This document shows, in pieces, positions 1 through 64,000 of a stretch of 64,000 nt of DNA. Under the pieces are notes generated by a model. That model was not told the origin of the DNA. It saw nothing but the letters and a program-made list of their open reading frames with translations, and searched no databases. The translations under genes and the position numbers were made by a program. The stretch lies in assembly GCF_014203015.1 (NCBI RefSeq), contig NZ_JACHIB010000014.1:1-64000 (forward strand), read 5' to 3'. How positions within the stretch are numbered: the first letter of the stretch is position 1; each line of letters begins with the position of its first letter. Origin of the DNA: Castellaniella defragrans. GTDB lineage: Bacteria; Pseudomonadota; Gammaproteobacteria; Burkholderiales; Burkholderiaceae_B.

Positions 1-95
1 CCAGTTCTGCTGCCATCGGGCAGCCGTTCGTTCAACCGTAGGGGGGGTCAGTTTTAGGTGTCGCCAGGGGGTCAATTCCTGGTGTCGCTTGACAC
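1..95. mobile_element. Probable IS end (IS21-like repeats) inserted in the HNH gene
   Basis: Two direct repeats 24 bases apart, GGTCAGTTTTAGGTGTCGC at 46-64 and GGTCAATTCCTGGTGTCGC at 70-88, run up to TTGACAC at 89-95. Multiple repeated terminal sites of this kind are typical of IS21-family ends. The HNH reading frame loses its own sequence exactly here and continues into repeat-encoded residues. The rest of the element, including any transposase, lies to the left. The family call is from pattern memory only. Confidence 0.5.
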
Positions 96-460
96 TCGAT
101 TCGCCAGCCTTTCCCGTCGCCGCCTTTCTTCAAGGTCGGCACGCCACTTTTTCCACGAATGCGTGCGAAGGTACGTGTTGGCTTCGACCAGTTGCCTAGA
201 TCATTCTCGATACCGCGTCCAAACCCTTCATTGCAGTCGTCGCACTCATACACGCTCTCTATGCTCTTGTTGCCGAGTGCTTCCGGTATCGCATGAGCGA
301 CCTTGCGGAAGGTCACCTCGGGCGGCTTCCTACCGCAAAACCTGCAAGTGCGATTCTGCCTGTCGCCGAGGACAACCTTATCTCCTGGGCGCAGGAACCA
401 TTGCCGCAGCATGTCGTAGTGCGTTTCGTAGAACTTGATATTGGCTTCGAGAGAGGTCAT
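32..460 (-). CDS. HNH endonuclease-like protein, C-terminus replaced by IS sequence
   Basis: This 142-residue protein begins at ATG 460. Two zinc-binding pairs are visible, CRFC and CDDC, with His and Asn between and after them (KVAHAIPEALGN, CNEGF), as in HNH_5-type nucleases or zinc-finger proteins. The last ~18 residues (QATPGIDPLATPKTDPPYG) are encoded by the repeat end of an insertion sequence, so the native C-terminus is missing and activity is doubtful. It lies 213 bases downstream of the AAA ATPase on the same strand, which suggests the pair worked together, as ATPase-HNH pairs do in defence systems such as Septu. Function is inferred only from motif and context. Confidence 0.6.
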   Translation of the reverse strand: MTSLEANIKFYETHYDMLRQWFLRPGDKVVLGDRQNRTCRFCGRKPPEVTFRKVAHAIPEALGNKSIESVYECDDCNEGFGRGIENDLGNWSKPTRTFARIRGKSGVPTLKKGGDGKGWRIECQATPGIDPLATPKTDPPYG

Positions 461-672
461 GAAGCTTTCATTTTGAGATGATGGTTGAGCGCCTATGCGC
501 GCGATACACGGCATGCAGGCCGGATTGTCGTTTGATCCGGCCCCTGGGCGTCGCAAAATGCCCAATGGCACTGCGGCCGCCGTGTCGGCGACGCTGTGTG
601 ATGACTTGAGCACCGAATGGGAAAGGTTGATGCTGCGAGTCTCCGAAACTCGATGAAAGTACCTTGAGCCGT

Positions 673-3309
673 CTACGGCGCCGCGGCAAGTGACGCGACG
701 GCAGGTCCGGCCTTACGCTTCTTGGCCGTGTTCACGTTGCGCGTCTCGACCTGTCCGCGCCAGGTTTCCAGCGCCATGATGTCGGCGAGCAGTTCATCGG
801 GTTCCGGGACGGCGACACCACCCATGAGTGCCTTATCGTGCGCGTAGTTCGAGCACTTTGTCATGCCCGCGTTTACTTGCGCGTAGTCATCATCCTCAAC
901 TACAACACCGGCCAGCCGCTGCGTCTCGACACCTTTGCGGAAGCGAAGGATGACCTCTCGCAGTAGTACTTCCTCGACGGCACGTTCCCATGCCATGCGC
1001 AAGCGGAAATAGGCATCAACGGTCTGCCGTCTGTGTTCTTGCTCTTCGCCGTCCTTGTGGAGTTTGGCGATGGCTTGATGCTGGGCTTTCAGGGCGCTGA
1101 CGCGCTTGCTCGCGGTCTTTCCCTCGAATGGGAGATCGGGGTCCGCAACCCCGAAGCCCTCTGCGCGGCGGGTCAGGCTTTGGGTTGCAATCGGGACACC
1201 GGCCAACTTCGCTTCTTCGACCAGCAGGCACAGGAAATAGATGTCATGGGTAAACACCACGACCTGCCGCTGCGCTGCCTCTGCAGTCAGGCGCTTTGCC
1301 ACACGTTCACGCCGACGGTGATCGAGCGATGACACCGGATCATCGAACACGATGCCGCCCTTACCGCCACTCAGGCCGACCTCAGCAAGGAAGGAGCCGA
1401 TCGCGATCGCACGCTGCTCGCCCTCGCTCAAGATGTCACTCGGACTGCGGCTTTGTGGTAGTTCCAGCTTGAGCTTGTGCAGGGCTTTACCCCTATCCGA
1501 CCGACTCTGCAGCGAAACGCGCAACGTGCCGACACCGAGCGCCTTGAATTCGCGGTTCAGGGCGTCGGCCAGTTCCTTCGACACAACCTTCTCCGCCAGT
1601 TCCGACGCCTTTAACGAGATGGCGTTGGTCTTCACGGCAGACAGGCACTTCGTGAGCTTGGCCTGGTGGGCGAGTCGATTGACGGCGGTGACGACAGCAT
1701 CCTTGATCTGACTCAGTCTTACCCGTGCATCCAGTTCCAGGAACTGCTTCTGCAGGGTCGCACGGGCCTTTTCGTCCGAGGCCTTCTCCAAGGTCGCCGC
1801 TTCGGCATTCAGCTTGTCCGCTAAAGCCTGAAGGCGCTCGGTCGGATTGACGAGAGGCTGACTGACGTCGTCCCACTGATGCGAGATCACTGCCGCTTTG
1901 ATGGCCTCCTGGCGAGCGGCCAGGAGCGGCTCGAAAGCCTTGGCATCGGCGGCCAGTTGCGGGTCCAAGGCCTCGATTTCTCCATATGTCACGTCGTCGA
2001 GATTCAGCGTGAGAACCTGCGCAGCGAACGGCTTGTATTCCGCGTACAGGGCAACACGGCGTGCCTGGGATGTCTTCTCCGCTTCCTGTTGAATAAAGGC
2101 TTCGAAGCGCCGCAAGCGGTCGGAGCCTTCGGCAAGGGGTTGTTGGCAGAGCGGGCAAGGTGCGTCCGCGCCCAGCGCGGGGAACGATTTGTCTGGGTGG
2201 GATTCGATGGCGAACTTGCGCGCTGCCTCGAATAGTTCACGCCATGTCTCGCCGCCGGTACCCGGCAGCAGGTTCTCACCTTCCTTGAACTGCTTCGCGG
2301 CGAGGGCGGCTGCAGTCTGCGCAGTGCGATAGCTGTCTGCCAGACCTTTCAGCTTGGCGACGACAGCTTGATCCACCTGTGCGCCTTTGCTAGCCGCATT
2401 CGCTGCGATAGCTGTGATACGGCGAGCGCGCAAGCGCAGTTGCGCGGCCTTCTCCTTCGGGTTGTTCTCCTTCAGGCTCTTGTCCAGAGACGCATGTTGG
2501 GTCAGTTCCTCTGGGGTCACCGTTGCCAGCGCTTCAATCTGGGCTAGGGCCGTCTTGGCGGAAAGCGAGGCGACTAACTTGCCGACGGGTGTGTCGCCTT
2601 GCAATGGCGCAAAGGCGGACAGATCAGCGGCGGATTGGGTGTATTCAGTCTCGATCGCCGTCTTCAACTGCTTGCAGACTTTGGCCAGCCCTTCGAATAC
2701 ATCGAGCCCGTAGGGCACATAGGAGAAATCGTCCTCTCTGTCGAGGTAGGCGCGAGCGCAACGCGAGTCGAAAATCGCAAATGACGAAAGCGCTGCAGGA
2801 GCCGCTTTGCCGTGTTGCCAGTGTGCATCTTGCGCAACTCCATCGATTGCGATTTCGAACGTGGCTTCCGGAGTCCCGGCTTTGCCTGCAGGCAAGTTGG
2901 CGTTCGGATGAATAGCCTCCGTCTGATCGCGCGCACGACATGCGCGCTTGAGCACACGGGAGTACCCCGACTTGCCTGAACCGTTATCGCCATAGATGAC
3001 GGTCATTCCAGAGGCGCCGAAGGGCAGACGTTGATTCTCCGCAATCGCGTTGACGTGCCGCATGCTCTTGATGGCTCGCAGCTCAACGTGAGTTGTCGCT
3101 TGGACCGGAGCGGGAATCTGATCTGCCGTCAGCGGCTTGGGCTTGCGGTCTTTGGGATCTGGGATGCCATGTGCCGCTTTGAGTAGCGCGAAGAGGTCAT
3201 CCTGATCCTCTATCGTGAGCGTTTGCTTGGCCAGCAGGCGGGCCACCGCATCGCTCTGCCACTCAGGCAACCCCTTCGTCCAGTCCAGTATCTCCTGCAA
3301 TATCGACAT
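673..3309 (-). CDS. Large AAA ATPase with zinc-hook motif (AAA_13/RloC-like)
   Basis: An 878-residue ATPase of the SMC/Rad50-like branch. The Walker A motif GDNGSGKS is at residues 107-114. A CPLC pair at 385-388 sits in a helical middle region and resembles a zinc hook. Near the C-terminus are an ABC signature-like ILSEGEQRA and Walker B GIVFDDPVSSLDH followed by VVVFTHD. This layout matches the AAA_13 family, which includes RloC-type anticodon nucleases and many phage-defence ATPases. The start at 3309 has a good GGAGGGG ribosome site; an in-frame start 24 bases upstream is less likely. The gene lies between a RES-domain gene (208 bases upstream) and an HNH gene downstream, all on the same strand. 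No nuclease motif was recognised in it with confidence. Confidence 0.75.
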   Translation of the reverse strand: MSILQEILDWTKGLPEWQSDAVARLLAKQTLTIEDQDDLFALLKAAHGIPDPKDRKPKPLTADQIPAPVQATTHVELRAIKSMRHVNAIAENQRLPFGASGMTVIYGDNGSGKSGYSRVLKRACRARDQTEAIHPNANLPAGKAGTPEATFEIAIDGVAQDAHWQHGKAAPAALSSFAIFDSRCARAYLDREDDFSYVPYGLDVFEGLAKVCKQLKTAIETEYTQSAADLSAFAPLQGDTPVGKLVASLSAKTALAQIEALATVTPEELTQHASLDKSLKENNPKEKAAQLRLRARRITAIAANAASKGAQVDQAVVAKLKGLADSYRTAQTAAALAAKQFKEGENLLPGTGGETWRELFEAARKFAIESHPDKSFPALGADAPCPLCQQPLAEGSDRLRRFEAFIQQEAEKTSQARRVALYAEYKPFAAQVLTLNLDDVTYGEIEALDPQLAADAKAFEPLLAARQEAIKAAVISHQWDDVSQPLVNPTERLQALADKLNAEAATLEKASDEKARATLQKQFLELDARVRLSQIKDAVVTAVNRLAHQAKLTKCLSAVKTNAISLKASELAEKVVSKELADALNREFKALGVGTLRVSLQSRSDRGKALHKLKLELPQSRSPSDILSEGEQRAIAIGSFLAEVGLSGGKGGIVFDDPVSSLDHRRRERVAKRLTAEAAQRQVVVFTHDIYFLCLLVEEAKLAGVPIATQSLTRRAEGFGVADPDLPFEGKTASKRVSALKAQHQAIAKLHKDGEEQEHRRQTVDAYFRLRMAWERAVEEVLLREVILRFRKGVETQRLAGVVVEDDDYAQVNAGMTKCSNYAHDKALMGGVAVPEPDELLADIMALETWRGQVETRNVNTAKKRKAGPAVASLAAAP

Positions 3310-3516
3310 AGGCCCCTCCCGCCGTCGTGTCATTTATCGTCCAGAAGCTCTCCCGATTCGCCGCACAGGCCATGGGAGCGCTGTTGCAAACGGAAACATT
3401 ATGACCCCCCAGGGTTCCGCTGCAAGGCTCGCGCACAGTGCCTTGCGTTTCGCACCAAACCGCCACCACGCGGCATTGCCTTCTCATGCATTTGGTAGCG
3501 AGCAAAACCCTCCGCC

Positions 3517-4887
3517 CTAAGTCCGCTCAGATACGTCCATCAATTGCACCTCCGATTTCCGTATGTCATAGCTGATGCCTTTGATTTCGCAGATGACTAT
3601 GGACTGTGGGATAAGCTCCAACGTCGGATCGGTTCTTTCCAAGAAATCCCAGTCATCGTTGAGCGATGCGGGATCTTCTTTGTACCAAACCTGTGGATGG
3701 AACCATTGATCACCCTCATCATCCGTTTCGTATAGATAGGCATTTAACTCACGCCCATGTCTCTTGAAAAATCTCTTTACGAACGATGCTTTGTTGAATA
3801 GCGTGACGTTGAGCGGGCGCTTGTTTTCGGATGCTGACACCTGTGCAGAGCGGAAGATTAATCCATCCAAATTGAGCTTCGCATGGGTGGCGAGATAGTC
3901 GGATATCACTTGCGTCAACAGATAGCCATCCTCACTGTGCTCAGGGAGGACGGGCTTGGTGAGTACTCTTTCGAGTTGAGAAAGAAATTTCTGCCGCCGC
4001 GCACTTTCCAGTGATGACGCATCAAACATGCTGCGATTGATGACAGATGGAATTTGCGGCAGGCGCGTCAAGTCCAGCAATCGTATTGAACGAAGAATTT
4101 TGAATTCTGCAACCGCAACACGGCTTCCAACGGGAGGCCGTACTTCGGCAATCGCGACGTCTGGCGAATTGGCGCCGTAGAACATCGAGACGCCTCTGGC
4201 GTTCATGCGTCCCGCGCTGCCAACACTCGAAGGCGGTGGTCCCAGTTGAGCGTCTGGGTCTTCCAGCGCCTTCTCTAAGGCATCGTCGTTCTGAAAAACG
4301 CGTGCGCGAAAAAGAGTTCCCAATTCATGACCGGGGCCGACCGCGATAATCAAAGGTTCGCCTGAGGCAGTGGCATCTGTGTCCACCTTGTCGAAGACCA
4401 TCTGGAGCACTTCGAGGGCGTCTGGGTTAACAAACCTGGCGCGCGTCCGAAGACTTTCCTGCATGTCGTGCCATCGGCGATGAAGCCAGTGGTCTGCTAC
4501 ACCAGTTTTAATGAATAAGGCGTCCGCCTCTGGTGCCTGGCCATCGTATGCGTCGCGTTCCCAGATAGTCCGCACGATTCCGAATAAATCGTCGGCAAGC
4601 GCATTGGATGCGGGTTCTACCTCCTGCTGAATGACCTCCTGGAGTTCATCCCCGAGAGACGGATACCCATGATCCTCACGAAGAACATTGTCGGCAACTT
4701 GATAGTTGTCCTGGAACTCGTGGTCAAAAATCTGCGCGATTTCATATAGCTCCAAGGTCGGTGCGTTCCGTCCGCAATAGGCACACGCCACATCGGTCGT
4801 TTCGCTGGCACTTATCTTCTGGCTTAGAAACTGATTGCCGATGCATGTGCCACAGACTGCCTTTTCATCCAGATCGACTCCGCTCAA
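3517..4887 (-). CDS. RES-domain protein with N-terminal zinc ribbon
   Basis: A 456-residue protein. The N-terminus holds two CxxC pairs (Cys12/15 and Cys35/38), a zinc-ribbon arrangement like that of HEPN/RES N-terminal domains. From about residue 220 comes a RES domain with GRMN (Arg227), Tyr237 and Glu248 followed by VRPPVGS, matching the Arg-Tyr-Glu pattern of RES NAD-degrading toxins. Classical RES toxins are ~150-230 residues and pair with an Xre antitoxin; this one is much longer and no antitoxin gene is adjacent. It starts at TTG 4887 with GGAG eight bases upstream. Base composition is clearly lower in GC than the ICE backbone, which suggests separate acquisition. NAD depletion on infection is an inference. 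Confidence 0.7.
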   Translation of the reverse strand: MSGVDLDEKAVCGTCIGNQFLSQKISASETTDVACAYCGRNAPTLELYEIAQIFDHEFQDNYQVADNVLREDHGYPSLGDELQEVIQQEVEPASNALADDLFGIVRTIWERDAYDGQAPEADALFIKTGVADHWLHRRWHDMQESLRTRARFVNPDALEVLQMVFDKVDTDATASGEPLIIAVGPGHELGTLFRARVFQNDDALEKALEDPDAQLGPPPSSVGSAGRMNARGVSMFYGANSPDVAIAEVRPPVGSRVAVAEFKILRSIRLLDLTRLPQIPSVINRSMFDASSLESARRQKFLSQLERVLTKPVLPEHSEDGYLLTQVISDYLATHAKLNLDGLIFRSAQVSASENKRPLNVTLFNKASFVKRFFKRHGRELNAYLYETDDEGDQWFHPQVWYKEDPASLNDDWDFLERTDPTLELIPQSIVICEIKGISYDIRKSEVQLMDVSERT

Positions 4888-5558
4888 GATGCTGCTCCAT
4901 TATTTTTGATTTGCTCTGTCCTCGGCGCCGCACTACACGAAGCAGGCGAAATCCTGCTAGGCGGGCGCCATGTCCCGTCCCTTTTCATGGGCGTACCAGC
5001 GTTAGATTAGCGTAACGACAAGCTACTGAGTTAGGCACTCATGCTTTGTCGGTTGTGGATGCAGGGCGTCCCCGGCCAAGAAACATGGCCGGTCGCGCTG
5101 TCGTGCTGCGCATCGAGCCCCCTTCGGGGTCTCGCCCCTGACGGGCTTCCATCGTCCCCTCGCTCCGCTCGGCTGACGCCTCCGGCCCGGCTTCCAGCTT
5201 CGGGCCTGCGCGCTTGCGCTTGCCGTGCGGTCGGCGTGTGGGAAGGCCATTGCCATGTCCAGCCGTCTTCCCTGACTTCATCACCTTGTCCGCGACTGTA
5301 GCCCGCGCCCGTGCGCCATCAAGGCGCGCAGGGCCGTGTCCTCGGCTGCGCCTGCGGGCCGCACCAACCCTGCGCTTGTCTCCTTGACGGCACCCGTCCG
5401 CGCGCTCCCTTTCGTCGCGGGCGATGAACTCAGGAAAGACGGTGGCAACAGGGCCAACCGGGTTCCTCGTGCCGACCGCACCGAACAGCCAAAAGGCTGG
5501 GCTCCGAATCTAGGAATCCGGTGTGCGCTTTCTTCAACCGCCAAGTCAGGAGAACGAC
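4888..5558. other. Non-coding GC-rich spacer between cargo and ICE backbone
   Basis: No credible gene was found here. The left ~130 bases are less GC-rich and probably hold the promoter of the RES gene. The rest is GC-rich and resembles the long leaders seen before other backbone genes of this element. A ribosome site AGGAGA precedes the DUF932 start at 5559. Confidence 0.5.
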
Positions 5559-6383
5559 ATGCTTGCCAACCGTTTTGCTTCCCATTCCCCCGCACTGCGC
5601 AGCGACACCCCGCTGTCCGATGACCAGATCCGCAGGGTGGCCCCGTCCATCTTCGCGGACGCCCCGCATGACAGCCGTTCCGAGCGATACGCCTATATCC
5701 CGACGGTCGCGGTGTTGACCGAACTGCGCAAGGAGGGGTTTCAGCCCTTCATGGTGTGCCAGACCCGCGTGCGCCGTGAAGACCGGCGCGACTTCACCAA
5801 GCACCTGCTGCGGCTGCGCCATGCCAGCCAGATCAACGGCGCGGAAGCCAACGAAATCATCCTGCTGAACTCGCACGACGGCACCAGCAGCTACCAGATG
5901 CTGGCCGGGCAATTCAGATTCGTTTGTGCCAATGGGCTGGTGTGTGGTGACACCGTGGCCGATGTGCGCGTGCCCCACAAAGGCGACGTGGCGGGACAGG
6001 TCATTGAAGGCGCTTTCGAGGTGCTGAACGGCTTCGAGCGGGTGCAGGAATCCCGCGACCTGATGCGCGGCATCACTTTGGACGATGGCGAATCGGAAGT
6101 GTTCGCCCGCGCCGCGCTGGCCCTCAAGTACGACGACCCCGACAAGCCCGCGCCCATCACGGAATCGCAAATCCTGATGCCGCGCCGGTTCGAGGACCGC
6201 CGCCCCGACCTGTGGAGCGTGTTCAACCGCACGCAAGAGAACCTCACCAAGGGTGGACTGCATGGGCGCAGCGCCAACGGACGCCGCCAGCAAACCCGCC
6301 CCGTGCAAGGCATTGATTCCGACATCCGCCTCAATCGCGCCCTGTGGCTGCTGGCCGATGGCATGCGCGCCCTCAAAGCCTGA
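5559..6383 (+). CDS. DUF932 domain protein
   Basis: This 274-residue protein starts at ATG 5559, preceded by AGGAGA at a good distance; in-frame codons further upstream lack a ribosome site. It matches the DUF932 family: PSIFADAPHDSRSERYAYIPT at the start, then NSHDGTSSYQMLAGQFRFVCANGLV, which is the most conserved family block. DUF932 proteins are common on ICEs and plasmids and resemble phage/plasmid-like proteins of unknown biochemical role. It precedes the ParB gene by 74 bases in the same direction, a conserved pairing in this ICE family, so the two are probably co-transcribed. Confidence 0.85.
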   Translation: MLANRFASHSPALRSDTPLSDDQIRRVAPSIFADAPHDSRSERYAYIPTVAVLTELRKEGFQPFMVCQTRVRREDRRDFTKHLLRLRHASQINGAEANEIILLNSHDGTSSYQMLAGQFRFVCANGLVCGDTVADVRVPHKGDVAGQVIEGAFEVLNGFERVQESRDLMRGITLDDGESEVFARAALALKYDDPDKPAPITESQILMPRRFEDRRPDLWSVFNRTQENLTKGGLHGRSANGRRQQTRPVQGIDSDIRLNRALWLLADGMRALKA

Positions 6384-6457
6384 CCCCTTCCTGAGTTTGC
6401 CCCGCAGGAGGGGCGGTTTCCCCTCCATTCCTTGTTTCACTCGATTGGAGATTCATC

Positions 6458-8500
6458 ATGAACGCCGTTACCCACACCGAAGCCCGCGCCGTCACCACCG
6501 CAGCGACCATGCTGCAAGCTGCTGACCCGAGCAAGCACATGATCCTCGTTCCGCTGTCGCGGCTGGTGCTGCGCCCCACGGGCCGCAACGTGCGCAAGAC
6601 CGCGCCGCGCATGTCCATCCCCGAACTGGCCGCATCCATCCAGCGCGTGGGTCTGTTGCAAAACCTCATCGTCATTCTTGCCGCCGATGGCCTGCACTAC
6701 GAGGTGGTGGCCGGTGGCCGACGCCTCGCGGCCCTCAAGCTGCTGGCGAAGAAACACCGTATCGCCAAGGATTGGAACGTGCCGTGCCTGCAGGTGGCCG
6801 ATGGCACGGCACGCACCGCCAGCCTTACCGAGAACGTGCAGCGTGAAGCCATGCACCCGGCAGACCAGTTCGAGGCCTTCGCCGCGCTGGTGGCCGAGGG
6901 CCGGCCCATCGAGGACATTGCGGCGGATTTCTCCGTCACGCCGCTGGTGGTGCAGCGCCGCTTGAAGCTGGCGAACGTCTCCCCGCGCCTGATGGACGAC
7001 TACCGCGCCGATGCCGTGACGCTGGATCAGTTGATGGCCCTGGCCATCACCGACGATCACGCCGCGCAGGAGGCCGCGTTCTACGATGCGCCGCAGTGGC
7101 AGCGCAATCCCTCCGCGCTCCGCGAGCGCCTGACCGAGCGCGAGATCGGGGCCTCGCATCCGCTGGTGCGCTTCGTCGGGCTGGACGCCTACGAAGCCGC
7201 AGGCGGCGGCATCCGCCGCGACCTGTTCGCGGAAGGCGATGCGGGCGTGTACGTGTCCGATACCGCCCTGCTGGAAACACTGGTGCGCGAGAAGCTGGAA
7301 AGCTATGCCTCGACTCTCCGCGCCGAGGGCTGGGCCTGGGTGGATGCCACGCCCGCCATGACTTATGCCGACCTGCAAGCCTTCCAGCGTGCCCCGAGGG
7401 AGCGGCGCACGCCGAACAAGCGCGAGGCGCAGCGCATCGAGCGGCTGCAAGAGAAGATGCAGGCCGTGGGCGTTGCCGTGGATGCAGCGATGGACGCCGA
7501 CGACGAGGACAAGGCCGAAGCTTTGCAAGAGGAAGGCGAAGTCCTGGGCGAGCAGTTGCAGGCGCTGGAAGACGGCTTGCAGGGCTACAGCGCGAACGTG
7601 AAAGCCGCAGCCGGTGCCATCGTCACCATCGACCGCAACGGGGAAACCGTGATCCATCGCGGGCTGCTGCGCGAGGCCGAGGCCAAGGCGCTGCGCACGC
7701 TGGTGAAGCTGCGCCAAGGCTTTGCCGAGGGTGAAGGCGCGAACGACGATGTAGACGAAGCGACGGAAGAAGCCCAGGCCCGGGCCCCTGCCGTCTCCGA
7801 CCGGCTGGCGCAGCGCCTGAGCGCGCACCGCACCGCCGCGCTGCAAATCGAGGTCGCCCGGCATCCGCAAGCGGCGCTGGCCGCGCTGGTGCATGGCATG
7901 GTGCAGAGCGTCTTGCAGGGGCGCTACTACGGGCACGACATGCCGATGGGGGTTCGCCTCACCGTGCAAGACCGGCTGGAAGGGATGGCCCCGGACTGGC
8001 CGGAATCACCCGCCGCCCTGGCGCTGCGCGAGGTGCAGCAGGCATGGGGCGACAAGCTGCCCGAGGACAGCGCCGCACTGTTCGCCGCGCTGCTGGCGAT
8101 GGAGCAAGGCGAGCTGGTCCAGCTGCTGGCCGTGTGCGTGGCGGGGGCGGTGGACGTGGTAACCCCGCGCGCCGCGCCGCACCAGCCCGGCGCGGAACTG
8201 GCGCAGGCCGTGGGCCTCGACATGGCCGCATGGTGGAAGCCGAGCGCGGAAGGCTACTTCAAGCACGTTCCGAAGGCCGCGATCCTGCAAGCCGTGGGCG
8301 AGTTCGCGCCGGATCACGTCAACCGGCTGGGTAAGCTCAAGAAGGCTGACATTGCCAGTGAAGCCGAGCGGTTGGCCGGTGGCACGGGCTGGATGCCTGC
8401 CATCTTCAAGGCCGAGGGGCCGCAGGAGGCCGCACCGGAGGAAGGCCCGGAAGAAGCCCCCGCCGTGGTGGATGAAGCGGCCGAAGCGTTGGCCGCTTGA
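6458..8500 (+). CDS. Large ParB/RepB/Spo0J-family protein
   Basis: A 680-residue DNA-binding protein, about twice the size of chromosomal ParB. The N-terminal ParB nuclease-like fold spans roughly residues 30-150, with VVAGGRRLAALKLL and SLTENVQREAMHPADQFEAF, followed by a helix-turn-helix segment (IEDIAADFSVTPLVVQRRLKLANVSP). The central and C-terminal parts are acidic and helical, with a predicted coiled-coil stretch (RIERLQEKMQAVGVAVDAAMDADDEDKAEALQEEGEVLGEQLQ). It probably helps stabilise or partition the excised element. ParA is encoded 7.5 kb away, so a direct ParAB pairing is uncertain. Start ATG 6458 follows TTGGAG. Confidence 0.9.
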   Translation: MNAVTHTEARAVTTAATMLQAADPSKHMILVPLSRLVLRPTGRNVRKTAPRMSIPELAASIQRVGLLQNLIVILAADGLHYEVVAGGRRLAALKLLAKKHRIAKDWNVPCLQVADGTARTASLTENVQREAMHPADQFEAFAALVAEGRPIEDIAADFSVTPLVVQRRLKLANVSPRLMDDYRADAVTLDQLMALAITDDHAAQEAAFYDAPQWQRNPSALRERLTEREIGASHPLVRFVGLDAYEAAGGGIRRDLFAEGDAGVYVSDTALLETLVREKLESYASTLRAEGWAWVDATPAMTYADLQAFQRAPRERRTPNKREAQRIERLQEKMQAVGVAVDAAMDADDEDKAEALQEEGEVLGEQLQALEDGLQGYSANVKAAAGAIVTIDRNGETVIHRGLLREAEAKALRTLVKLRQGFAEGEGANDDVDEATEEAQARAPAVSDRLAQRLSAHRTAALQIEVARHPQAALAALVHGMVQSVLQGRYYGHDMPMGVRLTVQDRLEGMAPDWPESPAALALREVQQAWGDKLPEDSAALFAALLAMEQGELVQLLAVCVAGAVDVVTPRAAPHQPGAELAQAVGLDMAAWWKPSAEGYFKHVPKAAILQAVGEFAPDHVNRLGKLKKADIASEAERLAGGTGWMPAIFKAEGPQEAAPEEGPEEAPAVVDEAAEALAA

Positions 8501-8513
8501 CCCTCGATACAGA

Positions 8514-8537
8514 CCAACGCCCCGGCCGGGGCGTTGG
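8514..8537. repeat. Perfect 24-bp GC palindrome after parB
   Basis: CCAACGCCCCGG followed at once by its reverse complement, 14 bases after the ParB stop codon. It could act as a terminator-like hairpin, but there is no U-tract. It belongs to a series of strong hairpins in this element. Confidence 0.7.
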
Positions 8538-8746
8538 CTCGCAGGAGCCAGACCCATGCCTACCACCAACACTGCGAGCCGCCTGCGGATGGCGGCGATC
8601 TAGGCACCGGGCACGACGCGGGCGATGTGCGCGGCTACCGTCCACCCTCGGGCTGGACGGCCTGCGCCGACCTCACGGACGTTCACCCCACTACGGGCCG
8701 CGCCCTGGCGCGGGCCGTGTGGTGGATCATCAAGACGAAGGAGTGA
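8534..8746 (+). CDS. Possible small protein downstream of ParB
   Basis: A 70-codon open frame whose second half (WTACADLTDVHPTTGRALARAVWWIIKTKE) looks protein-like, unlike the Arg/Pro-rich alternatives in the other frames. The only long start is TTG without a clear ribosome site, and it overlaps the palindrome at 8514-8537. No family was recognised. It is kept as a weak candidate because this position in related elements often carries a short gene. Confidence 0.25.
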   Translation: MARRSQTHAYHQHCEPPADGGDLGTGHDAGDVRGYRPPSGWTACADLTDVHPTTGRALARAVWWIIKTKE

Positions 8747-8760
8747 CGCTGTGAAGCCAG

Positions 8761-8832
8761 CACCCGGCCCAGGCCGTTCCGACCTGGGCCGGGTGGATTC
8801 AAAAATCCGGGCGCGGCGGTGGCCGCGCCCGG
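8761..8832. repeat. Two tandem perfect hairpins
   Basis: CACCCGGCCCAGG (8761-8773) pairs perfectly with 8783-8795 across a 9-base loop. CCGGGCGCGGC (8807-8817) pairs perfectly with 8822-8832 across a 4-base loop. They lie between the ParB region and the convergent 222-aa gene and may terminate transcription from the left, though no U-run follows. The wider gap 8501-8924 holds nothing else beyond the weak small frame noted. Confidence 0.7.
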
Positions 8833-8924
8833 TGTTGAACCCCGAAGTCCAGCCAGAACGCCGCAGCCTTCGCTACCGACTCGGTTGCGGCGCGTTAGCG
8901 CGTCGGTCGATGGCGCGGGCCCGA

Positions 8925-9593
8925 TCACACCTTGATCGGGCCAAACATTCCCGTGTAGATCAGCGTTTCCCAAACCTTCTTGATCCCCTGTCCGGTCTCC
9001 TGGCTCACGAACAGCGACGACCTGGCGCCGTGAGGGGCGCCCAGGAAATACGAACGCATCGACTCCCAGGTCTCCGCGACCTGTGACCAGGTCCAGCACG
9101 GCACTTCTTTCTCCAAGATCAGGGGCACAGCGATAGCCAGCGGGATCATCTTGTCCATCGGCAACGGCTCTTCCCAGTTGCACTTGACCAGGATCGGGGT
9201 TGCCTCCGCGTTGTAGAACTGTACATCCAGCTTCTCTGCCGTGATGTACGCGGCGTGGTGGCGAGGCAGGGCCAGCACGGAATCCAGGACCTTTTGGCCA
9301 TCGCCATAGGGGCAGGTGATGAATCCGTGGGCGAAGTACCGCGTGTGATCGAGGCCCTTGTAGCCGCAGCGATCGCTGGGGGTGGTCACGGGATGGCGGT
9401 CATCGTGATTGCGTACCAGCGGGTGCCATGAGGGGTATCGGTCAACTACCGGCCCGAGTTCAGTCACGATGTCTTCTAGCGCCCTTTTGCTCCGGAGGCG
9501 CTGCGATTCGTCCGCATCGCGAGGGCGGGGGACAAGGTACTTCTCCACCTCTTCGTATCCTGCTTGTGCTGCTTCATCTGCTCGGAACGCCAT
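8925..9593 (-). CDS. Hypothetical protein, 222 aa
   Basis: The product was not recognised. It is a soluble-looking protein without signal peptide or membrane segment. It contains conserved-looking aromatic and His-rich stretches (SWHPLVRNHDDRHPVT, GLDHTRYFAHGFITCPYGDGQ, LPRHHAAYITAEKLDVQFYN) and ends with GMFGPIKV. Its composition is less GC-rich than the ICE backbone. It stands alone on the minus strand, with an AT-rich upstream region that carries three TATTGTGCG-like sites, so it is probably a separately regulated cargo gene. Convergence with the ParB unit and the hairpins between them support it being an independent transcription unit. No defence or metabolic role can be assigned from sequence alone. 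Confidence 0.6.
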   Translation of the reverse strand: MAFRADEAAQAGYEEVEKYLVPRPRDADESQRLRSKRALEDIVTELGPVVDRYPSWHPLVRNHDDRHPVTTPSDRCGYKGLDHTRYFAHGFITCPYGDGQKVLDSVLALPRHHAAYITAEKLDVQFYNAEATPILVKCNWEEPLPMDKMIPLAIAVPLILEKEVPCWTWSQVAETWESMRSYFLGAPHGARSSLFVSQETGQGIKKVWETLIYTGMFGPIKV

Positions 9594-9612
9594 GATTCAC
9601 CTCGTCTTTCTG

Positions 9613-9664
9613 TATTGTGCGTGAATTTATTATTTTGCGCATGAAATGTCAATATTGTGCGCAA
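9613..9664 (-). promoter_or_regulatory. Operator-like repeat cluster upstream of the 222-aa gene
   Basis: TATTGTGCG occurs at 9613-9621 and again at 9653-9661. TTGCGCA at 9635-9641 forms an inverted repeat with TGCGCAA at 9658-9664. The stretch is very AT-rich in an otherwise GC-rich neighbourhood and lies 20-71 bases before the start codon at 9593. This fits a promoter bound by a repressor. The regulator is unknown. Confidence 0.5.
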
Positions 9665-9712
9665 TTTGATTGATTCATGATGGTTGGCGGTTCGTAGTTC
9701 GACGACCATGAG

Positions 9713-9923
9713 CGTGCCGGCGCAACGCGCCGTCGGGCTCTCGGACTGCGCCCCGTGCCGACTTCGCTGTCACGGCCATTCGGCATCGATCCCTCACGCC
9801 TTCGCGCCTGCGGCGCTGCGCTTGCCTCCAGGGGACAGTCCCGTGGACTCTCCCCGCCGCGCGTGGCTTGGCGCCCCTCGATACCGCCGAACCGGCATGC
9901 GCCGGATCGGCCCGGCCAGCGCC
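9713..9923 (+). repeat. ICE intergenic repeat, copy A
   Basis: About 210 bp resembling copy B (10949-11164) along its length. Shared blocks include TGCGCCCCGTGCCG, CACGGCCATTCGGC, CCCTCACGCCTTCGCGCC, then CTTGGCGCCCCTCGATACCG and GCGCCGGATCGG. Same orientation as copies B and C. It lies between the 222-aa gene and the DUF736 gene. Confidence 0.8.
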
Positions 9924-9948
9924 CCGCTGCGATGAGCGGGGCGCTGGC
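9915..9948. repeat. 14-bp perfect hairpin
   Basis: GCCAGCGCCCCGCT (9915-9928) pairs with 9935-9948 across a 6-base loop at the end of repeat copy A. Very stable, but there is no U-tract. Confidence 0.7.
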
Positions 9949-10484
9949 GAACACGCTGGCGCTTGCTGCGGCAGGTTGTGTGAATGCATGCCGTCCTCAA
10001 CGCTGGCGGTTCCTGCCCATCACGTCACGAAGGACGGTTCACGGACAACCCGCCTGGCATCACTATGGAGCTTCCACGACACGCCTCAAGACTGGCACCG
10101 CAAGGTGCGGCGGGGGCGTTCTCGTCTGTCGTCGGGTGGTTGACCTGGCCCGCGTCAGGGGGCGAGCCGGTGCAGCCTTCGGGCGGGGATGCCGAGTCGG
10201 CCCTGTCTCCTTTCGGATTGGGGGTGGTTCGGCCCAAGGCGTCCTTGGGTTGTTGTGAATCCTGGCGGGGGCGCGGCTGCGCCTCGGGCTTCATGGCTGC
10301 AACCGTCCGGCGAAAACAATTTCCCCTCTGCTGCGCAGATTCCTCGCGGGACAAATTCTTTTCGCCTCCCGGCCCTCCACTGCGTTGCGGCCGCAAGCGG
10401 TGCAGCCAGCCCGTCCCCCGCCGGCCGGATCACAACAAGGACGCGATGGGCGCGAACCTTGTTCCACCGAAAAGGAGTTTCATC

Positions 10485-10799
10485 ATGGCCAACATCGGCA
10501 GCTTCAACGCAGACAAAGACGGCTTCACCGGCACGCTTCGCACCTTGACGCTCAACGTCAAGGTCAAGCTGGTTCCCAACGACAAGGGCGACAACGAGAA
10601 AGCCCCGGACTTCCGCCTGCAGGCGGCCAGCCACGACATCGGCGCGGCGTGGAAGAAGACCAGCGAGGCCGGGCGGGAGTACATCTCCGTGACCCTCGAC
10701 GACCCTTCGTTCCCGGCCACGGTCTATGCCCGCCTGATCGAGGGCGAAGACGGCACGCACGACCTGATCTGGTCACGCAGCAAGCCCCAGGCGGCGTGA
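10485..10799 (+). CDS. DUF736 family protein
   Basis: This 104-residue protein begins at ATG 10485 with AAGGAG upstream. MANIGSF at the start, [20 protein letters not shown] and [44 protein letters not shown] are the hallmark of DUF736, a small cytoplasmic family found almost only on ICEs and plasmids of proteobacteria. Its role is unknown. It stands alone, flanked by repeat copies A and B, with a strong hairpin 8 bases after its stop codon that probably ends the transcript. Confidence 0.9.
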
Positions 10800-10807
10800 C
10801 CGCCGCC

Positions 10808-10839
10808 CGCAGCGCCCCGCCATACGGCGGGGCGCTGCG
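10808..10839 (+). terminator. Terminator-like hairpin after DUF736 gene
   Basis: CGCAGCGCCCCGCC (10808-10821) pairs perfectly with 10826-10839 across loop ATAC, starting 8 bases after the stop codon. No U-tract follows, so it may only slow transcription or protect the RNA end. Confidence 0.5.
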
Positions 10840-10948
10840 CTGTGGGTTAGCCTCCAACGCGGCGGCAGCAGGTCGTGGCCCATGGCGGGCCGTGTCTTCC
10901 TGGTCTTCCTGTCTAGAGGCAGCGTCTGCAGTGGTTGTCTGGGCCTGG

Positions 10949-11164
10949 CGTGTCGGCGCGGTGCGCCGCCGGGCTTTGCGGGCTGCGCCCCGTGCCGTCT
11001 TTGCCGTCACGGCCATTCGGCTCCAATCCCTCACGCCTTCGCGCCTGCGGCGCTGCGACCTTCGCTTGCCTCCGGGGGAAAGCCTTGCGGGCTATCCCCG
11101 CCGCGCATAGCTTGGCGCCCCTCGATACCGCCGAACCGGCTGCGCCGGATCGGCCGGGCCAGTG
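10949..11164 (+). repeat. ICE intergenic repeat, copy B
   Basis: About 215 bp resembling copy A over its whole length; its right half also matches copy C (GCGGGCTATCCCCGCCGCGC, GCTTGGCGCCCCT, CCGCCGAACCGGCTG). It ends 26 bases before the stop codon of the SIR2-like gene. The 391-base gap 10800-11190 otherwise holds only the DUF736 hairpin. Confidence 0.8.
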
Positions 11165-11190
11165 CCTACGGCTGGGCATTTAGGATCGCT

Positions 11191-12222
11191 TTAGTAGCGC
11201 CCGAATTGGCCAAGTCCCGGCTGCGGCACTGCGTGAATCCAGCAACCGGGGCTTTCGCTATCGAAGAAATCTACGTGAACAGGTCCAAGATCATCTTGAA
11301 TGACTTGATACGCGTAATTGCAGTCGACCTGATTACCACGAAAAACGGAGACCGCCACCCGCTGAACTCCGGTCCCACGCATCCGCTTCAGCAGATGCCT
11401 GTCGTGCTCCCCAATTCCCCAACCGAACAGCGTCAACGCGAATCGTTGCGAAGTGAGCACCTCCCGGTACACCGTGGACAGATAGTAGCTATTCTGGATG
11501 GAGGACACCTTCTGCTGCATTGTTCCCTCGCTGACGAACAGCGGCACGACTTGCTCGCTGCGCCACGCCTGCAGGATTGCCTCCAGCAAGCCCGCTCCAG
11601 CACTATGGATCTTGAGTTCCTGTTCCACAGCGTTGCGGCATAGAGCCAAGTTTCCATGGGGATAGAACACCAATGTGTTGGTTTGCTCCCGATAGCGGTT
11701 ACGGAATCTTTGCCACGCATCATCGAAGGCGCCATTCCCGAGGAAGCAATCCTTGAACTGATGGCCATCTTCGACATTCAGGCCATAGGTCATCGTCCAG
11801 TAGACGAGCAAGTCGTAGTTCAGCGAAATGACTGTATCGAACCCCTTCAAGAACTGGTACATGCTGGGCAATCGACCACTCACCAGATCGTACTCAGGAT
11901 GCACATTGCGAACGGCTTGAATCAAACACTCTCTGACGTTCAGGTAGGCCTGATGCGTGCGCTGGTCTGGTATCTCCAGCGACTTGTTGACGTTGGACGC
12001 CTGCCAGACCAGTCGAAGGATCAGCTCAAAGTCGGATGTTCCGAAAAAGCGAAAGAGGCGATTTACATCATCGGCGAGCAATCCCGTTCGCTGGGCATGC
12101 TCCAGCAATGAGCCGTAGCCGAAGCTGGGCGAGACAGCCATGCTCGCCCCGTTGCCCAGAAGAATCGTTCCTTGTTGGTAGTTGGGCGCAATCTGCGTCC
12201 ACTGTGTGATGGGGAATGGCAT
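11191..12222 (-). CDS. SIR2-like / DUF4917-type protein
   Basis: A 343-residue protein starting at ATG 12222 behind a good GGAGG ribosome site. The motifs fit a SIR2-like NAD-binding fold: ILLGNGASMAVSPSFGYGSLL (GNGAS at 23-27), VISLNYDLLVYW (Asn135) and FYPHGNLAL (His189), with LTLFGWGIGEHDRHLL toward the C-terminus. The layout resembles the DUF4917 family. SIR2-type proteins on mobile elements often degrade NAD in phage defence, but here that is inference. It is less GC-rich than the backbone and bracketed by direct repeat copies B and C, so it looks like an inserted cassette. No partner gene is directly attached; the XRE gene lies 242 bases upstream across repeat C. Confidence 0.65.
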   Translation of the reverse strand: MPFPITQWTQIAPNYQQGTILLGNGASMAVSPSFGYGSLLEHAQRTGLLADDVNRLFRFFGTSDFELILRLVWQASNVNKSLEIPDQRTHQAYLNVRECLIQAVRNVHPEYDLVSGRLPSMYQFLKGFDTVISLNYDLLVYWTMTYGLNVEDGHQFKDCFLGNGAFDDAWQRFRNRYREQTNTLVFYPHGNLALCRNAVEQELKIHSAGAGLLEAILQAWRSEQVVPLFVSEGTMQQKVSSIQNSYYLSTVYREVLTSQRFALTLFGWGIGEHDRHLLKRMRGTGVQRVAVSVFRGNQVDCNYAYQVIQDDLGPVHVDFFDSESPGCWIHAVPQPGLGQFGRY

Positions 12223-12342
12223 CCCTGGCTCCTCCTTGTTGTTCGTTTACATGATGATATTTTCGGGCGTGGTCACGGACTCAGAACCTGCGCGCACTGC
12301 GGATAGGTCACTCGTGCCCCGTTCTCAGTCTGCTGCAGCTGC

Positions 12343-12452
12343 ATGCCTCGCTGTACTCCGGGGGAGAGCCCTGCGGGCTATCCCCGCCGCGCGCAGCTTG
12401 GCGCCCCTTGAACACCGCCGAACCGGCTGAGCCGGATCAGCCATGCCAGCGC
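12343..12452 (+). repeat. ICE intergenic repeat, copy C (partial)
   Basis: About 110 bp matching the right half of copies A and B, same orientation: CTCCGGGGGAGAGCC, GCGGGCTATCCCCGCCGCGC, CTTGGCGCCCCT, ACCGCCGAACCGGCTG. It lies between the SIR2-like gene and the XRE regulator. Confidence 0.75.
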
Positions 12453-12463
12453 ATGCGCACACG

Positions 12464-12796
12464 CTATAGCGTGTCACTTTTCTTCGTCACGGTCTCCAGC
12501 TGCTGCCGCACTTGCGCCAGCAGTTGGTCGGCCTGCCGCAGGTCGTCACCGGCATAGGCCAGCGTCAGCAGCGTGAGCGGGTGAACCTCCATGACCTCGC
12601 ACAGCTCGGTCAGCTTGTGCAGGGTCGGACTTTTCAGGTCGCGTTCAAGCGTACTCATATAGGTGCGGCTGGACACGTCGGAGAACGCTTCCTGGCTCAA
12701 GCCTCGCGCCTTCCTGATTGTCCGTATTGCCGCTGCTAATGAGTGTTTCGCTGCCACTGACTTGGTTTCCCCATGAAAACCAAGATGACAGCCCAT
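12464..12796 (-). CDS. XRE-family transcriptional regulator
   Basis: A 110-residue DNA-binding protein. An HTH_3 domain spans roughly residues 19-75 (LAAAIRTIRKARGLSQEAFSDVSSRTYMSTLERDLKSPTLHKLTELCEVMEVHPLTLLTLAY). The tail is helical (LLAQVRQQLETVTKK). ATG 12796 is used here; an in-frame GTG 13 codons later would give a shorter protein starting just before AAKHSL. Two palindromic CTATAG sites lie just upstream of the start, so autoregulation is likely, as for C-proteins of restriction systems. It is divergent from the DUF2958 gene and may set expression of backbone or neighbouring cargo. Confidence 0.85.
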   Translation of the reverse strand: MGCHLGFHGETKSVAAKHSLAAAIRTIRKARGLSQEAFSDVSSRTYMSTLERDLKSPTLHKLTELCEVMEVHPLTLLTLAYAGDDLRQADQLLAQVRQQLETVTKKSDTL

Positions 12797-12802
12797 TGAA
12801 CC

Positions 12803-12823
12803 CTATAGGACTACAATCTATAG
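12803..12823. promoter_or_regulatory. Paired CTATAG operator-like sites
   Basis: CTATAG at 12803-12808 and 12818-12823, each itself palindromic, start 15 bases apart. They end 7-27 bases before the XRE start codon. The spacing puts both on nearly the same helix face, as for a small HTH dimer pair controlling its own promoter. Confidence 0.5.
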
Positions 12824-13036
12824 TGTTCATTCATGGCTAAAAGGCCCGCTTGCGTGCTTTTACGGAAATCCGCATCTGTGAATTCCGACAGAACAGGGGG
12901 CACGCATCCGTGTCTTTCCGGCTTCCTGTAACTCCGCTTCTGCGCATCCGTGCTTCCACGCGAATGCGTTTCGGCGTTTCTGCGCTTCGGCACAAAAGCG
13001 CATCCGCGCATCGTTGGTTTCGTTGGGAGGCTGCCC

Positions 13037-13387
13037 GTGACCCTGCCGCTTATCACCGCTGATGAACGCGCCCGGCTGCTGGCCCACGGCGCGGTGCTCG
13101 CTGCTGGTCAGCGGCTCGACCCGCTGCCCGTGGTGCGCCTGTTCACTCTGGACGCGCATGTGACCTGGTTGCTCGTGTCGCTCGATCCTGCGGATGGCGA
13201 CACGGCCTACGGCCTGATTGATCTCGGTATCGGAATGCCTGCGCTCGGGACAGTCAAGTTGTCCGATCTGGCTGGCATCGTCGGGCCGCGCAAGCTGCCC
13301 GTGCGACGCGATCGGTATTTCCACGCGGTGCGTCCGTTATCGGAGTACGTCCGGCTGGCGCAAGAGAACGGCGCGATCACGGACTGA
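13037..13387 (+). CDS. DUF2958 domain protein
   Basis: A 116-residue protein starting at GTG 13037 with GGGAGG six bases upstream. The family pattern is clear: LITADERARLLAHGAVLAAG, DPLPVVRLFTLDAHVTWLLVSLDPADGDTAYGLIDLGIGMPALGTVKLSDLA and LPVRRDRYF. DUF2958 proteins are small cytoplasmic proteins of plasmids and ICEs with unknown role. Longer upstream frames lack a ribosome site and are Arg/Phe-rich, so they were not taken. It is divergent from the XRE gene. Confidence 0.85.
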   Translation: MTLPLITADERARLLAHGAVLAAGQRLDPLPVVRLFTLDAHVTWLLVSLDPADGDTAYGLIDLGIGMPALGTVKLSDLAGIVGPRKLPVRRDRYFHAVRPLSEYVRLAQENGAITD

Positions 13388-13731
13388 TGAAAGCCAGCGC
13401 AGCCCGGCCAGCCTGGGCGCATTGAGACTATTTCAGTCTTGGACAAGACCGGACAGGTCTGAATCGGCATTGATGCACCGAAGCGGTGCCAGTCTGATTC
13501 AAACAGTCATGACCTTTGGCAAGGGCCGCGGCACGGTATCCGATGCCGCGCACCATTTCCGGGTTGCGCGGCCGTCGCATTCAGACGATTTCCGCAACAC
13601 GGCGCCGCGAAACGGTCTTGACACCCATGGTTACAGCTTAACCCGAACTTGATGAAGACCTGATGGCGTTTCGATAGCTCCCGTGCGGCGGACTTCGTGG
13701 CGACGCATCCCAAGCACAGGGAGGTCTCGCC
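13388..13731. other. Non-coding spacer before the DUF2285 gene
   Basis: No gene seen. It contains a small perfect inverted repeat AGACT-ATTTC-AGTCT at 13425-13439 and several scattered GACAGGTCT/CAGTCT-like words, possibly regulator sites. A ribosome site GGGAGG ends the spacer before ATG 13732. Confidence 0.4.
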
Positions 13732-14502
13732 ATGACTGATCGCAGCGCCGAACACTGGTATCCGACAGCGGCCTATCTTTACGTTCTGCACCTCGACGGC
13801 CCCGCGCTGGCTTGGGAATACCTGCGCCGAAATCCCAACTACCGCCGCGACTGGCTGCGCCGTCGCCGCCGGCCAGACACGGCGCAGGCTTGGGGCTTGC
13901 GCCTGCTGGAAGACCCAGCGCTGGATGCACGCGAAGCGCATCCGGCCTGGTTCCCCGATCACGATGCCGTGGTGCTGCTTTATCCGGACGCCGACCCGCC
14001 ACCCGAAGCCCATGCCTTCGAGTTCTGGCGCGTCCCTGGACGCAAGCAACTGATCCACGACGGCAAGCGCCTAGTGCTGGTGTCGCACTGGCCCGGCTGC
14101 TGCCTGCGGCTCGCGCTCGGGCCGGGCCTGGAGGACAGCATGGCCTACCTCTACGCCACTCGGGCCTGCGCCACGCCATGCGCGCGCTATCGCACGCTCG
14201 CGGCCGGGCTGGACGCCCTGGCCGTGGCCACGGTCGCCGCGCCTGCGGCGGCGGCTCGTTCCCGGCCCACGCCGGCCGCGCTACTCGAACTGCATACGCT
14301 CCAGGCGCTCGACGCGACCCTGGCGGGCGCGTCCTTGCGCGAAATGGCCGAAGGTCTGTTCGGTGCCGATGCCGTCGCCGCCGACTGGCACACCGACAGC
14401 GCCTTGCGCGCCCGCGTGCGCAGGCTGGTGCGCCGTGGCGAGGCGCTGATGCGCGGCGGCTATCGCCGCCTGGCACAGCTTCCGCCGCTACGGTTGCAGT
14501 AG
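13732..14502 (+). CDS. DUF2285 domain protein (putative DNA-binding regulator)
   Basis: A 256-residue protein with two recognisable parts. The N-terminus (WYPTAAYLYVLHLDGPALAWEYLRRNPNYRRDW) is the transcriptional-regulator-like domain that usually precedes DUF2285. The C-terminal DUF2285 region has LHTLQALDATLAGASLREMAEGLFGADAVAADWHTDSALRARVRRLVRRGEALMRGGYRRL, a helix-turn-helix-like fold. Proteins of this design occur next to excisionase-like genes on ICEs and are thought to regulate them; no activity has been shown here. Start ATG 13732 follows GGGAGG. A short hairpin follows the stop codon. Confidence 0.85.
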   Translation: MTDRSAEHWYPTAAYLYVLHLDGPALAWEYLRRNPNYRRDWLRRRRRPDTAQAWGLRLLEDPALDAREAHPAWFPDHDAVVLLYPDADPPPEAHAFEFWRVPGRKQLIHDGKRLVLVSHWPGCCLRLALGPGLEDSMAYLYATRACATPCARYRTLAAGLDALAVATVAAPAAAARSRPTPAALLELHTLQALDATLAGASLREMAEGLFGADAVAADWHTDSALRARVRRLVRRGEALMRGGYRRLAQLPPLRLQ

Positions 14503-14503
14503 G

Positions 14504-14524
14504 GGGGGACGTTTCGCGTCCCCC
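14504..14524 (+). terminator. Short hairpin after DUF2285 gene
   Basis: GGGGGACG (14504-14511) pairs with CGTCCCCC (14517-14524) right after the stop codon. No U-tract, so termination is uncertain. Confidence 0.4.
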
Positions 14525-14614
14525 GCAGATCGTCCCTTAGCAAGAAGCCTCGCTTTCTTGAAAGTGCCTCTATCCGGCCGCGTGGTGTGGCCGGGCTTGA
14601 TGGAGGTACATCCC

Positions 14615-14890
14615 ATGCGACCTGCTCCCTTGAGACCTGCCGCCGCTGCGCCCGCGCAGCCCCAACGCTACCTGACCAACGACGAAGCCGCCGAGTATCT
14701 GCGCCTGTCGCCGCGCACGCTGGAAAAGCAGCGCGTGGTCGGCGGCGGCCCGAAGTTCCGCAAGTTCGGCCGGCGCGTCATGTACGCCGTGAGCGACCTC
14801 GATGCCTGGGCCGACCAGCGCAGCTACGAGGCAACGTCCGACCCGGAATACGCCGAGCGCCATGCAGGCGACTATCGCGATGGCCGCTGA
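14615..14890 (+). CDS. AlpA/excisionase-like helix-turn-helix protein
   Basis: A 91-residue protein starting at ATG 14615 with GGAGGT eight bases upstream. A MerR/excisionase-type winged HTH spans about residues 20-70: RYLTNDEAAEYLRLSPRTLEKQRVVGGGPKFRKFGRRVMYAVSDLDAWADQRSYEAT. Such proteins act as transcriptional activators or recombination directionality factors of ICEs. Without the integrase in view the two roles cannot be separated. It precedes repA by 26 bases in the same direction, so the two are probably co-transcribed. Confidence 0.85.
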   Translation: MRPAPLRPAAAAPAQPQRYLTNDEAAEYLRLSPRTLEKQRVVGGGPKFRKFGRRVMYAVSDLDAWADQRSYEATSDPEYAERHAGDYRDGR

Positions 14891-14916
14891 TCGTCGGCTC
14901 GCCGGTGGCCATCGTC

Positions 14917-15774
14917 ATGTCCAGCCCATCGCTGCCATCGGGGCAGCGATCGCAGCAGCGGGAACAGCTCGACCTGTTCCGCGCGCTGCCGGGCGACGGC
15001 ATGGCGCCGCGCGACAGCCAGGACTTGATGGCCTTTCCGTTCTTCTCGCTGGCGAAGTCGCGGCGCACGGCGCCGATCGACTTCCGCAGCGGGAACATCA
15101 CCATCCGCGTGGAAGGCACGGCCGAGCATGGCATCGCCACGATATGGGACGCCGACGTTTTGATTTGGGCGGCCTCGCAGATCGTGGAAGCGCGCGACGC
15201 AGGCATTCGCCCGTCGCGCTTGATACACGCCACCCCATACGAAATCCTGCGCTTCATCGGGCGCGGCACGTCGCTCAACGACTACCAGCGCCTGAAAGCC
15301 GCGCTCGACCGGCTGCAATCGACCAGCGTGGCGACTTCCATCCGCGAAACCACCGGGCGACGCCTGCACCGCTTTTCGTGGGTGAACGAATGGCGCGAGC
15401 TGGCCGACGCCAGCGGCACGCCGCTGGGCATCGAGCTGATCCTGCCGGACTGGTTCTATGCCGGCGTGCTCGACGCCGCCCTGGTGCTGACCATCGACCC
15501 GGCCTATTTCCGCTTGAAGGGCGGCATCGAACGCTGGCTGTACCGCCTCGTGCGCAAGCACGGCGGGCGGCAGGAACACGGCTGGCAATTCGACTTCCGG
15601 CACCTACACCGCAAGTCCGGCAGCGCGGCGCGCTTCTCGGACTTCGCCTACGACCTGCGCGTGCTGGTCGCGCGCCAGTCGCTGCCCGGCTACGTCCTGG
15701 GCATCGAGCCGGTGCCGGGCGAACGACTAGAACTGCTGACCTTCCGGCCCGTGCCGTCCACGGCACGGGGATAA
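14917..15774 (+). CDS. repA: Replication initiator protein RepA
   Basis: A 285-residue protein of the Replication initiator protein A (RPA) family. Recognisable segments are DLMAFPFFSLAKSRRTAPIDFRSGNITIRVEGTAEHGIATIWDADVLIWAASQI, HATPYEILRFIGRGTSLNDYQRLKAALDRLQSTSVATSI and AYFRLKGGIERWLYRLVRKHGG, containing the winged-helix DNA-binding parts. ATG 14917 is taken; GTG 14905 is an in-frame alternative. Three iteron-like repeats follow 25 bases after the stop codon, then an AT-rich patch and parA, giving a full plasmid-style rep-iteron-par module. It may support transient replication of the excised element. Confidence 0.9.
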   Translation: MSSPSLPSGQRSQQREQLDLFRALPGDGMAPRDSQDLMAFPFFSLAKSRRTAPIDFRSGNITIRVEGTAEHGIATIWDADVLIWAASQIVEARDAGIRPSRLIHATPYEILRFIGRGTSLNDYQRLKAALDRLQSTSVATSIRETTGRRLHRFSWVNEWRELADASGTPLGIELILPDWFYAGVLDAALVLTIDPAYFRLKGGIERWLYRLVRKHGGRQEHGWQFDFRHLHRKSGSAARFSDFAYDLRVLVARQSLPGYVLGIEPVPGERLELLTFRPVPSTARG

Positions 15775-15798
15775 CTGCGGGAAAAGGTGTGGACGGCC

Positions 15799-15863
15799 TC
15801 GTGCTATCAGGAGTACCGGGTATCGTGCTATCGGAAGTACGCCTCTCGTGCTATCAGGAGTAC
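15799..15863 (+). repeat. Three iteron-like direct repeats (putative oriV)
   Basis: TCGTGCTATCAGGAGTAC occurs at 15799-15816 and 15846-15863, with a variant differing at two bases (TCGTGCTATCGGAAGTAC) at 15823-15840. Start-to-start spacing is 24 and 23 bases, about two helix turns. An AT-rich stretch follows at about 15907-15949. Position directly after repA and before parA suits RepA binding and origin function. Confidence 0.75.
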
Positions 15864-16015
15864 GAAAACGCCGGAAAGCCAATAACGGCGCGGGTTTGCG
15901 CCCCCTCTAACTTACCTAACAAGAAATACATAACTTTTAGTAGAAGCGCGCCGTTTCGGTGGACAACCACCCAACGGCACGGACATCCCGGCTTTCCAAC
16001 ACGGAGGGCCGCGCC

Positions 16016-16654
16016 ATGATCCTCGCTCTGCTCAACCAGAAAGGCGGTGTCGGCAAGACGACGCTCGCCACGCACATCGCGGGCGAACTGGCGCTGCGCG
16101 GCCAGCATGTCGTCCTGCTCGATGCAGACCCGCAGGGTTCCTCGCTGGACTGGACGCAGCGCAGAAGCCAGCAGGGCTTGCCACGGCTGTTCAGCGCCGT
16201 GGGCCTCGCCCGCGAAACGCTGCATCAGGAAGCGCCAGAACTCGCCAGGCGGGCCGATCACGTCGTCATCGACGGGCCACCGCGCATCGCCGCCTTGGCG
16301 CGCTCCGCGCTGCTGGCGGCCGAGCGCGTGCTGATCCCGGTGCAGCCCAGCCCCTACGACCTTTGGGCCAGCTCGGAAATGGTTTCGCTGATCCGCGAGG
16401 CACAGGTGTTCCGGCCTGCGCTGCGCGCGGCCTTCGTCATCAACCGGCGCGTCAGCACCACCATCATCGGCCGCGAGGCGCGGCAATCGCTGGCCGAACA
16501 GCCGCTGCCCGCGCTGCGCTCGGAAGTGCATCAGCGCATCGTGTTCGCCGACAGCGTGGCCGCTGGCCGGCTCGCACGCGAGACAGCGCCCGACAGCGCC
16601 GCCGCCCGCGAAATCACCGCCCTGGTGGACGAACTGCTGCGGTGGCCGACATGA
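16016..16654 (+). CDS. parA: ParA-family partition ATPase
   Basis: A 212-residue Walker-type ATPase. The deviant Walker A motif KGGVGKTT lies at residues 9-16, DADPQGSSLDW at about 38-48 and the switch region HVVIDGPPRIAALARSAL further on. It lacks the N-terminal HTH of type Ia ParA, so it is a small type Ib-like protein. It starts at ATG 16016 with GGAGGG upstream. The stop overlaps the next start (ATGA), so the two are translationally coupled. It should drive segregation or copy maintenance of the element together with the small downstream protein. Confidence 0.9.
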   Translation: MILALLNQKGGVGKTTLATHIAGELALRGQHVVLLDADPQGSSLDWTQRRSQQGLPRLFSAVGLARETLHQEAPELARRADHVVIDGPPRIAALARSALLAAERVLIPVQPSPYDLWASSEMVSLIREAQVFRPALRAAFVINRRVSTTIIGREARQSLAEQPLPALRSEVHQRIVFADSVAAGRLARETAPDSAAAREITALVDELLRWPT

Positions 16655-16926
16655 CAGCGCAGCAGCCACCCAACAGCAAACGCATGGACAAGCGCGTCGG
16701 CATCGGCGCACGTCCGCCCGCGGATCCACACGCCGAGGCGTGGATTCGCCAGGGCGACGCCGATGCGCTGGGCAAAGGCGACCTCTACACGGCCCGCCTC
16801 ACGCTTGACATCACGCCCGCCATGCGGGCGCGCATCAAGGTGTCGGCCTTCACGCAAGGCGTGACCGTGGCCGACCTGCTGCGCGGTCTGCTGGAGCGGG
16901 AGTTTCCACCGGAGAACACACCATGA
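16651..16926 (+). CDS. Small ParA-partner protein (putative ribbon-helix-helix)
   Basis: A 91-residue protein overlapping parA by four bases (ATGA). The C-terminal half, LYTARLTLDITPAMRARIKVSAFTQGVTVADLLRGLLEREFP, has the look of a ribbon-helix-helix DNA-binding domain (a strand followed by two helices), as in ParG/CopG-type centromere binders. The N-terminal part is polar and probably disordered. By position it is the centromere-binding partner of the small ParA. It overlaps the DUF2840 gene by four bases. Confidence 0.7.
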   Translation: MTAQQPPNSKRMDKRVGIGARPPADPHAEAWIRQGDADALGKGDLYTARLTLDITPAMRARIKVSAFTQGVTVADLLRGLLEREFPPENTP

Positions 16927-17468
16927 CCGCATCCGCTTTGCCTGCCGCGAACGCGGCACCGGCTGCGCTGCCGCTGCATCCCGTAGCACTCGCCGGACAG
17001 GCCGGCAACGTGCCGCTGACGCGCGTTTCGCTGGCCTATCTCGAACACCGCTTCAAGCTCTACCTGCGCTTCGGCGAACCCGCACGCACGCTGCGCCTGG
17101 ACGACTGGCGACGCTGCGCGGTGTTCCTGCCGGGCGCGATGTTCTGCCGCATCCGCTGGCAGGCCAACGACTACGGCACGATCCGCTGGCAGCTCATGGT
17201 GATGCAGGCTTGCACACCGCTGGACGCGGCGCAGCGCATCCCCGGTGTGCAGCCGGGCGCGCGCCTGCTACTGCACGCCGGAGGCGATGCCAACGTGCGC
17301 GTCGTGCTGGAGCGCATCGACGCCATCGAGGCGCTGGGCATCGCCGCCATCGACGTGTCGCCCGCGTACTGGCGCACGCTGGGCAACCGTCTTGCGGCTC
17401 GCCTTGCGCTGCCCGAATACACCGCCGAGCGGCACACCGCCTGGCTGGCCGGGAAGGTGCAGCCATGA
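16923..17468 (+). CDS. DUF2840 domain protein
   Basis: A 181-residue protein of the DUF2840 family, seen in the block VSLAYLEHRFKLYLRFGEPARTLRLDDWRRCAVFLPGAMFCRIRWQANDYGTIRWQLMVMQAC and later RIPGVQPGARLLLHAGGDANVRVVLERIDAIEALGIAAIDVSPAYWRTLGNRLAAR. The family is tied to TraF on ICEs and conjugative plasmids; the biochemical role is unknown. It overlaps both the upstream and the downstream gene by four bases (ATGA), so parA to traF form one coupled operon. Confidence 0.85.
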   Translation: MTASALPAANAAPAALPLHPVALAGQAGNVPLTRVSLAYLEHRFKLYLRFGEPARTLRLDDWRRCAVFLPGAMFCRIRWQANDYGTIRWQLMVMQACTPLDAAQRIPGVQPGARLLLHAGGDANVRVVLERIDAIEALGIAAIDVSPAYWRTLGNRLAARLALPEYTAERHTAWLAGKVQP

Positions 17469-18064
17469 CGGCCCCAACCACCACGGTCAACGCGCCCGCC
17501 GTACCGCCGCGTCCTCGCTCACGCCTGCGCGCTCGCATCGTGCTGGCGACACTGGCCGCCATCGGCTTCGCTGCGCTGGCCTGGGCGGCTTTCGTGTCGC
17601 CGCTGCCGCGTCTGACCTACAACCCGTCCGACAGCGTGGCGGTCGGCTGGTATCGCATCGACCCGTTCGACCCGCGCACCGCCTCGCTGCCACGTCCGTT
17701 GTCCGTGGACAGCATCGTGCTGGTGCCGCTTCCGGCCACGGCCGCCGCGCTCGCTGCGCAGCGCGGCTACCTGCCGACGCGCGTTCCGCTGCTCAAACGT
17801 GTGGGCGCGGTCGCGCCGCAACACGTCTGCATCGTCGCCGGTCAGGTACGCATCGATGGCGTGCCTTCGGCCGCCGTGCTGCCTGCCGACCGGCTCGGCC
17901 GCGCGCTGCCGTCCCTGCCGCTTTGCCGCCGTCTCGGAACAGGCGAGTTGTTCCTGTTGAGCGTGACGAATCCGGCATCGTTCGACAGCCGCTACTTCGG
18001 TCCGGTCAGCGCATCCGCCGTGATCGGCATTGCGCGCCCGATCTGGCTGGAGACACACCCATGA
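17465..18064 (+). CDS. traF: TraF-type S26 signal peptidase
   Basis: A 199-residue membrane-anchored serine protease of the S26 (TraF/LepB) family. One transmembrane segment lies at about residues 24-43. The catalytic serine motif SVAVGWY starts at Ser57 and the catalytic lysine is in LLKRVGAV (Lys111). In conjugation systems TraF cyclises or processes the pilin TrbC. Here trbC is absent from the window, so its usual substrate seems lost. The gene overlaps DUF2840 by four bases. Confidence 0.85.
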   Translation: MTAPTTTVNAPAVPPRPRSRLRARIVLATLAAIGFAALAWAAFVSPLPRLTYNPSDSVAVGWYRIDPFDPRTASLPRPLSVDSIVLVPLPATAAALAAQRGYLPTRVPLLKRVGAVAPQHVCIVAGQVRIDGVPSAAVLPADRLGRALPSLPLCRRLGTGELFLLSVTNPASFDSRYFGPVSASAVIGIARPIWLETHP

Positions 18065-18516
18065 TGGCTACCGATTCGCTGCGCTCCGGCGTGCCATCGG
18101 GCATGTCGTTCTCGCTGCTGTTGCCGTGTCGTCGCGCCTTCCGTGCGGGTGCCGATCCTGCGAATTGGGCACCGCACGTCGCGCAGCATCCGGCGCAGCC
18201 GCCCAACGTGCAGGCGTCTTGCCTCGAACGCACCCGGCCTGTGGCCGTCACCGCGTTCGCCGGCGCGCTGGCTGCTCGCGCAGCAGCGCCGCCGGGCCGC
18301 CGCTGCCCGGAGCGCCAGCGAGGGGCAAAGGCGGAAGGCAAGACAAAAGGACGCGGCACCGGGCCGCGTCGAAAGCCAGTCTGCACGTGGGGTTGGCGCG
18401 GCACGCAGCGGCTTTGCCTCCGTGCCGCTTGTGGCGCGAGGCCCGCGCCAATGCAGGCATTTCCGCGTGCTTCGCACGACAGGACACGCCAGAGCTTGCA
18501 GGGAGCGCAGCCATGA
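18061..18516 (+). CDS. Possible protein between TraF and relaxase
   Basis: A 151-codon open frame starting at ATG 18061, overlapping the traF stop (ATGATG), and overlapping the relaxase start by four bases. This position and coupling speak for a gene. The predicted protein is rich in Arg, Ala, Pro and Cys with no recognisable domain, which speaks against. The region may instead be a leader for the relaxase gene or hold oriT. Kept as a weak candidate. Confidence 0.3.
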   Translation: MMATDSLRSGVPSGMSFSLLLPCRRAFRAGADPANWAPHVAQHPAQPPNVQASCLERTRPVAVTAFAGALAARAAAPPGRRCPERQRGAKAEGKTKGRGTGPRRKPVCTWGWRGTQRLCLRAACGARPAPMQAFPRASHDRTRQSLQGAQP

Positions 18517-20498
18517 GCGACCGCCGCGATGACGATTTCCACGTGCGCCCCAGCGCCCCGAAGAACCGGGGCAAGGGCCAGGGGCAGAGCTTCGTTTCCA
18601 AGGTGCTCAAGCAAGCTGGCAAGGCCAGTAGCGGCAAGTCGGCAGTACGCTGTTCTGGGGCTGCTGGTGGCGCCGGCCAGAGGCCCGGCTCGCGCCTGGG
18701 ACGCGGCCATACGGCGGCGCGCTTCGCGGGTGCGAAGCTGACGCCCATGTCCCGGCGCGTGACCATCAAGACGCTGCTGGTGAATCACCAGCGGGCCAGC
18801 CCGCAATCGCTCACCAAGCACCTGCGCTACATCGAGCGCGACGGTGTGGGACGCGACGGCGAGCCGGGTCAAGCCTACGGAGCGCAGACAGACGTGGCCG
18901 ACCTCGACGCCTTCAAGGAACGCTGCGCCGAAGACCGGCACCATTTCCGCTTCATCCTCGCCCCCGAGGACAGCGCGGAGCTGGAAGACCTGCGCACCTA
19001 CACGCGGCACCTCATGGGCCGCATGGAGGCCGACCTGGGCACGGGCCTCGATTGGGTGGCTGTGAACCACTGGAACACCGACAACCCGCACACGCACATC
19101 GTCGTGCGCGGGCGCGACGACACCGGCAAAGACCTCATCATCGCGGGCGATTACATCGCCGACGGCTTCCGCTACCGGGCCGCCGAGCTGGCGACCGAGT
19201 GGCTGGGGCCGCGCACCGAGCTGGAGATCCAGCAGACCTTGCAGCGCGAGGTGGAACAAGAGCGGTGGACAAGCCTGGATCGCACCTTGAAGCGCGAGGC
19301 CGGCGATGACGGCTTGGTGCATGTCGAACGGCTCAACGAACCCCCACTGCAACGCCAGCGCCTGCTGCTGATCGGCCGCCTGCAACGCTTGCAGCGCCTG
19401 GGCTTGACCGACGAGACGCAGCCCGGCACCTGGGCCGTCCAGGCCGATGCAGAAAAGACCCTGCGCGCCTTGGGCGAGCGTGGCGACATCATCCGCACGA
19501 TGCAAAGGGCCATGCGCGGCGAGCCGCGCGAGCTGGCTGTGTTCGAGCCTGGAGACGATGGCCGAACCATCCTCGGCCGCGTGGCCGCGAAGGGGCTGGC
19601 CGACGAGCTGCGCGATCGGGGCTATCTGGTCATCGACGGCGTGGACGGCAAGGCCCACTATGTCGCCCTCAACGCCCGTGACGAACTGGCGAACTATCCG
19701 ACCGGGGCCGTGGTGGAGGTGAAGGGATCGGCCGACATGCGCGCGGCCGACAGGAACATCGTCGCGCTGGCGAGCGATGGCCTGTACCGCACCGATCACC
19801 ACCTCGCCATCGCGCAGGGCCAGGCCGTCCCCGGGCGCGACCCGCAGGAGGTCGTGGCGGCCCACGTCCGCAGGCTGGAGGCCCTGCGCCGGGCGGGCAT
19901 CGTGGAGCGCCTGGCCGAAGGACTATGGAAGGTGCCGGGCGACCTGGCCGAGCAGGGCCGGCGCTACGACGCGCAGCGCATGGGCGGCGTGGCCGTGGAG
20001 CTGAAATCGCACCTGCCCATCGAACGGCAGGCGCGCGTCATCGGCGCTACTTGGCTCGATCAGCAGTTGATCGGCGGCGGCTCGGGCCTGGGCGACCTGG
20101 GCTTTGGTGGCGAGATCAGGGAGGCGCTACGTCAGCGTGCCGACTTCCTGGCCGAACAGGGGCTGGCCGAGCGGCGCGGTCAGCGCGTGCTCCTGGCGCG
20201 CAACCTGCTGGGCACGCTGCGCAACCGGGAACTGGCGCAGGCCGCCAAGGACATTGCCGCCGATACCGGCCTGGAGCATCGGCCCGTGGCCGATGGGCAG
20301 CGCGTGGCCGGCATCTACCGATGCAATGTCATGCTCGCCAGCGGGCGCTACGCGATGCTCGATGATGGCATGGGCTTCTCGCTGGTGCCGTGGAAGCCCG
20401 TGATCGAACAACGCCTCGGCCAGCAGCTTGCCGCCACGGTGCGCGGCGGCAGCGTGTCATGGGAACTGGGCCGACAGCGGGGAATGGGTATCGGATGA
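18513..20498 (+). CDS. rlxS: Relaxase with DUF3363 domain (RlxS/VirD2-like)
   Basis: A 661-residue relaxase that nicks oriT and pilots DNA in conjugation. The N-terminal VirD2-like relaxase domain contains RRVTIKTLLVNHQRASPQSLTKHLRYIERDGVGRDG and the metal-binding histidine motif NHWNTDNPHTHIVVRG (His186, His193, His195). The rest is the DUF3363 region typical of Tn4371-type ICE relaxases, ending in YRCNVMLASGRYAMLDDGMGFSLVPWKPVIEQRLGQQL. A basic, flexible stretch covers residues 1-80. It appears intact, so this decayed element might still be mobilised by another element's secretion system. No traG coupling protein gene is nearby. Confidence 0.9.
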   Translation: MSDRRDDDFHVRPSAPKNRGKGQGQSFVSKVLKQAGKASSGKSAVRCSGAAGGAGQRPGSRLGRGHTAARFAGAKLTPMSRRVTIKTLLVNHQRASPQSLTKHLRYIERDGVGRDGEPGQAYGAQTDVADLDAFKERCAEDRHHFRFILAPEDSAELEDLRTYTRHLMGRMEADLGTGLDWVAVNHWNTDNPHTHIVVRGRDDTGKDLIIAGDYIADGFRYRAAELATEWLGPRTELEIQQTLQREVEQERWTSLDRTLKREAGDDGLVHVERLNEPPLQRQRLLLIGRLQRLQRLGLTDETQPGTWAVQADAEKTLRALGERGDIIRTMQRAMRGEPRELAVFEPGDDGRTILGRVAAKGLADELRDRGYLVIDGVDGKAHYVALNARDELANYPTGAVVEVKGSADMRAADRNIVALASDGLYRTDHHLAIAQGQAVPGRDPQEVVAAHVRRLEALRRAGIVERLAEGLWKVPGDLAEQGRRYDAQRMGGVAVELKSHLPIERQARVIGATWLDQQLIGGGSGLGDLGFGGEIREALRQRADFLAEQGLAERRGQRVLLARNLLGTLRNRELAQAAKDIAADTGLEHRPVADGQRVAGIYRCNVMLASGRYAMLDDGMGFSLVPWKPVIEQRLGQQLAATVRGGSVSWELGRQRGMGIG

Positions 20499-20584
20499 TG
20501 GAGATAACACCACCAGCAACTGGCCTATCAGGGGAAAACCGTTTATTCTTACAAAATCCTTATCGATGTCTTGAGGGTACGACC

Positions 20585-20803
20585 ATGACCGTCGCCGCGA
20601 CCGCCACCCTGTCCAGCAAGTTCCAAATTTCCATCCCCAAGGCCGTGCGCGAAGAACAGCACTGGCAGGCTGGGCAGGAATTCGTCTTCATCCCCAAGGG
20701 CAAGGGGGTGCTGGTCATGCCCGTGCCTGAACTGGACCAGTTGGCCGGCATCGCCAGGGGTGCGCGCACCGGCGGCTACCGCGACCGCGAGGACCGCTAC
20801 TGA
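20585..20803 (+). CDS. vapB: VapB-type antitoxin (AbrB/MazE fold)
   Basis: A 72-residue DNA-binding antitoxin. A SpoVT/AbrB swapped-hairpin domain is visible: ATLSSKFQISIPKAVREEQHWQAGQEFVFIPKGKGVLVMPVP. The C-terminus (LAGIARGARTGGYRDREDRY) is the toxin-binding tail. It overlaps the toxin gene by one base (TGATG), the usual coupling. The AT-rich upstream stretch (20530-20570) probably carries its autoregulated promoter. Confidence 0.85.
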   Translation: MTVAATATLSSKFQISIPKAVREEQHWQAGQEFVFIPKGKGVLVMPVPELDQLAGIARGARTGGYRDREDRY

Positions 20804-21198
20804 TGGCGGCCGCGGCGCCGCCGCGCGTGGTCGATACCTCGGCCTGGATCGAATGGCTCACCGGCAGCGCGTTGGGCAAGAAACTGGGCCGGCAGATCCC
20901 GGACAAGCCGCAGTGCATCGTGCCCACCATCGTGCAACTCGAACTGTCCAAGTGGCTGGTGCGCGAACTCGGCGAGGAACAGGCCGACCAGGTGATCGCC
21001 TACACGCAGAAATGCGTCGTCGTGCCGATGGACACCACCATCGCGCTGCTGGCGGCGGACCTGCACCGCGAGCACAAGCTGGCCACCGCCGACGCCATCG
21101 TCTATGCGACGGCACGGCACCAGGGGGCAGAACTGCTCACCTGCGATGCGCACTTCAAAGGGCTGCCGGACGTGGCTCTGTTTGCCAAGAGTGCCTGA
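20803..21198 (+). CDS. vapC: VapC-type PIN-domain toxin
   Basis: A 131-residue PIN-domain ribonuclease. The acidic active-site residues are in place: Asp11 (VVDTSAWIEWL), Glu47 (VQLELSKW), Asp97 (TADAIVYATA) and Asp115 (LLTCDAHF). Paired with the AbrB-type antitoxin it forms a type II toxin-antitoxin module that would favour retention of the ICE. It lies in the cargo slot between the relaxase and the missing transfer genes. Confidence 0.9.
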   Translation: MAAAAPPRVVDTSAWIEWLTGSALGKKLGRQIPDKPQCIVPTIVQLELSKWLVRELGEEQADQVIAYTQKCVVVPMDTTIALLAADLHREHKLATADAIVYATARHQGAELLTCDAHFKGLPDVALFAKSA

Positions 21199-21277
21199 TT
21201 CGAGGCTCCATGCGAGGAATGAATTCCGCGCCGAATCATTCAGACCAGGATTGCAAGACCCGCATGCGATCCAATAA

Positions 21278-21296
21278 AATGCGAACTATTCGTATT
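21278..21296 (+). promoter_or_regulatory. Fur-box-like site
   Basis: AATGCGAACTATTCGTATT is a 19-bp near-perfect inverted repeat (AATGCGAA and TTCGTATT around CTA), the size and symmetry of a Fur box. It lies 47 bases before the sigma-factor start at 21343, as expected for an iron-regulated FecI-type gene. Confidence 0.6.
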
Positions 21297-21342
21297 GACA
21301 CTTGGCTCGCACACGTGCTCGGCCGATAACCTGGAGGGCGCC

Positions 21343-21954
21343 GTGCCGGCCGCCGAACTCGCAGCGCAGCAGATTCACACCCTGTATAGCGACCACCACG
21401 CCTGGTTGCAGGGATGGCTGCGCCGCCGGCTCGGCAATGCCGCCGACGCGGCCGACCTGGCGCACGATGCTTTCCTGCGCCTCATCATCAAGCCTGCCCC
21501 GCGCGGCTTCGACAGCCACGGCGAGGCGCGCGCCTACCTGCGCGCCATGGCCCAGGGCATGTGCGTCAACCTCTGGCACCGCCGCGAAATCGAACAAGCC
21601 TGGCTCGACAACCTGGTCGGCACCGACCCGGCCGGCTATGCCGGGCTGGAAGACGGCGTGGACTACCACTGGGGCCGCATCGTCGCCGGCGCGGCGCTGA
21701 CGACGCTGCTGGGCGTCGGTGCAGAGCTAGCCGCACCTGAGAACCGCCAGGACGGCAACCGTATCGTCATCGCTGGTCGTGACAGCGCCCAGGACAGCAT
21801 CAATCAGGTCGGCCAGGAGATGACCCGGCGCAACATGAACATCCAGCCGACTTTGACCGAGCGGCCGGGCCTGCCGGTGCGGATCATCGTCAACCGGGAT
21901 CTGGTGCTGCGACCGTACCAGCCGTTGTTCTTCAACCGGGGAGCTTCACGATGA
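21343..21954 (+). CDS. Chimera: FecI-like sigma N-terminus fused to TrbI C-terminus
   Basis: A 203-residue frame starting at GTG 21343. Residues 1 to about 88 are the region 2 part of a FecI-type ECF sigma factor (IHTLYSDHHAWLQGWLRRRLGNAADAADLAHDAFLRLI, RAYLRAMAQGMCVNLWHRREIEQAWL). From about GTDPAGYAGLEDGVDYHWGRI onward it is the C-terminal end of TrbI, with AGAALTTLLGVGAELAAPE and IIVNRDLVLRPYQPLFF. Sigma region 4 and about three quarters of TrbI are absent. The join lies near 21601-21622 and keeps the reading frame. It most likely arose by a deletion that removed the rest of fecI, further cargo, traG and the trb genes. Neither function should survive intact. It overlaps the DUF2274 gene by four bases, as trbI does. 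Confidence 0.85.
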   Translation: MPAAELAAQQIHTLYSDHHAWLQGWLRRRLGNAADAADLAHDAFLRLIIKPAPRGFDSHGEARAYLRAMAQGMCVNLWHRREIEQAWLDNLVGTDPAGYAGLEDGVDYHWGRIVAGAALTTLLGVGAELAAPENRQDGNRIVIAGRDSAQDSINQVGQEMTRRNMNIQPTLTERPGLPVRIIVNRDLVLRPYQPLFFNRGASR

Positions 21955-22193
21955 CGACGCGCAAGCTGCGGCTCGGGCCGCTGCCGAAGATGGAATCCAC
22001 GAAGCTGACCTTTGCCTGCCCGGCCAGCCTGAAAGCCGACCTCGACCGCTACGCCGCGCTGCACGCGCAGACCTATGGCGAAATGGTCGATGCGGCGACG
22101 CTGATTCCGCACATGCTCGAAGCCTTCATGGCCGGGGATCGTGGATTCAAGAAAGGAACGACGGCCAAGGCGGTGCCACCGAAGCAGCCTTGA
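21951..22193 (+). CDS. DUF2274 domain protein
   Basis: An 80-residue protein overlapping the TrbI tail by four bases (ATGA). The block LRLGPLPKMESTKLTFACPASLKADLDRYAALHAQTYGEMVDAATLIPHMLEAFMAGDRGFKK matches DUF2274, a small ribbon-helix-helix-like protein that regularly closes the trb operon. It is intact and marks the right end of the ICE coding region. A strong terminator follows. Confidence 0.9.
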   Translation: MTTRKLRLGPLPKMESTKLTFACPASLKADLDRYAALHAQTYGEMVDAATLIPHMLEAFMAGDRGFKKGTTAKAVPPKQP

Positions 22194-22226
22194 TGATGCG
22201 GATGCTTCCGCCGCTATCGACCGCCA

Positions 22227-22260
22227 CGAAAGCGCAGCCCACGGGTTGCGCTTTCGTTTT
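22227..22260 (+). terminator. Rho-independent terminator closing the ICE
   Basis: CGAAAGCGCAGCCC pairs with GGGTTGCGCTTTCG (about 13 pairs with one G-U) over a tiny loop, followed by TTTT, 34 bases after the DUF2274 stop. Typical intrinsic terminator. Confidence 0.85.
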
Positions 22261-22466
22261 GGGGCGTGAACGCCACAGGCCGGGCTATGATGAAGTTGCG
22301 ACCTTGCCCGCTGCGGTGCCCTTGGGCTTTCCACCGCGAAGCGCCTATGTGGCACCTGGCTCAAAAAGCGGCAACGGCACGCGGAGGCCGAAATTTAGCC
22401 TAACCTATTGCCCCGTAAGACCTTCTGCACCGCTGTCCGGCCGCACAAAGAACTTGACAGCGGACA

Positions 22467-22474
22467 TTTTTCAT
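22467..22474 (+). other. attR of the ICE (TTTTTCAT)
   Basis: TTTTTCAT is the 8-bp target/attachment sequence known for Tn4371-family ICEs. It sits between the last ICE gene with its terminator and the first chromosomal gene, exactly where attR is expected. The matching attL would lie left of the window. Confidence 0.75.
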
Positions 22475-22498
22475 TCACGGGACCACGGGACACGCATC

Positions 22499-23899
22499 AT
22501 GAGCGCACTCCAGGACGCGCGCCTGCGGCTGGTGATGTTCCTCGTCACCGGCGCCATGTTCATGGAGGTGCTGGACGGCAACATCATCGCCACCGCCCTG
22601 CCGGACATGAGCCGCTCCTTCGGCATCGACGCGGTCCGGCTGAACGTCGCCATCAGCGCCTACCTGCTGGCGCTGGGCGCCTTCATTCCGGTGAGCGGCT
22701 GGATGACCGACCGCTACGGGCCGCGCCGGGTCTTCGCCTGCGCCATCGCGGGCTTCACACTGACCTCGCTGGGCTGCGGCCTGGTCGAAAACCTGCACGC
22801 TTTCGTCGTCCTGCGCGTGCTGCAGGGCGCCAGCGGCGCGCTGATGGTGCCCGTGGGCCGACTGCTGGTGCTGCGCCATACGCCGCAGGAGCGCCGCATG
22901 GCGGCGATGTCCAACCTGGTCTGGCCGGCGCTGGTGGCGCCGGTGATCGCGCCGCCGCTGGGCGGCTTCATCGCCAGCCATCTCGACTGGCACTGGATCT
23001 TCTTCCTCAACGTGCCGCTGGGCATCCTGGGCTTCGTCCTGGCGCTCTGGCTGATCCCGCCGCTGGAACCGGCGCCGCGCCGGCCCTTCGACTGGACCGG
23101 CTTCGCCCTGTGCGGCCTGGGCATCTTCGCACTGCTCGGCGCGCTGGAACGGCTGGCGGCCACGATCGACCCGGCCGGCCTCGCCCTGCTGGCCGGCGGC
23201 GCCGTCCTGGCGGCGGCCGCGCTGCGGCACCTGCGCCGCGCGGTCGCGCCGATGCTGAGCCTGGCCCCCCTGCGCATCGCCACGTTCCGGGTGGTGGCGA
23301 TCGGCGGCTCGGTCACGCGGATGGCGATCGGCAGCCTGCCCTTCCTGCTGCCGCTCATGTTCCAGCTCGGCTTCGGCATGAACGCCTTCGAGGCGGGCCT
23401 GTTGCTGCTGGTGGTCTTCGCCGGCAACCTGGGGATGAAGGCGGTGACCACGCCCATCCTGCGCCGTTTCGGCTACCGCCCGGTGATGCTGTGGAACGGG
23501 CTGCTGGCGGCGGCCAGCCTGGCCGCCTGCGCGCTGCTGACGCCGTCCATGCCGCTGCCGCTGCTGCTGCCCATCCTGTTCGTCCACGGCATGGCCCGCT
23601 CGATGCAGTTCACCTGCCTGGGGACGCTTGCCTTCGCCGACGTGCCCGAGGCGCGCATGGCCGATGCCAACGGGCTGTTCAACGTCGTCTCGCAGCTCGG
23701 CATGGCCGCGGGCATCACCCTGGGCGCCCTGGCGGTACGCCTGGGCGAGGCGCTGGCCGGCGCGCTGGACATCGCCGGACAGGCATTTCCCTATCGGGTC
23801 GCGTTCATGATCGCGGCCGGGATCGCCCTGGCCGGGCTGCTCGACACGGTGCGGCTGCCCAAGGGTGCCGGCGACCACTTCGTGGCGCGGCCCCGGTAG
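22499..23899 (+). CDS. MFS exporter, DHA2 (EmrB/QacA)-type
   Basis: A 466-residue inner-membrane exporter starting at ATG 22499. The start LVMFLVTGAMFMEVLDGNIIATALPDMSRSFG is the hallmark of the 14-TM DHA2 multidrug family, and motif A appears as GWMTDRYGPRRVF. Hydrophobic segments fill nearly the whole protein. Substrate is unknown; drugs or metabolites exported by proton antiport are usual. The ICE attachment site lies only 24 bases before the start codon, so the native promoter has probably been displaced. No strong ribosome site is seen. Longer upstream frames run into ICE sequence and are not real. Confidence 0.85.
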   Translation: MSALQDARLRLVMFLVTGAMFMEVLDGNIIATALPDMSRSFGIDAVRLNVAISAYLLALGAFIPVSGWMTDRYGPRRVFACAIAGFTLTSLGCGLVENLHAFVVLRVLQGASGALMVPVGRLLVLRHTPQERRMAAMSNLVWPALVAPVIAPPLGGFIASHLDWHWIFFLNVPLGILGFVLALWLIPPLEPAPRRPFDWTGFALCGLGIFALLGALERLAATIDPAGLALLAGGAVLAAAALRHLRRAVAPMLSLAPLRIATFRVVAIGGSVTRMAIGSLPFLLPLMFQLGFGMNAFEAGLLLLVVFAGNLGMKAVTTPILRRFGYRPVMLWNGLLAAASLAACALLTPSMPLPLLLPILFVHGMARSMQFTCLGTLAFADVPEARMADANGLFNVVSQLGMAAGITLGALAVRLGEALAGALDIAGQAFPYRVAFMIAAGIALAGLLDTVRLPKGAGDHFVARPR

Positions 23900-23992
23900 G
23901 GACCCGCGCCGGGGCCGGACGGCGGGATCCCGGCGCGCGCGCCGCGCCGCCAGGGGCCGTCAGGGGCGCCGCCGGGGCGGCCGCCCGCCGCC

Positions 23993-24871
23993 TCAGGCGG
24001 CCTTCACGACCTCGATGGGCTGGCGCGTGAACAGCGCCAGCAGGTGGGCCAGTTCGGCGCGCATCTCGCGGCGGTCGACCACGCGGTCGATGGCGCCCTT
24101 GCCCAGCAGGAATTCAGCGCGCTGGAAGCCTTCGGGCAGTTTTTCGCGCACGGTCTGCTCGATCACGCGCGGACCGGCGAAGCCGATCAGGGCATTGGGC
24201 TCGGCCAGCACCACGTCGCCCATGAAGGCGAAAGAGGCCGACACCCCGCCCATCGTCGGGTCGGTGAGGACGCTGATGAAGGGCAGGCCGGCCTCGGACA
24301 GCTGGTGCAGCATGGCGGTGGTCTTGGCCATCTGCATCAGCGAGAACAGGGATTCCTGCATGCGCGCGCCGCCCGAGGACGACACGCAGACGAAGGGCAT
24401 CCGCCGCTCGATGGACGCCTGGACGCCGCGGGCGAAGCGCTCACCCACCACCGAGCCCATCGAACCGCCCATGAAGGCGAACTCGAAGCACGCCAGCACC
24501 GTGGGCACCGAGAGCACCGTGCCGCTCACCACCACCATCGCCTCGGTCTCGCCGGTCTGCTTGACGGCCTCGGCCAGGCGCTCGGGGTACTTGCGCGAGT
24601 CCTTGAACTTCAGCGGGTCCATGGGGCGGGTCTGGGCGCCGATCTCCACGCGGCCTTCCGGGTCCAGCAGCGCGTCGATGCGCGCCCGGGCGCCGATGCG
24701 CATGTGGTGGCTGCACTTGGGGCAGACGTTCAGGGTGGCCTGCAGGTCTTCCTTGTAGAGGACGGATTCGCAGGAGGGACATTTGACCCACAGGCCCTCG
24801 GGCACGCGCTTGGAGGCCGAATCGCCGCTGCGGTTGATGCGCGGAGGGAGAATCTTTTCAAACCAGCTCAT
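23993..24871 (-). CDS. accD: Acetyl-CoA carboxylase carboxyltransferase subunit beta
   Basis: A 292-residue protein, normal AccD length. With AccA it transfers the carboxyl group from biotin to acetyl-CoA, the first step of fatty acid synthesis. The N-terminal four-cysteine zinc finger is complete (Cys31, Cys34, Cys50, Cys53). The carboxyltransferase core shows [41 protein letters not shown] and [16 protein letters not shown]. It is last in trpB-trpA-accD, six bases after trpA, a common betaproteobacterial order. Start [10 protein letters not shown] matches the family. Confidence 0.97.
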
Positions 24872-24877
24872 GGTCGG

Positions 24878-25708
24878 TCAACCTTCTTTCCGGATGGGTT
24901 CGATGGCCTGGCGCACCTGGGCCAGCCACTGGGCCGCCGCGCCGATGGCGGCCTGCGGGCCGTCGCGCAGGGACGCTTCCTCGATGATCTGTATGAGCTT
25001 GCTGCCGATCACCACGGCGTCGGCGTGCCGCGCCACGCGCGCGGCGCTGTCGGCGTCGCGGATGCCGAAGCCCACGCCCACGGGGATGCTCACGTGGCGG
25101 CGGATTTCCGCCAGATGGCGCGCCACGTCGTTGGTGTCCAGGTGGCCGGCGCCGGTCACGCCCTTGAGCGAGACGTAATAGACATAGCCGCGCGCCAGCC
25201 GGGCGACTTCGCGGATGCGCGACTCGGCCGAGGTCGGCGCCAGCAGGTAGATGGGATCCAGGCCGGCCCGCCCCAGCAGGGCGGCGAATCCGGCGGATTC
25301 CTCGGGCGTGTAGTCCACCGTCAGTACGCCATCCACGCCCGCCTCGGCGGCGCGCCGCACGAAGGCCTCCTGGCCCATGCATTCGATCGGGTTGGCATAG
25401 CCCATCAGCACGACCGGCGTTTCGGCGTCCTGGCGGCGGAATTCGGCGACGATGTCCAGCACCGCGCCCAGGCTGACGCCCGCGGCGATGGCGCGTTCGC
25501 CGGCCTGCTGGATCACCGGGCCGTCGGCCATGGGATCGGAAAACGGCACGCCCAGCTCGATCACGTCGGCGCCGGCCGCCGCCAGCGCGTGCATCAGCGC
25601 CGGCGTGGACGCCACCAGGGGATCGCCCGCCGTGACGTACGGGATCAGGGCCGCCCGCCCCGCCAGGGAGGCGAAACGGGTCGCCAGACGGGCATTTGAA
25701 GAAGTCAT
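24878..25708 (-). CDS. trpA: Tryptophan synthase alpha subunit
   Basis: A 276-residue TIM-barrel protein that cleaves indole-3-glycerol phosphate to indole, which is channelled to TrpB. Conserved catalytic segments are present: [21 protein letters not shown] (catalytic Glu), [14 protein letters not shown] (catalytic Asp) and [17 protein letters not shown]. The phosphate-binding [12 protein letters not shown] follows. It starts at ATG 25708, 79 bases downstream of trpB, with an odd repeat-rich spacer between the two, and runs into accD. Confidence 0.97.
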
Positions 25709-25745
25709 GGATGTTCCTAAAGCGGTTCCTAAACCTTGGTTCCCA

Positions 25746-25789
25746 AACCTTTGGAGCCCTTTGGAGCCTTCAAGGCCCTCGGAGCCTTC
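25746..25789. repeat. Imperfect GGAGCC repeats in trpB-trpA spacer
   Basis: On the plus strand TTTGGAGCC occurs twice in a row, then CTTCAAGG, CTCGGAGCC and CTTCAAAG, an imperfect repeat of roughly 9-16 bases between trpB and trpA, touching the trpB stop codon. Confidence 0.55.
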
Positions 25790-26987
25790 AAAGCGTGATG
25801 CCGCTGTATTCGGCCACGGTGTGCATGTCCTTGTCGCCCCGGCCGGACAGATTGACCAGGATGATCCGGTCGCGCGGCAGGGTGGGGGCGAGCTTCACCG
25901 CCTGGGCGATGGCGTGCGAGGATTCCAGGGCCGGCATGATGCCTTCGATGCGGCAGCAGTCGTGGAAGGCGGCCAGGGCTTCCTGGTCGGTGACGCCGAC
26001 GTACTGCGCACGTCCGCTGTCGTGCAGCCAGGCGTGTTCCGGCCCGACGCCGGGGTAGTCCAGGCCGGCGGACACGGAATGGGTCTCGGTGATCTGGCCG
26101 TGCTCGTCCTGCAGCAGGTAGGTGCGGTTGCCGTGCAGCACGCCGACCACGCCGCGGTTCAGCGAGGCCGCGTGGCGGCCCGAATCCAGGCCCTCGCCGG
26201 CGGCCTCGACGCCGATCAGCCGGACGGATTCGTCCTCGATGTAGGGGTGGAAGATGCCGATGGCGTTGGATCCGCCGCCCACGGCGGCGATCACGTAGTC
26301 GGGCTGGCGGCCCGCGTCGCGCGGCATCTGCTCGCGGCACTCGCGGCCGATGATGGTCTGGAAGTCGCGCACCATCCGGGGATAGGGATCGGGGCCGGCC
26401 ACGGTGCCGATGATGTAGAAGGTGTCTTCCACGTTGGTGACCCAGTCGCGCATGGCCTCGTTCAGGGCGTCCTTCAGGGTGCGCGAGCCGGATTCCACGG
26501 GCACCACGCGGGCGCCCAGCAGCTTCATGCGGTAGACGTTCGACGCCTGGCGGCGGACGTCCTCGCTGCCCATGTAGACCACGCATTCCATGCCGTAGCG
26601 CGCCGCCACGGTGGCCGTGGCCACCCCGTGCTGGCCCGCCCCGGTCTCGGCGATCACGCGCGGCTTGCCCATGCGCCTGGCGAGCAGGGCTTGGCCGATG
26701 CAGTTGTTGACCTTGTGGGCGCCGGTGTGGTTCAGGTCTTCGCGCTTGAACCAGATCTGCGCGCCGCCGAGCTGCTCGGACCAGCGCCGGGCGTGGTAGA
26801 CCGGGCTGGGCCGGCCGACGAAGTGTTCCAGCTCGTAGGCGAATTCGCGCTGGAATTCGGGGTCGTCGCGGTAGCGCGCATACGCCTCGCGCAGCGCGTC
26901 CAGGGCGTGCACCAGCGTTTCGGCGACGAACGAACCGCCGAACTTCCCGAAATGCCCCTGGGCATCCGGCAGATGATAGGGTTTCAA
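25788..26987 (-). CDS. trpB: Tryptophan synthase beta subunit
   Basis: A 399-residue PLP enzyme that joins indole and serine to tryptophan. The PLP lysine is in [10 protein letters not shown] (Lys92), and the phosphate-binding loop is GGGSNAIG. No ATG is available at the expected position: the family start (MKPY-LPD-GHFG) coincides with TTG 26987. Another in-frame TTG at 27041 would add 18 residues not typical of the family. A non-ATG start is therefore forced either way. Unlike the usual truA-trpF-trpB-trpA order, no trpF precedes it; relA is upstream instead. Confidence 0.95.
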
Positions 26988-27130
26988 GTCCAGTCTCGCA
27001 TCAAAGGCGCCGCCGGGGATCTCCGGGCGGGCACGGGCCAAACGGCCATTTTAGCAGCCCCGTCCGGCCCGGTGCCTCCGGCCGCCCGCCCCGGCCCGGG
27101 GGAGTCCGCGCCACCCGCCGGGCGGCCCGC

Positions 27131-29326
27131 TCACTGCCGCGCGGCCTGGACCCCGGGCAGTTCGTTGACGGCGGCCAGCGCCTGGCGGATCTGCTCGCCA
27201 TCGCGGACTTCGACGGTGAACACCATGTGCGCCAGCGAACGGCGGCTGTGGGTCGTGACGCGCACCACCCGCAGCCGCAGGCGCGCGAAGACCTCGGACA
27301 GGTCGCGCAGCAGGTTGGGCCGGTCCTGGGCGTGGATGCCGAGATCCACGGGATACATGGCCTGGCCGGTCTGGCCCCAGGCGACCTCGATGCAGCGTTC
27401 CGGGTGGCGCTGCGCCAGGACCATCCAGGAGGGGCAGTCGCGGCGGTGGATCGACACCCCCCGGCCGCGCGTGACGAAGCCTTCGATGGCGTCGGGCGGC
27501 ACGGGCCGGCAGCAGCGCGCCAGCTGGGTCATCAGGGAATCGACCCCCACCACCAGCACCCCGCTCTTGCCCGTGCGGGCGACGCTGCCGGCGTCGCTGG
27601 CGTAGACGCGCGCCTCGTCGGGCTGCTCGCGGGCCGGCTCGGGCTCGCGCAACACGTGGTCGATCTGCCGCAGACTGAATTCTTCCTTGGCCGCCGCGAC
27701 GTACAGGTCGTCGGCGCGGGCGAAGCCCAGCTGCTGGGCCAGGTGTTCCTGGTTGACGGCGGTGCGGCCCAAGCGCTGCAGTTCCTTTTCAACCAGGGCC
27801 TGGCCCTGGGCGATGCGCTGCTGCAGCTCGACCGCGTTGAACCAGGCCCGGACCTTGGCGCGCGCGCGCGGGCTGGCCAGGTAGCCCAGCTGCGGATTGA
27901 GCCAGTCGCGCGAGGGACCGCCGGACTTGGCGGCGATGATTTCCACCGTCTGGCCCGTGCGCAGGGGCGTGGACAGCGGCACGATCTGGCCGTCGACCCG
28001 GGCGCCCCGGCAGCGGTGGCCCAGGTCGGTGTGCAGCAGATAGGCGAAGTCCACCGGCGTGGAGCCGGCGGGCAGCTCCAGCACGCGCGCCTGGGGCGTC
28101 ATGACATAGATGCGCTCGTCGGGCCGCGCGCCGGGCGCGGGCGCCGCGCCGCCCTCTTCGCGCCAGGCCAGCAGCTGGCGCATCCAGGCGATCTTCTGGT
28201 CGTATTCCCCCGCGGCCGACACCTGGCCGCCGCGGGCGCCGGCTTCCTTGTAGCGCCAGTGGGCCGCCATCCCGTATTCGGCGAAATGATGCATGTCGCG
28301 CGTGCGGATCTGGATCTCGAAGGCCCGGCCCTCGGCGTCGGCCACCACGGTGTGCAGGGAGCGGTAGCCGTTGGGCTTGGGGCGGGCGATGTAGTCGTCG
28401 AATTCCTCGGGCACCGGCGTCCACAGCGCATGCACCAGGGCCAGCGCGGCGTAGCAGGCGCGCTCGTCCTCGACGATGACGCGCAGGGCGCGCAGGTCGA
28501 AGAGCTGGCGGAATTCCAGGTGCTTGATGCGCATCTTGTTCCAGATGCTGTAGATGTGCTTGGGCCGGCCGCTGAGTTCGGCCCGGATGCCGGCTTCGGC
28601 CAGCGCCGCCCGCAGGCGCGCCATCACGTCCTCGATGAAGGCCTCGCGCTCGGCGCGTTTTTCCTCCAGCTGGCGGGCGATGGCCTTGTAGGTGTCCGGC
28701 TGCAGGAAGCGGAAGGACAGGTCCTCCATTTCCCATTTCAGCTGCCAGATCCCCAGGCGGTTGGCCAGCGGCGTGTACAGCGCCATGGTCTCGCGCGCGA
28801 ATTCCGCCGGGCAGGGCGTGCGGCTGGCGGCATGCCAGCGCAGCGACTGCAGGCGCGAGGCGAGCCGCATCAGCACGATGCGCAGGTCCGCCGCCATGGC
28901 CAGCAGCATCTTGCGCTGCATTTCCTTCTGGTCGGTGCCGGACACGTCGCCGGCCCGGCCCGCGACGGCGCCCAGGCGCAGCAGGGCGCGCACGCCCTGG
29001 ACCAGGGAGGTGATCTCGGGGCCGAAGGCCTTGCGCAGCGGATCGGCGCGCGACAGTTCGCCCGCCGGCACCGGCTGCACCGCCAGCAGGGCGGCCGCGC
29101 GGGTGGCCGCATCCGAATCCAGGTCGCGCAGGATCAGGACCACGGCGGCGGCGTGCGCGTCCAGGGCCTCGCCCGTGCTGGCCTGCGCGCCGCGCAGGGG
29201 CTCGCGCACCCAGTCGGCCGCCTGGCGCAGCACCGCCGCGTCCGCGTCGTCCAGCCCGCCGCGGGCGGCCTGGAACCACTCGGGGCCGAAAGGATCTGCG
29301 GAAACGGATTGCGGGGAGACACTCAT
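27131..29326 (-). CDS. relA: GTP pyrophosphokinase RelA, (p)ppGpp synthetase I
   Basis: A 731-residue stringent-response enzyme that makes (p)ppGpp on stalled ribosomes. The N-terminal hydrolase domain is degenerate (LDAHAAAVVLILRDL in place of the HDxxED metal site). The synthetase carries EFDD at 308-311 followed by YIARPKPNGYRSLHT, the acidic signature of monofunctional RelA rather than SpoT. A TGS domain follows at about 405-465 (RIYVMTPQARVLELPAGSTPVDFAYLLHTDLG), then a Cys-rich region (CCRPVPPD, CPSW) and a C-terminal ACT domain. Start ATG 29326 gives MSVSPQS; upstream in-frame codons are less likely. Confidence 0.95.
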   Translation of the reverse strand: MSVSPQSVSADPFGPEWFQAARGGLDDADAAVLRQAADWVREPLRGAQASTGEALDAHAAAVVLILRDLDSDAATRAAALLAVQPVPAGELSRADPLRKAFGPEITSLVQGVRALLRLGAVAGRAGDVSGTDQKEMQRKMLLAMAADLRIVLMRLASRLQSLRWHAASRTPCPAEFARETMALYTPLANRLGIWQLKWEMEDLSFRFLQPDTYKAIARQLEEKRAEREAFIEDVMARLRAALAEAGIRAELSGRPKHIYSIWNKMRIKHLEFRQLFDLRALRVIVEDERACYAALALVHALWTPVPEEFDDYIARPKPNGYRSLHTVVADAEGRAFEIQIRTRDMHHFAEYGMAAHWRYKEAGARGGQVSAAGEYDQKIAWMRQLLAWREEGGAAPAPGARPDERIYVMTPQARVLELPAGSTPVDFAYLLHTDLGHRCRGARVDGQIVPLSTPLRTGQTVEIIAAKSGGPSRDWLNPQLGYLASPRARAKVRAWFNAVELQQRIAQGQALVEKELQRLGRTAVNQEHLAQQLGFARADDLYVAAAKEEFSLRQIDHVLREPEPAREQPDEARVYASDAGSVARTGKSGVLVVGVDSLMTQLARCCRPVPPDAIEGFVTRGRGVSIHRRDCPSWMVLAQRHPERCIEVAWGQTGQAMYPVDLGIHAQDRPNLLRDLSEVFARLRLRVVRVTTHSRRSLAHMVFTVEVRDGEQIRQALAAVNELPGVQAARQ

Positions 29327-29424
29327 GACGCCGGACCAAGGGACAACGGAGCCTTCCAACCAGGCATCCGGACTCTGAGCCTCTATACTACTTGAGTGAG
29401 TCCGGCCCCGCAGGAACGACCCCC

Positions 29425-29928
29425 ATGACGACCCAGCTGCTCATCATCTGGCATTCCCGCACCGGCGCCGCCCTGCAGATGGCCCGGGCGGCGGCGGCCG
29501 GCGCGCAGGCGGTGGCCGACGAACTGGACGCGGGCGGGCGCTTCGACCTGCAGGTGCGCCCCGCCGACACCGTGCGCACCGAAAACCTGCTCGCCGCCGA
29601 CGGCTATCTGTTCGCCGCCCCGGAAAACCTGGCGGCGCTCAGCGGCGCGATGAAGGAATGCCTGGACCGCACCTACTATCACGTGCTGGACCGGCTCAAC
29701 GGCCGGCCCTACGGCGCCGTGATCACCGCCGGCTCCGACGGCGACGGCGCCCGCCGGCAGCTGGAGCGCATCTGCACCGGCTGGCGCCTGAAGCCGGTCG
29801 CGCCCACCCTGATCGTGCCCATGCGCGCCCAGACGCCCGAGGCCATCCTGGCGCCCAAGACCGTGCCCGGCGAATGGCTGGCGCGCGGCGCCGAACTGGG
29901 CGGCACCCTGGCCGCCCTGCTGCTCTGA
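29425..29928 (+). CDS. Flavodoxin-like / NAD(P)H-dependent oxidoreductase
   Basis: A 167-residue cytoplasmic protein with a flavodoxin-like fold. The FMN phosphate loop is WHSRTGAALQMA near the N-terminus. A second loop, GYLFAAPENLAALSGAMKECLDRTYYHVLDRLNGRPYGAVITAGSDGDGA, resembles NADPH-dependent FMN reductases. Substrate is unknown. It starts at ATG 29425, divergent from relA with a ~100-base shared promoter region, and precedes fdxA, so it may draw electrons from or pass them to ferredoxin. Confidence 0.8.
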   Translation: MTTQLLIIWHSRTGAALQMARAAAAGAQAVADELDAGGRFDLQVRPADTVRTENLLAADGYLFAAPENLAALSGAMKECLDRTYYHVLDRLNGRPYGAVITAGSDGDGARRQLERICTGWRLKPVAPTLIVPMRAQTPEAILAPKTVPGEWLARGAELGGTLAALLL

Positions 29929-30036
29929 CCATTCGCACTACCCGGCGCGCGGGATCTTCGGGTTCTCCCTGATAAATTCGGTAAAATCCCGACAGGCCCG
30001 TTTCAAGGCACCCGTCTGCAAGCCCGGAGCACCCTC

Positions 30037-30363
30037 ATGACCCACGTCGTCACCGAAAACTGTATCAAGTGCAAGTACACCGACTGTGTCGATGTCTGTC
30101 CCGTGGACTGTTTCCGCGAGGGGCCGAATTTCCTGGTCATCGACCCCGAGGAATGCATCGACTGCGCCGTCTGTGTGCCCGAATGCCCGGCCAACGCCAT
30201 CTTCGCCGAGGAAGACGTCCCCCAGGACCAGCTCGACTACATCCCCCTGAACGCCGAACTGTCGCCCACCTTCCGGCCCATCAACCGCTCCGTCAGTCCG
30301 CTCCCAGGCGCCGACGACTGGAACGGCGTCGCCGACAAACTCAAGTACCTGGAACGCCCCTAG
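30037..30363 (+). CDS. fdxA: Ferredoxin FdxA (7Fe-8S type)
   Basis: A 108-residue ferredoxin carrying one [3Fe-4S] and one [4Fe-4S] cluster. The ligands are seen in [18 protein letters not shown] and [12 protein letters not shown]. The C-terminal extension ([28 protein letters not shown]) is characteristic of the FdxA family. It serves as a soluble electron carrier. It starts at ATG 30037, 108 bases after the flavodoxin-like gene. Confidence 0.96.
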
Positions 30364-30550
30364 CAGCCTGCCGGCGCCTGCCGCCGGCCGCCGCCCGATC
30401 CGTCTGCAAAACCCCACATTCGGGTCATATATGATCCGTATACGGGAAATTCCGGTAGCGCTCTGTCACGTTTACCGGTACTTTAGGTTCGGATGACCGA
30501 TACTCCTGCGTGTGATCCGCGCAGGGCCAGACCGACGGGAACGCCTACTC

Positions 30551-31768
30551 ATGCTGTATGACCTGCACGAGCTCCAACGCTCGATCCTCGCCCCCTTCAC
30601 GGCTTTCACTGAAACCGGTTCACACCTGTTTTCCAATCCCTACAGCCCCTTGGCCTACACCCCGTTGTCGCGGCAGTTCGCCGCCGCCTACGAGCTGGCC
30701 CACCGCGTGGGCAAGGACTACGAAAAGCCCGCCTGGAACCTGACCTCCACCCAGATCGGCGGACGCGAAGTCGCCCTGCACGAGGACATCGCCCTGGCCC
30801 TGCCCTTCTGTCGCCTGCTGCATTTCCGCCGCGACACCCGCCGCCACGACCCGCGCGTGCTGGTGGTGGCGCCCCTGTCCGGGCACCACGCCACCCTGCT
30901 GCGCGACACCGTGCGCGCCCTGCTGCCCAACCACGAGGTCTACGTCACCGACTGGATCGATGCGCGCATGGTGCCGGCGGCCGACGGCACCTTCAGCCTG
31001 GACGACTACGTCCACTACGTCCAGGCCTTTCTGCGCCACCTGGGGCCCGACACCCACGTGATCTCGGTCTGTCAGCCCACGGTGCCGGTCCTGGCCGCGA
31101 TCTCGCTGCTGGCCGCCGCCGACGACCCCTGTCAGCCGCGCAGCATGACCATGATGGGCGGCCCCATCGACACGCGCAAATCGCCCACCCAGGTCAACCG
31201 CCTGGCCACGACCAAGCCCTACGAATGGTTCGAGGACAACCTGATCCATCGCGTGCCGCCGCGCTACCCGGGCGCCGGCCGGCTGGTCTACCCCGGATTC
31301 CTGCAGCACGCCGGCTTCGTCGCCATGAACCCGGACCGGCACCTGAAGTCCCACTACGACTTCTACCTGCACCTGCTGCGCGGCGACGACAGCGACGCCG
31401 AAGCCCACCGCCGCTTCTACGACGAATACAACGCCGTGCTCGACATGCCGGCCCGCTTCTACCTGGACACCATCCGCATCGTCTTCCAGGAATTCCGCCT
31501 GCCGCGCGGCACCTGGACGATCGACGGCGAGCGCGTCGATCCCTCCGCCATCCGCAAGACCGCCCTGCTGACCATCGAAGGCGAACTGGACGACATCTCC
31601 GGCCAGGGCCAGACGCACGCCGCCCACCACCTGTGCGCCAACCTGTCCCCGTCCATGCGGGAAATCCACACCGCCACCGACTGCGGCCACTACGGCATCT
31701 TCTCCGGACGCCGCTGGCGCCAGCAGATCTGTCCTAAAATATCCGCATTCATCCGATCGCATGCCTGA
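30551..31768 (+). CDS. phaZ: Intracellular polyhydroxyalkanoate depolymerase
   Basis: A 405-residue enzyme that breaks down stored PHB granules to hydroxyacyl products. The nucleophile box is HVISVCQPTVPV with cysteine (Cys174) where lipases have serine, as known for the intracellular PhaZ of Cupriavidus. The C-terminal PHB_depo region contains ALLTIEGELDDISGQGQTHAAHHLC and ATDCGHYGIFSGRRWRQQI with the likely catalytic Asp and His. The start MLYDLHELQRSILAPFTAF is typical of the family. It has its own ~190-base upstream region, so it is probably independently transcribed. Confidence 0.92.
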   Translation: MLYDLHELQRSILAPFTAFTETGSHLFSNPYSPLAYTPLSRQFAAAYELAHRVGKDYEKPAWNLTSTQIGGREVALHEDIALALPFCRLLHFRRDTRRHDPRVLVVAPLSGHHATLLRDTVRALLPNHEVYVTDWIDARMVPAADGTFSLDDYVHYVQAFLRHLGPDTHVISVCQPTVPVLAAISLLAAADDPCQPRSMTMMGGPIDTRKSPTQVNRLATTKPYEWFEDNLIHRVPPRYPGAGRLVYPGFLQHAGFVAMNPDRHLKSHYDFYLHLLRGDDSDAEAHRRFYDEYNAVLDMPARFYLDTIRIVFQEFRLPRGTWTIDGERVDPSAIRKTALLTIEGELDDISGQGQTHAAHHLCANLSPSMREIHTATDCGHYGIFSGRRWRQQICPKISAFIRSHA

Positions 31769-31843
31769 CGGGCCCGCATTCAGGCGGAGCACCGGACGGG
31801 AAGCCGAAGGCGGTGCGCTTGCACGGCGAGGCGAACCCACGAC

Positions 31844-32524
31844 GTGATCCGTGATTTGAATGCAAGCCCGTTTCCGGGGGACGGCTCGCGCCGTCCCCTG
31901 TGCGTTTCCGCCGCCGTGCCCACACTCACCGACACCCTCGACGCCCTGCTGCCGCAGACCCAATGCACGCAATGCGGCTACGACGGCTGCCGTCCCTACG
32001 CCCAGGCCATGGCCGAGGGCCGGGCCGACGTCAACCGCTGCCCGCCCGGCGGCGCGCGCACGATCGAGGCCCTGGCGCGCGTCCTGGACCGCCCGGCGCG
32101 TCCCCTGGATCCCGCCTGCGGCACGCACCAGCCCTTCCGGGTGGCGCTCATCGACGAGGCGCACTGCATCGGCTGCACCCTGTGCATCCAGGCCTGCCCG
32201 GTGGACGCCATCCTCGGGGCCAACCAGTGCATGCACACCGTCATCGAGGCCGACTGCACCGGCTGCGAACGCTGCGTGGCGCCCTGTCCGGTGGACTGCA
32301 TCGCCATGGTCCCGGCCGGCCGCGACTGGACGGCGGAGGACGCCGGCGCGGCCCGCGCACGCTACCAGGCGCGCAACGCCCGCCTGCGGGCGCGCCACGA
32401 CGAGGCCGCCGGCCCCGCCGCGCGCACCCTGGCCAACAAGCCCGTCCTGGCCGCCCCCGACCCCCACGACAAGCAGGACCGCATCGCCCAGGCCCTGGCC
32501 CGGGCGCGCGCCCGACGCCCATGA
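31844..32524 (+). CDS. rsxB: RsxB/RnfB-type electron transport iron-sulfur protein
   Basis: A 226-residue iron-sulfur protein. It has the Fe-S domain [30 protein letters not shown] and two ferredoxin-type [4Fe-4S] motifs, [15 protein letters not shown] and [15 protein letters not shown]. This matches RnfB/RsxB, but the N-terminal membrane helix of classical RnfB is absent and no other rnf genes are nearby, as in many Bordetella-like genomes. GTG 31844 is taken because a weak ribosome site precedes it; GTG 31916 ([14 protein letters not shown]) fits homologues almost as well. It overlaps nth by four bases. A role in supplying electrons for oxidative repair is possible. Confidence 0.88.
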
Positions 32525-33159
32525 ACCGCGCCGCCATCGAAGAATGCTTCCGCCGCCTGCGCGAAGCCAACCCCCAGCCCCGCACCGAGCTCGAATACGG
32601 CAGCGTCTTCCAGCTGCTGGTGGCCGTCATCCTCTCGGCCCAGGCGACCGACCGCTCCGTGAACCTCGCCACCCGCGGCTTCTTCCCCGGGCACGGCACG
32701 CCCGAAGGGCTGCTGGCGCTGGGCGAGGCGGGGCTGGCCGAGGCGATCCGCACCATCGGCCTGTACAAGACCAAGGCGCGCAACGTCATCCGCACCTGCG
32801 AGCTGCTGCTGGAGCGGCACGGCGGCCAGGTCCCCGACCGCCGCGAAGACCTGGAAGCCCTGCCCGGCGTCGGCCGCAAGACCGCCAACGTGGTGCTGAA
32901 CACGGCCTTCCGCCAGCCCACCATGGCCGTGGACACGCACATCTTCCGCGTGGCCAACCGGACCGGAATCGCGCCGGGCAAGACCGTGCTGGCCGTGGAA
33001 CAGGCGCTGCTGCGCCGGGTGCCCAAGGAATACCTGCTGGACGCCCACCACTGGCTGATCCTGCACGGCCGCTACGTCTGCGTGGCGCGCAAGCCCAAAT
33101 GCCCGCAGTGCCCGATCGCCGACCTGTGCGAATATCCGGACAAGACCCGGCCGGACTGA
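32521..33159 (+). CDS. nth: Endonuclease III
   Basis: A 212-residue DNA glycosylase/AP lyase that removes oxidised pyrimidines. The helix-hairpin-helix is [13 protein letters not shown] with catalytic Lys120, and Asp138 is in AVDTHIFRV. The C-terminal [4Fe-4S] ligands follow the family spacing C-x6-C-x2-C-x5-C in [17 protein letters not shown]. The gene overlaps rsxB by four bases (ATGA), a conserved pairing in betaproteobacteria. Confidence 0.96.
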
Positions 33160-33238
33160 GCCCGGACTAGGCCTGGACTGGACCCGGACCGGCTCCGGAC
33201 TGGCCCTGGGCTGGACCCGGACCGGCCGGCCCCCGGCC
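33160..33238. repeat. Degenerate CCGGACT/CCCGGACC repeats after nth
   Basis: Immediately after the nth stop, CCGGACT-like and GGACCCGGACCGG words recur about every 10-20 bases for roughly 80 bases. It looks like a decaying short tandem repeat in the spacer before the liv operon. Confidence 0.55.
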
Positions 33239-33412
33239 GCCTGTTGCCCGTCCCCCGTGGGCCGCCCGGGCGTCGCTTCGCTATTGCGCTGCAATATCCG
33301 GCCGGCGCGGCGGCAACCCTGTAAAACCCCTATGGAGCCGAGAGCCGGACAGTTCCATACTTGAAACAATCCGCCATCGGGCGCCGCAGTGCGACATTGG
33401 ACACAGGGCATC

Positions 33413-34195
33413 ATGGGCACAGAACCCGACATCATCCTCGAAACCCGCCAGCTATCGAAAACCTTCCTCGGCTTCACCGCCGTCGATTCCGTGGACCTGA
33501 AAATCCAGCGCGGCCACATCCACGCCCTGATCGGGCCCAACGGCGCAGGCAAGACCACCTGCTTCAACCTGCTCACCAAATTCCTCGAACCCAGCCAGGG
33601 CCAGATCTTCTTCGACGGCCGGGAAATCACCCGCGACAAGCCGGCGGAAATCGCCCGCAAGGGCATCATCCGCTCGTTCCAGATCTCCGCCGTCTTCCCC
33701 CAGCTCACGGTGCTCGACAACGTACGCATCGCCCTGCAGCGCGCCACCGGCCTGTCCTTCCACTTCTGGCGCAGCGAAGCCAGCCTGCGCCACCTGGACG
33801 GCCGCGCCATGGAACTGCTCGCCGAGGTGGACCTGGCCGATTTCGCCTCGCAGATGACGGTGAACCTGCCCTACGGCCGCAAGCGCGCCCTGGAAATCGC
33901 CACCACCCTGGCCATGGAGCCCAGCCTGATGCTGCTCGACGAGCCCACCCAGGGCATGGGCCACGAGGACGTCGACCGCGTCACCCGGCTGATCAAGCAG
34001 GTCAGCGCCGGGCGCACCATCCTGATGGTCGAGCACAACATGAAGGTCGTCTCCTCCATCGCCGACCGCATCACCGTGCTGGCGCGCGGCGCCGTGCTGG
34101 CCGAAGGCGACTACGCCGCCGTCTCGAACAACCCCGCCGTGATGGAAGCCTACATGGGCACCACCCAGGGCGAACTCGAAGGGGCCCATGCATGA
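33413..34195 (+). CDS. livG: Branched-chain amino acid-type ABC transporter ATPase (LivG)
   Basis: A 260-residue ATPase of the LivG type. Walker A is GPNGAGKTT, the signature region reads NLPYGRKRALEIATTLA, Walker B is LMLLDEPTQGM and the H-loop is MVEHNM. It is the first gene of a five-gene set, livG-livF-livK-livH-livM, on the plus strand. The true substrate may be branched-chain amino acids, urea or short amides; the sequence does not decide. Start ATG 33413 matches the family N-terminus. Confidence 0.9.
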   Translation: MGTEPDIILETRQLSKTFLGFTAVDSVDLKIQRGHIHALIGPNGAGKTTCFNLLTKFLEPSQGQIFFDGREITRDKPAEIARKGIIRSFQISAVFPQLTVLDNVRIALQRATGLSFHFWRSEASLRHLDGRAMELLAEVDLADFASQMTVNLPYGRKRALEIATTLAMEPSLMLLDEPTQGMGHEDVDRVTRLIKQVSAGRTILMVEHNMKVVSSIADRITVLARGAVLAEGDYAAVSNNPAVMEAYMGTTQGELEGAHA

Positions 34196-34274
34196 GCGCG
34201 CCGGGCCGCCCCCAAGCGCCCGTCTGCGGGCGCATCACGCGAAGGACAGACCGCATCATGCGAAGGACAGACCA

Positions 34275-34985
34275 ATGAGCCTGGCACTCGAAATCTCCGA
34301 TCTGCACGCCTGGTACGGCGAATCGCACGTGCTGCACGGCGTGGACATGCGCGTCGAGCCCGGCCAGGTCGTCACCCTGCTGGGGCGCAACGGCGCCGGG
34401 CGCACCACCACGCTGCGCGCGCTGCTGGGCCTGACCAGCCGGCGCACCGGCTCGATCCGCATCCAGGGCACCGAATCGATCCACCTGCCCACCTACCGCA
34501 TCGCGCACCTGGGCATCGGCTACTGCCCGGAGGAACGCGGCATCTTCGCCTCGCTCTCCTGCGAGGAAAACCTGCTGCTGCCGCCCACCGTGGGCGACAC
34601 CCTGGGCGGGGGCATGTCGCTGGCCGAGATCTACGACATGTTCCCCAACCTGCTCGAACGGCGTCATTCGCCGGGCACCCGCCTGTCCGGCGGCGAACAG
34701 CAGATGCTGGCCGTCGCCCGCATCCTGCGCACCGGGGCCAACCTCCTGCTGCTCGACGAAATCTCCGAAGGCCTGGCGCCGGTGATCGTGCAGGCGCTCG
34801 ACCGCATGATCCGCACCCTCAAGACCAAGGGCTACACCATCGTCATGGTCGAACAGAACTTCCGCTTCGCCGCGCCCCTGGCCGACCACTTCTACGTCAT
34901 GGAACACGGCCAGATCGTGGAACAGTTCCCCGCCAGCCAGCTCCAGGAAAAACAGTCCACCCTCGACAGCCTGCTGGGCGTCTGA
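34275..34985 (+). CDS. livF: Branched-chain amino acid-type ABC transporter ATPase (LivF)
   Basis: A 236-residue ATPase of the LivF type. Its Walker A reads GRNGAGRTTT: the usual invariant lysine is arginine. The signature LSGGEQQMLAVARIL, Walker B LLLLDEISEGLAP and H-loop-like MVEQNF are present. If arginine impairs ATP hydrolysis, the transporter may rely on the LivG site. It follows livG by 79 bases, a spacer holding two copies of CGCATCATGCGAAGGACAGA-like sequence. Confidence 0.88.
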   Translation: MSLALEISDLHAWYGESHVLHGVDMRVEPGQVVTLLGRNGAGRTTTLRALLGLTSRRTGSIRIQGTESIHLPTYRIAHLGIGYCPEERGIFASLSCEENLLLPPTVGDTLGGGMSLAEIYDMFPNLLERRHSPGTRLSGGEQQMLAVARILRTGANLLLLDEISEGLAPVIVQALDRMIRTLKTKGYTIVMVEQNFRFAAPLADHFYVMEHGQIVEQFPASQLQEKQSTLDSLLGV

Positions 34986-35048
34986 CCGACGCCCGCGCCT
35001 CTTTTTCACCGATCCGCCGGCACAACCGGCACATACAGGAGACTTCCC

Positions 35049-36254
35049 ATGAAACTGCGTACCCTATCCGCCGCGCTGGCCGTTGCCGGCCTGGGCTTCG
35101 GCCTTTCGGCCCAGGCCGCGGGGATTTCCGACGACGTGATCCGCATCGGCTTCATCGCCGACATGTCCGGCGTGTATGCGGACATCGACGGCAATGCCGG
35201 CGCCGACGCCATCCGCATGGCGATCGCCGACATGGGGGGCGAGATCAACGGGAAGAAGATCGAGCTGCTGACCGCCGACCACCAGAACAAGGCCGACATC
35301 GCCTCGGCCCGCGCCCGCGAGTGGTTCGACCAGCAGCACCTGGACATGCTGGTGGGCGGCACCAATTCCGCCACCGCGCTGGCCATGGCCGCCGTCGCGG
35401 CCGAAAAGAAGAAGCCCTTCCTGGTGGTGGGGGCCGGCTCCTCGGCGCTGACCAACGCGCAATGCACGCCCTACACCGTCCACTATGCCTACAACACCGT
35501 CGCCCTGGCCAACGGCACGGGCTCGGCCGTGGTGCGCGAAGGCGGCAAGTCCTGGTTCTACCTGACGGCCGACTACGCCTTCGGCCACTCCCTGGAACAG
35601 GACACGATGAAGGTCGTGGAAAAATCCGGCGGCAAGAACCTCGGCGCCGTGCGCGCGCCGCTGGCCACGACGGACTTCTCCTCCTTCCTGCTGCAGGCGC
35701 AGAGTTCCGGCGCCCAGGTCCTGGGCCTGGCCAACGCGGGCGGCGACTTCATCAATTCCGTCAAGGCCGCCAAGGAATTCGGCGTCACCCAGACCATGAA
35801 GCTGGCCGGCCTGCTGGTGTTCATCAACGACGTCCACGCCCTGGGGCTGGACAACACCGCCGGGCTGTACCTGACCACCGCCTGGTACTGGAACCAGGAC
35901 GACGCCTCGCGCGCCTGGTCCAAGCGCTTCTTCGACAAGCACAACCGCGCGCCGTCCTTCCTGCAGGCGGGCGACTACTCCGCCGCCAAGACCTACCTGG
36001 AAGCCGTCAAGGCCATCGGCACCGACGACGGCGACGCCGTCATGAAGCAGCTCAAGAGCGTCAAGATCAACGACATGTTCATCAAGAACGGCCACATCCG
36101 CAAGGACGGCCTGACGATGCACGACATGTACCTGGCCCAGGTGAAGAAGCCCGACCAGTCCAAGGCGCCCTGGGACTACTACAACATCGTGCGCACCCTG
36201 CCGGCCGAATCGGTCTTCGGCGCGGAATCGACCTCCACCTGCGCCCTCAAGTAG
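35049..36254 (+). CDS. livK: ABC transporter periplasmic binding protein (LivK-like)
   Basis: A 401-residue protein with a clear signal peptide (MKLRTLSAALAVAGLGFGLSAQA, cleavage after AQA at about residue 23). The mature part is a type I periplasmic binding protein of the Peripla_BP_6 family: IRIGFIADMSGVYADIDGNAGADAIRMAIADMGG and later FLQAGDYSAAKTYLEAVKAIG. It captures the substrate for the LivHM permease. The strong ribosome site (CAGGAG) agrees with the high expression usual for binding proteins. Confidence 0.93.
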   Translation: MKLRTLSAALAVAGLGFGLSAQAAGISDDVIRIGFIADMSGVYADIDGNAGADAIRMAIADMGGEINGKKIELLTADHQNKADIASARAREWFDQQHLDMLVGGTNSATALAMAAVAAEKKKPFLVVGAGSSALTNAQCTPYTVHYAYNTVALANGTGSAVVREGGKSWFYLTADYAFGHSLEQDTMKVVEKSGGKNLGAVRAPLATTDFSSFLLQAQSSGAQVLGLANAGGDFINSVKAAKEFGVTQTMKLAGLLVFINDVHALGLDNTAGLYLTTAWYWNQDDASRAWSKRFFDKHNRAPSFLQAGDYSAAKTYLEAVKAIGTDDGDAVMKQLKSVKINDMFIKNGHIRKDGLTMHDMYLAQVKKPDQSKAPWDYYNIVRTLPAESVFGAESTSTCALK

Positions 36255-36341
36255 CGCGCGGCGCATGAACGCCGGATTCCCGCCGCCGGGCGGGAATCTG
36301 CGATCCGTTTCACCCCTTCCGCCCGATTCCGCCGCAGCCCT

Positions 36342-37229
36342 ATGACACAACTTTTCGGTGTTCCCCTCCAGGCCCTGCTCGGCCAGCTCCTGCTCGGCCT
36401 GGTCAACGGCTCGTTCTACGCCGTGCTCTCGCTGGGGCTGGCCGTCATCTTCGGCCTGCTCAACATCATCAACTTCGCCCACGGCGCGCTCTACATGCTG
36501 GGCGCCTTCGTCGCCTGGATGGGCCTGCAGTACCTGGGACTGAACTACTGGATCATGCTGGCCGCGGCCCCGGTGATCGTGGGCCTGTTCGGCATCGTCC
36601 TCGAACGCCTGCTGCTGCGCCGCCTCTACAAGCTCGACCCGCTCTACGGACTGCTGCTCACCTTCGGCCTGACGCTGCTCATCGAAGGGCTGTTCCGCAG
36701 CTTCTACGGCGTCTCCGGCCAGCCCTACAGCACGCCGGCCCTGCTGCAGGGCGGCGTGAACCTCGGCTTCATGTTCCTGCCCATCTACCGCGCCTGGGTC
36801 GTCGTGGCCTCGGTCCTGGCCTGCCTGCTGACCTGGTTCGTCATCGAGAAGACCCGCCTGGGCGCGCTGCTGCGCGCCGGCACCGAAAACCCCAAGCTGG
36901 TCGAGGCCTTCGGCGTGAACGTGCCGCTGATGATCTCGCTCACCTTCGGCTTCGGCGTCGGGCTGGCGGGCTTCGCCGGGGTGCTCGCCGCCCCCATCCT
37001 GCAGGTCTCGCCGCTGATGGGCTCGAACCTGATCATCGTCGTCTTCGCCGTGGTGGTCATCGGCGGCATGGGCTCGATCCTGGGCTCGATCGTCACCGGC
37101 CTGGGGCTGGGGGTCATCGAGGGCTTCACCAAGGTCTTCTGGCCCGAGGCCTCCAGCACCGTGGTGTTCATCATCATGGTGATCGTGCTGCTCACCCGCC
37201 CGGCCGGGCTGTTCGGGAAAGAATCATGA
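36342..37229 (+). CDS. livH: ABC transporter permease (LivH-like)
   Basis: A 295-residue inner-membrane permease with about eight hydrophobic segments. The start LLGLVNGSFYAVLSLGLAVIFGLLNIINFAHGALYMLGAF is the family hallmark. The EAA-like loop AGTENPKLVEAFGVNVPLMISLTFG contacts the ATPases. The stop overlaps the livM start by four bases (ATGA), so the two permease subunits are coupled. Confidence 0.93.
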   Translation: MTQLFGVPLQALLGQLLLGLVNGSFYAVLSLGLAVIFGLLNIINFAHGALYMLGAFVAWMGLQYLGLNYWIMLAAAPVIVGLFGIVLERLLLRRLYKLDPLYGLLLTFGLTLLIEGLFRSFYGVSGQPYSTPALLQGGVNLGFMFLPIYRAWVVVASVLACLLTWFVIEKTRLGALLRAGTENPKLVEAFGVNVPLMISLTFGFGVGLAGFAGVLAAPILQVSPLMGSNLIIVVFAVVVIGGMGSILGSIVTGLGLGVIEGFTKVFWPEASSTVVFIIMVIVLLTRPAGLFGKES

Positions 37230-38194
37230 ATCGACAACTGATCGCCTATCTGGCCGCCATCGTCCTGCTGGCGGCGCTGCCCGCGCTGGGCGGCTATCCG
37301 ATCTTCATCATGAAGGTCATGTGCTACGCCCTGTTCGCCTGCGCCTTCAACCTGCTGCTGGGCTACACCGGGCTGCTGTCCTTCGGCCACGCCGCCTTCC
37401 TGGGGCTGGCCGCCTACGCCTGCGGCCAGTCGCTCGCCATCTGGGGCTGGCCCACGGCCGGCGGCCTGCTCTTCGGCACCGCCGCCGCCGGGGTCCTGGG
37501 GCTGGTCTTCGGCATCCTCTCGATCCGGCGCAGCGGCATCTACTTCGCCATGATCACCCTGGCGCTCGCCCAGATGCTGTTCTTCTACTTCCTCCAGGCG
37601 CCGTTCACCGGCGGCGAGGACGGCCTGCAGGGCATTCCGCGCGGCTCCATCCTGGGGCTGGACCTGAGCCGCGACATCAACCTGTACTACGTGGTGCTGG
37701 CGATCTTCGTGCTGGGCTACGCCCTGATCTGGCGCACCGTGCACTCGCCCTTCGGTCAGGTCCTGAAGGCCATCCGCGAGAACGAGCCGCGCATGATCTC
37801 GCTGGGCTACGACGTGGACCGCTTCAAGCTGCTGGCCTTCGTGCTCTCGGCCACCCTGGCCGGGCTGGCCGGAGCCACCAAGTCGCTGGTGTTCGTCTCG
37901 GCCACGCTGTCGGACGCCACCTGGCAGATGTCGGGCATGGTGATCCTGATGACGCTGATCGGCGGCATGGGCACGCTCACCGGCCCGGTGCTGGGCGCGG
38001 TCATCGTGGTGGCGCTGGAAAACAAGGTCGGCGAGTTCGGCCGCTTCCTGATGCAGCAGACCGGCATCGAATGGTTCCGCGTGCTGGGCGAATCGGTCAC
38101 GATCGTCATCGGCCTCATCTTCATCGTCTGCGTGCTGGCCTTCCGCCGCGGCATCGTCGGCGAATGGCTGGCCTGGCGGCAGAAGACCGGCTGA
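37226..38194 (+). CDS. livM: ABC transporter permease (LivM-like)
   Basis: A 322-residue inner-membrane permease. CYALFACAFNLLLGYTGLLSFGHAAFLGLAAYACGQ and the coupling loop AIRENEPRMISLGYDVDRFKLLAFVLSATLAGLAG are typical of LivM. It forms the translocation path with LivH. It is the last gene of the operon, followed after 25 bases by a strong terminator that also serves the converging second liv operon. Confidence 0.93.
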   Translation: MNRQLIAYLAAIVLLAALPALGGYPIFIMKVMCYALFACAFNLLLGYTGLLSFGHAAFLGLAAYACGQSLAIWGWPTAGGLLFGTAAAGVLGLVFGILSIRRSGIYFAMITLALAQMLFFYFLQAPFTGGEDGLQGIPRGSILGLDLSRDINLYYVVLAIFVLGYALIWRTVHSPFGQVLKAIRENEPRMISLGYDVDRFKLLAFVLSATLAGLAGATKSLVFVSATLSDATWQMSGMVILMTLIGGMGTLTGPVLGAVIVVALENKVGEFGRFLMQQTGIEWFRVLGESVTIVIGLIFIVCVLAFRRGIVGEWLAWRQKTG

Positions 38195-38219
38195 TCCGGT
38201 ATCCGGTTGACGCAGTCGC

Positions 38220-38245
38220 AAAAATGGCCCGTCGGGGCCATTTTT
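38220..38245. terminator. Bidirectional rho-independent terminator
   Basis: AAAAATGGCCC pairs perfectly with GGGCCATTTTT around loop GTCG. The A-run at one side and the T-run at the other allow termination from both directions, between livM (plus) and the second livF (minus). Confidence 0.9.
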
Positions 38246-38329
38246 GTTGGGGGATGCGCTCTCAAGCCGAAGCAGCTCCCCACGTCGCGGCCTGCATGCC
38301 GCTCGGACTCGCCTGGCGCAGAACAGTCC

Positions 38330-39130
38330 TCAAGGACTCTTCTGCGTCCCGGCAAGTCCCAAATAGCTTTCGATGACGCGGGGGTGGCCGGCCAGCATGC
38401 GGGCCTCGCCTTCGAGGACCACGGCGCCGGTCTCCAGGACGTAGCCGCGGTCGGCCACGTGCAGGGCGGCGCGGGCGTTCTGCTCCACCAGCAGGATGGA
38501 CACGCCGGTGCTGCGCAGCTGGGCGATGGTCTGGAAGATCTCGCGCACCACCCGGGGCGCCAGGCCCAGGCTGGGCTCGTCGAGCATCAGCAGCGCCGGG
38601 CGCGCCATCAGGGCGCGGCCCAGCGCCAGCATCTGGCGCTCGCCGCCCGACAGCGTCCCCGCCGCCTGGCCGGCGCGCTCCCGCAGGCGCGGAAACAGCG
38701 CGTAGACCTCGTCCAGGGTGTCGCGCCAGCCGCGCACGCCGGCGCGGTACAGGCGGAAGCCCCCCAGCAGCAGGTTCTCGCGCACGGACATGCTGGCGAA
38801 CAGTTCCCGGCGTTCCGGCACCAGCGACAGGCCCTGGCCGACGCGGCGCTCGATGTCCCAGCCCTGCACCTCGGCGCCCAGGAACACGACCGAGCCCCGG
38901 CTGTGCCCCTGCAGCGGCAGCGCGCCCATGATGGCGCCCAGCAGGGTCGATTTGCCGGCGCCGTTGGCGCCGATGACGGTGACGATCTCGCCGCGCCCCA
39001 CCGTCAGGTCGATGGGATCCAGGGCGGCCACCTTGCCGTAGTGCGCCGACAGGCCCCGGACCGACAGGACGGGAGCGGCGACAGGCGCGGCCGCGGCCGT
39101 CCCGGCGGCGGCAGGGTTTCCGGTGCTCAT
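38330..39130 (-). CDS. livF: ABC transporter ATPase, second system (LivF-like)
   Basis: A 266-residue ATPase with intact Walker A GANGAGKST, signature LSGGERQMLALGRAL, Walker B LLMLDEPSLGLAP and H-loop LVEQNA. An alanine-rich extension of ~20 residues (MSTGNPAAAGTAAAAPVAAP) precedes the domain. It is the last gene of livK-livH-livMG-livF on the minus strand and overlaps the livMG stop by four bases. Confidence 0.92.
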   Translation of the reverse strand: MSTGNPAAAGTAAAAPVAAPVLSVRGLSAHYGKVAALDPIDLTVGRGEIVTVIGANGAGKSTLLGAIMGALPLQGHSRGSVVFLGAEVQGWDIERRVGQGLSLVPERRELFASMSVRENLLLGGFRLYRAGVRGWRDTLDEVYALFPRLRERAGQAAGTLSGGERQMLALGRALMARPALLMLDEPSLGLAPRVVREIFQTIAQLRSTGVSILLVEQNARAALHVADRGYVLETGAVVLEGEARMLAGHPRVIESYLGLAGTQKSP

Positions 39131-40986
39131 GAGGCGCTCCCCTGCGGCGTGGCGCGGGCGGCGACGGGCTGCGGCGCGGCTTCGGGCACGCTCCAGGTCT
39201 CGTCCAGGCCGCCCAGGTAGGCCTCCAGCACGGCCGGATTGCGCTGGATGTCCGCCGGGACGCCCTCGGCCAGCATCGTGCCGAAATCCATGACCAGCAG
39301 GTGATCGGTGAGGTTCATCACGAAATCCATGTCGTGCTCGACCAGCAGCAGGCTCATGCCCTCGCGGCGCAGCTGGTCCAGCACCGCCGCCAGCGCCTGC
39401 TTTTCCTGGTAGCGCAGGCCGGCCGCCGGCTCGTCGAGCAGCAGCGCGATGGGGTCGCAGCACAGCGCCCGGGCGATCTCCACGATGCGCTGGCGGCCCA
39501 GCGGCAGGCTGCCGGCGGGCTGGTCGATCACGTCGCCCAGGCCCACCCGCTCGATCTGGCGCGCGGCCTCGCGCAGCAGCGAGGCCTCCGCCGTGCGGTC
39601 CAGGCGCAGCGCGGCCGGCACCACGCCGGCGCGGCTGCGCAGGTGGGCGCCCAGGGCGACGTTTTCCAGCACGCTCATGTCCGGCAGGAGCTGCACGTGT
39701 TGGAAGCTGCGCGCCATGCCCCGGCGGGCGATCTCGCGCGCCGGCAGGCCGTCGATGCGGTCCCCCATGAAGCGCACCGCGCCGCCGGACAGCGGCGCCA
39801 CGCCGCTGATGAGGTTGAAGGTGGTGCTCTTGCCCGCCCCGTTGGGGCCGATCAGCCCCATGATCTCGCCCGCGCGCAGGCGGAAGCTGATGTCGTTGAC
39901 CGCCACCAAGCCGCCGAATTGCTTGCGCACCCGGTCGACTTCCAGCACCACGTCGCCGGCCGCGGGCGCCGGCCGGCGCGGCAGTTCGGGCGCGGCGGCC
40001 AGGCGCGCCGGATCGTGGCCGCCGGGCTCGGCGCGCCCGCCCAGCCGCCGCCACAGCCGGGCCAGCACGGGCCACAGGCCGTCGCGGGCGAACTGCAGCA
40101 CCAGGATCATCAGCACGCCGAAGGCGAGCAGTTCCAGGTTGGCGGTGGTGCCCACCAGGCCGGGCAGGACGTTCTGCAGCTGGTCCTTGACGATCAGGAT
40201 GGCGGCGGCGCCCGCCACCGCGCCCCAGACGCTGCCCGAGCCGCCCACCACGGCCATGAACAGGTATTCGATGCCGTAGCCCAGGCCGAAGGGGCTGGGG
40301 CTGACGGCGCGCTGCATGTGCGCGTACAGCCAGCCCGACACGCAGCCCAGCAGGGCGGCGTAGACGAAGATCACGACCTTGTAGTGCGCCAGGTCCACGC
40401 CGAAGGATTCGGCCATGGAGCCGCTGCGCAGGGCGCGGATGGCCCGCCCCGCGCGCGAGTCCAGCAGGTTGTGCGTGGCCCACAGGGCCAGCAGCAGGAT
40501 CAGCCAGATCAGCAGGTACATGCGCGGCCCCGAGCCCAGGGACCAGCCGCCGATGGACAGCGGCGGAATGCCGGCGATGCCGTCGTAGCGCCCCAGGAAA
40601 TCCAGGTTGCCGTACAGGTAGTACAGCGCCAGGCACCAGGCCAGGGTGCACAGCGGCAGGTAGTGGCCGGACAGGCGCAGCGTGATGGCGCCCAGCGCGT
40701 AGGCCACCAGGCAGGTCAGCAGCAGGCCCGCCGCCAGGCCCAGCCAGGGGGAGACGCCGCCCGCCGTGGTCAGCCAGGCGGTGGTGTAGGCCCCCAGGCC
40801 GACGAAGGCCGACTGGCCGAAGGACGTCAGCCCGCCCACGCCGGTCAGCAGGACCAGCCCCAGCACCACCAGGCTGTAGAGCCCGATGTAGTTCATCTGG
40901 GTGATCCAGAAGGCGGGCACGCCCGGCAGCCAGGGCAGCAGCGCCAGGAGCGGGACCAGGACCATCAGGGCATGGCGCGGGCGCAT
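39127..40986 (-). CDS. Fused permease-ATPase (LivM-LivG)
   Basis: A 619-residue protein joining two transporter subunits. Residues 1 to about 320 are a LivM-type permease (GLVLLTGVGGLTSFGQSAFVGLGAYTTAWL, RAIRALRSGSMAESFGVDLAHYKVVIF). After a Pro/Ala/Arg linker (about 325-350), residues 355-600 are a LivG-type ATPase with Walker A GPNGAGKST, signature region SLPLGRQRIVEIARAL, Walker B LLLDEPAAGL and H-loop LVEHDM. Both halves look complete. ATG 40986 overlaps the livH stop by one base. Fused LivM-LivG proteins occur in betaproteobacteria. The substrate is unknown. Confidence 0.93.
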   Translation of the reverse strand: MRPRHALMVLVPLLALLPWLPGVPAFWITQMNYIGLYSLVVLGLVLLTGVGGLTSFGQSAFVGLGAYTTAWLTTAGGVSPWLGLAAGLLLTCLVAYALGAITLRLSGHYLPLCTLAWCLALYYLYGNLDFLGRYDGIAGIPPLSIGGWSLGSGPRMYLLIWLILLLALWATHNLLDSRAGRAIRALRSGSMAESFGVDLAHYKVVIFVYAALLGCVSGWLYAHMQRAVSPSPFGLGYGIEYLFMAVVGGSGSVWGAVAGAAAILIVKDQLQNVLPGLVGTTANLELLAFGVLMILVLQFARDGLWPVLARLWRRLGGRAEPGGHDPARLAAAPELPRRPAPAAGDVVLEVDRVRKQFGGLVAVNDISFRLRAGEIMGLIGPNGAGKSTTFNLISGVAPLSGGAVRFMGDRIDGLPAREIARRGMARSFQHVQLLPDMSVLENVALGAHLRSRAGVVPAALRLDRTAEASLLREAARQIERVGLGDVIDQPAGSLPLGRQRIVEIARALCCDPIALLLDEPAAGLRYQEKQALAAVLDQLRREGMSLLLVEHDMDFVMNLTDHLLVMDFGTMLAEGVPADIQRNPAVLEAYLGGLDETWSVPEAAPQPVAARATPQGSAS

Positions 40987-42023
40987 CAGTCCTCCTCGTC
41001 CAGGTGGACGCTGCCGAAGGAGCGCCACAGCAGCACCGGGATGATCAGCGTGAAGACGATGGCTTCCTTGAAGGGGCTGGCCCAGAAGGAGGAAAAGGCT
41101 TCGAGAATGCCGACGAACAGGGCGCCCGCCGCGGCCGCCGGATAGCTGACCAGGCCGCCGAAGATGGCCGCCACGAAGCCCTTCAGGCCGATCAGGAAGC
41201 CCGTGTCGTAGTAGATGGTGGTGATGGCGGCGATCAGCATGCCCGAGAGCGCGCCGATGGCCGCCGCCAGGGTGAAGGTCAGGCTGCCGGCCACCCGCGT
41301 GCTGATGCCCACCAGCCGCGCGCCGCGCCGGTTGACGGCGGTGGCCCGCAGGGCGCTGCCGTACAGGGTGCGGCTGAAGAACAGCCACAGCCCGCCGATC
41401 AGCGCGGCGCAGGTGGCCAGTACCGCGAAGGTCTGGGCCGTCCAGGCCACCGGCCCGATCTGCACCGTGCCCTCGACCAGGGCCGGGGTGCGCCAGCCTT
41501 CCGCGCCGAAGAACAGCAGCCCCAGGCCGGTCAGGGCGAAGTGCACGGCGACCGAGACGATCAGCAGCACCAGCACGCTGGCCTGCTCCACCGGCTGGTA
41601 CACCAGGCGGTAGATCATCGGGCCCAGGGGCACCACCAGCGCCAGCGCGAACAGCACGCGCAGGGCCAGCGGCACGTCCGGCCCGGCCGCCAGCGGCGCC
41701 AGGGCCTCCAGCGCCAGCGGCAGGGCCAGCGCCCAGCCCAGGGTGCGGCCGTAGCCGCGCCACTGGCGCGCGCGCCAGCACGAGACCGCCTCGACCAGGC
41801 ACACCAGCACGCCCATCAGCACCAGCAGGTGCGCTGTCCCGGGCACCCGGCCGTTGGCGAGGAAGGCGAGCGACAGCGCGCCGAAGGTGACGAATTCCCC
41901 CTGGGGGATCAGGATCACCCGCGTCACCACGAACACCAGCACCAGCGCCAGGCCCAGCAGGCCGTAGATGGCGCCGTTCAGGATGCCGTCCTGCAGCAGG
42001 ATCAGGGCGATGGTCAGATCCAC
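40986..42023 (-). CDS. livH: ABC transporter permease, second system (LivH-like)
   Basis: A 345-residue permease, about 50 longer than usual LivH. The N-terminus LLQDGILNGAIYGLLGLALVLVFVVTRVILIPQGEFVTFGAL is the family start. An extra segment at about residues 75-130 (ARQWRGYGRTLGWALALPLALEALAPLAAG) accounts for the length. The coupling loop is ALRATAVNRRGARLVGISTRVAGSLTF. It stands between livK and the fused livMG gene, with one-base overlap to the latter. Confidence 0.9.
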   Translation of the reverse strand: MDLTIALILLQDGILNGAIYGLLGLALVLVFVVTRVILIPQGEFVTFGALSLAFLANGRVPGTAHLLVLMGVLVCLVEAVSCWRARQWRGYGRTLGWALALPLALEALAPLAAGPDVPLALRVLFALALVVPLGPMIYRLVYQPVEQASVLVLLIVSVAVHFALTGLGLLFFGAEGWRTPALVEGTVQIGPVAWTAQTFAVLATCAALIGGLWLFFSRTLYGSALRATAVNRRGARLVGISTRVAGSLTFTLAAAIGALSGMLIAAITTIYYDTGFLIGLKGFVAAIFGGLVSYPAAAAGALFVGILEAFSSFWASPFKEAIVFTLIIPVLLWRSFGSVHLDEED

Positions 42024-42108
42024 GGCGCCCGCCCGCCGGCGCGCGCGCCGGCATCCAGGGCATGCCGGCGGCCGGGCCGCGACACGGGAAGGGAGGCGCC
42101 GCGCCGCA

Positions 42109-43278
42109 TCACAGGTCCGGCTGGTAGGTCCACTTGCCGTCCACGACCTGCACCATGACGCGGCCGCGCTCGTCCAGGCCGGCGTGGTCGGTCGGGCTGA
42201 GCGTGAAGACGCCCTGCGAGGCGGGCAGTTCCTTGACCTGCTCCAGCGCGTCGCGCAGGGCCGCGCGGAATTCCGCCGTGCCCGGCTTGGCGCCGGTCTT
42301 CAGGGCGCGGGGGATGGCGTCGTTGATGAGCTGGCCGGCGTCCCACATGTGGCCGCCGAAGGTGTTGGTCGTGCCCGCGCCGTACTTGGCCTCGTAGGCC
42401 TTGACGTACACCAGGGCGCTGGCCTTGACCGGGTTGCTGTCGGGCAGCTGGGCCGCCACCAGCAGCGGGCCGGCGGGCAGGATCATGCCTTCGCAGGCCT
42501 TGCCGCAGACGCGCAGCACGTCGTTGTTGGCCGCGCCGTGGGTCTGGTAGATATGGCCCTTGTAGCCGCGTTCGACCAGCTCGCGCTGCGGCAGGGCCAC
42601 CGGCGTGCCGGAAGCGGCGATCAGGATGCCGTCGGGCTTGGCCGACAGCAGCTTCAGGACCTGGCCGGTGACGCTGGTGTCGGGCCGGGCGAAGCGTTCC
42701 TCCGCCACGAGCTTGATGCCCTTGGCCTCGGCGGCGGCCTTCATTTCCTGCAGCCAGCCGTCGCCGTAGGCGTCGCTGAAGCCGATGAAGCCCAGCGTCT
42801 TGACGTTCTGCTTGACCATCGCCTGCGCCAGGGCGGCGGCCATCAGCGCGTCGTTCTGCGGCGTCTTGTAGACCCACTTGCGCGGGCCGTCCACCGGCTC
42901 GACGAGCTTGGCGTTGGCCGCCACGCTGATCATCGGCGTGCCGGTCTCGGCGGCCACGTCCGACATGGCCAGCGAGGCCGGCGTCACGGAGGTGCCCAGC
43001 ACCACGTCCACGTGGTCGTCGGCCGTGAGCTTGCGGATGTTCTTCACCGCCTGGGTGGTGTCGGTGGCGTCGTCCAGCACGATGTACTGCACGGCCTGGC
43101 CGCCGATCTCCGTGGGCAGCAGGGCCACGGTGTCGCGCTCGGGAATCCCCAGCGAGGCGGCCGGGCCGGTGGACGACACCGTCACGCCGACCTTGATCTG
43201 GGCCGTGGCGGCCAGGGGCAGCGCGGCCAGCAGCGCGGCGGCGCCCAGGGTGAGCCGCATGGAAAGCGGGAATGTCAT
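42109..43278 (-). CDS. ABC transporter periplasmic binding protein, second system
   Basis: A 389-residue protein with signal peptide (MTFPLSMRLTLGAAALLAALPLAATAQ) and a mature type I binding-protein fold: IKVGVTVSSTGPAASLGIPERDTVALLPTEIGGQ, then VDVVLGTSVTPASLAMSDVAAETGTPMIS. Two cysteines (VCGKACEGM) could form a disulfide. It heads the minus-strand operon, 85 bases before livH. Sequence differs strongly from the LivK at 35049, so the two systems likely take up different ligands. Confidence 0.92.
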   Translation of the reverse strand: MTFPLSMRLTLGAAALLAALPLAATAQIKVGVTVSSTGPAASLGIPERDTVALLPTEIGGQAVQYIVLDDATDTTQAVKNIRKLTADDHVDVVLGTSVTPASLAMSDVAAETGTPMISVAANAKLVEPVDGPRKWVYKTPQNDALMAAALAQAMVKQNVKTLGFIGFSDAYGDGWLQEMKAAAEAKGIKLVAEERFARPDTSVTGQVLKLLSAKPDGILIAASGTPVALPQRELVERGYKGHIYQTHGAANNDVLRVCGKACEGMILPAGPLLVAAQLPDSNPVKASALVYVKAYEAKYGAGTTNTFGGHMWDAGQLINDAIPRALKTGAKPGTAEFRAALRDALEQVKELPASQGVFTLSPTDHAGLDERGRVMVQVVDGKWTYQPDL

Positions 43279-43510
43279 GTTTGTCTCCGAATGTTTTTGA
43301 CGGACCGTGCAATTCATGACCGCGAACCCTGCGGGCCACGGCATAAACACATGAACGGGCGTCATATTATCGCAGCACGGCGCAATTTGTTGCTGCCCGG
43401 CGCGCCGCGGCCGCGCCGCCTCGGCCGATCGCCCCGCGCCGGCCGGTCCGCCATCCGGGCGAAAGTCGATTAAGATGGAGGATTGAAGCGAAATTCTGGA
43501 CAGGTTCCTC

Positions 43511-43906
43511 GTGGACAAGATCACGCGCACGGACGCCGAATGGCGCGCGCAGCTTTCCCCCGACGAATTCGCGGTCACGCGGCTCAAGCACACCGAGCGG
43601 CCCTTCACGGGGCGCTACTGGGACGCCACCCAGGCGGGCACCTACGTCTGCGTCTGCTGCGGCACCCCGCTGTTCGCCTCCGACACGAAATTCGACGCGG
43701 GCTGCGGCTGGCCCAGCTATTTCCAGCCGGTGGCCCCCGACCGCGTGCGCGAGCTGCGCGACACCAGCCACGGCATGATCCGCACCGAGATCCTGTGCGC
43801 CGTCTGCGACGCCCACCTGGGCCACGTGTTCCCCGACGGCCCGCCCCCCACCGGGCTGCGCTACTGCATCAATTCGCTTTCCCTGAAATTCGTCCCGGCC
43901 GAATGA
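43511..43906 (+). CDS. msrB: Peptide-methionine (R)-S-oxide reductase MsrB
   Basis: A 131-residue enzyme that repairs methionine R-sulfoxide in oxidised proteins. Zinc ligands are Cys47/Cys50 and Cys96/Cys99, and the catalytic cysteine is Cys119 in [11 protein letters not shown]. The conserved [10 protein letters not shown] and [10 protein letters not shown] are present. It starts at GTG 43511, since no ATG is near. It is first in a run msrB-yciB-bolA-ppiC with short spacers. Confidence 0.95.
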
Positions 43907-43931
43907 ATCCGGGCCCCGCGTAAGATCACCC

Positions 43932-44516
43932 GTGAAAAAGTTCCTCTTCGACCTCTTCCCGCTGATCCTGTTCTTCCTGGCGTTCCGCTTCGCCGACATC
44001 TACGTCGCCACCGGAACGGCCATGGCGGCGGCCGTGCTGCAGATCCTCTGGCTGCGCCTGACCGGGCGCGCGATCGAGCCCACGCACTGGATCAACCTGA
44101 CGGTGATCGTCGTGTTCGGCGGGGCGACGCTGCTGTTCCACGACGACACCTTCATCAAGTGGAAGCCCACGGTCCTGTACTGGCTGTTCGCCGCCATCCT
44201 GATGGGCGCGCGCCTGTTCGCCGGCCGCAACCTGATGCGCCGCCTGATGGGCGAGAAGATCGCCCTGCCCGAACGCGCCTGGAACCGCCTGAACGACAGC
44301 TGGGCCGGGTTCTTCGTCGCCTCGGGCGCGCTGAACCTGTACGTGGCCTTCTCCGGCCGCTTCACCGAGGCGCAATGGGTGAATTTCAAGGTCTTCGGCC
44401 TGATGATCCTGCTGCTGCTGTTCGTGGTGGGGCAGTCCCTGTGGCTGGGCCGCCACATCCAGACCGAGGCCGCCGCGCCCCCGGCCGGGGCCTCCGACAG
44501 CGAGCCGCGCGGATGA
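43932..44516 (+). CDS. yciB: Inner membrane septation protein YciB (septation protein A)
   Basis: A 194-residue inner-membrane protein with five to six hydrophobic segments. The family start KKFLFDLFPLILFFLAFRFADIYVATGTAMAAA and the later KPTVLYWLFAAILMGARLFAGRNLMRRLMGEKIALPERAWNRLNDSWAGFF are clear. YciB is linked to cell envelope synthesis and division. It starts at GTG 43932, 26 bases after msrB. Confidence 0.93.
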   Translation: MKKFLFDLFPLILFFLAFRFADIYVATGTAMAAAVLQILWLRLTGRAIEPTHWINLTVIVVFGGATLLFHDDTFIKWKPTVLYWLFAAILMGARLFAGRNLMRRLMGEKIALPERAWNRLNDSWAGFFVASGALNLYVAFSGRFTEAQWVNFKVFGLMILLLLFVVGQSLWLGRHIQTEAAAPPAGASDSEPRG

Positions 44517-44556
44517 AGCCGCGCCGCGCCCCCTGCCCCGCCACCGCAGACCGCCC

Positions 44557-44844
44557 ATGACTTCCGCCGGCCCCGACCTGCAGGCCGTGCTGGCCGAACG
44601 CCTGGCCGCGCTCGAACCCGCGCGGCTGGAACTGATCGACGAATCCCACCTGCACGCCGGCCACGCCGGCGCCCGGGGCGGCGCGCGGCACTTTCGCGTC
44701 CGCATCGTGTCCAAGCAATTCCAGGGGCTCGGCACCCTCGCCCGCCATCGTCTTGTGTATGATTGCGTGCGGGATCTGATGCCCCATCCGATCCACGCGC
44801 TGGCCATCGAGGCCGGCACCCCTCCCATCGAAGGATTTTCATGA
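44557..44844 (+). CDS. bolA: BolA family protein
   Basis: A 95-residue protein of the BolA family, which pairs with monothiol glutaredoxins in iron-sulfur handling. The motif ELIDESHLHAGHAGARGGARHFRVRIVSKQFQGLGTLARHRLVYDCVRDLM contains the conserved histidines. It overlaps the start of ppiC by four bases, so both are translationally coupled. Confidence 0.93.
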   Translation: MTSAGPDLQAVLAERLAALEPARLELIDESHLHAGHAGARGGARHFRVRIVSKQFQGLGTLARHRLVYDCVRDLMPHPIHALAIEAGTPPIEGFS

Positions 44845-45623
44845 AACGTATCGCTGCTGTCGCCCTGGCCTGCTCCCTGACGCTGCCGGTCTGGGCCAAG
44901 GACATCGCCACCGTCAACGGCCAGGGCATCTCCCAGGCCAAATTCGACCAGTTCGTCAGCATGCTGGTCTCCCAGGGCGCCCAGGATACGCCGCAGCTGC
45001 GCGACCAGGTCAAGCAGGAAATGATCAACCGCCTGGTGGCCGTCCAGGCCGCCGAGAAGGCCGGGCTGCAGAAGGACCCCGCCGTCCAGCAGGAAACCGA
45101 GCTGGCCTCGCAGAGCATCCTGGTGCGCGCCCTGATGGCCAAGTACCTGAAGGACCACCCCGTCAGCGAAGCCGACCTGAAGAAGGAATACGACACCATC
45201 AAGGCCCAGCAGGCCTCGCGCCAGGAATACAAGCTGCGCCACATCCTGGTCAAGGACGAGGCCAAGGCCAAGGACCTGATCAAGTCGATCAAGGCGAAGA
45301 AGACCTCGTTCGAGGCCGCCGCGAAAAAGGACTCCATCGACACCGGCAGCGGCAAGAACGGCGGCGAACTGGGCTGGGGCCCGGCCACCAACTACGTGCC
45401 GGAATTCGCCCAGGCCGTGGAAAGCATGAAGAAGGGCGACCTCAGCGCCCAGCCCGTGCAGACGCAGTTCGGCTGGCACGTGATCCAGGTCGAGGACGTG
45501 CGCCCGATCGCCTTCCCCTCCTTCGAGGAAGCCAAGCCGCAGCTGGAGGAAATGATGCGCCAGCAGGCCCTGGCCGACTACCAGAAGAGCCTGATGAAGG
45601 ACGCCAAGATCGAGGATAAATAA
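44841..45623 (+). CDS. Periplasmic peptidyl-prolyl isomerase (parvulin, PpiC/SurA-like)
   Basis: A 260-residue periplasmic foldase. A signal peptide ends at about residue 19 (MKRIAAVALACSLTLPVWA). A SurA-like helical N-domain precedes the parvulin domain at about residues 132-225, with KLRHILVKDEAKAKDLI, KDSIDTGSGKNGGELGW and PVQTQFGWHVIQVEDVRP. The C-terminus is helical. It likely helps fold outer-membrane or secreted proteins. A strong terminator follows 35 bases after the stop. Confidence 0.92.
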   Translation: MKRIAAVALACSLTLPVWAKDIATVNGQGISQAKFDQFVSMLVSQGAQDTPQLRDQVKQEMINRLVAVQAAEKAGLQKDPAVQQETELASQSILVRALMAKYLKDHPVSEADLKKEYDTIKAQQASRQEYKLRHILVKDEAKAKDLIKSIKAKKTSFEAAAKKDSIDTGSGKNGGELGWGPATNYVPEFAQAVESMKKGDLSAQPVQTQFGWHVIQVEDVRPIAFPSFEEAKPQLEEMMRQQALADYQKSLMKDAKIEDK

Positions 45624-45657
45624 GGATCTGGCAGCTTTCGGCCGCTTGCTTGCCTTC

Positions 45658-45684
45658 AACGGCCTCCCGTCGGGGAGGCCGTTT
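45658..45684. terminator. Rho-independent terminator between ppiC and ligA
   Basis: AACGGCCTCCC pairs perfectly with GGGAGGCCGTT around loop GTCG, followed by TT. Probably used from the ppiC side; ligA ends 17 bases to the right on the other strand and may share it. Confidence 0.88.
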
Positions 45685-45700
45685 TCATTCGATCAGGGAT

Positions 45701-48877
<3,177 letters not shown>

Positions 48878-51800
48878 TCAGGCCGCCTCGGCCGCCCATT
48901 GCAGGGCCGAGTCCATGTCCACGGCCACGATCCGCGACACGCCCTGCTCCTGCATGGTCACCCCGACCAGCTGCCGTGCCATCTGCATGGCGATTTTGTT
49001 GTGTGAAATGAACAGGAACTGCGTCTGGCCGCTCATGCCGCGCACCAGGTTCGCGTACCGTTCGGTATTGGCGTCGTCCAGCGGCGCATCGACCTCGTCG
49101 AGCAGGCAGAACGGCGCCGGATTGAGCTTGAACAAGGCGAACACCAGGGCCGTCGCCGTCAGGGCCTTTTCGCCGCCCGACAGCAGGTGGATGGTGCTGT
49201 TGCGCTTGCCCGGCGGCTGGGCCATGACCTGAACGCCGGCGTCCAGGATTTCCTCGCCGGTCATGGTCAGGCGGGCCTCGCCGCCGCCGAACAGCTGGGG
49301 AAAGAGCTCGCCGAAATGGCCGTTGACCGTCTCGAAGGTCTGCGACAGCAGCTCGCGGGTCTCGCGGTCGATGCGGCGGATGGCGTTCTCCAGAGTGTCG
49401 ATGGCGGCCAGCAGGTCGGCCTGCTGGGCGTCGAGAAAGCCCTTGCGCTCGCGCGCCGCCGTCAGCTCGTCGAGCGCCGCGAGGTTCACGGCGCCCAGCG
49501 CTTCGATGCCGCGCGTGATGCGCTGGACTTCGGACTGCAGCCAGTCCAGGCGCCGCCACGGGGGCGGCTGCTCGTCCAGGTGGCGGCGCAGGGCGTCGCG
49601 GTCCACCTGGCGGGCGTCGAGCTGCTCGGCGAACTGCTCGACCGACAGGCGCGAGGCCTGTTCCTTGAGCTGCAGCTCGGTGATGCGCGCGCGCAGGGGG
49701 TCCAGGCCGCGCTCCAGCGTCAGCCGGCCCTCGTCGGCCTCGCGCAGGGCGGCGGCCGCCCGCTCCTGCTCCAGCCGCGCCTCGCGCAGGGCGTCCTCGC
49801 AGGCGGCCCGGGTTTCCAGGGCGTCCTGCAGGCCGGCCTGGGCCATGGATTCGTCCAGCTCGAACAGCTCGCCCTGCAGGGATTCGAGCTCGGCCCCCGA
49901 ACGGCGGGCCTGTTCCTCGGCCAGCTGCAGGGTGCGGCGCAGTTCGTCGAGCCGGTGGCGCAGGGTGCGCACGGCGTATTCGGCTTCCTGGGCGGCGCGC
50001 TCCTGGTCGCGGCCCCGCTGGCGGGCCTGCTCGGCCTGGCGCGACAGGTCCTCGGCCTGCAGGTCCAGCTCCGCCAGGCGTTCCTGCTGTTCGGCCAGGA
50101 CCTGGTCCAGGGACTCGAAGCGGGCCTCGGCCTCGGCCCGCCGCGCGTCGAGCGCGGCCTGCTGCCCGGCCAGCTCGTCCAGGTCGCGCGCCAGGCGGCG
50201 GGACTGCTCGTCGGACTGCGCCGCCTGCTGGCTGAGCTGCTGGTGGCGGATCTGCGCGTCGTGCTGCGCCCGCATGCGCTCGGCGATCTGCTGGCGCGCG
50301 GGCTGCAGCGCCTGAGCGAGGTTGCGGCAGGCGGCGTCGGCCTGGGCATGGGCGTCCAGGGCCTGGTCGGCGATCAGCCGGGCGGCGCGGATCTCCAGCG
50401 CCAGGTTGTCGATCTGCTGGCGGCGCGCCAGCTGGCCGGCCTGCTCCGAATCGGTGGCGTAGAAGCGCACGCTGCAGGCATCGACCCGGTGGCCGTCGCG
50501 CAGCACCCAGACGCCGCCCGGCGGCAGCTCGCCGCGCCGGGCGATGGCGGCGCCCAGGTCGTCGGCCACGCGCACGTCGCGCAGCCACACGGCCAGCAGG
50601 GCCTGCAGGGCGGCATCGCGCGCCTGGACGAAATCCAGCAGGCGCGGCGCGTCCGGCCCCGCCGGCGCGGGCGCCGCGGCCGCCTCGGGGACCTGGTAGA
50701 AGGCCAGGCGCGCGGGCGGCGCGTCCTGGGCGAAGGCGCGCACGTGGTCCAGCGTGCGCAGGCCCAGGGCGTTCATGCGTTCGTGCAGCACGGCTTCCAG
50801 GGCGGTTTCCCAGCCCGCCTCGACCCGCAGCTGCTGCCACAGGCGGGTCAGGCCGCCCAGCCCCTGGCGCTGCAGCCAGGGCTCCAGCGCGTCCTCGGAC
50901 TGGATCTTTTCCTGGAGCGCGATCAGGGCCTGGCGGCGCGCGTCGAGCCTTTCGAGGTCCAGCCGGGCCGCCTGGCTGGCCTGCAGGGCCTCGGCCCGGG
51001 CGGCCTCCAGGTCCGGCAGGCGGGATTCGAGTTCGAGCAGCCGCGCCTGGGCTTCCTCCAGGCGTTCCTGGGCGACGGCGCATTCCCCCGCCCAGCGCTG
51101 CAGTTCGGCCGGGTCCGGCGCGCCCAGGGCGGCGCGCTCGGCTTCGAGGCGCGCGCGGCGGTCTTCCAGGGCGCGCCACTGGCCGTCGGCGTCGCGCTGG
51201 GACTGCGCGGCGAGCGCCAGGTCCTGTTCGGTGCGCGCCAGGGCGCGCCGCCATTCGTCTCTTTGGGCCGCCAGGCCGCGCAGGCGGGCGTCGAGTTCCG
51301 GCAGGCCGTCCTGGGCGCTTTGCGCCTGCTCGGCGAGCTGTTCGGCGCGGGCCTCGGCTTCCTCGATCTGCACCTGGGTGTCCTCGATCGAGGCCTGGCT
51401 GTGGGCGCGCTGGTCGCCCCATTCCTGCTGCTGGGCCTGCAATTGCGCGCGCCGGACCTGCAGGCGGTTGCGCGAATCGACCACGTGGCGGATTTCGGCT
51501 TCGAGGCGGCTGACCTGGGCGCCGGCCTCGAACAGCCGGCCCTGCGCCTGGTGGGCCCGCTCGCTGGCCTCGAAATGCGCGGCGCGGCGGGTTTCCAGGT
51601 CGGACTCCAGGGCGCGCAGCCCGGCCACGGCCGATTCCAGCTCGGCCTGGGCGCGTTCGGTTTCCACGGCCAGGGTCTGGCGGCTTTCGCGCGCGGCCTG
51701 CTCGCGCAGCAGCCACAGGGCGTGCTGCTTGAGTTCGCCTTCGGCCTGCAGCGCGCGGTAGTCGGCCGCCACCCGGGCCTGGGATTCGAGCTTTTCGAGC

Positions 51801-52411
51801 TGGCCGGCGAGTTCGCGCAGGATGTCTTCCAGCCGGGTGAGGTTTTCGCGCGTGTCGCTCAGGCGGTTCTCGGTTTCGCGGCGGCGTTCCTTGTAGCGCG
51901 ACACGCCGGCGGCTTCTTCGAGGTAGACGCGCAGCTCCTCGGGGCGGGCCTCGATCAGGCGGTTGATCATGCCCTGGCCGATGATGGCGTAGCCGCGCGT
52001 GCCCAGCCCCGTCCCGAGGAAGATGTCGTGGATGTCGCGGCGGCGCACCGGCTGGTTGTTGACGAAGTAGCTGCTGGCGCCGTCGCGCGTGAGCACCCGG
52101 CGCACGGCGATCTCCGCGAAGGTGGACCACTGGCCCGCCGCCCGGCCCTGGCTGTTGTCGAACACCAGCTCGACCGAGGCGCGCGCGGCCGGCTTGCGCT
52201 GGCCCGAGCCGTTGAAGATCACGTCCTGCATCGAGGCGCCGCGCAGTTCGGACGCCTTGGTCTCGCCCAGCACCCAGCGCACGGCGTCGATGATGTTGGA
52301 CTTGCCGCAGCCGTTGGGACCCACCACGCCGACCAGCTCGCTGGGCGTGGGAATCACGGTCGGATCCACGAAGGACTTGAATCCGGCAAGTTTGATCTGC
52401 GTGAGGCGCAC
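48878..52411 (-). CDS. smc: Chromosome partition protein SMC
   Basis: A 1177-residue SMC ATPase that organises and segregates the chromosome with ScpA/ScpB. Walker A is GPNGCGKSN in the N-terminal head. Long coiled coils rich in Glu, Ala, Gln and Arg flank a hinge at roughly residues 505-650 (IQSEDALEPWLQRQGLGGL to DGHRVDACSVRF). The C-terminal head carries LLSGGEKALTATALVFALF and Walker B FCLLDEVDAPLDDAN. GTG 52411 gives the normal start MRLTQIKLAGFKSFVDPT. It heads smc-zipA-ligA. Confidence 0.97.
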   Translation of the reverse strand: MRLTQIKLAGFKSFVDPTVIPTPSELVGVVGPNGCGKSNIIDAVRWVLGETKASELRGASMQDVIFNGSGQRKPAARASVELVFDNSQGRAAGQWSTFAEIAVRRVLTRDGASSYFVNNQPVRRRDIHDIFLGTGLGTRGYAIIGQGMINRLIEARPEELRVYLEEAAGVSRYKERRRETENRLSDTRENLTRLEDILRELAGQLEKLESQARVAADYRALQAEGELKQHALWLLREQAARESRQTLAVETERAQAELESAVAGLRALESDLETRRAAHFEASERAHQAQGRLFEAGAQVSRLEAEIRHVVDSRNRLQVRRAQLQAQQQEWGDQRAHSQASIEDTQVQIEEAEARAEQLAEQAQSAQDGLPELDARLRGLAAQRDEWRRALARTEQDLALAAQSQRDADGQWRALEDRRARLEAERAALGAPDPAELQRWAGECAVAQERLEEAQARLLELESRLPDLEAARAEALQASQAARLDLERLDARRQALIALQEKIQSEDALEPWLQRQGLGGLTRLWQQLRVEAGWETALEAVLHERMNALGLRTLDHVRAFAQDAPPARLAFYQVPEAAAAPAPAGPDAPRLLDFVQARDAALQALLAVWLRDVRVADDLGAAIARRGELPPGGVWVLRDGHRVDACSVRFYATDSEQAGQLARRQQIDNLALEIRAARLIADQALDAHAQADAACRNLAQALQPARQQIAERMRAQHDAQIRHQQLSQQAAQSDEQSRRLARDLDELAGQQAALDARRAEAEARFESLDQVLAEQQERLAELDLQAEDLSRQAEQARQRGRDQERAAQEAEYAVRTLRHRLDELRRTLQLAEEQARRSGAELESLQGELFELDESMAQAGLQDALETRAACEDALREARLEQERAAAALREADEGRLTLERGLDPLRARITELQLKEQASRLSVEQFAEQLDARQVDRDALRRHLDEQPPPWRRLDWLQSEVQRITRGIEALGAVNLAALDELTAARERKGFLDAQQADLLAAIDTLENAIRRIDRETRELLSQTFETVNGHFGELFPQLFGGGEARLTMTGEEILDAGVQVMAQPPGKRNSTIHLLSGGEKALTATALVFALFKLNPAPFCLLDEVDAPLDDANTERYANLVRGMSGQTQFLFISHNKIAMQMARQLVGVTMQEQGVSRIVAVDMDSALQWAAEAA

Positions 52412-52589
52412 GGTGCTGAGGCGGACGGAAAATCGTGGCGCGTGAATGACAGCGTATGATAACGCACCGGGTCCGGGCGACGGCCCGCGCGCGCCGCCGC
52501 CCGCACGGCGACCCGCTATACTGCAACTCTTTTTTACGGGCGCGCCTCGCGGCGGCCGCCCCCTTCGTCAACCACTTCGGGGTCCGCGA

Positions 52590-53894
52590 TTGAACAAGGG
52601 CTTTTACATGGTCATGGCCGCGCAGGCGCTTTCGTCCGTCGCGGACAACGCCCTGCTCATCGCCGCCATCGGGCTGATCGCCGACCTCAGCGGCCCGGAC
52701 TGGATGGCCCCCATGATGAAGTGGTGGTTCGCCCTGGCCTACGTGGTGCTCGCGGCCTTCGTCGGCGCCTTCGCCGACGCCTTCCCCAAGGGCCGCGTCA
52801 TGTTCGCCACCAACGCGCTCAAGACCTGCGGCTGTCTGCTGATGTTCAGCTACGGCGCGTTCGGGCTCGCCCATGGCCACCAACTGGTGCTGATCTTCGT
52901 GGCCTACACCGTCGTCGGCATCGGCGCGGCCGCCTATTCCCCGGCCAAGTACGGCATCGTCACCGAGATGCTGCCGCCCGAGCTGCTGGTCAAGGGCAAC
53001 AGCTGGATCGAGGGCCTGACCGTGCTGTCGGTCATCGTCGGCACCGTGCTGGGGGGGGTGCTCATCAGCCCGGCGGTCTCGGCCTGGCTGATGTCCTTCG
53101 AGTGGGTGGACCGCCTGGCCGACAACGCCGCCCAGAGCGCCATCCTGATGATCGGCCTGGTCTACGTCGCCGCCGCTCTCTGCAACCTGCTGATTCCCGA
53201 CACGCACGCCTTCTATCCCCGCCAGGAAACCCATCCGGCGGCCCTGATCCGCAATTTCACCCGCTACGTCCGCATCCTGTGGACCGACAAGCTCGGCCAG
53301 ATCTCGCTGGCGGTCACCACCCTGTTCTGGGGCGCGGGCGCGACCCTGCAGTTCATCGTCATCGAGTGGGGCGCCCAGCACCTGGGCTACCGCCTGGACC
53401 AGGCCTCGGTGCTGATGGGGGTGGCCGCCTTCGGCACCGTGATCGGCGCGATCTGCGCCGGCCGGGTGCCGCTGCGCGGCGCGCTGGCGGTGCTGCCGGT
53501 GGGCGTGGTGATGGGCCTGGTGGTGCTGCTGATGCCGGCCGTCTACGCGCCCTGGGCGGTGTACTGCCTGCTGCTGCTGATCGGCGGCCTGTCGGGCTTC
53601 TTCGTGGTCCCCATGAACGCCCTGCTGCAGCACCGCGGCCACGTCCTGCTGTCGGCCGGCCATTCGATCGCCGTGCAGAACTTCAACGAGCAGCTGAACA
53701 TCCTGCTGATGCTCGCCATGTACAGCCTCATGCTGTGGCTGGGCCTGTCGATCAACCTGATCATCGCCCTGTTCGGCATCCTGGTGGCCTGCCTGATGCT
53801 GGTCTTCATCCAGTGGAACCGGCTCAACCACCGCGCCCACCCCGAACTGAGCCAGATGATCGGGCAGCCGGGCCACGGCACGGCGCTGAACTGA
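52590..53894 (+). CDS. lplT: Lysophospholipid transporter LplT
   Basis: A 434-residue inner-membrane MFS-type flippase that imports lysophospholipids for re-acylation. The N-terminus MNKGFYMVMAAQALSSVADNALLIAAIGLI is the family hallmark, and the conserved AYSPAKYGIVTEMLPPELLVKGNSWIEGLTV follows. About 12 hydrophobic segments are present. It starts at TTG 52590; an ATG six codons later would remove conserved residues. Divergent from smc across ~180 bases. Confidence 0.93.
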   Translation: MNKGFYMVMAAQALSSVADNALLIAAIGLIADLSGPDWMAPMMKWWFALAYVVLAAFVGAFADAFPKGRVMFATNALKTCGCLLMFSYGAFGLAHGHQLVLIFVAYTVVGIGAAAYSPAKYGIVTEMLPPELLVKGNSWIEGLTVLSVIVGTVLGGVLISPAVSAWLMSFEWVDRLADNAAQSAILMIGLVYVAAALCNLLIPDTHAFYPRQETHPAALIRNFTRYVRILWTDKLGQISLAVTTLFWGAGATLQFIVIEWGAQHLGYRLDQASVLMGVAAFGTVIGAICAGRVPLRGALAVLPVGVVMGLVVLLMPAVYAPWAVYCLLLLIGGLSGFFVVPMNALLQHRGHVLLSAGHSIAVQNFNEQLNILLMLAMYSLMLWLGLSINLIIALFGILVACLMLVFIQWNRLNHRAHPELSQMIGQPGHGTALN

Positions 53895-53962
53895 TTCACG
53901 GCCAGCGGCCTCGAACCATCGGCCTTGGCATGGACCCCGGCCGCCGTCCCGACGAAACCCGA

Positions 53963-54895
53963 TCAGTCCCCGTTCCGGGGGGCGGCCGCTTCCGCCTCGC
54001 GGACGGCGGCGGCCAGGCCGGCCAGGTCGCGCCAGGCCTCGGCCTTCCAGGCGGAGCGCACCAGCAGCGAAGAAGGCGGGTGGGTGACCCACACCGGGAT
54101 CGGCTCGCCCTGCCCGGGCACGTGCCGGTGAGGGCCGCCGCGCAAGGCGTCCAGGTCCGCATCCGTCCCGATCACCGCCTGCGCGGCCACCCGGCCCAGC
54201 GCCAGGATCCAGCGCGGCCGCAGCAGGGCGATCTGCCGGCGCAGCCACGGCAGGCAGGCCGCGATGTCCTGCGCCGACGGCTCGCGTCCGCCCACGGCGC
54301 GGCATTTCACGACATGGGTCAGGTAGGCCGATTCCCCCTGCGGCAGGCGCGCGGCCGCCAGCATGGCCGCCAGCAGGCGGCCCTGGTCGCCCTGGAAGGG
54401 CCGGCCGCTGGCGTCGTCCTCGATGCCGGGCTGCTCGCCGACGATCAGGTAGTACGGCCGGACCGCCTCGCCCGCCCCGGGCACCGCCCGCACGCGCTGG
54501 CCATGGCGCTCGCACCGGCGGCAGGCCGACACCGCCGCGTCCAGCGCGGCCAGGTCGGGGCAATCCGCCGGCGCGGCGGCGTCGGCGGCCGGCGCGGGCG
54601 GCACGGCGAGCCCGGCCGGAGCGCGCACGCGCGTCGGGCCGGGAGCCGGCACGGGGGGCGAGGGAGCGCGGAATCCAGCTCCGGTGCGCGCTGCGGTTTC
54701 GACGGCGGCATCGGCATTGACGGTACCGGCATCGACCGCATCGGCATCGACCGCATCGGCATCGACCGCATCGGCATCGACGGCACCGGTCCCGGCGGGC
54801 GCCGGCGCCGGCCGCTCCGCCAGCCAGTGGGTGTCCAGGCCGATCTCGGCGAGCCAGGCGAGCTGGCCCGGGCGCAGCGGGACGCGCGGCGTCAT
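53963..54895 (-). CDS. Uracil-DNA glycosylase, iron-sulfur (family 4-like)
   Basis: A 310-residue DNA repair enzyme. A flexible Ala/Pro/Asp-rich N-terminal region (residues ~30-115) includes a tandem-repeat stretch. The catalytic domain begins at CRRCERHGQRVRAVPG, with motif 1 GEQPGIEDDASGRPFQGDQG, iron-sulfur ligands completed by KCRAVGGREPSAQDIAAC (C-x15-C) and motif 2 THPPSSLL. This is the layout of family 4 enzymes; the KRRIH loop of UdgX is absent. It overlaps the tsaB-rimI stop by four bases. Confidence 0.88.
   Translation of the reverse strand: MTPRVPLRPGQLAWLAEIGLDTHWLAERPAPAPAGTGAVDADAVDADAVDADAVDAGTVNADAAVETAARTGAGFRAPSPPVPAPGPTRVRAPAGLAVPPAPAADAAAPADCPDLAALDAAVSACRRCERHGQRVRAVPGAGEAVRPYYLIVGEQPGIEDDASGRPFQGDQGRLLAAMLAAARLPQGESAYLTHVVKCRAVGGREPSAQDIAACLPWLRRQIALLRPRWILALGRVAAQAVIGTDADLDALRGGPHRHVPGQGEPIPVWVTHPPSSLLVRSAWKAEAWRDLAGLAAAVREAEAAAPRNGD
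54713..54787. repeat. 15-bp tandem repeat inside the glycosylase gene
   Basis: Three exact units GGCATCGACCGCATC at 54728-54772, flanked by one imperfect unit on each side (54713-54727 and 54773-54787). On the minus strand they encode repeating DADAV. The frame is kept because the unit is 15 bases. Copy number is likely variable among strains. Confidence 0.85.
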
Positions 54896-56130
54896 GCGGC
54901 GTCCGCCGCCAGGGCCAGGGTCATGATCCAGGCATCCTCGCGTCCCTGGGTGGCCGGGTAATAGCCACGCCGCAGTCCCACCTGGGCGAAGCCGTGGCGG
55001 CGATAGAAGGCGATGGCGCGTTCGTTGCTGGGGCGGACTTCCAGCGTCAGGGCCGGCAGGCCGGCCTGGCGGCAATGGTCGATGCAGCGGCGCAGCAGGC
55101 GCTCGCCCACGCCCTGGCGCTGCGCGTCGGGGCGCACGCCGATGACCAGCAGGTGCGCCATGTCCGGGGCATCCATCACCAGGGCGAAGCCGAGCATCGC
55201 CCCCATGCGGCGCACCACCCAGCCGCGATAGCCGGCGGCCAGGCCGTCGGCGAAATTCTTGCGCGTCCAGGGAAAGGACTGCACCCGGCTCTCGATGGCG
55301 GCGACCTCGTCGACGTCGGCGGCCGTCATGTCGTGCAGGGTGAGGGCCGCCGCATCCACCTGGGGATTGCCCCCCAGCCCGCCGGCGCGCTCGACCGTGG
55401 TGTAGGCGACCTTGTCGCGCACGTAGGCGGGCGAGGCCAGGGCGGCGTCCACCGCCCGCCCTTCCCGCCAGGCCTGCTCCGCCAGCCGGGCGATGGTGCC
55501 GGCCTGGGCGTGCGCGCCCTCCGGCGCCGCGGCCGCGCGCCGCGCGCCCAGGGCTTCGAGCTCGCGCGCCAGGCCGGGAAAGACGTCGAGCGCATCGCCA
55601 TGCGCCGTCCAGCCGCCCCCCGCCCGCATGCCCCAGCCGGCCGATTCGCGCGCGGCCCAGTCCGCCACGTCGGCGCGCGCCAGCAGGGCCGGCGCCTGCA
55701 GCGTGACCCAGTCCGCGCCGCCCGCGCGGTAGGCGGCGGCGTAGACCTCGTTCATGCGCGCGTCCTGCAGCACCACGTGCACCCCCGCCGGGTCCTCGCC
55801 GGCCCCCTGCAGCGCCACCGCGCACAGGGAATCCACCGGCAGCACGGGGACGTCGAGCGCCACGGCCAGGCCCTGGGCGACGCCGCAGGCCACGCGCAGC
55901 CCCGTGAAGCCCCCCGGCCCCTGGCCGAAGGCGATCGCCGACAGGTCGCGCCGCGCCAGGCCGGCCTGGTCCAGCAGCCCCTGCGCCATGGGCAGGATGC
56001 GCTCGGCGTGCGCGCCGCGGCCCTCGTGCTGGGCCGTGCGCAGCCGGGTGCGGCCGGCCGTCCGGGACAGCAGCGCGACGCCGCACAAAGTGCTTGATGT
56101 TTCAAACGCGAGAATGTGAAAATCGTCCAT
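54892..56130 (-). CDS. Fused TsaB-RimI protein
   Basis: A single 412-residue frame with two enzymes. Residues 1 to ~235 are TsaB, the partner of TsaD in making the t6A37 modification of tRNA: ILAFETSSTLCGVALLSR, AFGQGPGGFTGLRVACGVAQGLA and PVDSLCAVALQG. After residue ~265 comes an N-acetyltransferase of the RimI type (ribosomal protein S18 N-terminus): LHDMTAADVDEVAAIESRVQSFPWTRKNFADGL, acetyl-CoA loop RPDAQRQGVGERLL and NERAIAFYRRHGFAQVGLRRGYY. Usually these are adjacent genes. No internal stop or frameshift is seen. Confidence 0.93.
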   Translation of the reverse strand: MDDFHILAFETSSTLCGVALLSRTAGRTRLRTAQHEGRGAHAERILPMAQGLLDQAGLARRDLSAIAFGQGPGGFTGLRVACGVAQGLAVALDVPVLPVDSLCAVALQGAGEDPAGVHVVLQDARMNEVYAAAYRAGGADWVTLQAPALLARADVADWAARESAGWGMRAGGGWTAHGDALDVFPGLARELEALGARRAAAAPEGAHAQAGTIARLAEQAWREGRAVDAALASPAYVRDKVAYTTVERAGGLGGNPQVDAAALTLHDMTAADVDEVAAIESRVQSFPWTRKNFADGLAAGYRGWVVRRMGAMLGFALVMDAPDMAHLLVIGVRPDAQRQGVGERLLRRCIDHCRQAGLPALTLEVRPSNERAIAFYRRHGFAQVGLRRGYYPATQGREDAWIMTLALAADAA

Positions 56131-56196
56131 GGCCCGGCCATTTTAAAGGAGAGGCCAAGGGTGGCGCTTATTCCTGTTTCCCAAACGACGACCAAA

Positions 56197-56226
56197 CGCT
56201 TATTGTGTAATTTGTTGTGATAAGCG
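56197..56226. promoter_or_regulatory. Inverted repeat in the tsaB-ompR intergenic region
   Basis: CGCTTAT (56197-56203) is mirrored by ATAAGCG (56220-56226) around an AT-rich core; a further GCGCTTAT lies at 56164-56171. It lies 37 bases before the OmpR start and could be an operator or autoregulatory site. Confidence 0.4.
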
Positions 56227-56262
56227 CTGGTGCCCATTTCCCGACCCTGTTACATTTTCCGC

Positions 56263-56997
56263 ATGAACACGCAAACCCAGACCCTCACCCGCAAGATCCT
56301 CATCGTCGACGACGATCCCAGGCTGCGCGATCTGCTGCGCCGTTACCTGTCCGAGCAGGGTTTCAATGTCTACGTCGCCGAGGACGCCAAGGAAATGGCC
56401 AAGCTCTGGCAACGCGAACACTTCGATCTCCTGGTGCTGGACCTGATGCTGCCCGGCGAGGACGGCCTGTCCATCTGCCGCCGCCTGCGCGGCAGCCACG
56501 ACAACACGCCCATCATCATGCTGACCGCCAAGGCCGAGGAAATCGACCGCATCGTCGGGCTGGAAATGGGCGCCGACGACTACCTCACCAAGCCTTTCAA
56601 CCCGCGCGAGCTGCTCGCCCGGGTCAACGCAATCCTGCGCCGCCGCGGCACCGAAGAACACCCCGGCGCCCCCAGCCAGGAAAACGAATCCGTGGAATTC
56701 GGCCCCTACGTGCTGAACCTCTCCACCCGCACCCTGACGCGCAACGGCGAAGCCGTGCCCATCACCACCGGCGAATTCTCCGTGCTCAAGGTCTTCGCCC
56801 GCCACCCCAAGGTCCCGCTGTCGCGCGACAAGCTCATGGAACTGGCCCGGGGCCGCGAATACGAAGCCTTCGACCGCAGCCTGGACGTGCAGATCTCGCG
56901 CCTGCGCAAGCTGATCGAGCCCAACCCCTCCAAGCCGGTCTTCATCCAGACGGTCTGGGGGCTGGGCTACGTGTTCGTGCCCGACGGCGGCCAGTAG
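56263..56997 (+). CDS. ompR: OmpR-family response regulator (OmpR/RisA-like)
   Basis: A 244-residue transcription regulator. The receiver domain has the acidic pocket VDDDP and phosphorylated Asp60 in LLVLDLMLPGEDG, with MLTAKAEEID and the lysine in YLTKPFNPREL. The C-terminal winged helix (about 140-240) includes DKLMELARGREYEAFDRSLDVQISRLRKLIEPNP and VWGLGYVF. It closely resembles OmpR, called RisA in Bordetella, where it pairs with RisS. Start ATG 56263 is taken; an in-frame ATG 33 bases upstream is less likely. The sensor gene follows 57 bases later. Confidence 0.93.
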   Translation: MNTQTQTLTRKILIVDDDPRLRDLLRRYLSEQGFNVYVAEDAKEMAKLWQREHFDLLVLDLMLPGEDGLSICRRLRGSHDNTPIIMLTAKAEEIDRIVGLEMGADDYLTKPFNPRELLARVNAILRRRGTEEHPGAPSQENESVEFGPYVLNLSTRTLTRNGEAVPITTGEFSVLKVFARHPKVPLSRDKLMELARGREYEAFDRSLDVQISRLRKLIEPNPSKPVFIQTVWGLGYVFVPDGGQ

Positions 56998-57054
56998 GCC
57001 CTCTTCCCTCCCGCGGGCCGCGCACCCGCGTCCAGCATCCAGGTGCAGGCATCC

Positions 57055-58422
57055 ATGACTTTTTCGAGGCGGCTCCGGCACGGCATCCGGCTCCGGCTGC
57101 GGCTGGGGCTGTTCAGCCGGTCCTTCCTGCTGATCGCCTCGCTGATGCTGGTCAGCCTGGGGGCGTGGCTGCAGATCGTCTTCAACATCGAGGAAGGCCC
57201 GCGCGCCGCGCAGCTGGCGCAGCGCATCGCCACCACGGTCAGCATCACGCGCTCGGCCCTGGTGTACGCGCCGCCGCCCGTGCGGCCCTCCCTGCTGCTG
57301 GACCTGGCCACCCAGGAAAGCCTGCGCGTCCAGCCGCGCGAGCGTTCCGACGTGCTCGAGCCCCTGCCCCACTCCGACTACTGGACCAACGTGTCCGGCG
57401 AGATCCGCAACCGCCTGGGCAGCCAGACGGCCATCATGTGGTCCGTGAACCAGGTGCCCGGCATCTGGATCAGCTTCAACATCAACGAGGACCTGTACTG
57501 GCTGGTCTTCGACCGCGACCAGCTGCGCCTGACCACCGGCCGCGAATGGCTGGGCTGGGTGGCGGCGTCCCTGATGCTGGCGCTGCTGGGCGCGGCCATC
57601 AGCGTGCGCTTCATCAACCAGCCCCTGGCCCAGCTGGCCAAGGTCGCCCAGCAGCTCGCGCGCGGCGAGACCCCCACCCCGCTGCCGGAAAAGGGGCCGG
57701 TCGAGATCCGCGACATGAACATCGCCTTCAACCGCATGGCGCGCGACCTGCGGCAGAACGAGGCCGACCGGGAAATCATGCTGGCGGGGATCTCCCACGA
57801 CCTGCGCACCCCGCTGGCGCGCATCCGCCTGGAAATCGAGATGAGCCACATGACCGACGAGGCCCGCCAGGCCATCGACGAGGACCTGGCCCAGATCAAC
57901 CACAGCATCGGCCAGCTGATGGAATACGCGCGGCCGGCCGGCCAGGTGCCCGAAACCGGCGTCGACGTGTCCTCCGTGCTGCGGGACCTGTTCGAGCGCG
58001 AGCGCAGCCACACCGAATCCCTGGGCGGCGAGCTGGAAGCCTCCATCCAGCCCGGCCTGCAGGCGCGGATCAGCGCCAACGACCTCAAGCGCATCGTCAG
58101 CAACCTGATCGAGAACGCGCGGCGCTACGGCCGCAGCGCCAGCGACGGGCGCGCCCACATCCGGCTGGTCGCCTACCAGGCCGGCAACCAGCTCACCATC
58201 GAGGTCCGCGACCAGGGCGTGGGCATCCCCCAGACCGACATCCAGCGGCTGCTGCGGCCCTTCGCGCGCGGCGAATCCGCCCGCACCGGGGTGAGCGGCG
58301 CCGGCCTGGGCCTGTCCATCGTCGAGCGGCTGCTGGGCCAGGTGGGCGGCAAGTTCACCCTGGCGCCCAACATCCCGCATGGGCTGCTGGCGCGCATCGA
58401 GATCCCCAAGGCCAAGGGGTAG
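57055..58422 (+). CDS. Sensor histidine kinase (EnvZ/RisS-like)
   Basis: A 455-residue membrane kinase. A transmembrane helix lies at about residues 22-45, a periplasmic sensing part at ~46-163, a second helix at ~165-185 and a HAMP domain to ~240. The phosphorylated histidine is His248 in AGISHDLRTPLARIRLEIEMS. ATP-binding boxes are NLIENARRYG, VRDQGVGIP and GVSGAGLGLSIV. It would phosphorylate the OmpR-like regulator encoded upstream. ATG 57055 has AGG at proper distance; GTG 57043 is an alternative. The periplasmic part is much like that of EnvZ in size. Confidence 0.92.
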   Translation: MTFSRRLRHGIRLRLRLGLFSRSFLLIASLMLVSLGAWLQIVFNIEEGPRAAQLAQRIATTVSITRSALVYAPPPVRPSLLLDLATQESLRVQPRERSDVLEPLPHSDYWTNVSGEIRNRLGSQTAIMWSVNQVPGIWISFNINEDLYWLVFDRDQLRLTTGREWLGWVAASLMLALLGAAISVRFINQPLAQLAKVAQQLARGETPTPLPEKGPVEIRDMNIAFNRMARDLRQNEADREIMLAGISHDLRTPLARIRLEIEMSHMTDEARQAIDEDLAQINHSIGQLMEYARPAGQVPETGVDVSSVLRDLFERERSHTESLGGELEASIQPGLQARISANDLKRIVSNLIENARRYGRSASDGRAHIRLVAYQAGNQLTIEVRDQGVGIPQTDIQRLLRPFARGESARTGVSGAGLGLSIVERLLGQVGGKFTLAPNIPHGLLARIEIPKAKG

Positions 58423-58514
58423 CGCGGCGCCGATGCGCACCGGCCCGTGCGGACGGAGCCATGGCGTAGAATGAGGCGGCGGCCCCCATGGCCGTACTCA
58501 TCTCAGGAGCCCCG

Positions 58515-59063
58515 ATGAAAACCATAGGCGACAAGCTCGAGGCCTTCCGCGTCACCGGCGTCAAGCCGGGATTCAATCAGCACGAGGAAAACGGCGTCTC
58601 GGCCTTCGAGGACATCACGGAATCGTCCTTCCCCGGCAAATGGAAGGTGATCTACTTCTACCCCAAGGACTTCACCCAGGTCTGCCCGACGGAAATCCTC
58701 GGCTTCAACGCCCTGGCCGAGGAATTCGAGGCGCGCGGCGCCGTGCTCATGGGCGGCTCGACCGACAACGAATACGTCAAGCTCGCCTGGCGGCGCGCCA
58801 GCCCCGAATTCGACAAGCTCAATCACTACCAGTTCAGCGACACGGCGGGCGCGCTGGTCGATCCGCTGGGCATCCGCGAAAAATCCGAGGGCGTCGCCCT
58901 GCGGGCCACCTTCATCGTCGATCCGGACAACATCATCCAGCACGTGTCGGTCAACAACTTCAACGTCGGCCGCAACCCCGAGGAAACCCTGCGCGTCCTC
59001 GACGCGCTGCTCACCGACGAGCTGTGCGCCTGCAACCGCCCCATCGGGGGCGGTACGCTGTAG
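58515..59063 (+). CDS. Peroxiredoxin (AhpC/TSA family)
   Basis: A 182-residue cytoplasmic peroxidase reducing hydrogen peroxide and organic peroxides. The peroxidatic cysteine is Cys57 in FYPKDFTQVCPTE. Near the C-terminus are Cys171 and Cys173 (LCACNRP). This -CACNRP- ending matches AhpC proteins reduced by an AhpD-like partner rather than AhpF. It starts at ATG 58515 with AGGAG upstream; an in-frame ATG 27 bases earlier is less likely. It stands alone, convergent with ispDF. Confidence 0.92.
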   Translation: MKTIGDKLEAFRVTGVKPGFNQHEENGVSAFEDITESSFPGKWKVIYFYPKDFTQVCPTEILGFNALAEEFEARGAVLMGGSTDNEYVKLAWRRASPEFDKLNHYQFSDTAGALVDPLGIREKSEGVALRATFIVDPDNIIQHVSVNNFNVGRNPEETLRVLDALLTDELCACNRPIGGGTL

Positions 59064-59073
59064 CTGTAGCCCC

Positions 59074-59565
59074 TTAAACCTGGGCCAGCAGCGCCACGGC
59101 GCTGGCCGCGATGCCCTCGCCCCGGCCCAGGTAGCCCAGGCCCTCGTTGGTCTTGGCCTTGACGTTCACCCTCGCCGCCTCGATGCCCAATTCACCGGCG
59201 ATGCAGGCGGCCATGGCCGGCGCGTGCGGCGCGATCTTCGGCGCCTGCGCGTGCACCGTGGCGTCCACGTTGACCACGGTCCAGCCCGCCGCGCGGGCCA
59301 GGCGCGCGGCCTCGCGCAGGAACAGGCGGCTGTCGGCGCCGGCCCAGCGCGGATCGCGGTCGGAGAAATGGCGGCCGATGTCCCCCAGCCCGGCGGCGCC
59401 CAGCACCGCGTCGGTGATCGCGTGCAGCAGCACGTCGGCGTCCGAATGGCCGACCAGGCCCCGGTCGTGGGGGATGCGCACGCCGCCGATGATGAGCGGC
59501 CGGCCTTCGGCCAGGACGTGCAGGTCGTGGCCCTGGCCGATGCGGAAAGGAAAGGGGGACGTCAT
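59074..59565 (-). CDS. ispF: 2-C-methyl-D-erythritol 2,4-cyclodiphosphate synthase
   Basis: A 163-residue enzyme of the MEP isoprenoid pathway. Zinc ligands are in [20 protein letters not shown] (DxH) and [28 protein letters not shown]. The nucleotide-binding [17 protein letters not shown] and [22 protein letters not shown] are also seen. It follows ispD by 30 bases. The short gap to the convergent peroxiredoxin gene is only 10 bases. Confidence 0.97.
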
Positions 59566-59595
59566 GATGGGGGGCGTGCTCCAGTGGGGTGCCGT

Positions 59596-60336
59596 TCAGC
59601 GGACGCGCGGCGCACCACGCGCCGCCAGCCGGTCCTCGAACCAGGCGAAATCTTCCGGCCAGGTCAGCTTGTCGTTGGCCCGCGCGCCGCGCACCAGCAG
59701 CGGCGCGCGGTCCGGCGCGCCGGCCAGCTCCACCGCCGAGGCCTCGTCGGTCACGCGCGGGTCGCCGGCGCACGCGTCCAGCGCCGCCCGCAGCTCGCCG
59801 GCGCGGAACATCTGCGGCGTCTGCGCCAGCCACAGGCCCTCGCGCGGCAGGGTCCGCGCCACGCGGGCGTGATCGGCGGGCGCATCCGCGGCCTGCTTGA
59901 CCGTGTCGGCCACCGGCAGGGCCAGCAGCCCGCCCCGGTCCCGCGACAGGCAGGCGTCGATCAGGCGCGCCAGGGCGTCGGCCGGCAGGCCCGGCCGGGC
60001 GGCGTCGTGCACCAGCACCCAGGTGTCGTCGGCCAGGGCCGCGTCGGCGGCCGCGTCCCGCAGGGCGGCGCGCACCGTCTCGGCGCGCGTGGGGCCGCCG
60101 CAGGGCCGCCAGACCGTGCGCGGCAGGCCCGCGAGCGCCTCGTCCGCCCAGGGATCGCCGGGCGCCACGGCCACCCGGACCTGCGCGATGCGGGGATCGG
60201 CCAGCAGCGCGCGCACGGCATGGCGCAGCATGGGCTCGCCGCCCAGGGCGCGGTACTGCTTCGGCCGGCCGTCGGCGGCGCCGGCGCGCGCGCCGATGCC
60301 GGCGGCGGGCACCAGGGCGATCAGGGACGCGGTCAT
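59596..60336 (-). CDS. ispD: 2-C-methyl-D-erythritol 4-phosphate cytidylyltransferase
   Basis: A 246-residue nucleotidyltransferase of the MEP pathway, acting two steps before IspF. The CTP-binding N-terminus LIALVPAAGIGARAGAADGRPKQYRALGG differs from the usual GxGxRMG-PKQY by two extra residues. Other motifs are LVHDAARPGLP, ALPVADTVKQA and LAQTPQMFRAGEL. Start ATG 60336 is the family start; an upstream longer frame is not supported. In operon with ispF. Confidence 0.95.
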   Translation of the reverse strand: MTASLIALVPAAGIGARAGAADGRPKQYRALGGEPMLRHAVRALLADPRIAQVRVAVAPGDPWADEALAGLPRTVWRPCGGPTRAETVRAALRDAAADAALADDTWVLVHDAARPGLPADALARLIDACLSRDRGGLLALPVADTVKQAADAPADHARVARTLPREGLWLAQTPQMFRAGELRAALDACAGDPRVTDEASAVELAGAPDRAPLLVRGARANDKLTWPEDFAWFEDRLAARGAPRVR

Positions 60337-60586
60337 CGGGAAGCCTTCCCGTCCAGGCCGGGCGGGCGCGCGGGCCGTGCCGCGCCGGGCGGGCGCAAGG
60401 GTGCGTTCATGGGGAGCGATTTTAGCCCACGGCGATCCTGGAATCCGGCGCGCCCCGCAGGGGCCGCGCGGAAGGTGTTCGCCAAAGAAGTTCCCGGCAA
60501 GGCTCTCCCGAAAGGGCCGGCTGCGGAAGATCCGGCCGGGAAAGGCCGGCGGGGGAGGCTCATCCAGAAAAATCCATCCGGCACAG

Positions 60587-60696
60587 CTCATCCGTGAAGG
60601 ATCATCCGTGAGGGATCATCCGGCAAGGATCATCCGTGAAGGATCATCCGTGAAGGATCATCCGGAAAGGTTCCCCGGAAAGGTTCCCCGGAAAAG
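60587..60696. repeat. 14-bp tandem repeat array
   Basis: Six units near ATCATCCGTGAAGG run without gaps from 60587 to 60670, followed by two related 13-bp units (TTCCCCGGAAAGG-like) to 60696. Units 4 and 5 are identical; the others differ by 1-3 bases. Related words extend leftwards to about 60440. Not coding. Confidence 0.85.
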
Positions 60697-60744
60697 TAGC
60701 CGGAATATCACGATCGTGAAAACATCGATGCCATCCTCTTTCGC

Positions 60745-60761
60745 ATGTAGAATGGCTACAT
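60745..60761 (+). promoter_or_regulatory. Palindromic operator-like site before KDPG aldolase gene
   Basis: ATGTAG-AATGG-CTACAT is a perfect inverted repeat with 6-bp arms, 31 bases before the start codon at 60793. GntR-family regulators of sugar-acid genes bind sites of this size. The regulator gene is not in the window. Confidence 0.45.
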
Positions 60762-60792
60762 TCACCGCTTCGGCGCCCGCGCCCTCCTGCCC

Positions 60793-61419
60793 ATGAACGC
60801 CCTCGAACTGATCGAACTCAGCCCCGTCATGCCGGTCATCGTGGTCCGCGACCCGGACACGGCCGTGGATCTGGCCCGCGCGCTGGTCGCGGGCGGGGTG
60901 CGCACGCTGGAAATCACGCTGCGTTCGGCGGCGGCGCTGGACGCCATCGCCGCCATCGGGGCCCAGGTGCCCGAGGCGGTGGTCGGCGTGGGCACCGTGC
61001 GCACGCCGCAGCAGCTGGACGCCGCCGTGCGCGCCGGCGCCCGCTTCGGCATCAGTCCCGGCCTCACCGAAGACCTGGCGCGCGCCGCGCACGCCTCGGG
61101 CATACCCTTCCTGCCGGGGGTCTCCACGGCGTCGGAGGCCATGCGCGCGGCCGAGCTGGGTTTCCTGGTGCAGAAGCTGTTCCCGGCCGAGGCCGTGGGG
61201 GGCGCGGCGCTGCTGAAGGCCTGGCACGGCCCCCTGCCCGACCTGATCTTCTGCCCCACGGGGGGCATTCACGCGGGCAACGCCGCCCAGTACCTGGCCC
61301 TGCCCAACGTCGGCTGCGTGGGCGGCTCCTGGCTGACTCCGGCGGCCGCCGTCGAGGCCCGCCAATGGGACGCCATCACGGCCCTCGCCCGCGAGGCCCA
61401 CGCGCTGGGCAACCCCTGA
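60793..61419 (+). CDS. eda: KDPG/KHG aldolase
   Basis: A 208-residue trimeric aldolase that splits 2-keto-3-deoxy-6-phosphogluconate to pyruvate and glyceraldehyde 3-phosphate, the closing step of the Entner-Doudoroff route. Schiff-base Lys128 is in QKLFPAEAVGG, Glu40 in LEITLRS; GVGTVRT and FCPTGGIH are the other family motifs. ATG 60793 is the family start. Nearby KDG kinase suggests it acts on KDPG made from 2-keto-3-deoxygluconate. Confidence 0.95.
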   Translation: MNALELIELSPVMPVIVVRDPDTAVDLARALVAGGVRTLEITLRSAAALDAIAAIGAQVPEAVVGVGTVRTPQQLDAAVRAGARFGISPGLTEDLARAAHASGIPFLPGVSTASEAMRAAELGFLVQKLFPAEAVGGAALLKAWHGPLPDLIFCPTGGIHAGNAAQYLALPNVGCVGGSWLTPAAAVEARQWDAITALAREAHALGNP

Positions 61420-61566
61420 ATCCGTTGCGGCGGCGGGCCGGCGCAGCCGCCGGCCGCGCCCCGGCCGGCGGAGCCCGGCACGGCTCGCCGCATCATGCCG
61501 GCGCCGCGCGCCCGACCGGACATCAACCGGACATCAACCAGGCGTCAGCCTGACTTCAACCTGCCA

Positions 61567-62535
61567 TCAACCGAGCGGATAGGCGGCCGCCGGAGCCTCG
61601 CCCCGCAGCACCCGCAACAGATTGTCGACCGCCATGGCCGCCATGGCCGTGCGCGTCTCGTGCGTGGCCGAGCCGATGTGCGGCAGCGCCAGGATGCGCG
61701 GATGGCCGCGCAGCGGCGAGTCCGGCGGCAGCGGCTCGACGTCGAACACGTCCAGCCCGGCCGCGCGCAGGCGCCCGCTCTCCAGCGCGTCCAGCAGGGC
61801 GCGCTCCTGCACGATGGGGCCGCGCGCGCCATTGATCAGGATCGCGCCGGGCTTCATGCGGGCGAAGGCCTGCGGCCCGATCAGGCCGCGCGTGGAGTCG
61901 GTCAGCGGCAGGACCAGCACCACGAAATCGGCCGCCTCCAGCAGCTCGTCCAGTCCGGCGGCGCGCGCCTTGCCGGGCGGCAGGCCGCTGCCGACCGGGC
62001 GCCGGGCGTGATAGACGACCGGCATGCCGAAGCCCAGCGCCGCCCGGCGCGCCAGCGCCTGGCCGATGCGGCCGTAGCCGACGATGCCCAGGGTCTTGCC
62101 GTGCACGTCCCAGCCGTATTCCTCGGGGCCGACGTTGCGCACCCACCGCCCTTCGCGCACCAGGCTCGCCATGTCGCACAGCCGGCGGCTGGTGGCCAGC
62201 ACCATGCCGAACAGCAGGTCCGCCACCGATTCGGTCAGCACCCCGGGCGTGTGGCACAGCACGATGCCGCGCTCGCGCAGCGCGGCCAGCGGATAGGCGT
62301 CCACGCCCACCGAGATGCTGGACACCACCCGCAGGGCGGGCGCCCGGTCGAGCATCGCCGCGTCCAGGCGGACGCTGGAGCCGATCATGCCCTGGACCCG
62401 GCCCAGCGCCTGGAAGAACGCCTCGCGCTGGTCCTCGCGCCGGGGATCGGCCTGGATGACCTCGTGCTCCGCCTGGATCCGCGCCAGCTGCGGCTGGGGC
62501 AGTTCGCGGTAGACGAGGACGGTCTGGCGTGGCAT
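61567..62535 (-). CDS. 2-hydroxyacid dehydrogenase (D-isomer specific)
   Basis: A 322-residue NAD(P)-dependent dehydrogenase. The dinucleotide motif is GIVGYGRIGQALARRA. The catalytic set is Arg in INGARGPIVQE, Glu in LDVFDVEPLPPDSPL and His in LPHIGSATHETR. Its type resembles glyoxylate/hydroxypyruvate reductase and 2-ketogluconate reductase; next to KDG kinase a 2-ketogluconate or similar sugar-acid substrate is likely, but not proven. ATG 62535 is preceded by AGGGAG. Convergent with eda. Confidence 0.9.
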   Translation of the reverse strand: MPRQTVLVYRELPQPQLARIQAEHEVIQADPRREDQREAFFQALGRVQGMIGSSVRLDAAMLDRAPALRVVSSISVGVDAYPLAALRERGIVLCHTPGVLTESVADLLFGMVLATSRRLCDMASLVREGRWVRNVGPEEYGWDVHGKTLGIVGYGRIGQALARRAALGFGMPVVYHARRPVGSGLPPGKARAAGLDELLEAADFVVLVLPLTDSTRGLIGPQAFARMKPGAILINGARGPIVQERALLDALESGRLRAAGLDVFDVEPLPPDSPLRGHPRILALPHIGSATHETRTAMAAMAVDNLLRVLRGEAPAAAYPLG

Positions 62536-62633
62536 GAGACGGACTCCCTGAAAAGATGGATTGGCCAAGATGGACCGGTCGCCGCGCCGCCCCGCGGGCG
62601 GCAGGCCGGCAAGCCGGCCGACGAACCGGCCGG

Positions 62634-63584
62634 CTACAGCCCGGCCAGCCCCAGCACGGCCCGGGTGGGCAGGCCTTCGGTGTCGCCGCGCACCTGCACC
62701 GCGCGCGCGCCGATCCAGGCCCCGCGCGCCACGGCGCGTTCCAGCGGCAGGCCTTCGAGCAGGCCGCTGATCACCCCCACGGCGAAGCCGTCGCCCGCGC
62801 CGACGGTATCGACGACGCGCTCCACCGGGCTGGCCGGCACGTGGCCGCTGCGCGTGCCGTCATCGTAATACGCCCCGTCGGGGCCGAGCTTGACGACCAC
62901 CAGGCGCGCGCCCAGGCCGAGGTAGAAGCGCGCGACGGCTTCGGGCTCGTGCTCGCCGGTCAGGAGGCGTCCTTCCTCGATGCCGGGCAGCACCCAGTCC
63001 GCCAGGGCGGCCAGTTCGTTGATGCCGGCGCGCATGGCCTCGGTCGAGGCCCACAACGTGGGACGCAGGTTGGTATCGAAGGACACGGTCCGGCCGGCCT
63101 TGCGCATCAGGCGCATGGTCTGGCGCGACACCTCGAAGCTGTCCGCCGACACCGCCGCGAACACCCCGGTGGCGTGCAGGTGGCGGGCCGACAGCAGCCA
63201 GTCCAGGTCCACGTCGTCCAGGCGCATGCGGCTGGCGGCCGAGCCCGCCCGGTGGTATTCGACCTTGGGGTCGCTGCCGTCCAGGACCCGGCCCTTGAAC
63301 AGCAGGCCGGTGCGCTCGCCCGGCGCCAGGGCCACGCGCGAACAGTCCACGCCCTCGCCACGCAGGCTGTCGAGCAGGTAGCGGCCCAGGGAATCCTGTC
63401 CCAGGCGGCTGCCCCAGCCCACGTGCAGGCCCAGGCGGGCCAGGCCGATGGCCACGTTGGTCTCGGCGCCGGCGGTGCGCTTGTGGAAGATCTCCACCTG
63501 TTCCAGCGGCCCGGGCTGCCCGGCCACCAGCATCACCATCGCCTCGCCCAGCGTGACGACGTCGAGCGGTTCAGTCGTTGTCAT
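62634..63584 (-). CDS. kdgK: 2-keto-3-deoxygluconate kinase (PfkB family)
   Basis: A 316-residue sugar kinase that would phosphorylate 2-keto-3-deoxygluconate to KDPG. PfkB signatures are VVTLGEAMVMLVAG with AGAETNVAIGLARLG at the N-terminus and DTVGAGDGFAVGVISGLLEG with the catalytic Asp at the C-terminus. RTGLLFKGRV and YHRAGSAASRM are typical of KDG kinases. Its product feeds the KDPG aldolase gene nearby. It overlaps the upstream isomerase gene by 14 bases, so both are coupled. Confidence 0.9.
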   Translation of the reverse strand: MTTTEPLDVVTLGEAMVMLVAGQPGPLEQVEIFHKRTAGAETNVAIGLARLGLHVGWGSRLGQDSLGRYLLDSLRGEGVDCSRVALAPGERTGLLFKGRVLDGSDPKVEYHRAGSAASRMRLDDVDLDWLLSARHLHATGVFAAVSADSFEVSRQTMRLMRKAGRTVSFDTNLRPTLWASTEAMRAGINELAALADWVLPGIEEGRLLTGEHEPEAVARFYLGLGARLVVVKLGPDGAYYDDGTRSGHVPASPVERVVDTVGAGDGFAVGVISGLLEGLPLERAVARGAWIGARAVQVRGDTEGLPTRAVLGLAGL

Positions 63585-64000
63585 GGGAAGATTGCTCCAG
63601 TCGGCGCAGCGCGTCCAGCGCCTGGCCGGTGATCCGGGCGAGATCCGCGCCCGTCAGCGGATATTCGATGGCCCGGGGGGCGGCGGCGGGCAGCGCCCGC
63701 AGCACCGCGCGCCAGGGCGCGGCGGACGACTCCAGCGGCACGGCCACCCAGCGGTCGGGACGCCGCAGCGCCCCTTTGCAATGCACGTAGCGCACGCGCG
63801 ACCCGAAGACGCCGGCCGCCCGCAGGGGGCATTCGCCCACCCAGTGCCAGTTGCCCATGTCGAAGGTCATGCCCAGCGGCAGCCCGGCATCGTCGGCCGC
63901 GCGGAAGAAGGCCCGCAGGGCCGGGACCGTGCCCGCCGATTCCGTCTGGTCGTTCTCCACCAGCAGCTCGACCGGCGCGCCGGCCAGCAGGATCCGCAGG
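63571..64000 (-). CDS. Sugar phosphate isomerase/epimerase-like protein (partial)
   Basis: The 3' part (about 142 codons) of a TIM-barrel protein of the xylose isomerase-like AP_endonuc_2 family; the 5' end is beyond the window. Visible segments are LLVENDQTESAG (metal-binding Glu), LGMTFDMGNWHWVGECP (Asp, His/Trp) and RVRYVHCKG (His), in the expected order. It is probably an isomerase or epimerase feeding a keto-sugar acid to KdgK. Its stop lies inside the kdgK start region. Confidence 0.85.
   Translation of the reverse strand, partial: LRILLAGAPVELLVENDQTESAGTVPALRAFFRAADDAGLPLGMTFDMGNWHWVGECPLRAAGVFGSRVRYVHCKGALRRPDRWVAVPLESSAAPWRAVLRALPAAAPRAIEYPLTGADLARITGQALDALRRLEQSSHDND

Follow-up and report, generated by a model that had tools for sequence, protein, structure and literature searches.

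In-frame joining of a fecI-type sigma factor gene to the end of trbI in a probable ICE remnant of Castellaniella defragrans, and the deletion very probably behind it

The locus and the fused frame

The window, i.e. the whole 64,000-base stretch of DNA analysed here, comprises bases 1-64000 of contig C14 in a draft genome of Castellaniella defragrans (3.94 Mb, 45 contigs). From its relaxase gene onwards it carries the following features.

18531-20498, + strand: rlxS-type relaxase gene with DUF3363, the last intact backbone gene before the cargo (NCBIfam relax_RlxS, E 9.2e-197, profile positions 1-651 of 654; Pfam DUF3363, E 1.3e-147).
20585-20803, + strand: AbrB/MazE-type antitoxin gene, the start of the cargo (Pfam MazE_antitoxin, E 4.4e-7).
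20803-21198, + strand: PIN/VapC-type toxin partner, also cargo (Pfam PIN, E 1.1e-19; NCBIfam VapC below cut-off).
21251-21280, + strand: sigma-70-like promoter, TTGCAA-18-TAAAAT (one found in 21150-22600, against a shuffle mean of 0.2).
21278-21296, + strand: Fur-box-like palindrome AATGCGAACTATTCGTATT, which overlaps the -10 hexamer and precedes the start codon by 65 nt (12 of 19 positions agree with one register of a Fur consensus).
21343-21616, + strand: 5' part of fecI, which encodes an ECF sigma factor of the iron type; region 2 is retained and region 4 lost (putative GTG start; Sigma70_r2 and column counts in 29 relatives).
21603-21610, strand not applicable: 8-bp stretch GCTCGACA, common to fecI and trbI at the join (column counts; near-identity continues to 21616, 14 bp).
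21603-21954, + strand: 3' end of trbI, continuing the fecI frame and made up of the last ~117 codons out of ~426 (Pfam TrbI profile; reference TrbI of 426 aa, with LDN at residue 311).
21951-22193, + strand: DUF2274 gene overlapping the trbI stop (Pfam DUF2274, E 6.6e-24; identical overlap in two annotated plasmids).
22467-22474, + strand: attachment-site copy TTTTTCAT, the trb-side ICE end just after DUF2274 (single TTTTTYAT match in the 64-kb window).

The start of rlxS was estimated from the profile match, and the relax_RlxS score of 655.7 bits is under that model's cut-off of 850. The frame at 21343-21954 (+) is open over 204 codons including the stop, and Pfam places two domains in it, i.e. 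Sigma70_r2 at residues 14-81 (profile positions 1-68 of 71, E 9.6e-10) and TrbI at residues 89-189 (profile positions 82-188 of 188), with no third domain at E 0.01 and no region-4 family among the matches at that threshold. The FecI models of NCBIfam match residues 4-92 only; other ECF models extend to residues 94-127, none past about mid-profile, and the general ECF model, although stretched to residue 127, reaches only profile position 86 of 165. The TrbI part aligned with TraF of PDB 3jqo over positions 105-217 of 227. As a member of the FecI type, the frame has region 2 and lacks region 4, with the FecI models ending by residue 92; as a member of the TrbI/VirB10 type, its C-terminal domain is incomplete. 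The fused product is thus without sigma region 4 and without the first part of the TrbI domain, a domain that in intact proteins works outside the cytoplasm. A first-pass annotation, made from the letters of the window, had described FecI region 2 running directly into TrbI C-terminal sequence with no stop or frameshift, and the open frame with its two domains bears this out. Its further statements, that the product retains region 2 and has no region 4 and that the trbI-DUF2274 overlap is the normal one, agree respectively with the limits of the Pfam and NCBIfam profiles and with the arrangement of annotated intact ICEs.

The breakpoint and the search for the fused frame elsewhere

The join was compared base by base with 29 FecI relatives, i.e. 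every locus but the window's own in a search of 268 family genomes, and with 88 TrbI rows, made up of 79 genome-collection loci (the best 79 of 515), 6 loci from 5 other genomes of the genus, the copy on contig C21 of the same genome and two plasmids. At 21601 and 21602 the window matches all 29 FecI relatives and none of the 88 TrbI rows, and at 21620 it matches none of the former and all of the latter. The exchange from fecI to trbI is located within 21603-21616, where the two genes have GCTCGACA in common. When the closest FecI relative was joined at random to one reference trbI, a fraction of 0.00049 (~1 in 2000) of 200,000 such joins shared at least 8 bp. Counted from 21601, identity of the FecI relatives to the window extends to 21610 in six of the 29, to 21608 in three and only to 21605 in the remaining 20, so that the true length shared by the parent sequences is uncertain. 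The alignment against fecI and trbI relatives that the first-pass annotation had suggested therefore gives a sharp switch at the level of single bases; the join that it had put near 21601-21622 is confirmed and narrowed, and its proposal of recombination at a short shared sequence is strengthened by the 8 bp at the join and the low frequency with which such a stretch arises by chance.

If the frame were a conserved gene of many ICEs, rather than a chimera confined to one genome, both halves should recur together. Among 1483 matching plasmid records, none had a single place covering 80% of the protein; in the genome collection none of the best 79 of 515 relatives matches the fused protein before residue 47; and the viral collection gave two loci, each matching one half only. 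A DNA probe of 181 bases spanning the join was searched in 399 genomes of the order, of which 80 matched. The window aside, the strong TrbI matches (E 1e-20 or better) begin at probe bases 56-65, base 64 being position 21603, the two better fecI matches stop at probe base 77, i.e. 21616, and no strong match other than the window's own contains both halves. What can be set on the side of a conserved gene is nothing convincing, i.e. eight short matches that cross the join and look like chance, with E 1.7e-4 to 8e-4 over 30-51 probe bases (G495, G034, G496 and G647 are examples). A literature search, at the level of titles and abstract openings, gave no description of such a fusion. We assign a conserved gene next to no probability; the earlier reading of a chimera withstood this comparison, as the whole frame was not found as one protein in the plasmids, in the genomes of the order or among the best 79 of 515 collection loci.

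An assembly error between two mobile elements would also bring unrelated halves together, and a draft of 45 contigs containing two ICEs offers some opportunity for it. The second ICE, on C21, looks complete, with int, rlxS, traG, trbB, trbE, trbI and DUF2274 present, and the genome has its single traG match on this contig. The window fecI has no second match in the genome at E 1e-8. The longest exact stretch shared with C21 is 14 bp for the fecI part (21343-21602) and 44 bp for 21603-22193, the latter inside trbI at 21778-21821, and the longest exact match crossing 21602|21603 is 11 bp. As these stretches are short, misjoining at the breakpoint appears unlikely. At the join the two halves have no more than 8-14 bp in common, and a near-identical copy of either half was not found elsewhere in the genome; we regard an assembly error as highly improbable.

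The element, its loss and its insertion site

In the annotated plasmids the genes lie on one strand in the order rlxS, cargo, traG, a CopG-type gene, trbB, C, D, E, J, L, F, G, I and DUF2274. The order and strand in the window (rlxS, cargo, trbI end, DUF2274, attachment site) are those of intact ICEs minus the middle, and between fecI and DUF2274 only the tail of trbI remains of the TraG/Trb transfer set. This fits the large ICE deletion that had been proposed on first inspection. We compared 40 stretches downstream of rlxS matches, which represent part of those matches and include the C21 ICE and one stretch of only 3.9 kb. A full-length traG is present in 31 of them, a partial one in 4 and none in 5, and the layout of such elements is therefore not uniform. 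The distance from the traG start to the equivalent of the breakpoint was 11,694-11,780 bp in all 15 measurable references, of which 2 are plasmids and 13 belong to the set of 40 stretches; for the C21 sister ICE it was 11,718 bp. On these distances, ~11.7 kb is the minimum loss, to which the remainder of fecI and further cargo, if any, must be added, and the earlier estimate, that ~10 kb or more of genes normally separate the two halves, is already reached by the lost backbone alone.

The origin of the fecI part is less direct. No match at E 1e-8 occurs in any of the nine other genomes of the genus, as would be expected if fecI is a foreign gene. Its region 2 has up to ~83% protein identity to relatives. 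From its position, we infer that fecI was cargo of this same ICE. None of the 40 cargo stretches, one of which belongs to the C21 ICE, contains a fecI relative, and the 12 surroundings fetched for FecI relatives gave no match to any of 11 further proteins from the window's ICE or its cargo. The gene could also have been truncated before the deletion. The fec genes on Klebsiella and Rahnella plasmids were rejected as a source, being too distant at 59-65% protein identity.

The backbone genes found are int (on contig C19, split), RepA, ParA, a TraF-like peptidase and the RlxS relaxase. A TTTTTYAT-type site is given as the known site of Tn4371-family ICEs in PMC2789088. A single TTTTTYAT match in 64 kb is not unusual by chance, with one or more matches in 32 of 100 shuffles. 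A second TTTTTCAT copy lies at 3294-3301 of C19 on the other strand, between the end of one host gene and int. The int gene (L231:1941-3115) runs towards the contig end and is broken into two overlapping frames, both with 67% identity to the C21 integrase. On the window side, a second host gene lies 3' of the TTTTTCAT copy with one MFS gene between. We take these host genes, from their sequences and comparison, to be rne on C19 and accD in the window; the two adjoin each other in G006 and G008. Given a TTTTTCAT copy at each inferred end and the adjacency of rne and accD in those genomes, a single insertion flanked by C19 and C14 is most likely, although an assembly gap separates the two contigs; direct repeats of 8 bp, of the TTTTTCAT type, would bound the element on both sides. 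The element is probably a decaying, no longer working remnant of a Tn4371-family ICE.

Taken together, a one-off deletion by short homology in this decaying ICE very probably fused fecI to trbI. A Tn4371-family ICE would have inserted at TTTTTCAT between rne and accD, carrying after rlxS a cargo of the MazE/VapC-type pair and a fecI-type gene. A single deletion, between GCTCGACA in fecI and the same stretch in trbI (near-identity over 14 bp), would then have removed the rest of fecI, further cargo if any, traG, the genes from trbB to trbG, and trbI up to about codon 310, a loss that replication slippage or short-homology end joining would produce. That the join is in frame would be chance, and the start signals of fecI would now read through the trbI tail into DUF2274. 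That one event accounts for the whole loss is inferred from the join and the gene order.

Several further observations concern the insertion site. The gene between the ICE end and accD (22499-23899) encodes an MdtD/DHA2-like MFS transporter, with matches at E 1e-60 in six of the nine other genomes of the genus at 40-44% identity. In G001 (L130:3428-4474), DNA related to the C19 integrase adjoins accD, and ICEs may have targeted the space between rne and accD repeatedly in the genus. A ~150-bp stretch in G002 (L127:11834-11982), on the opposite strand and just after rne, is 71% like window 22326-22474; the 17 kb fetched around it contain other genes and no matching ICE gene, and it is possibly the scar of an ICE end. 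No RNA family matched 22326-22474. The two contigs start alike, as bases 1-100 of the window and of L231 each contain a stretch of the GGGGGTCA type, with 80% similarity over 56 bp; an insertion sequence may have interrupted the assembly here, leaving its ends on both contigs.

Expression, function and comparison with known systems

The first register of the Fur consensus gave 8 of 19 agreeing positions at 21278-21296, and the 12 of 19 followed a three-base shift chosen post hoc. Scores of at least 12 of 19 are reached at 10 of 127,964 window positions, two of which are the AATGCGAACTATTCGTATT palindrome on each strand. In all 29 FecI relatives, which are not independent and have AT-rich promoters, the best Fur-like 19-mer (11-15 of 19; 280 nt scanned) lies 52-84 nt before the equivalent codon. 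Since the register was changed after the first result, this shared position is better evidence than the 12 of 19. A Fur site in the -10 region is likewise described for E. coli fecI in PMC9249621, and Fur control of transcription at 21278-21296 is plausible.

These sites would favour a functional fused gene, transcribed from the surviving promoter under Fur, either because region 2 binds RNA polymerase or because DUF2274 becomes iron-controlled, and so would the intact frame and the retained DUF2274 overlap. Against such a role, region 4, to which FecR binds according to PMC9249621, is missing, and of the TrbI domain only profile positions 82-188 of 188 are left. FecR has a single match in the genome, on C11, where a weak ECF-like match (29%, E 0.02) lies about 0.5 kb before it, and fecR is not adjacent to the fusion. 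A second genome with the frame was not found in the collections searched, and an in-frame join is expected in one of three cases, with no need for selection. Lacking region 4 of the sigma factor and the start of the TrbI domain, the product is probably inert, and we consider a role very unlikely. A more elaborate scheme, in which region 2 of a Fur-controlled fusion would contact RNA polymerase, DUF2274 would be switched on at low iron and the element would hitchhike on transfer of the C21 ICE, is judged from sequence to be very unlikely; the element retains rlxS and has lost its own traG and trb genes.

The one-off deletion is, on the best reading, ordinary in kind. The element resembles Tn4371-family ICEs in its backbone genes and their order, its rlxS relaxase, its trbI-DUF2274 end, its TTTTTCAT ends and the tyrosine integrase on the other side, but is without traG, trbB-G and most of trbI, and its integrase is in two frames. 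Its sigma factor part has the region 2 of FecI-type iron ECF sigma factors and a Fur-box-like site over the promoter, whereas a TrbI tail takes the place of region 4. In PMC2789088, one strain without a trbI amplicon is noted as a possible case of a deleted gene or truncated element. In another ICE remnant, at L201:1268-5500, traG residues 388-543 are followed by the end of TrbI and a DUF2274 that is split; an independent internal deletion apparently produced it. Like the element in the window, it has lost most of the traG-to-trbI block and kept the element end; unlike it, it breaks elsewhere (traG residues 388-543, TrbI tail residues 99-116 of 116) and has no fecI.

The locus thus offers a readable example of how an ICE may lose its transfer genes, with at least ~11.7 kb deleted at 8-14 bp of shared sequence and a chance fusion of a cargo gene to a transfer gene. 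It also calls for caution in annotation, as a protein in which a sigma factor domain and a TrbI domain occur together need not be a natural combination of the two. Should the surviving promoter be active, the locus would show how a deletion can bring a leftover ICE gene under the iron control of the host. The window contains candidate defence cargo as well (673-4887 and 11191-12222), i.e. an AAA_13 ATPase matching PADLOC PDC-S06 (E 1.6e-223), beside it a RES-domain protein whose N-terminus is of the HEPN type (below cut-off), and a DUF4917 protein that matches PDC-S21 (E 2.3e-127).
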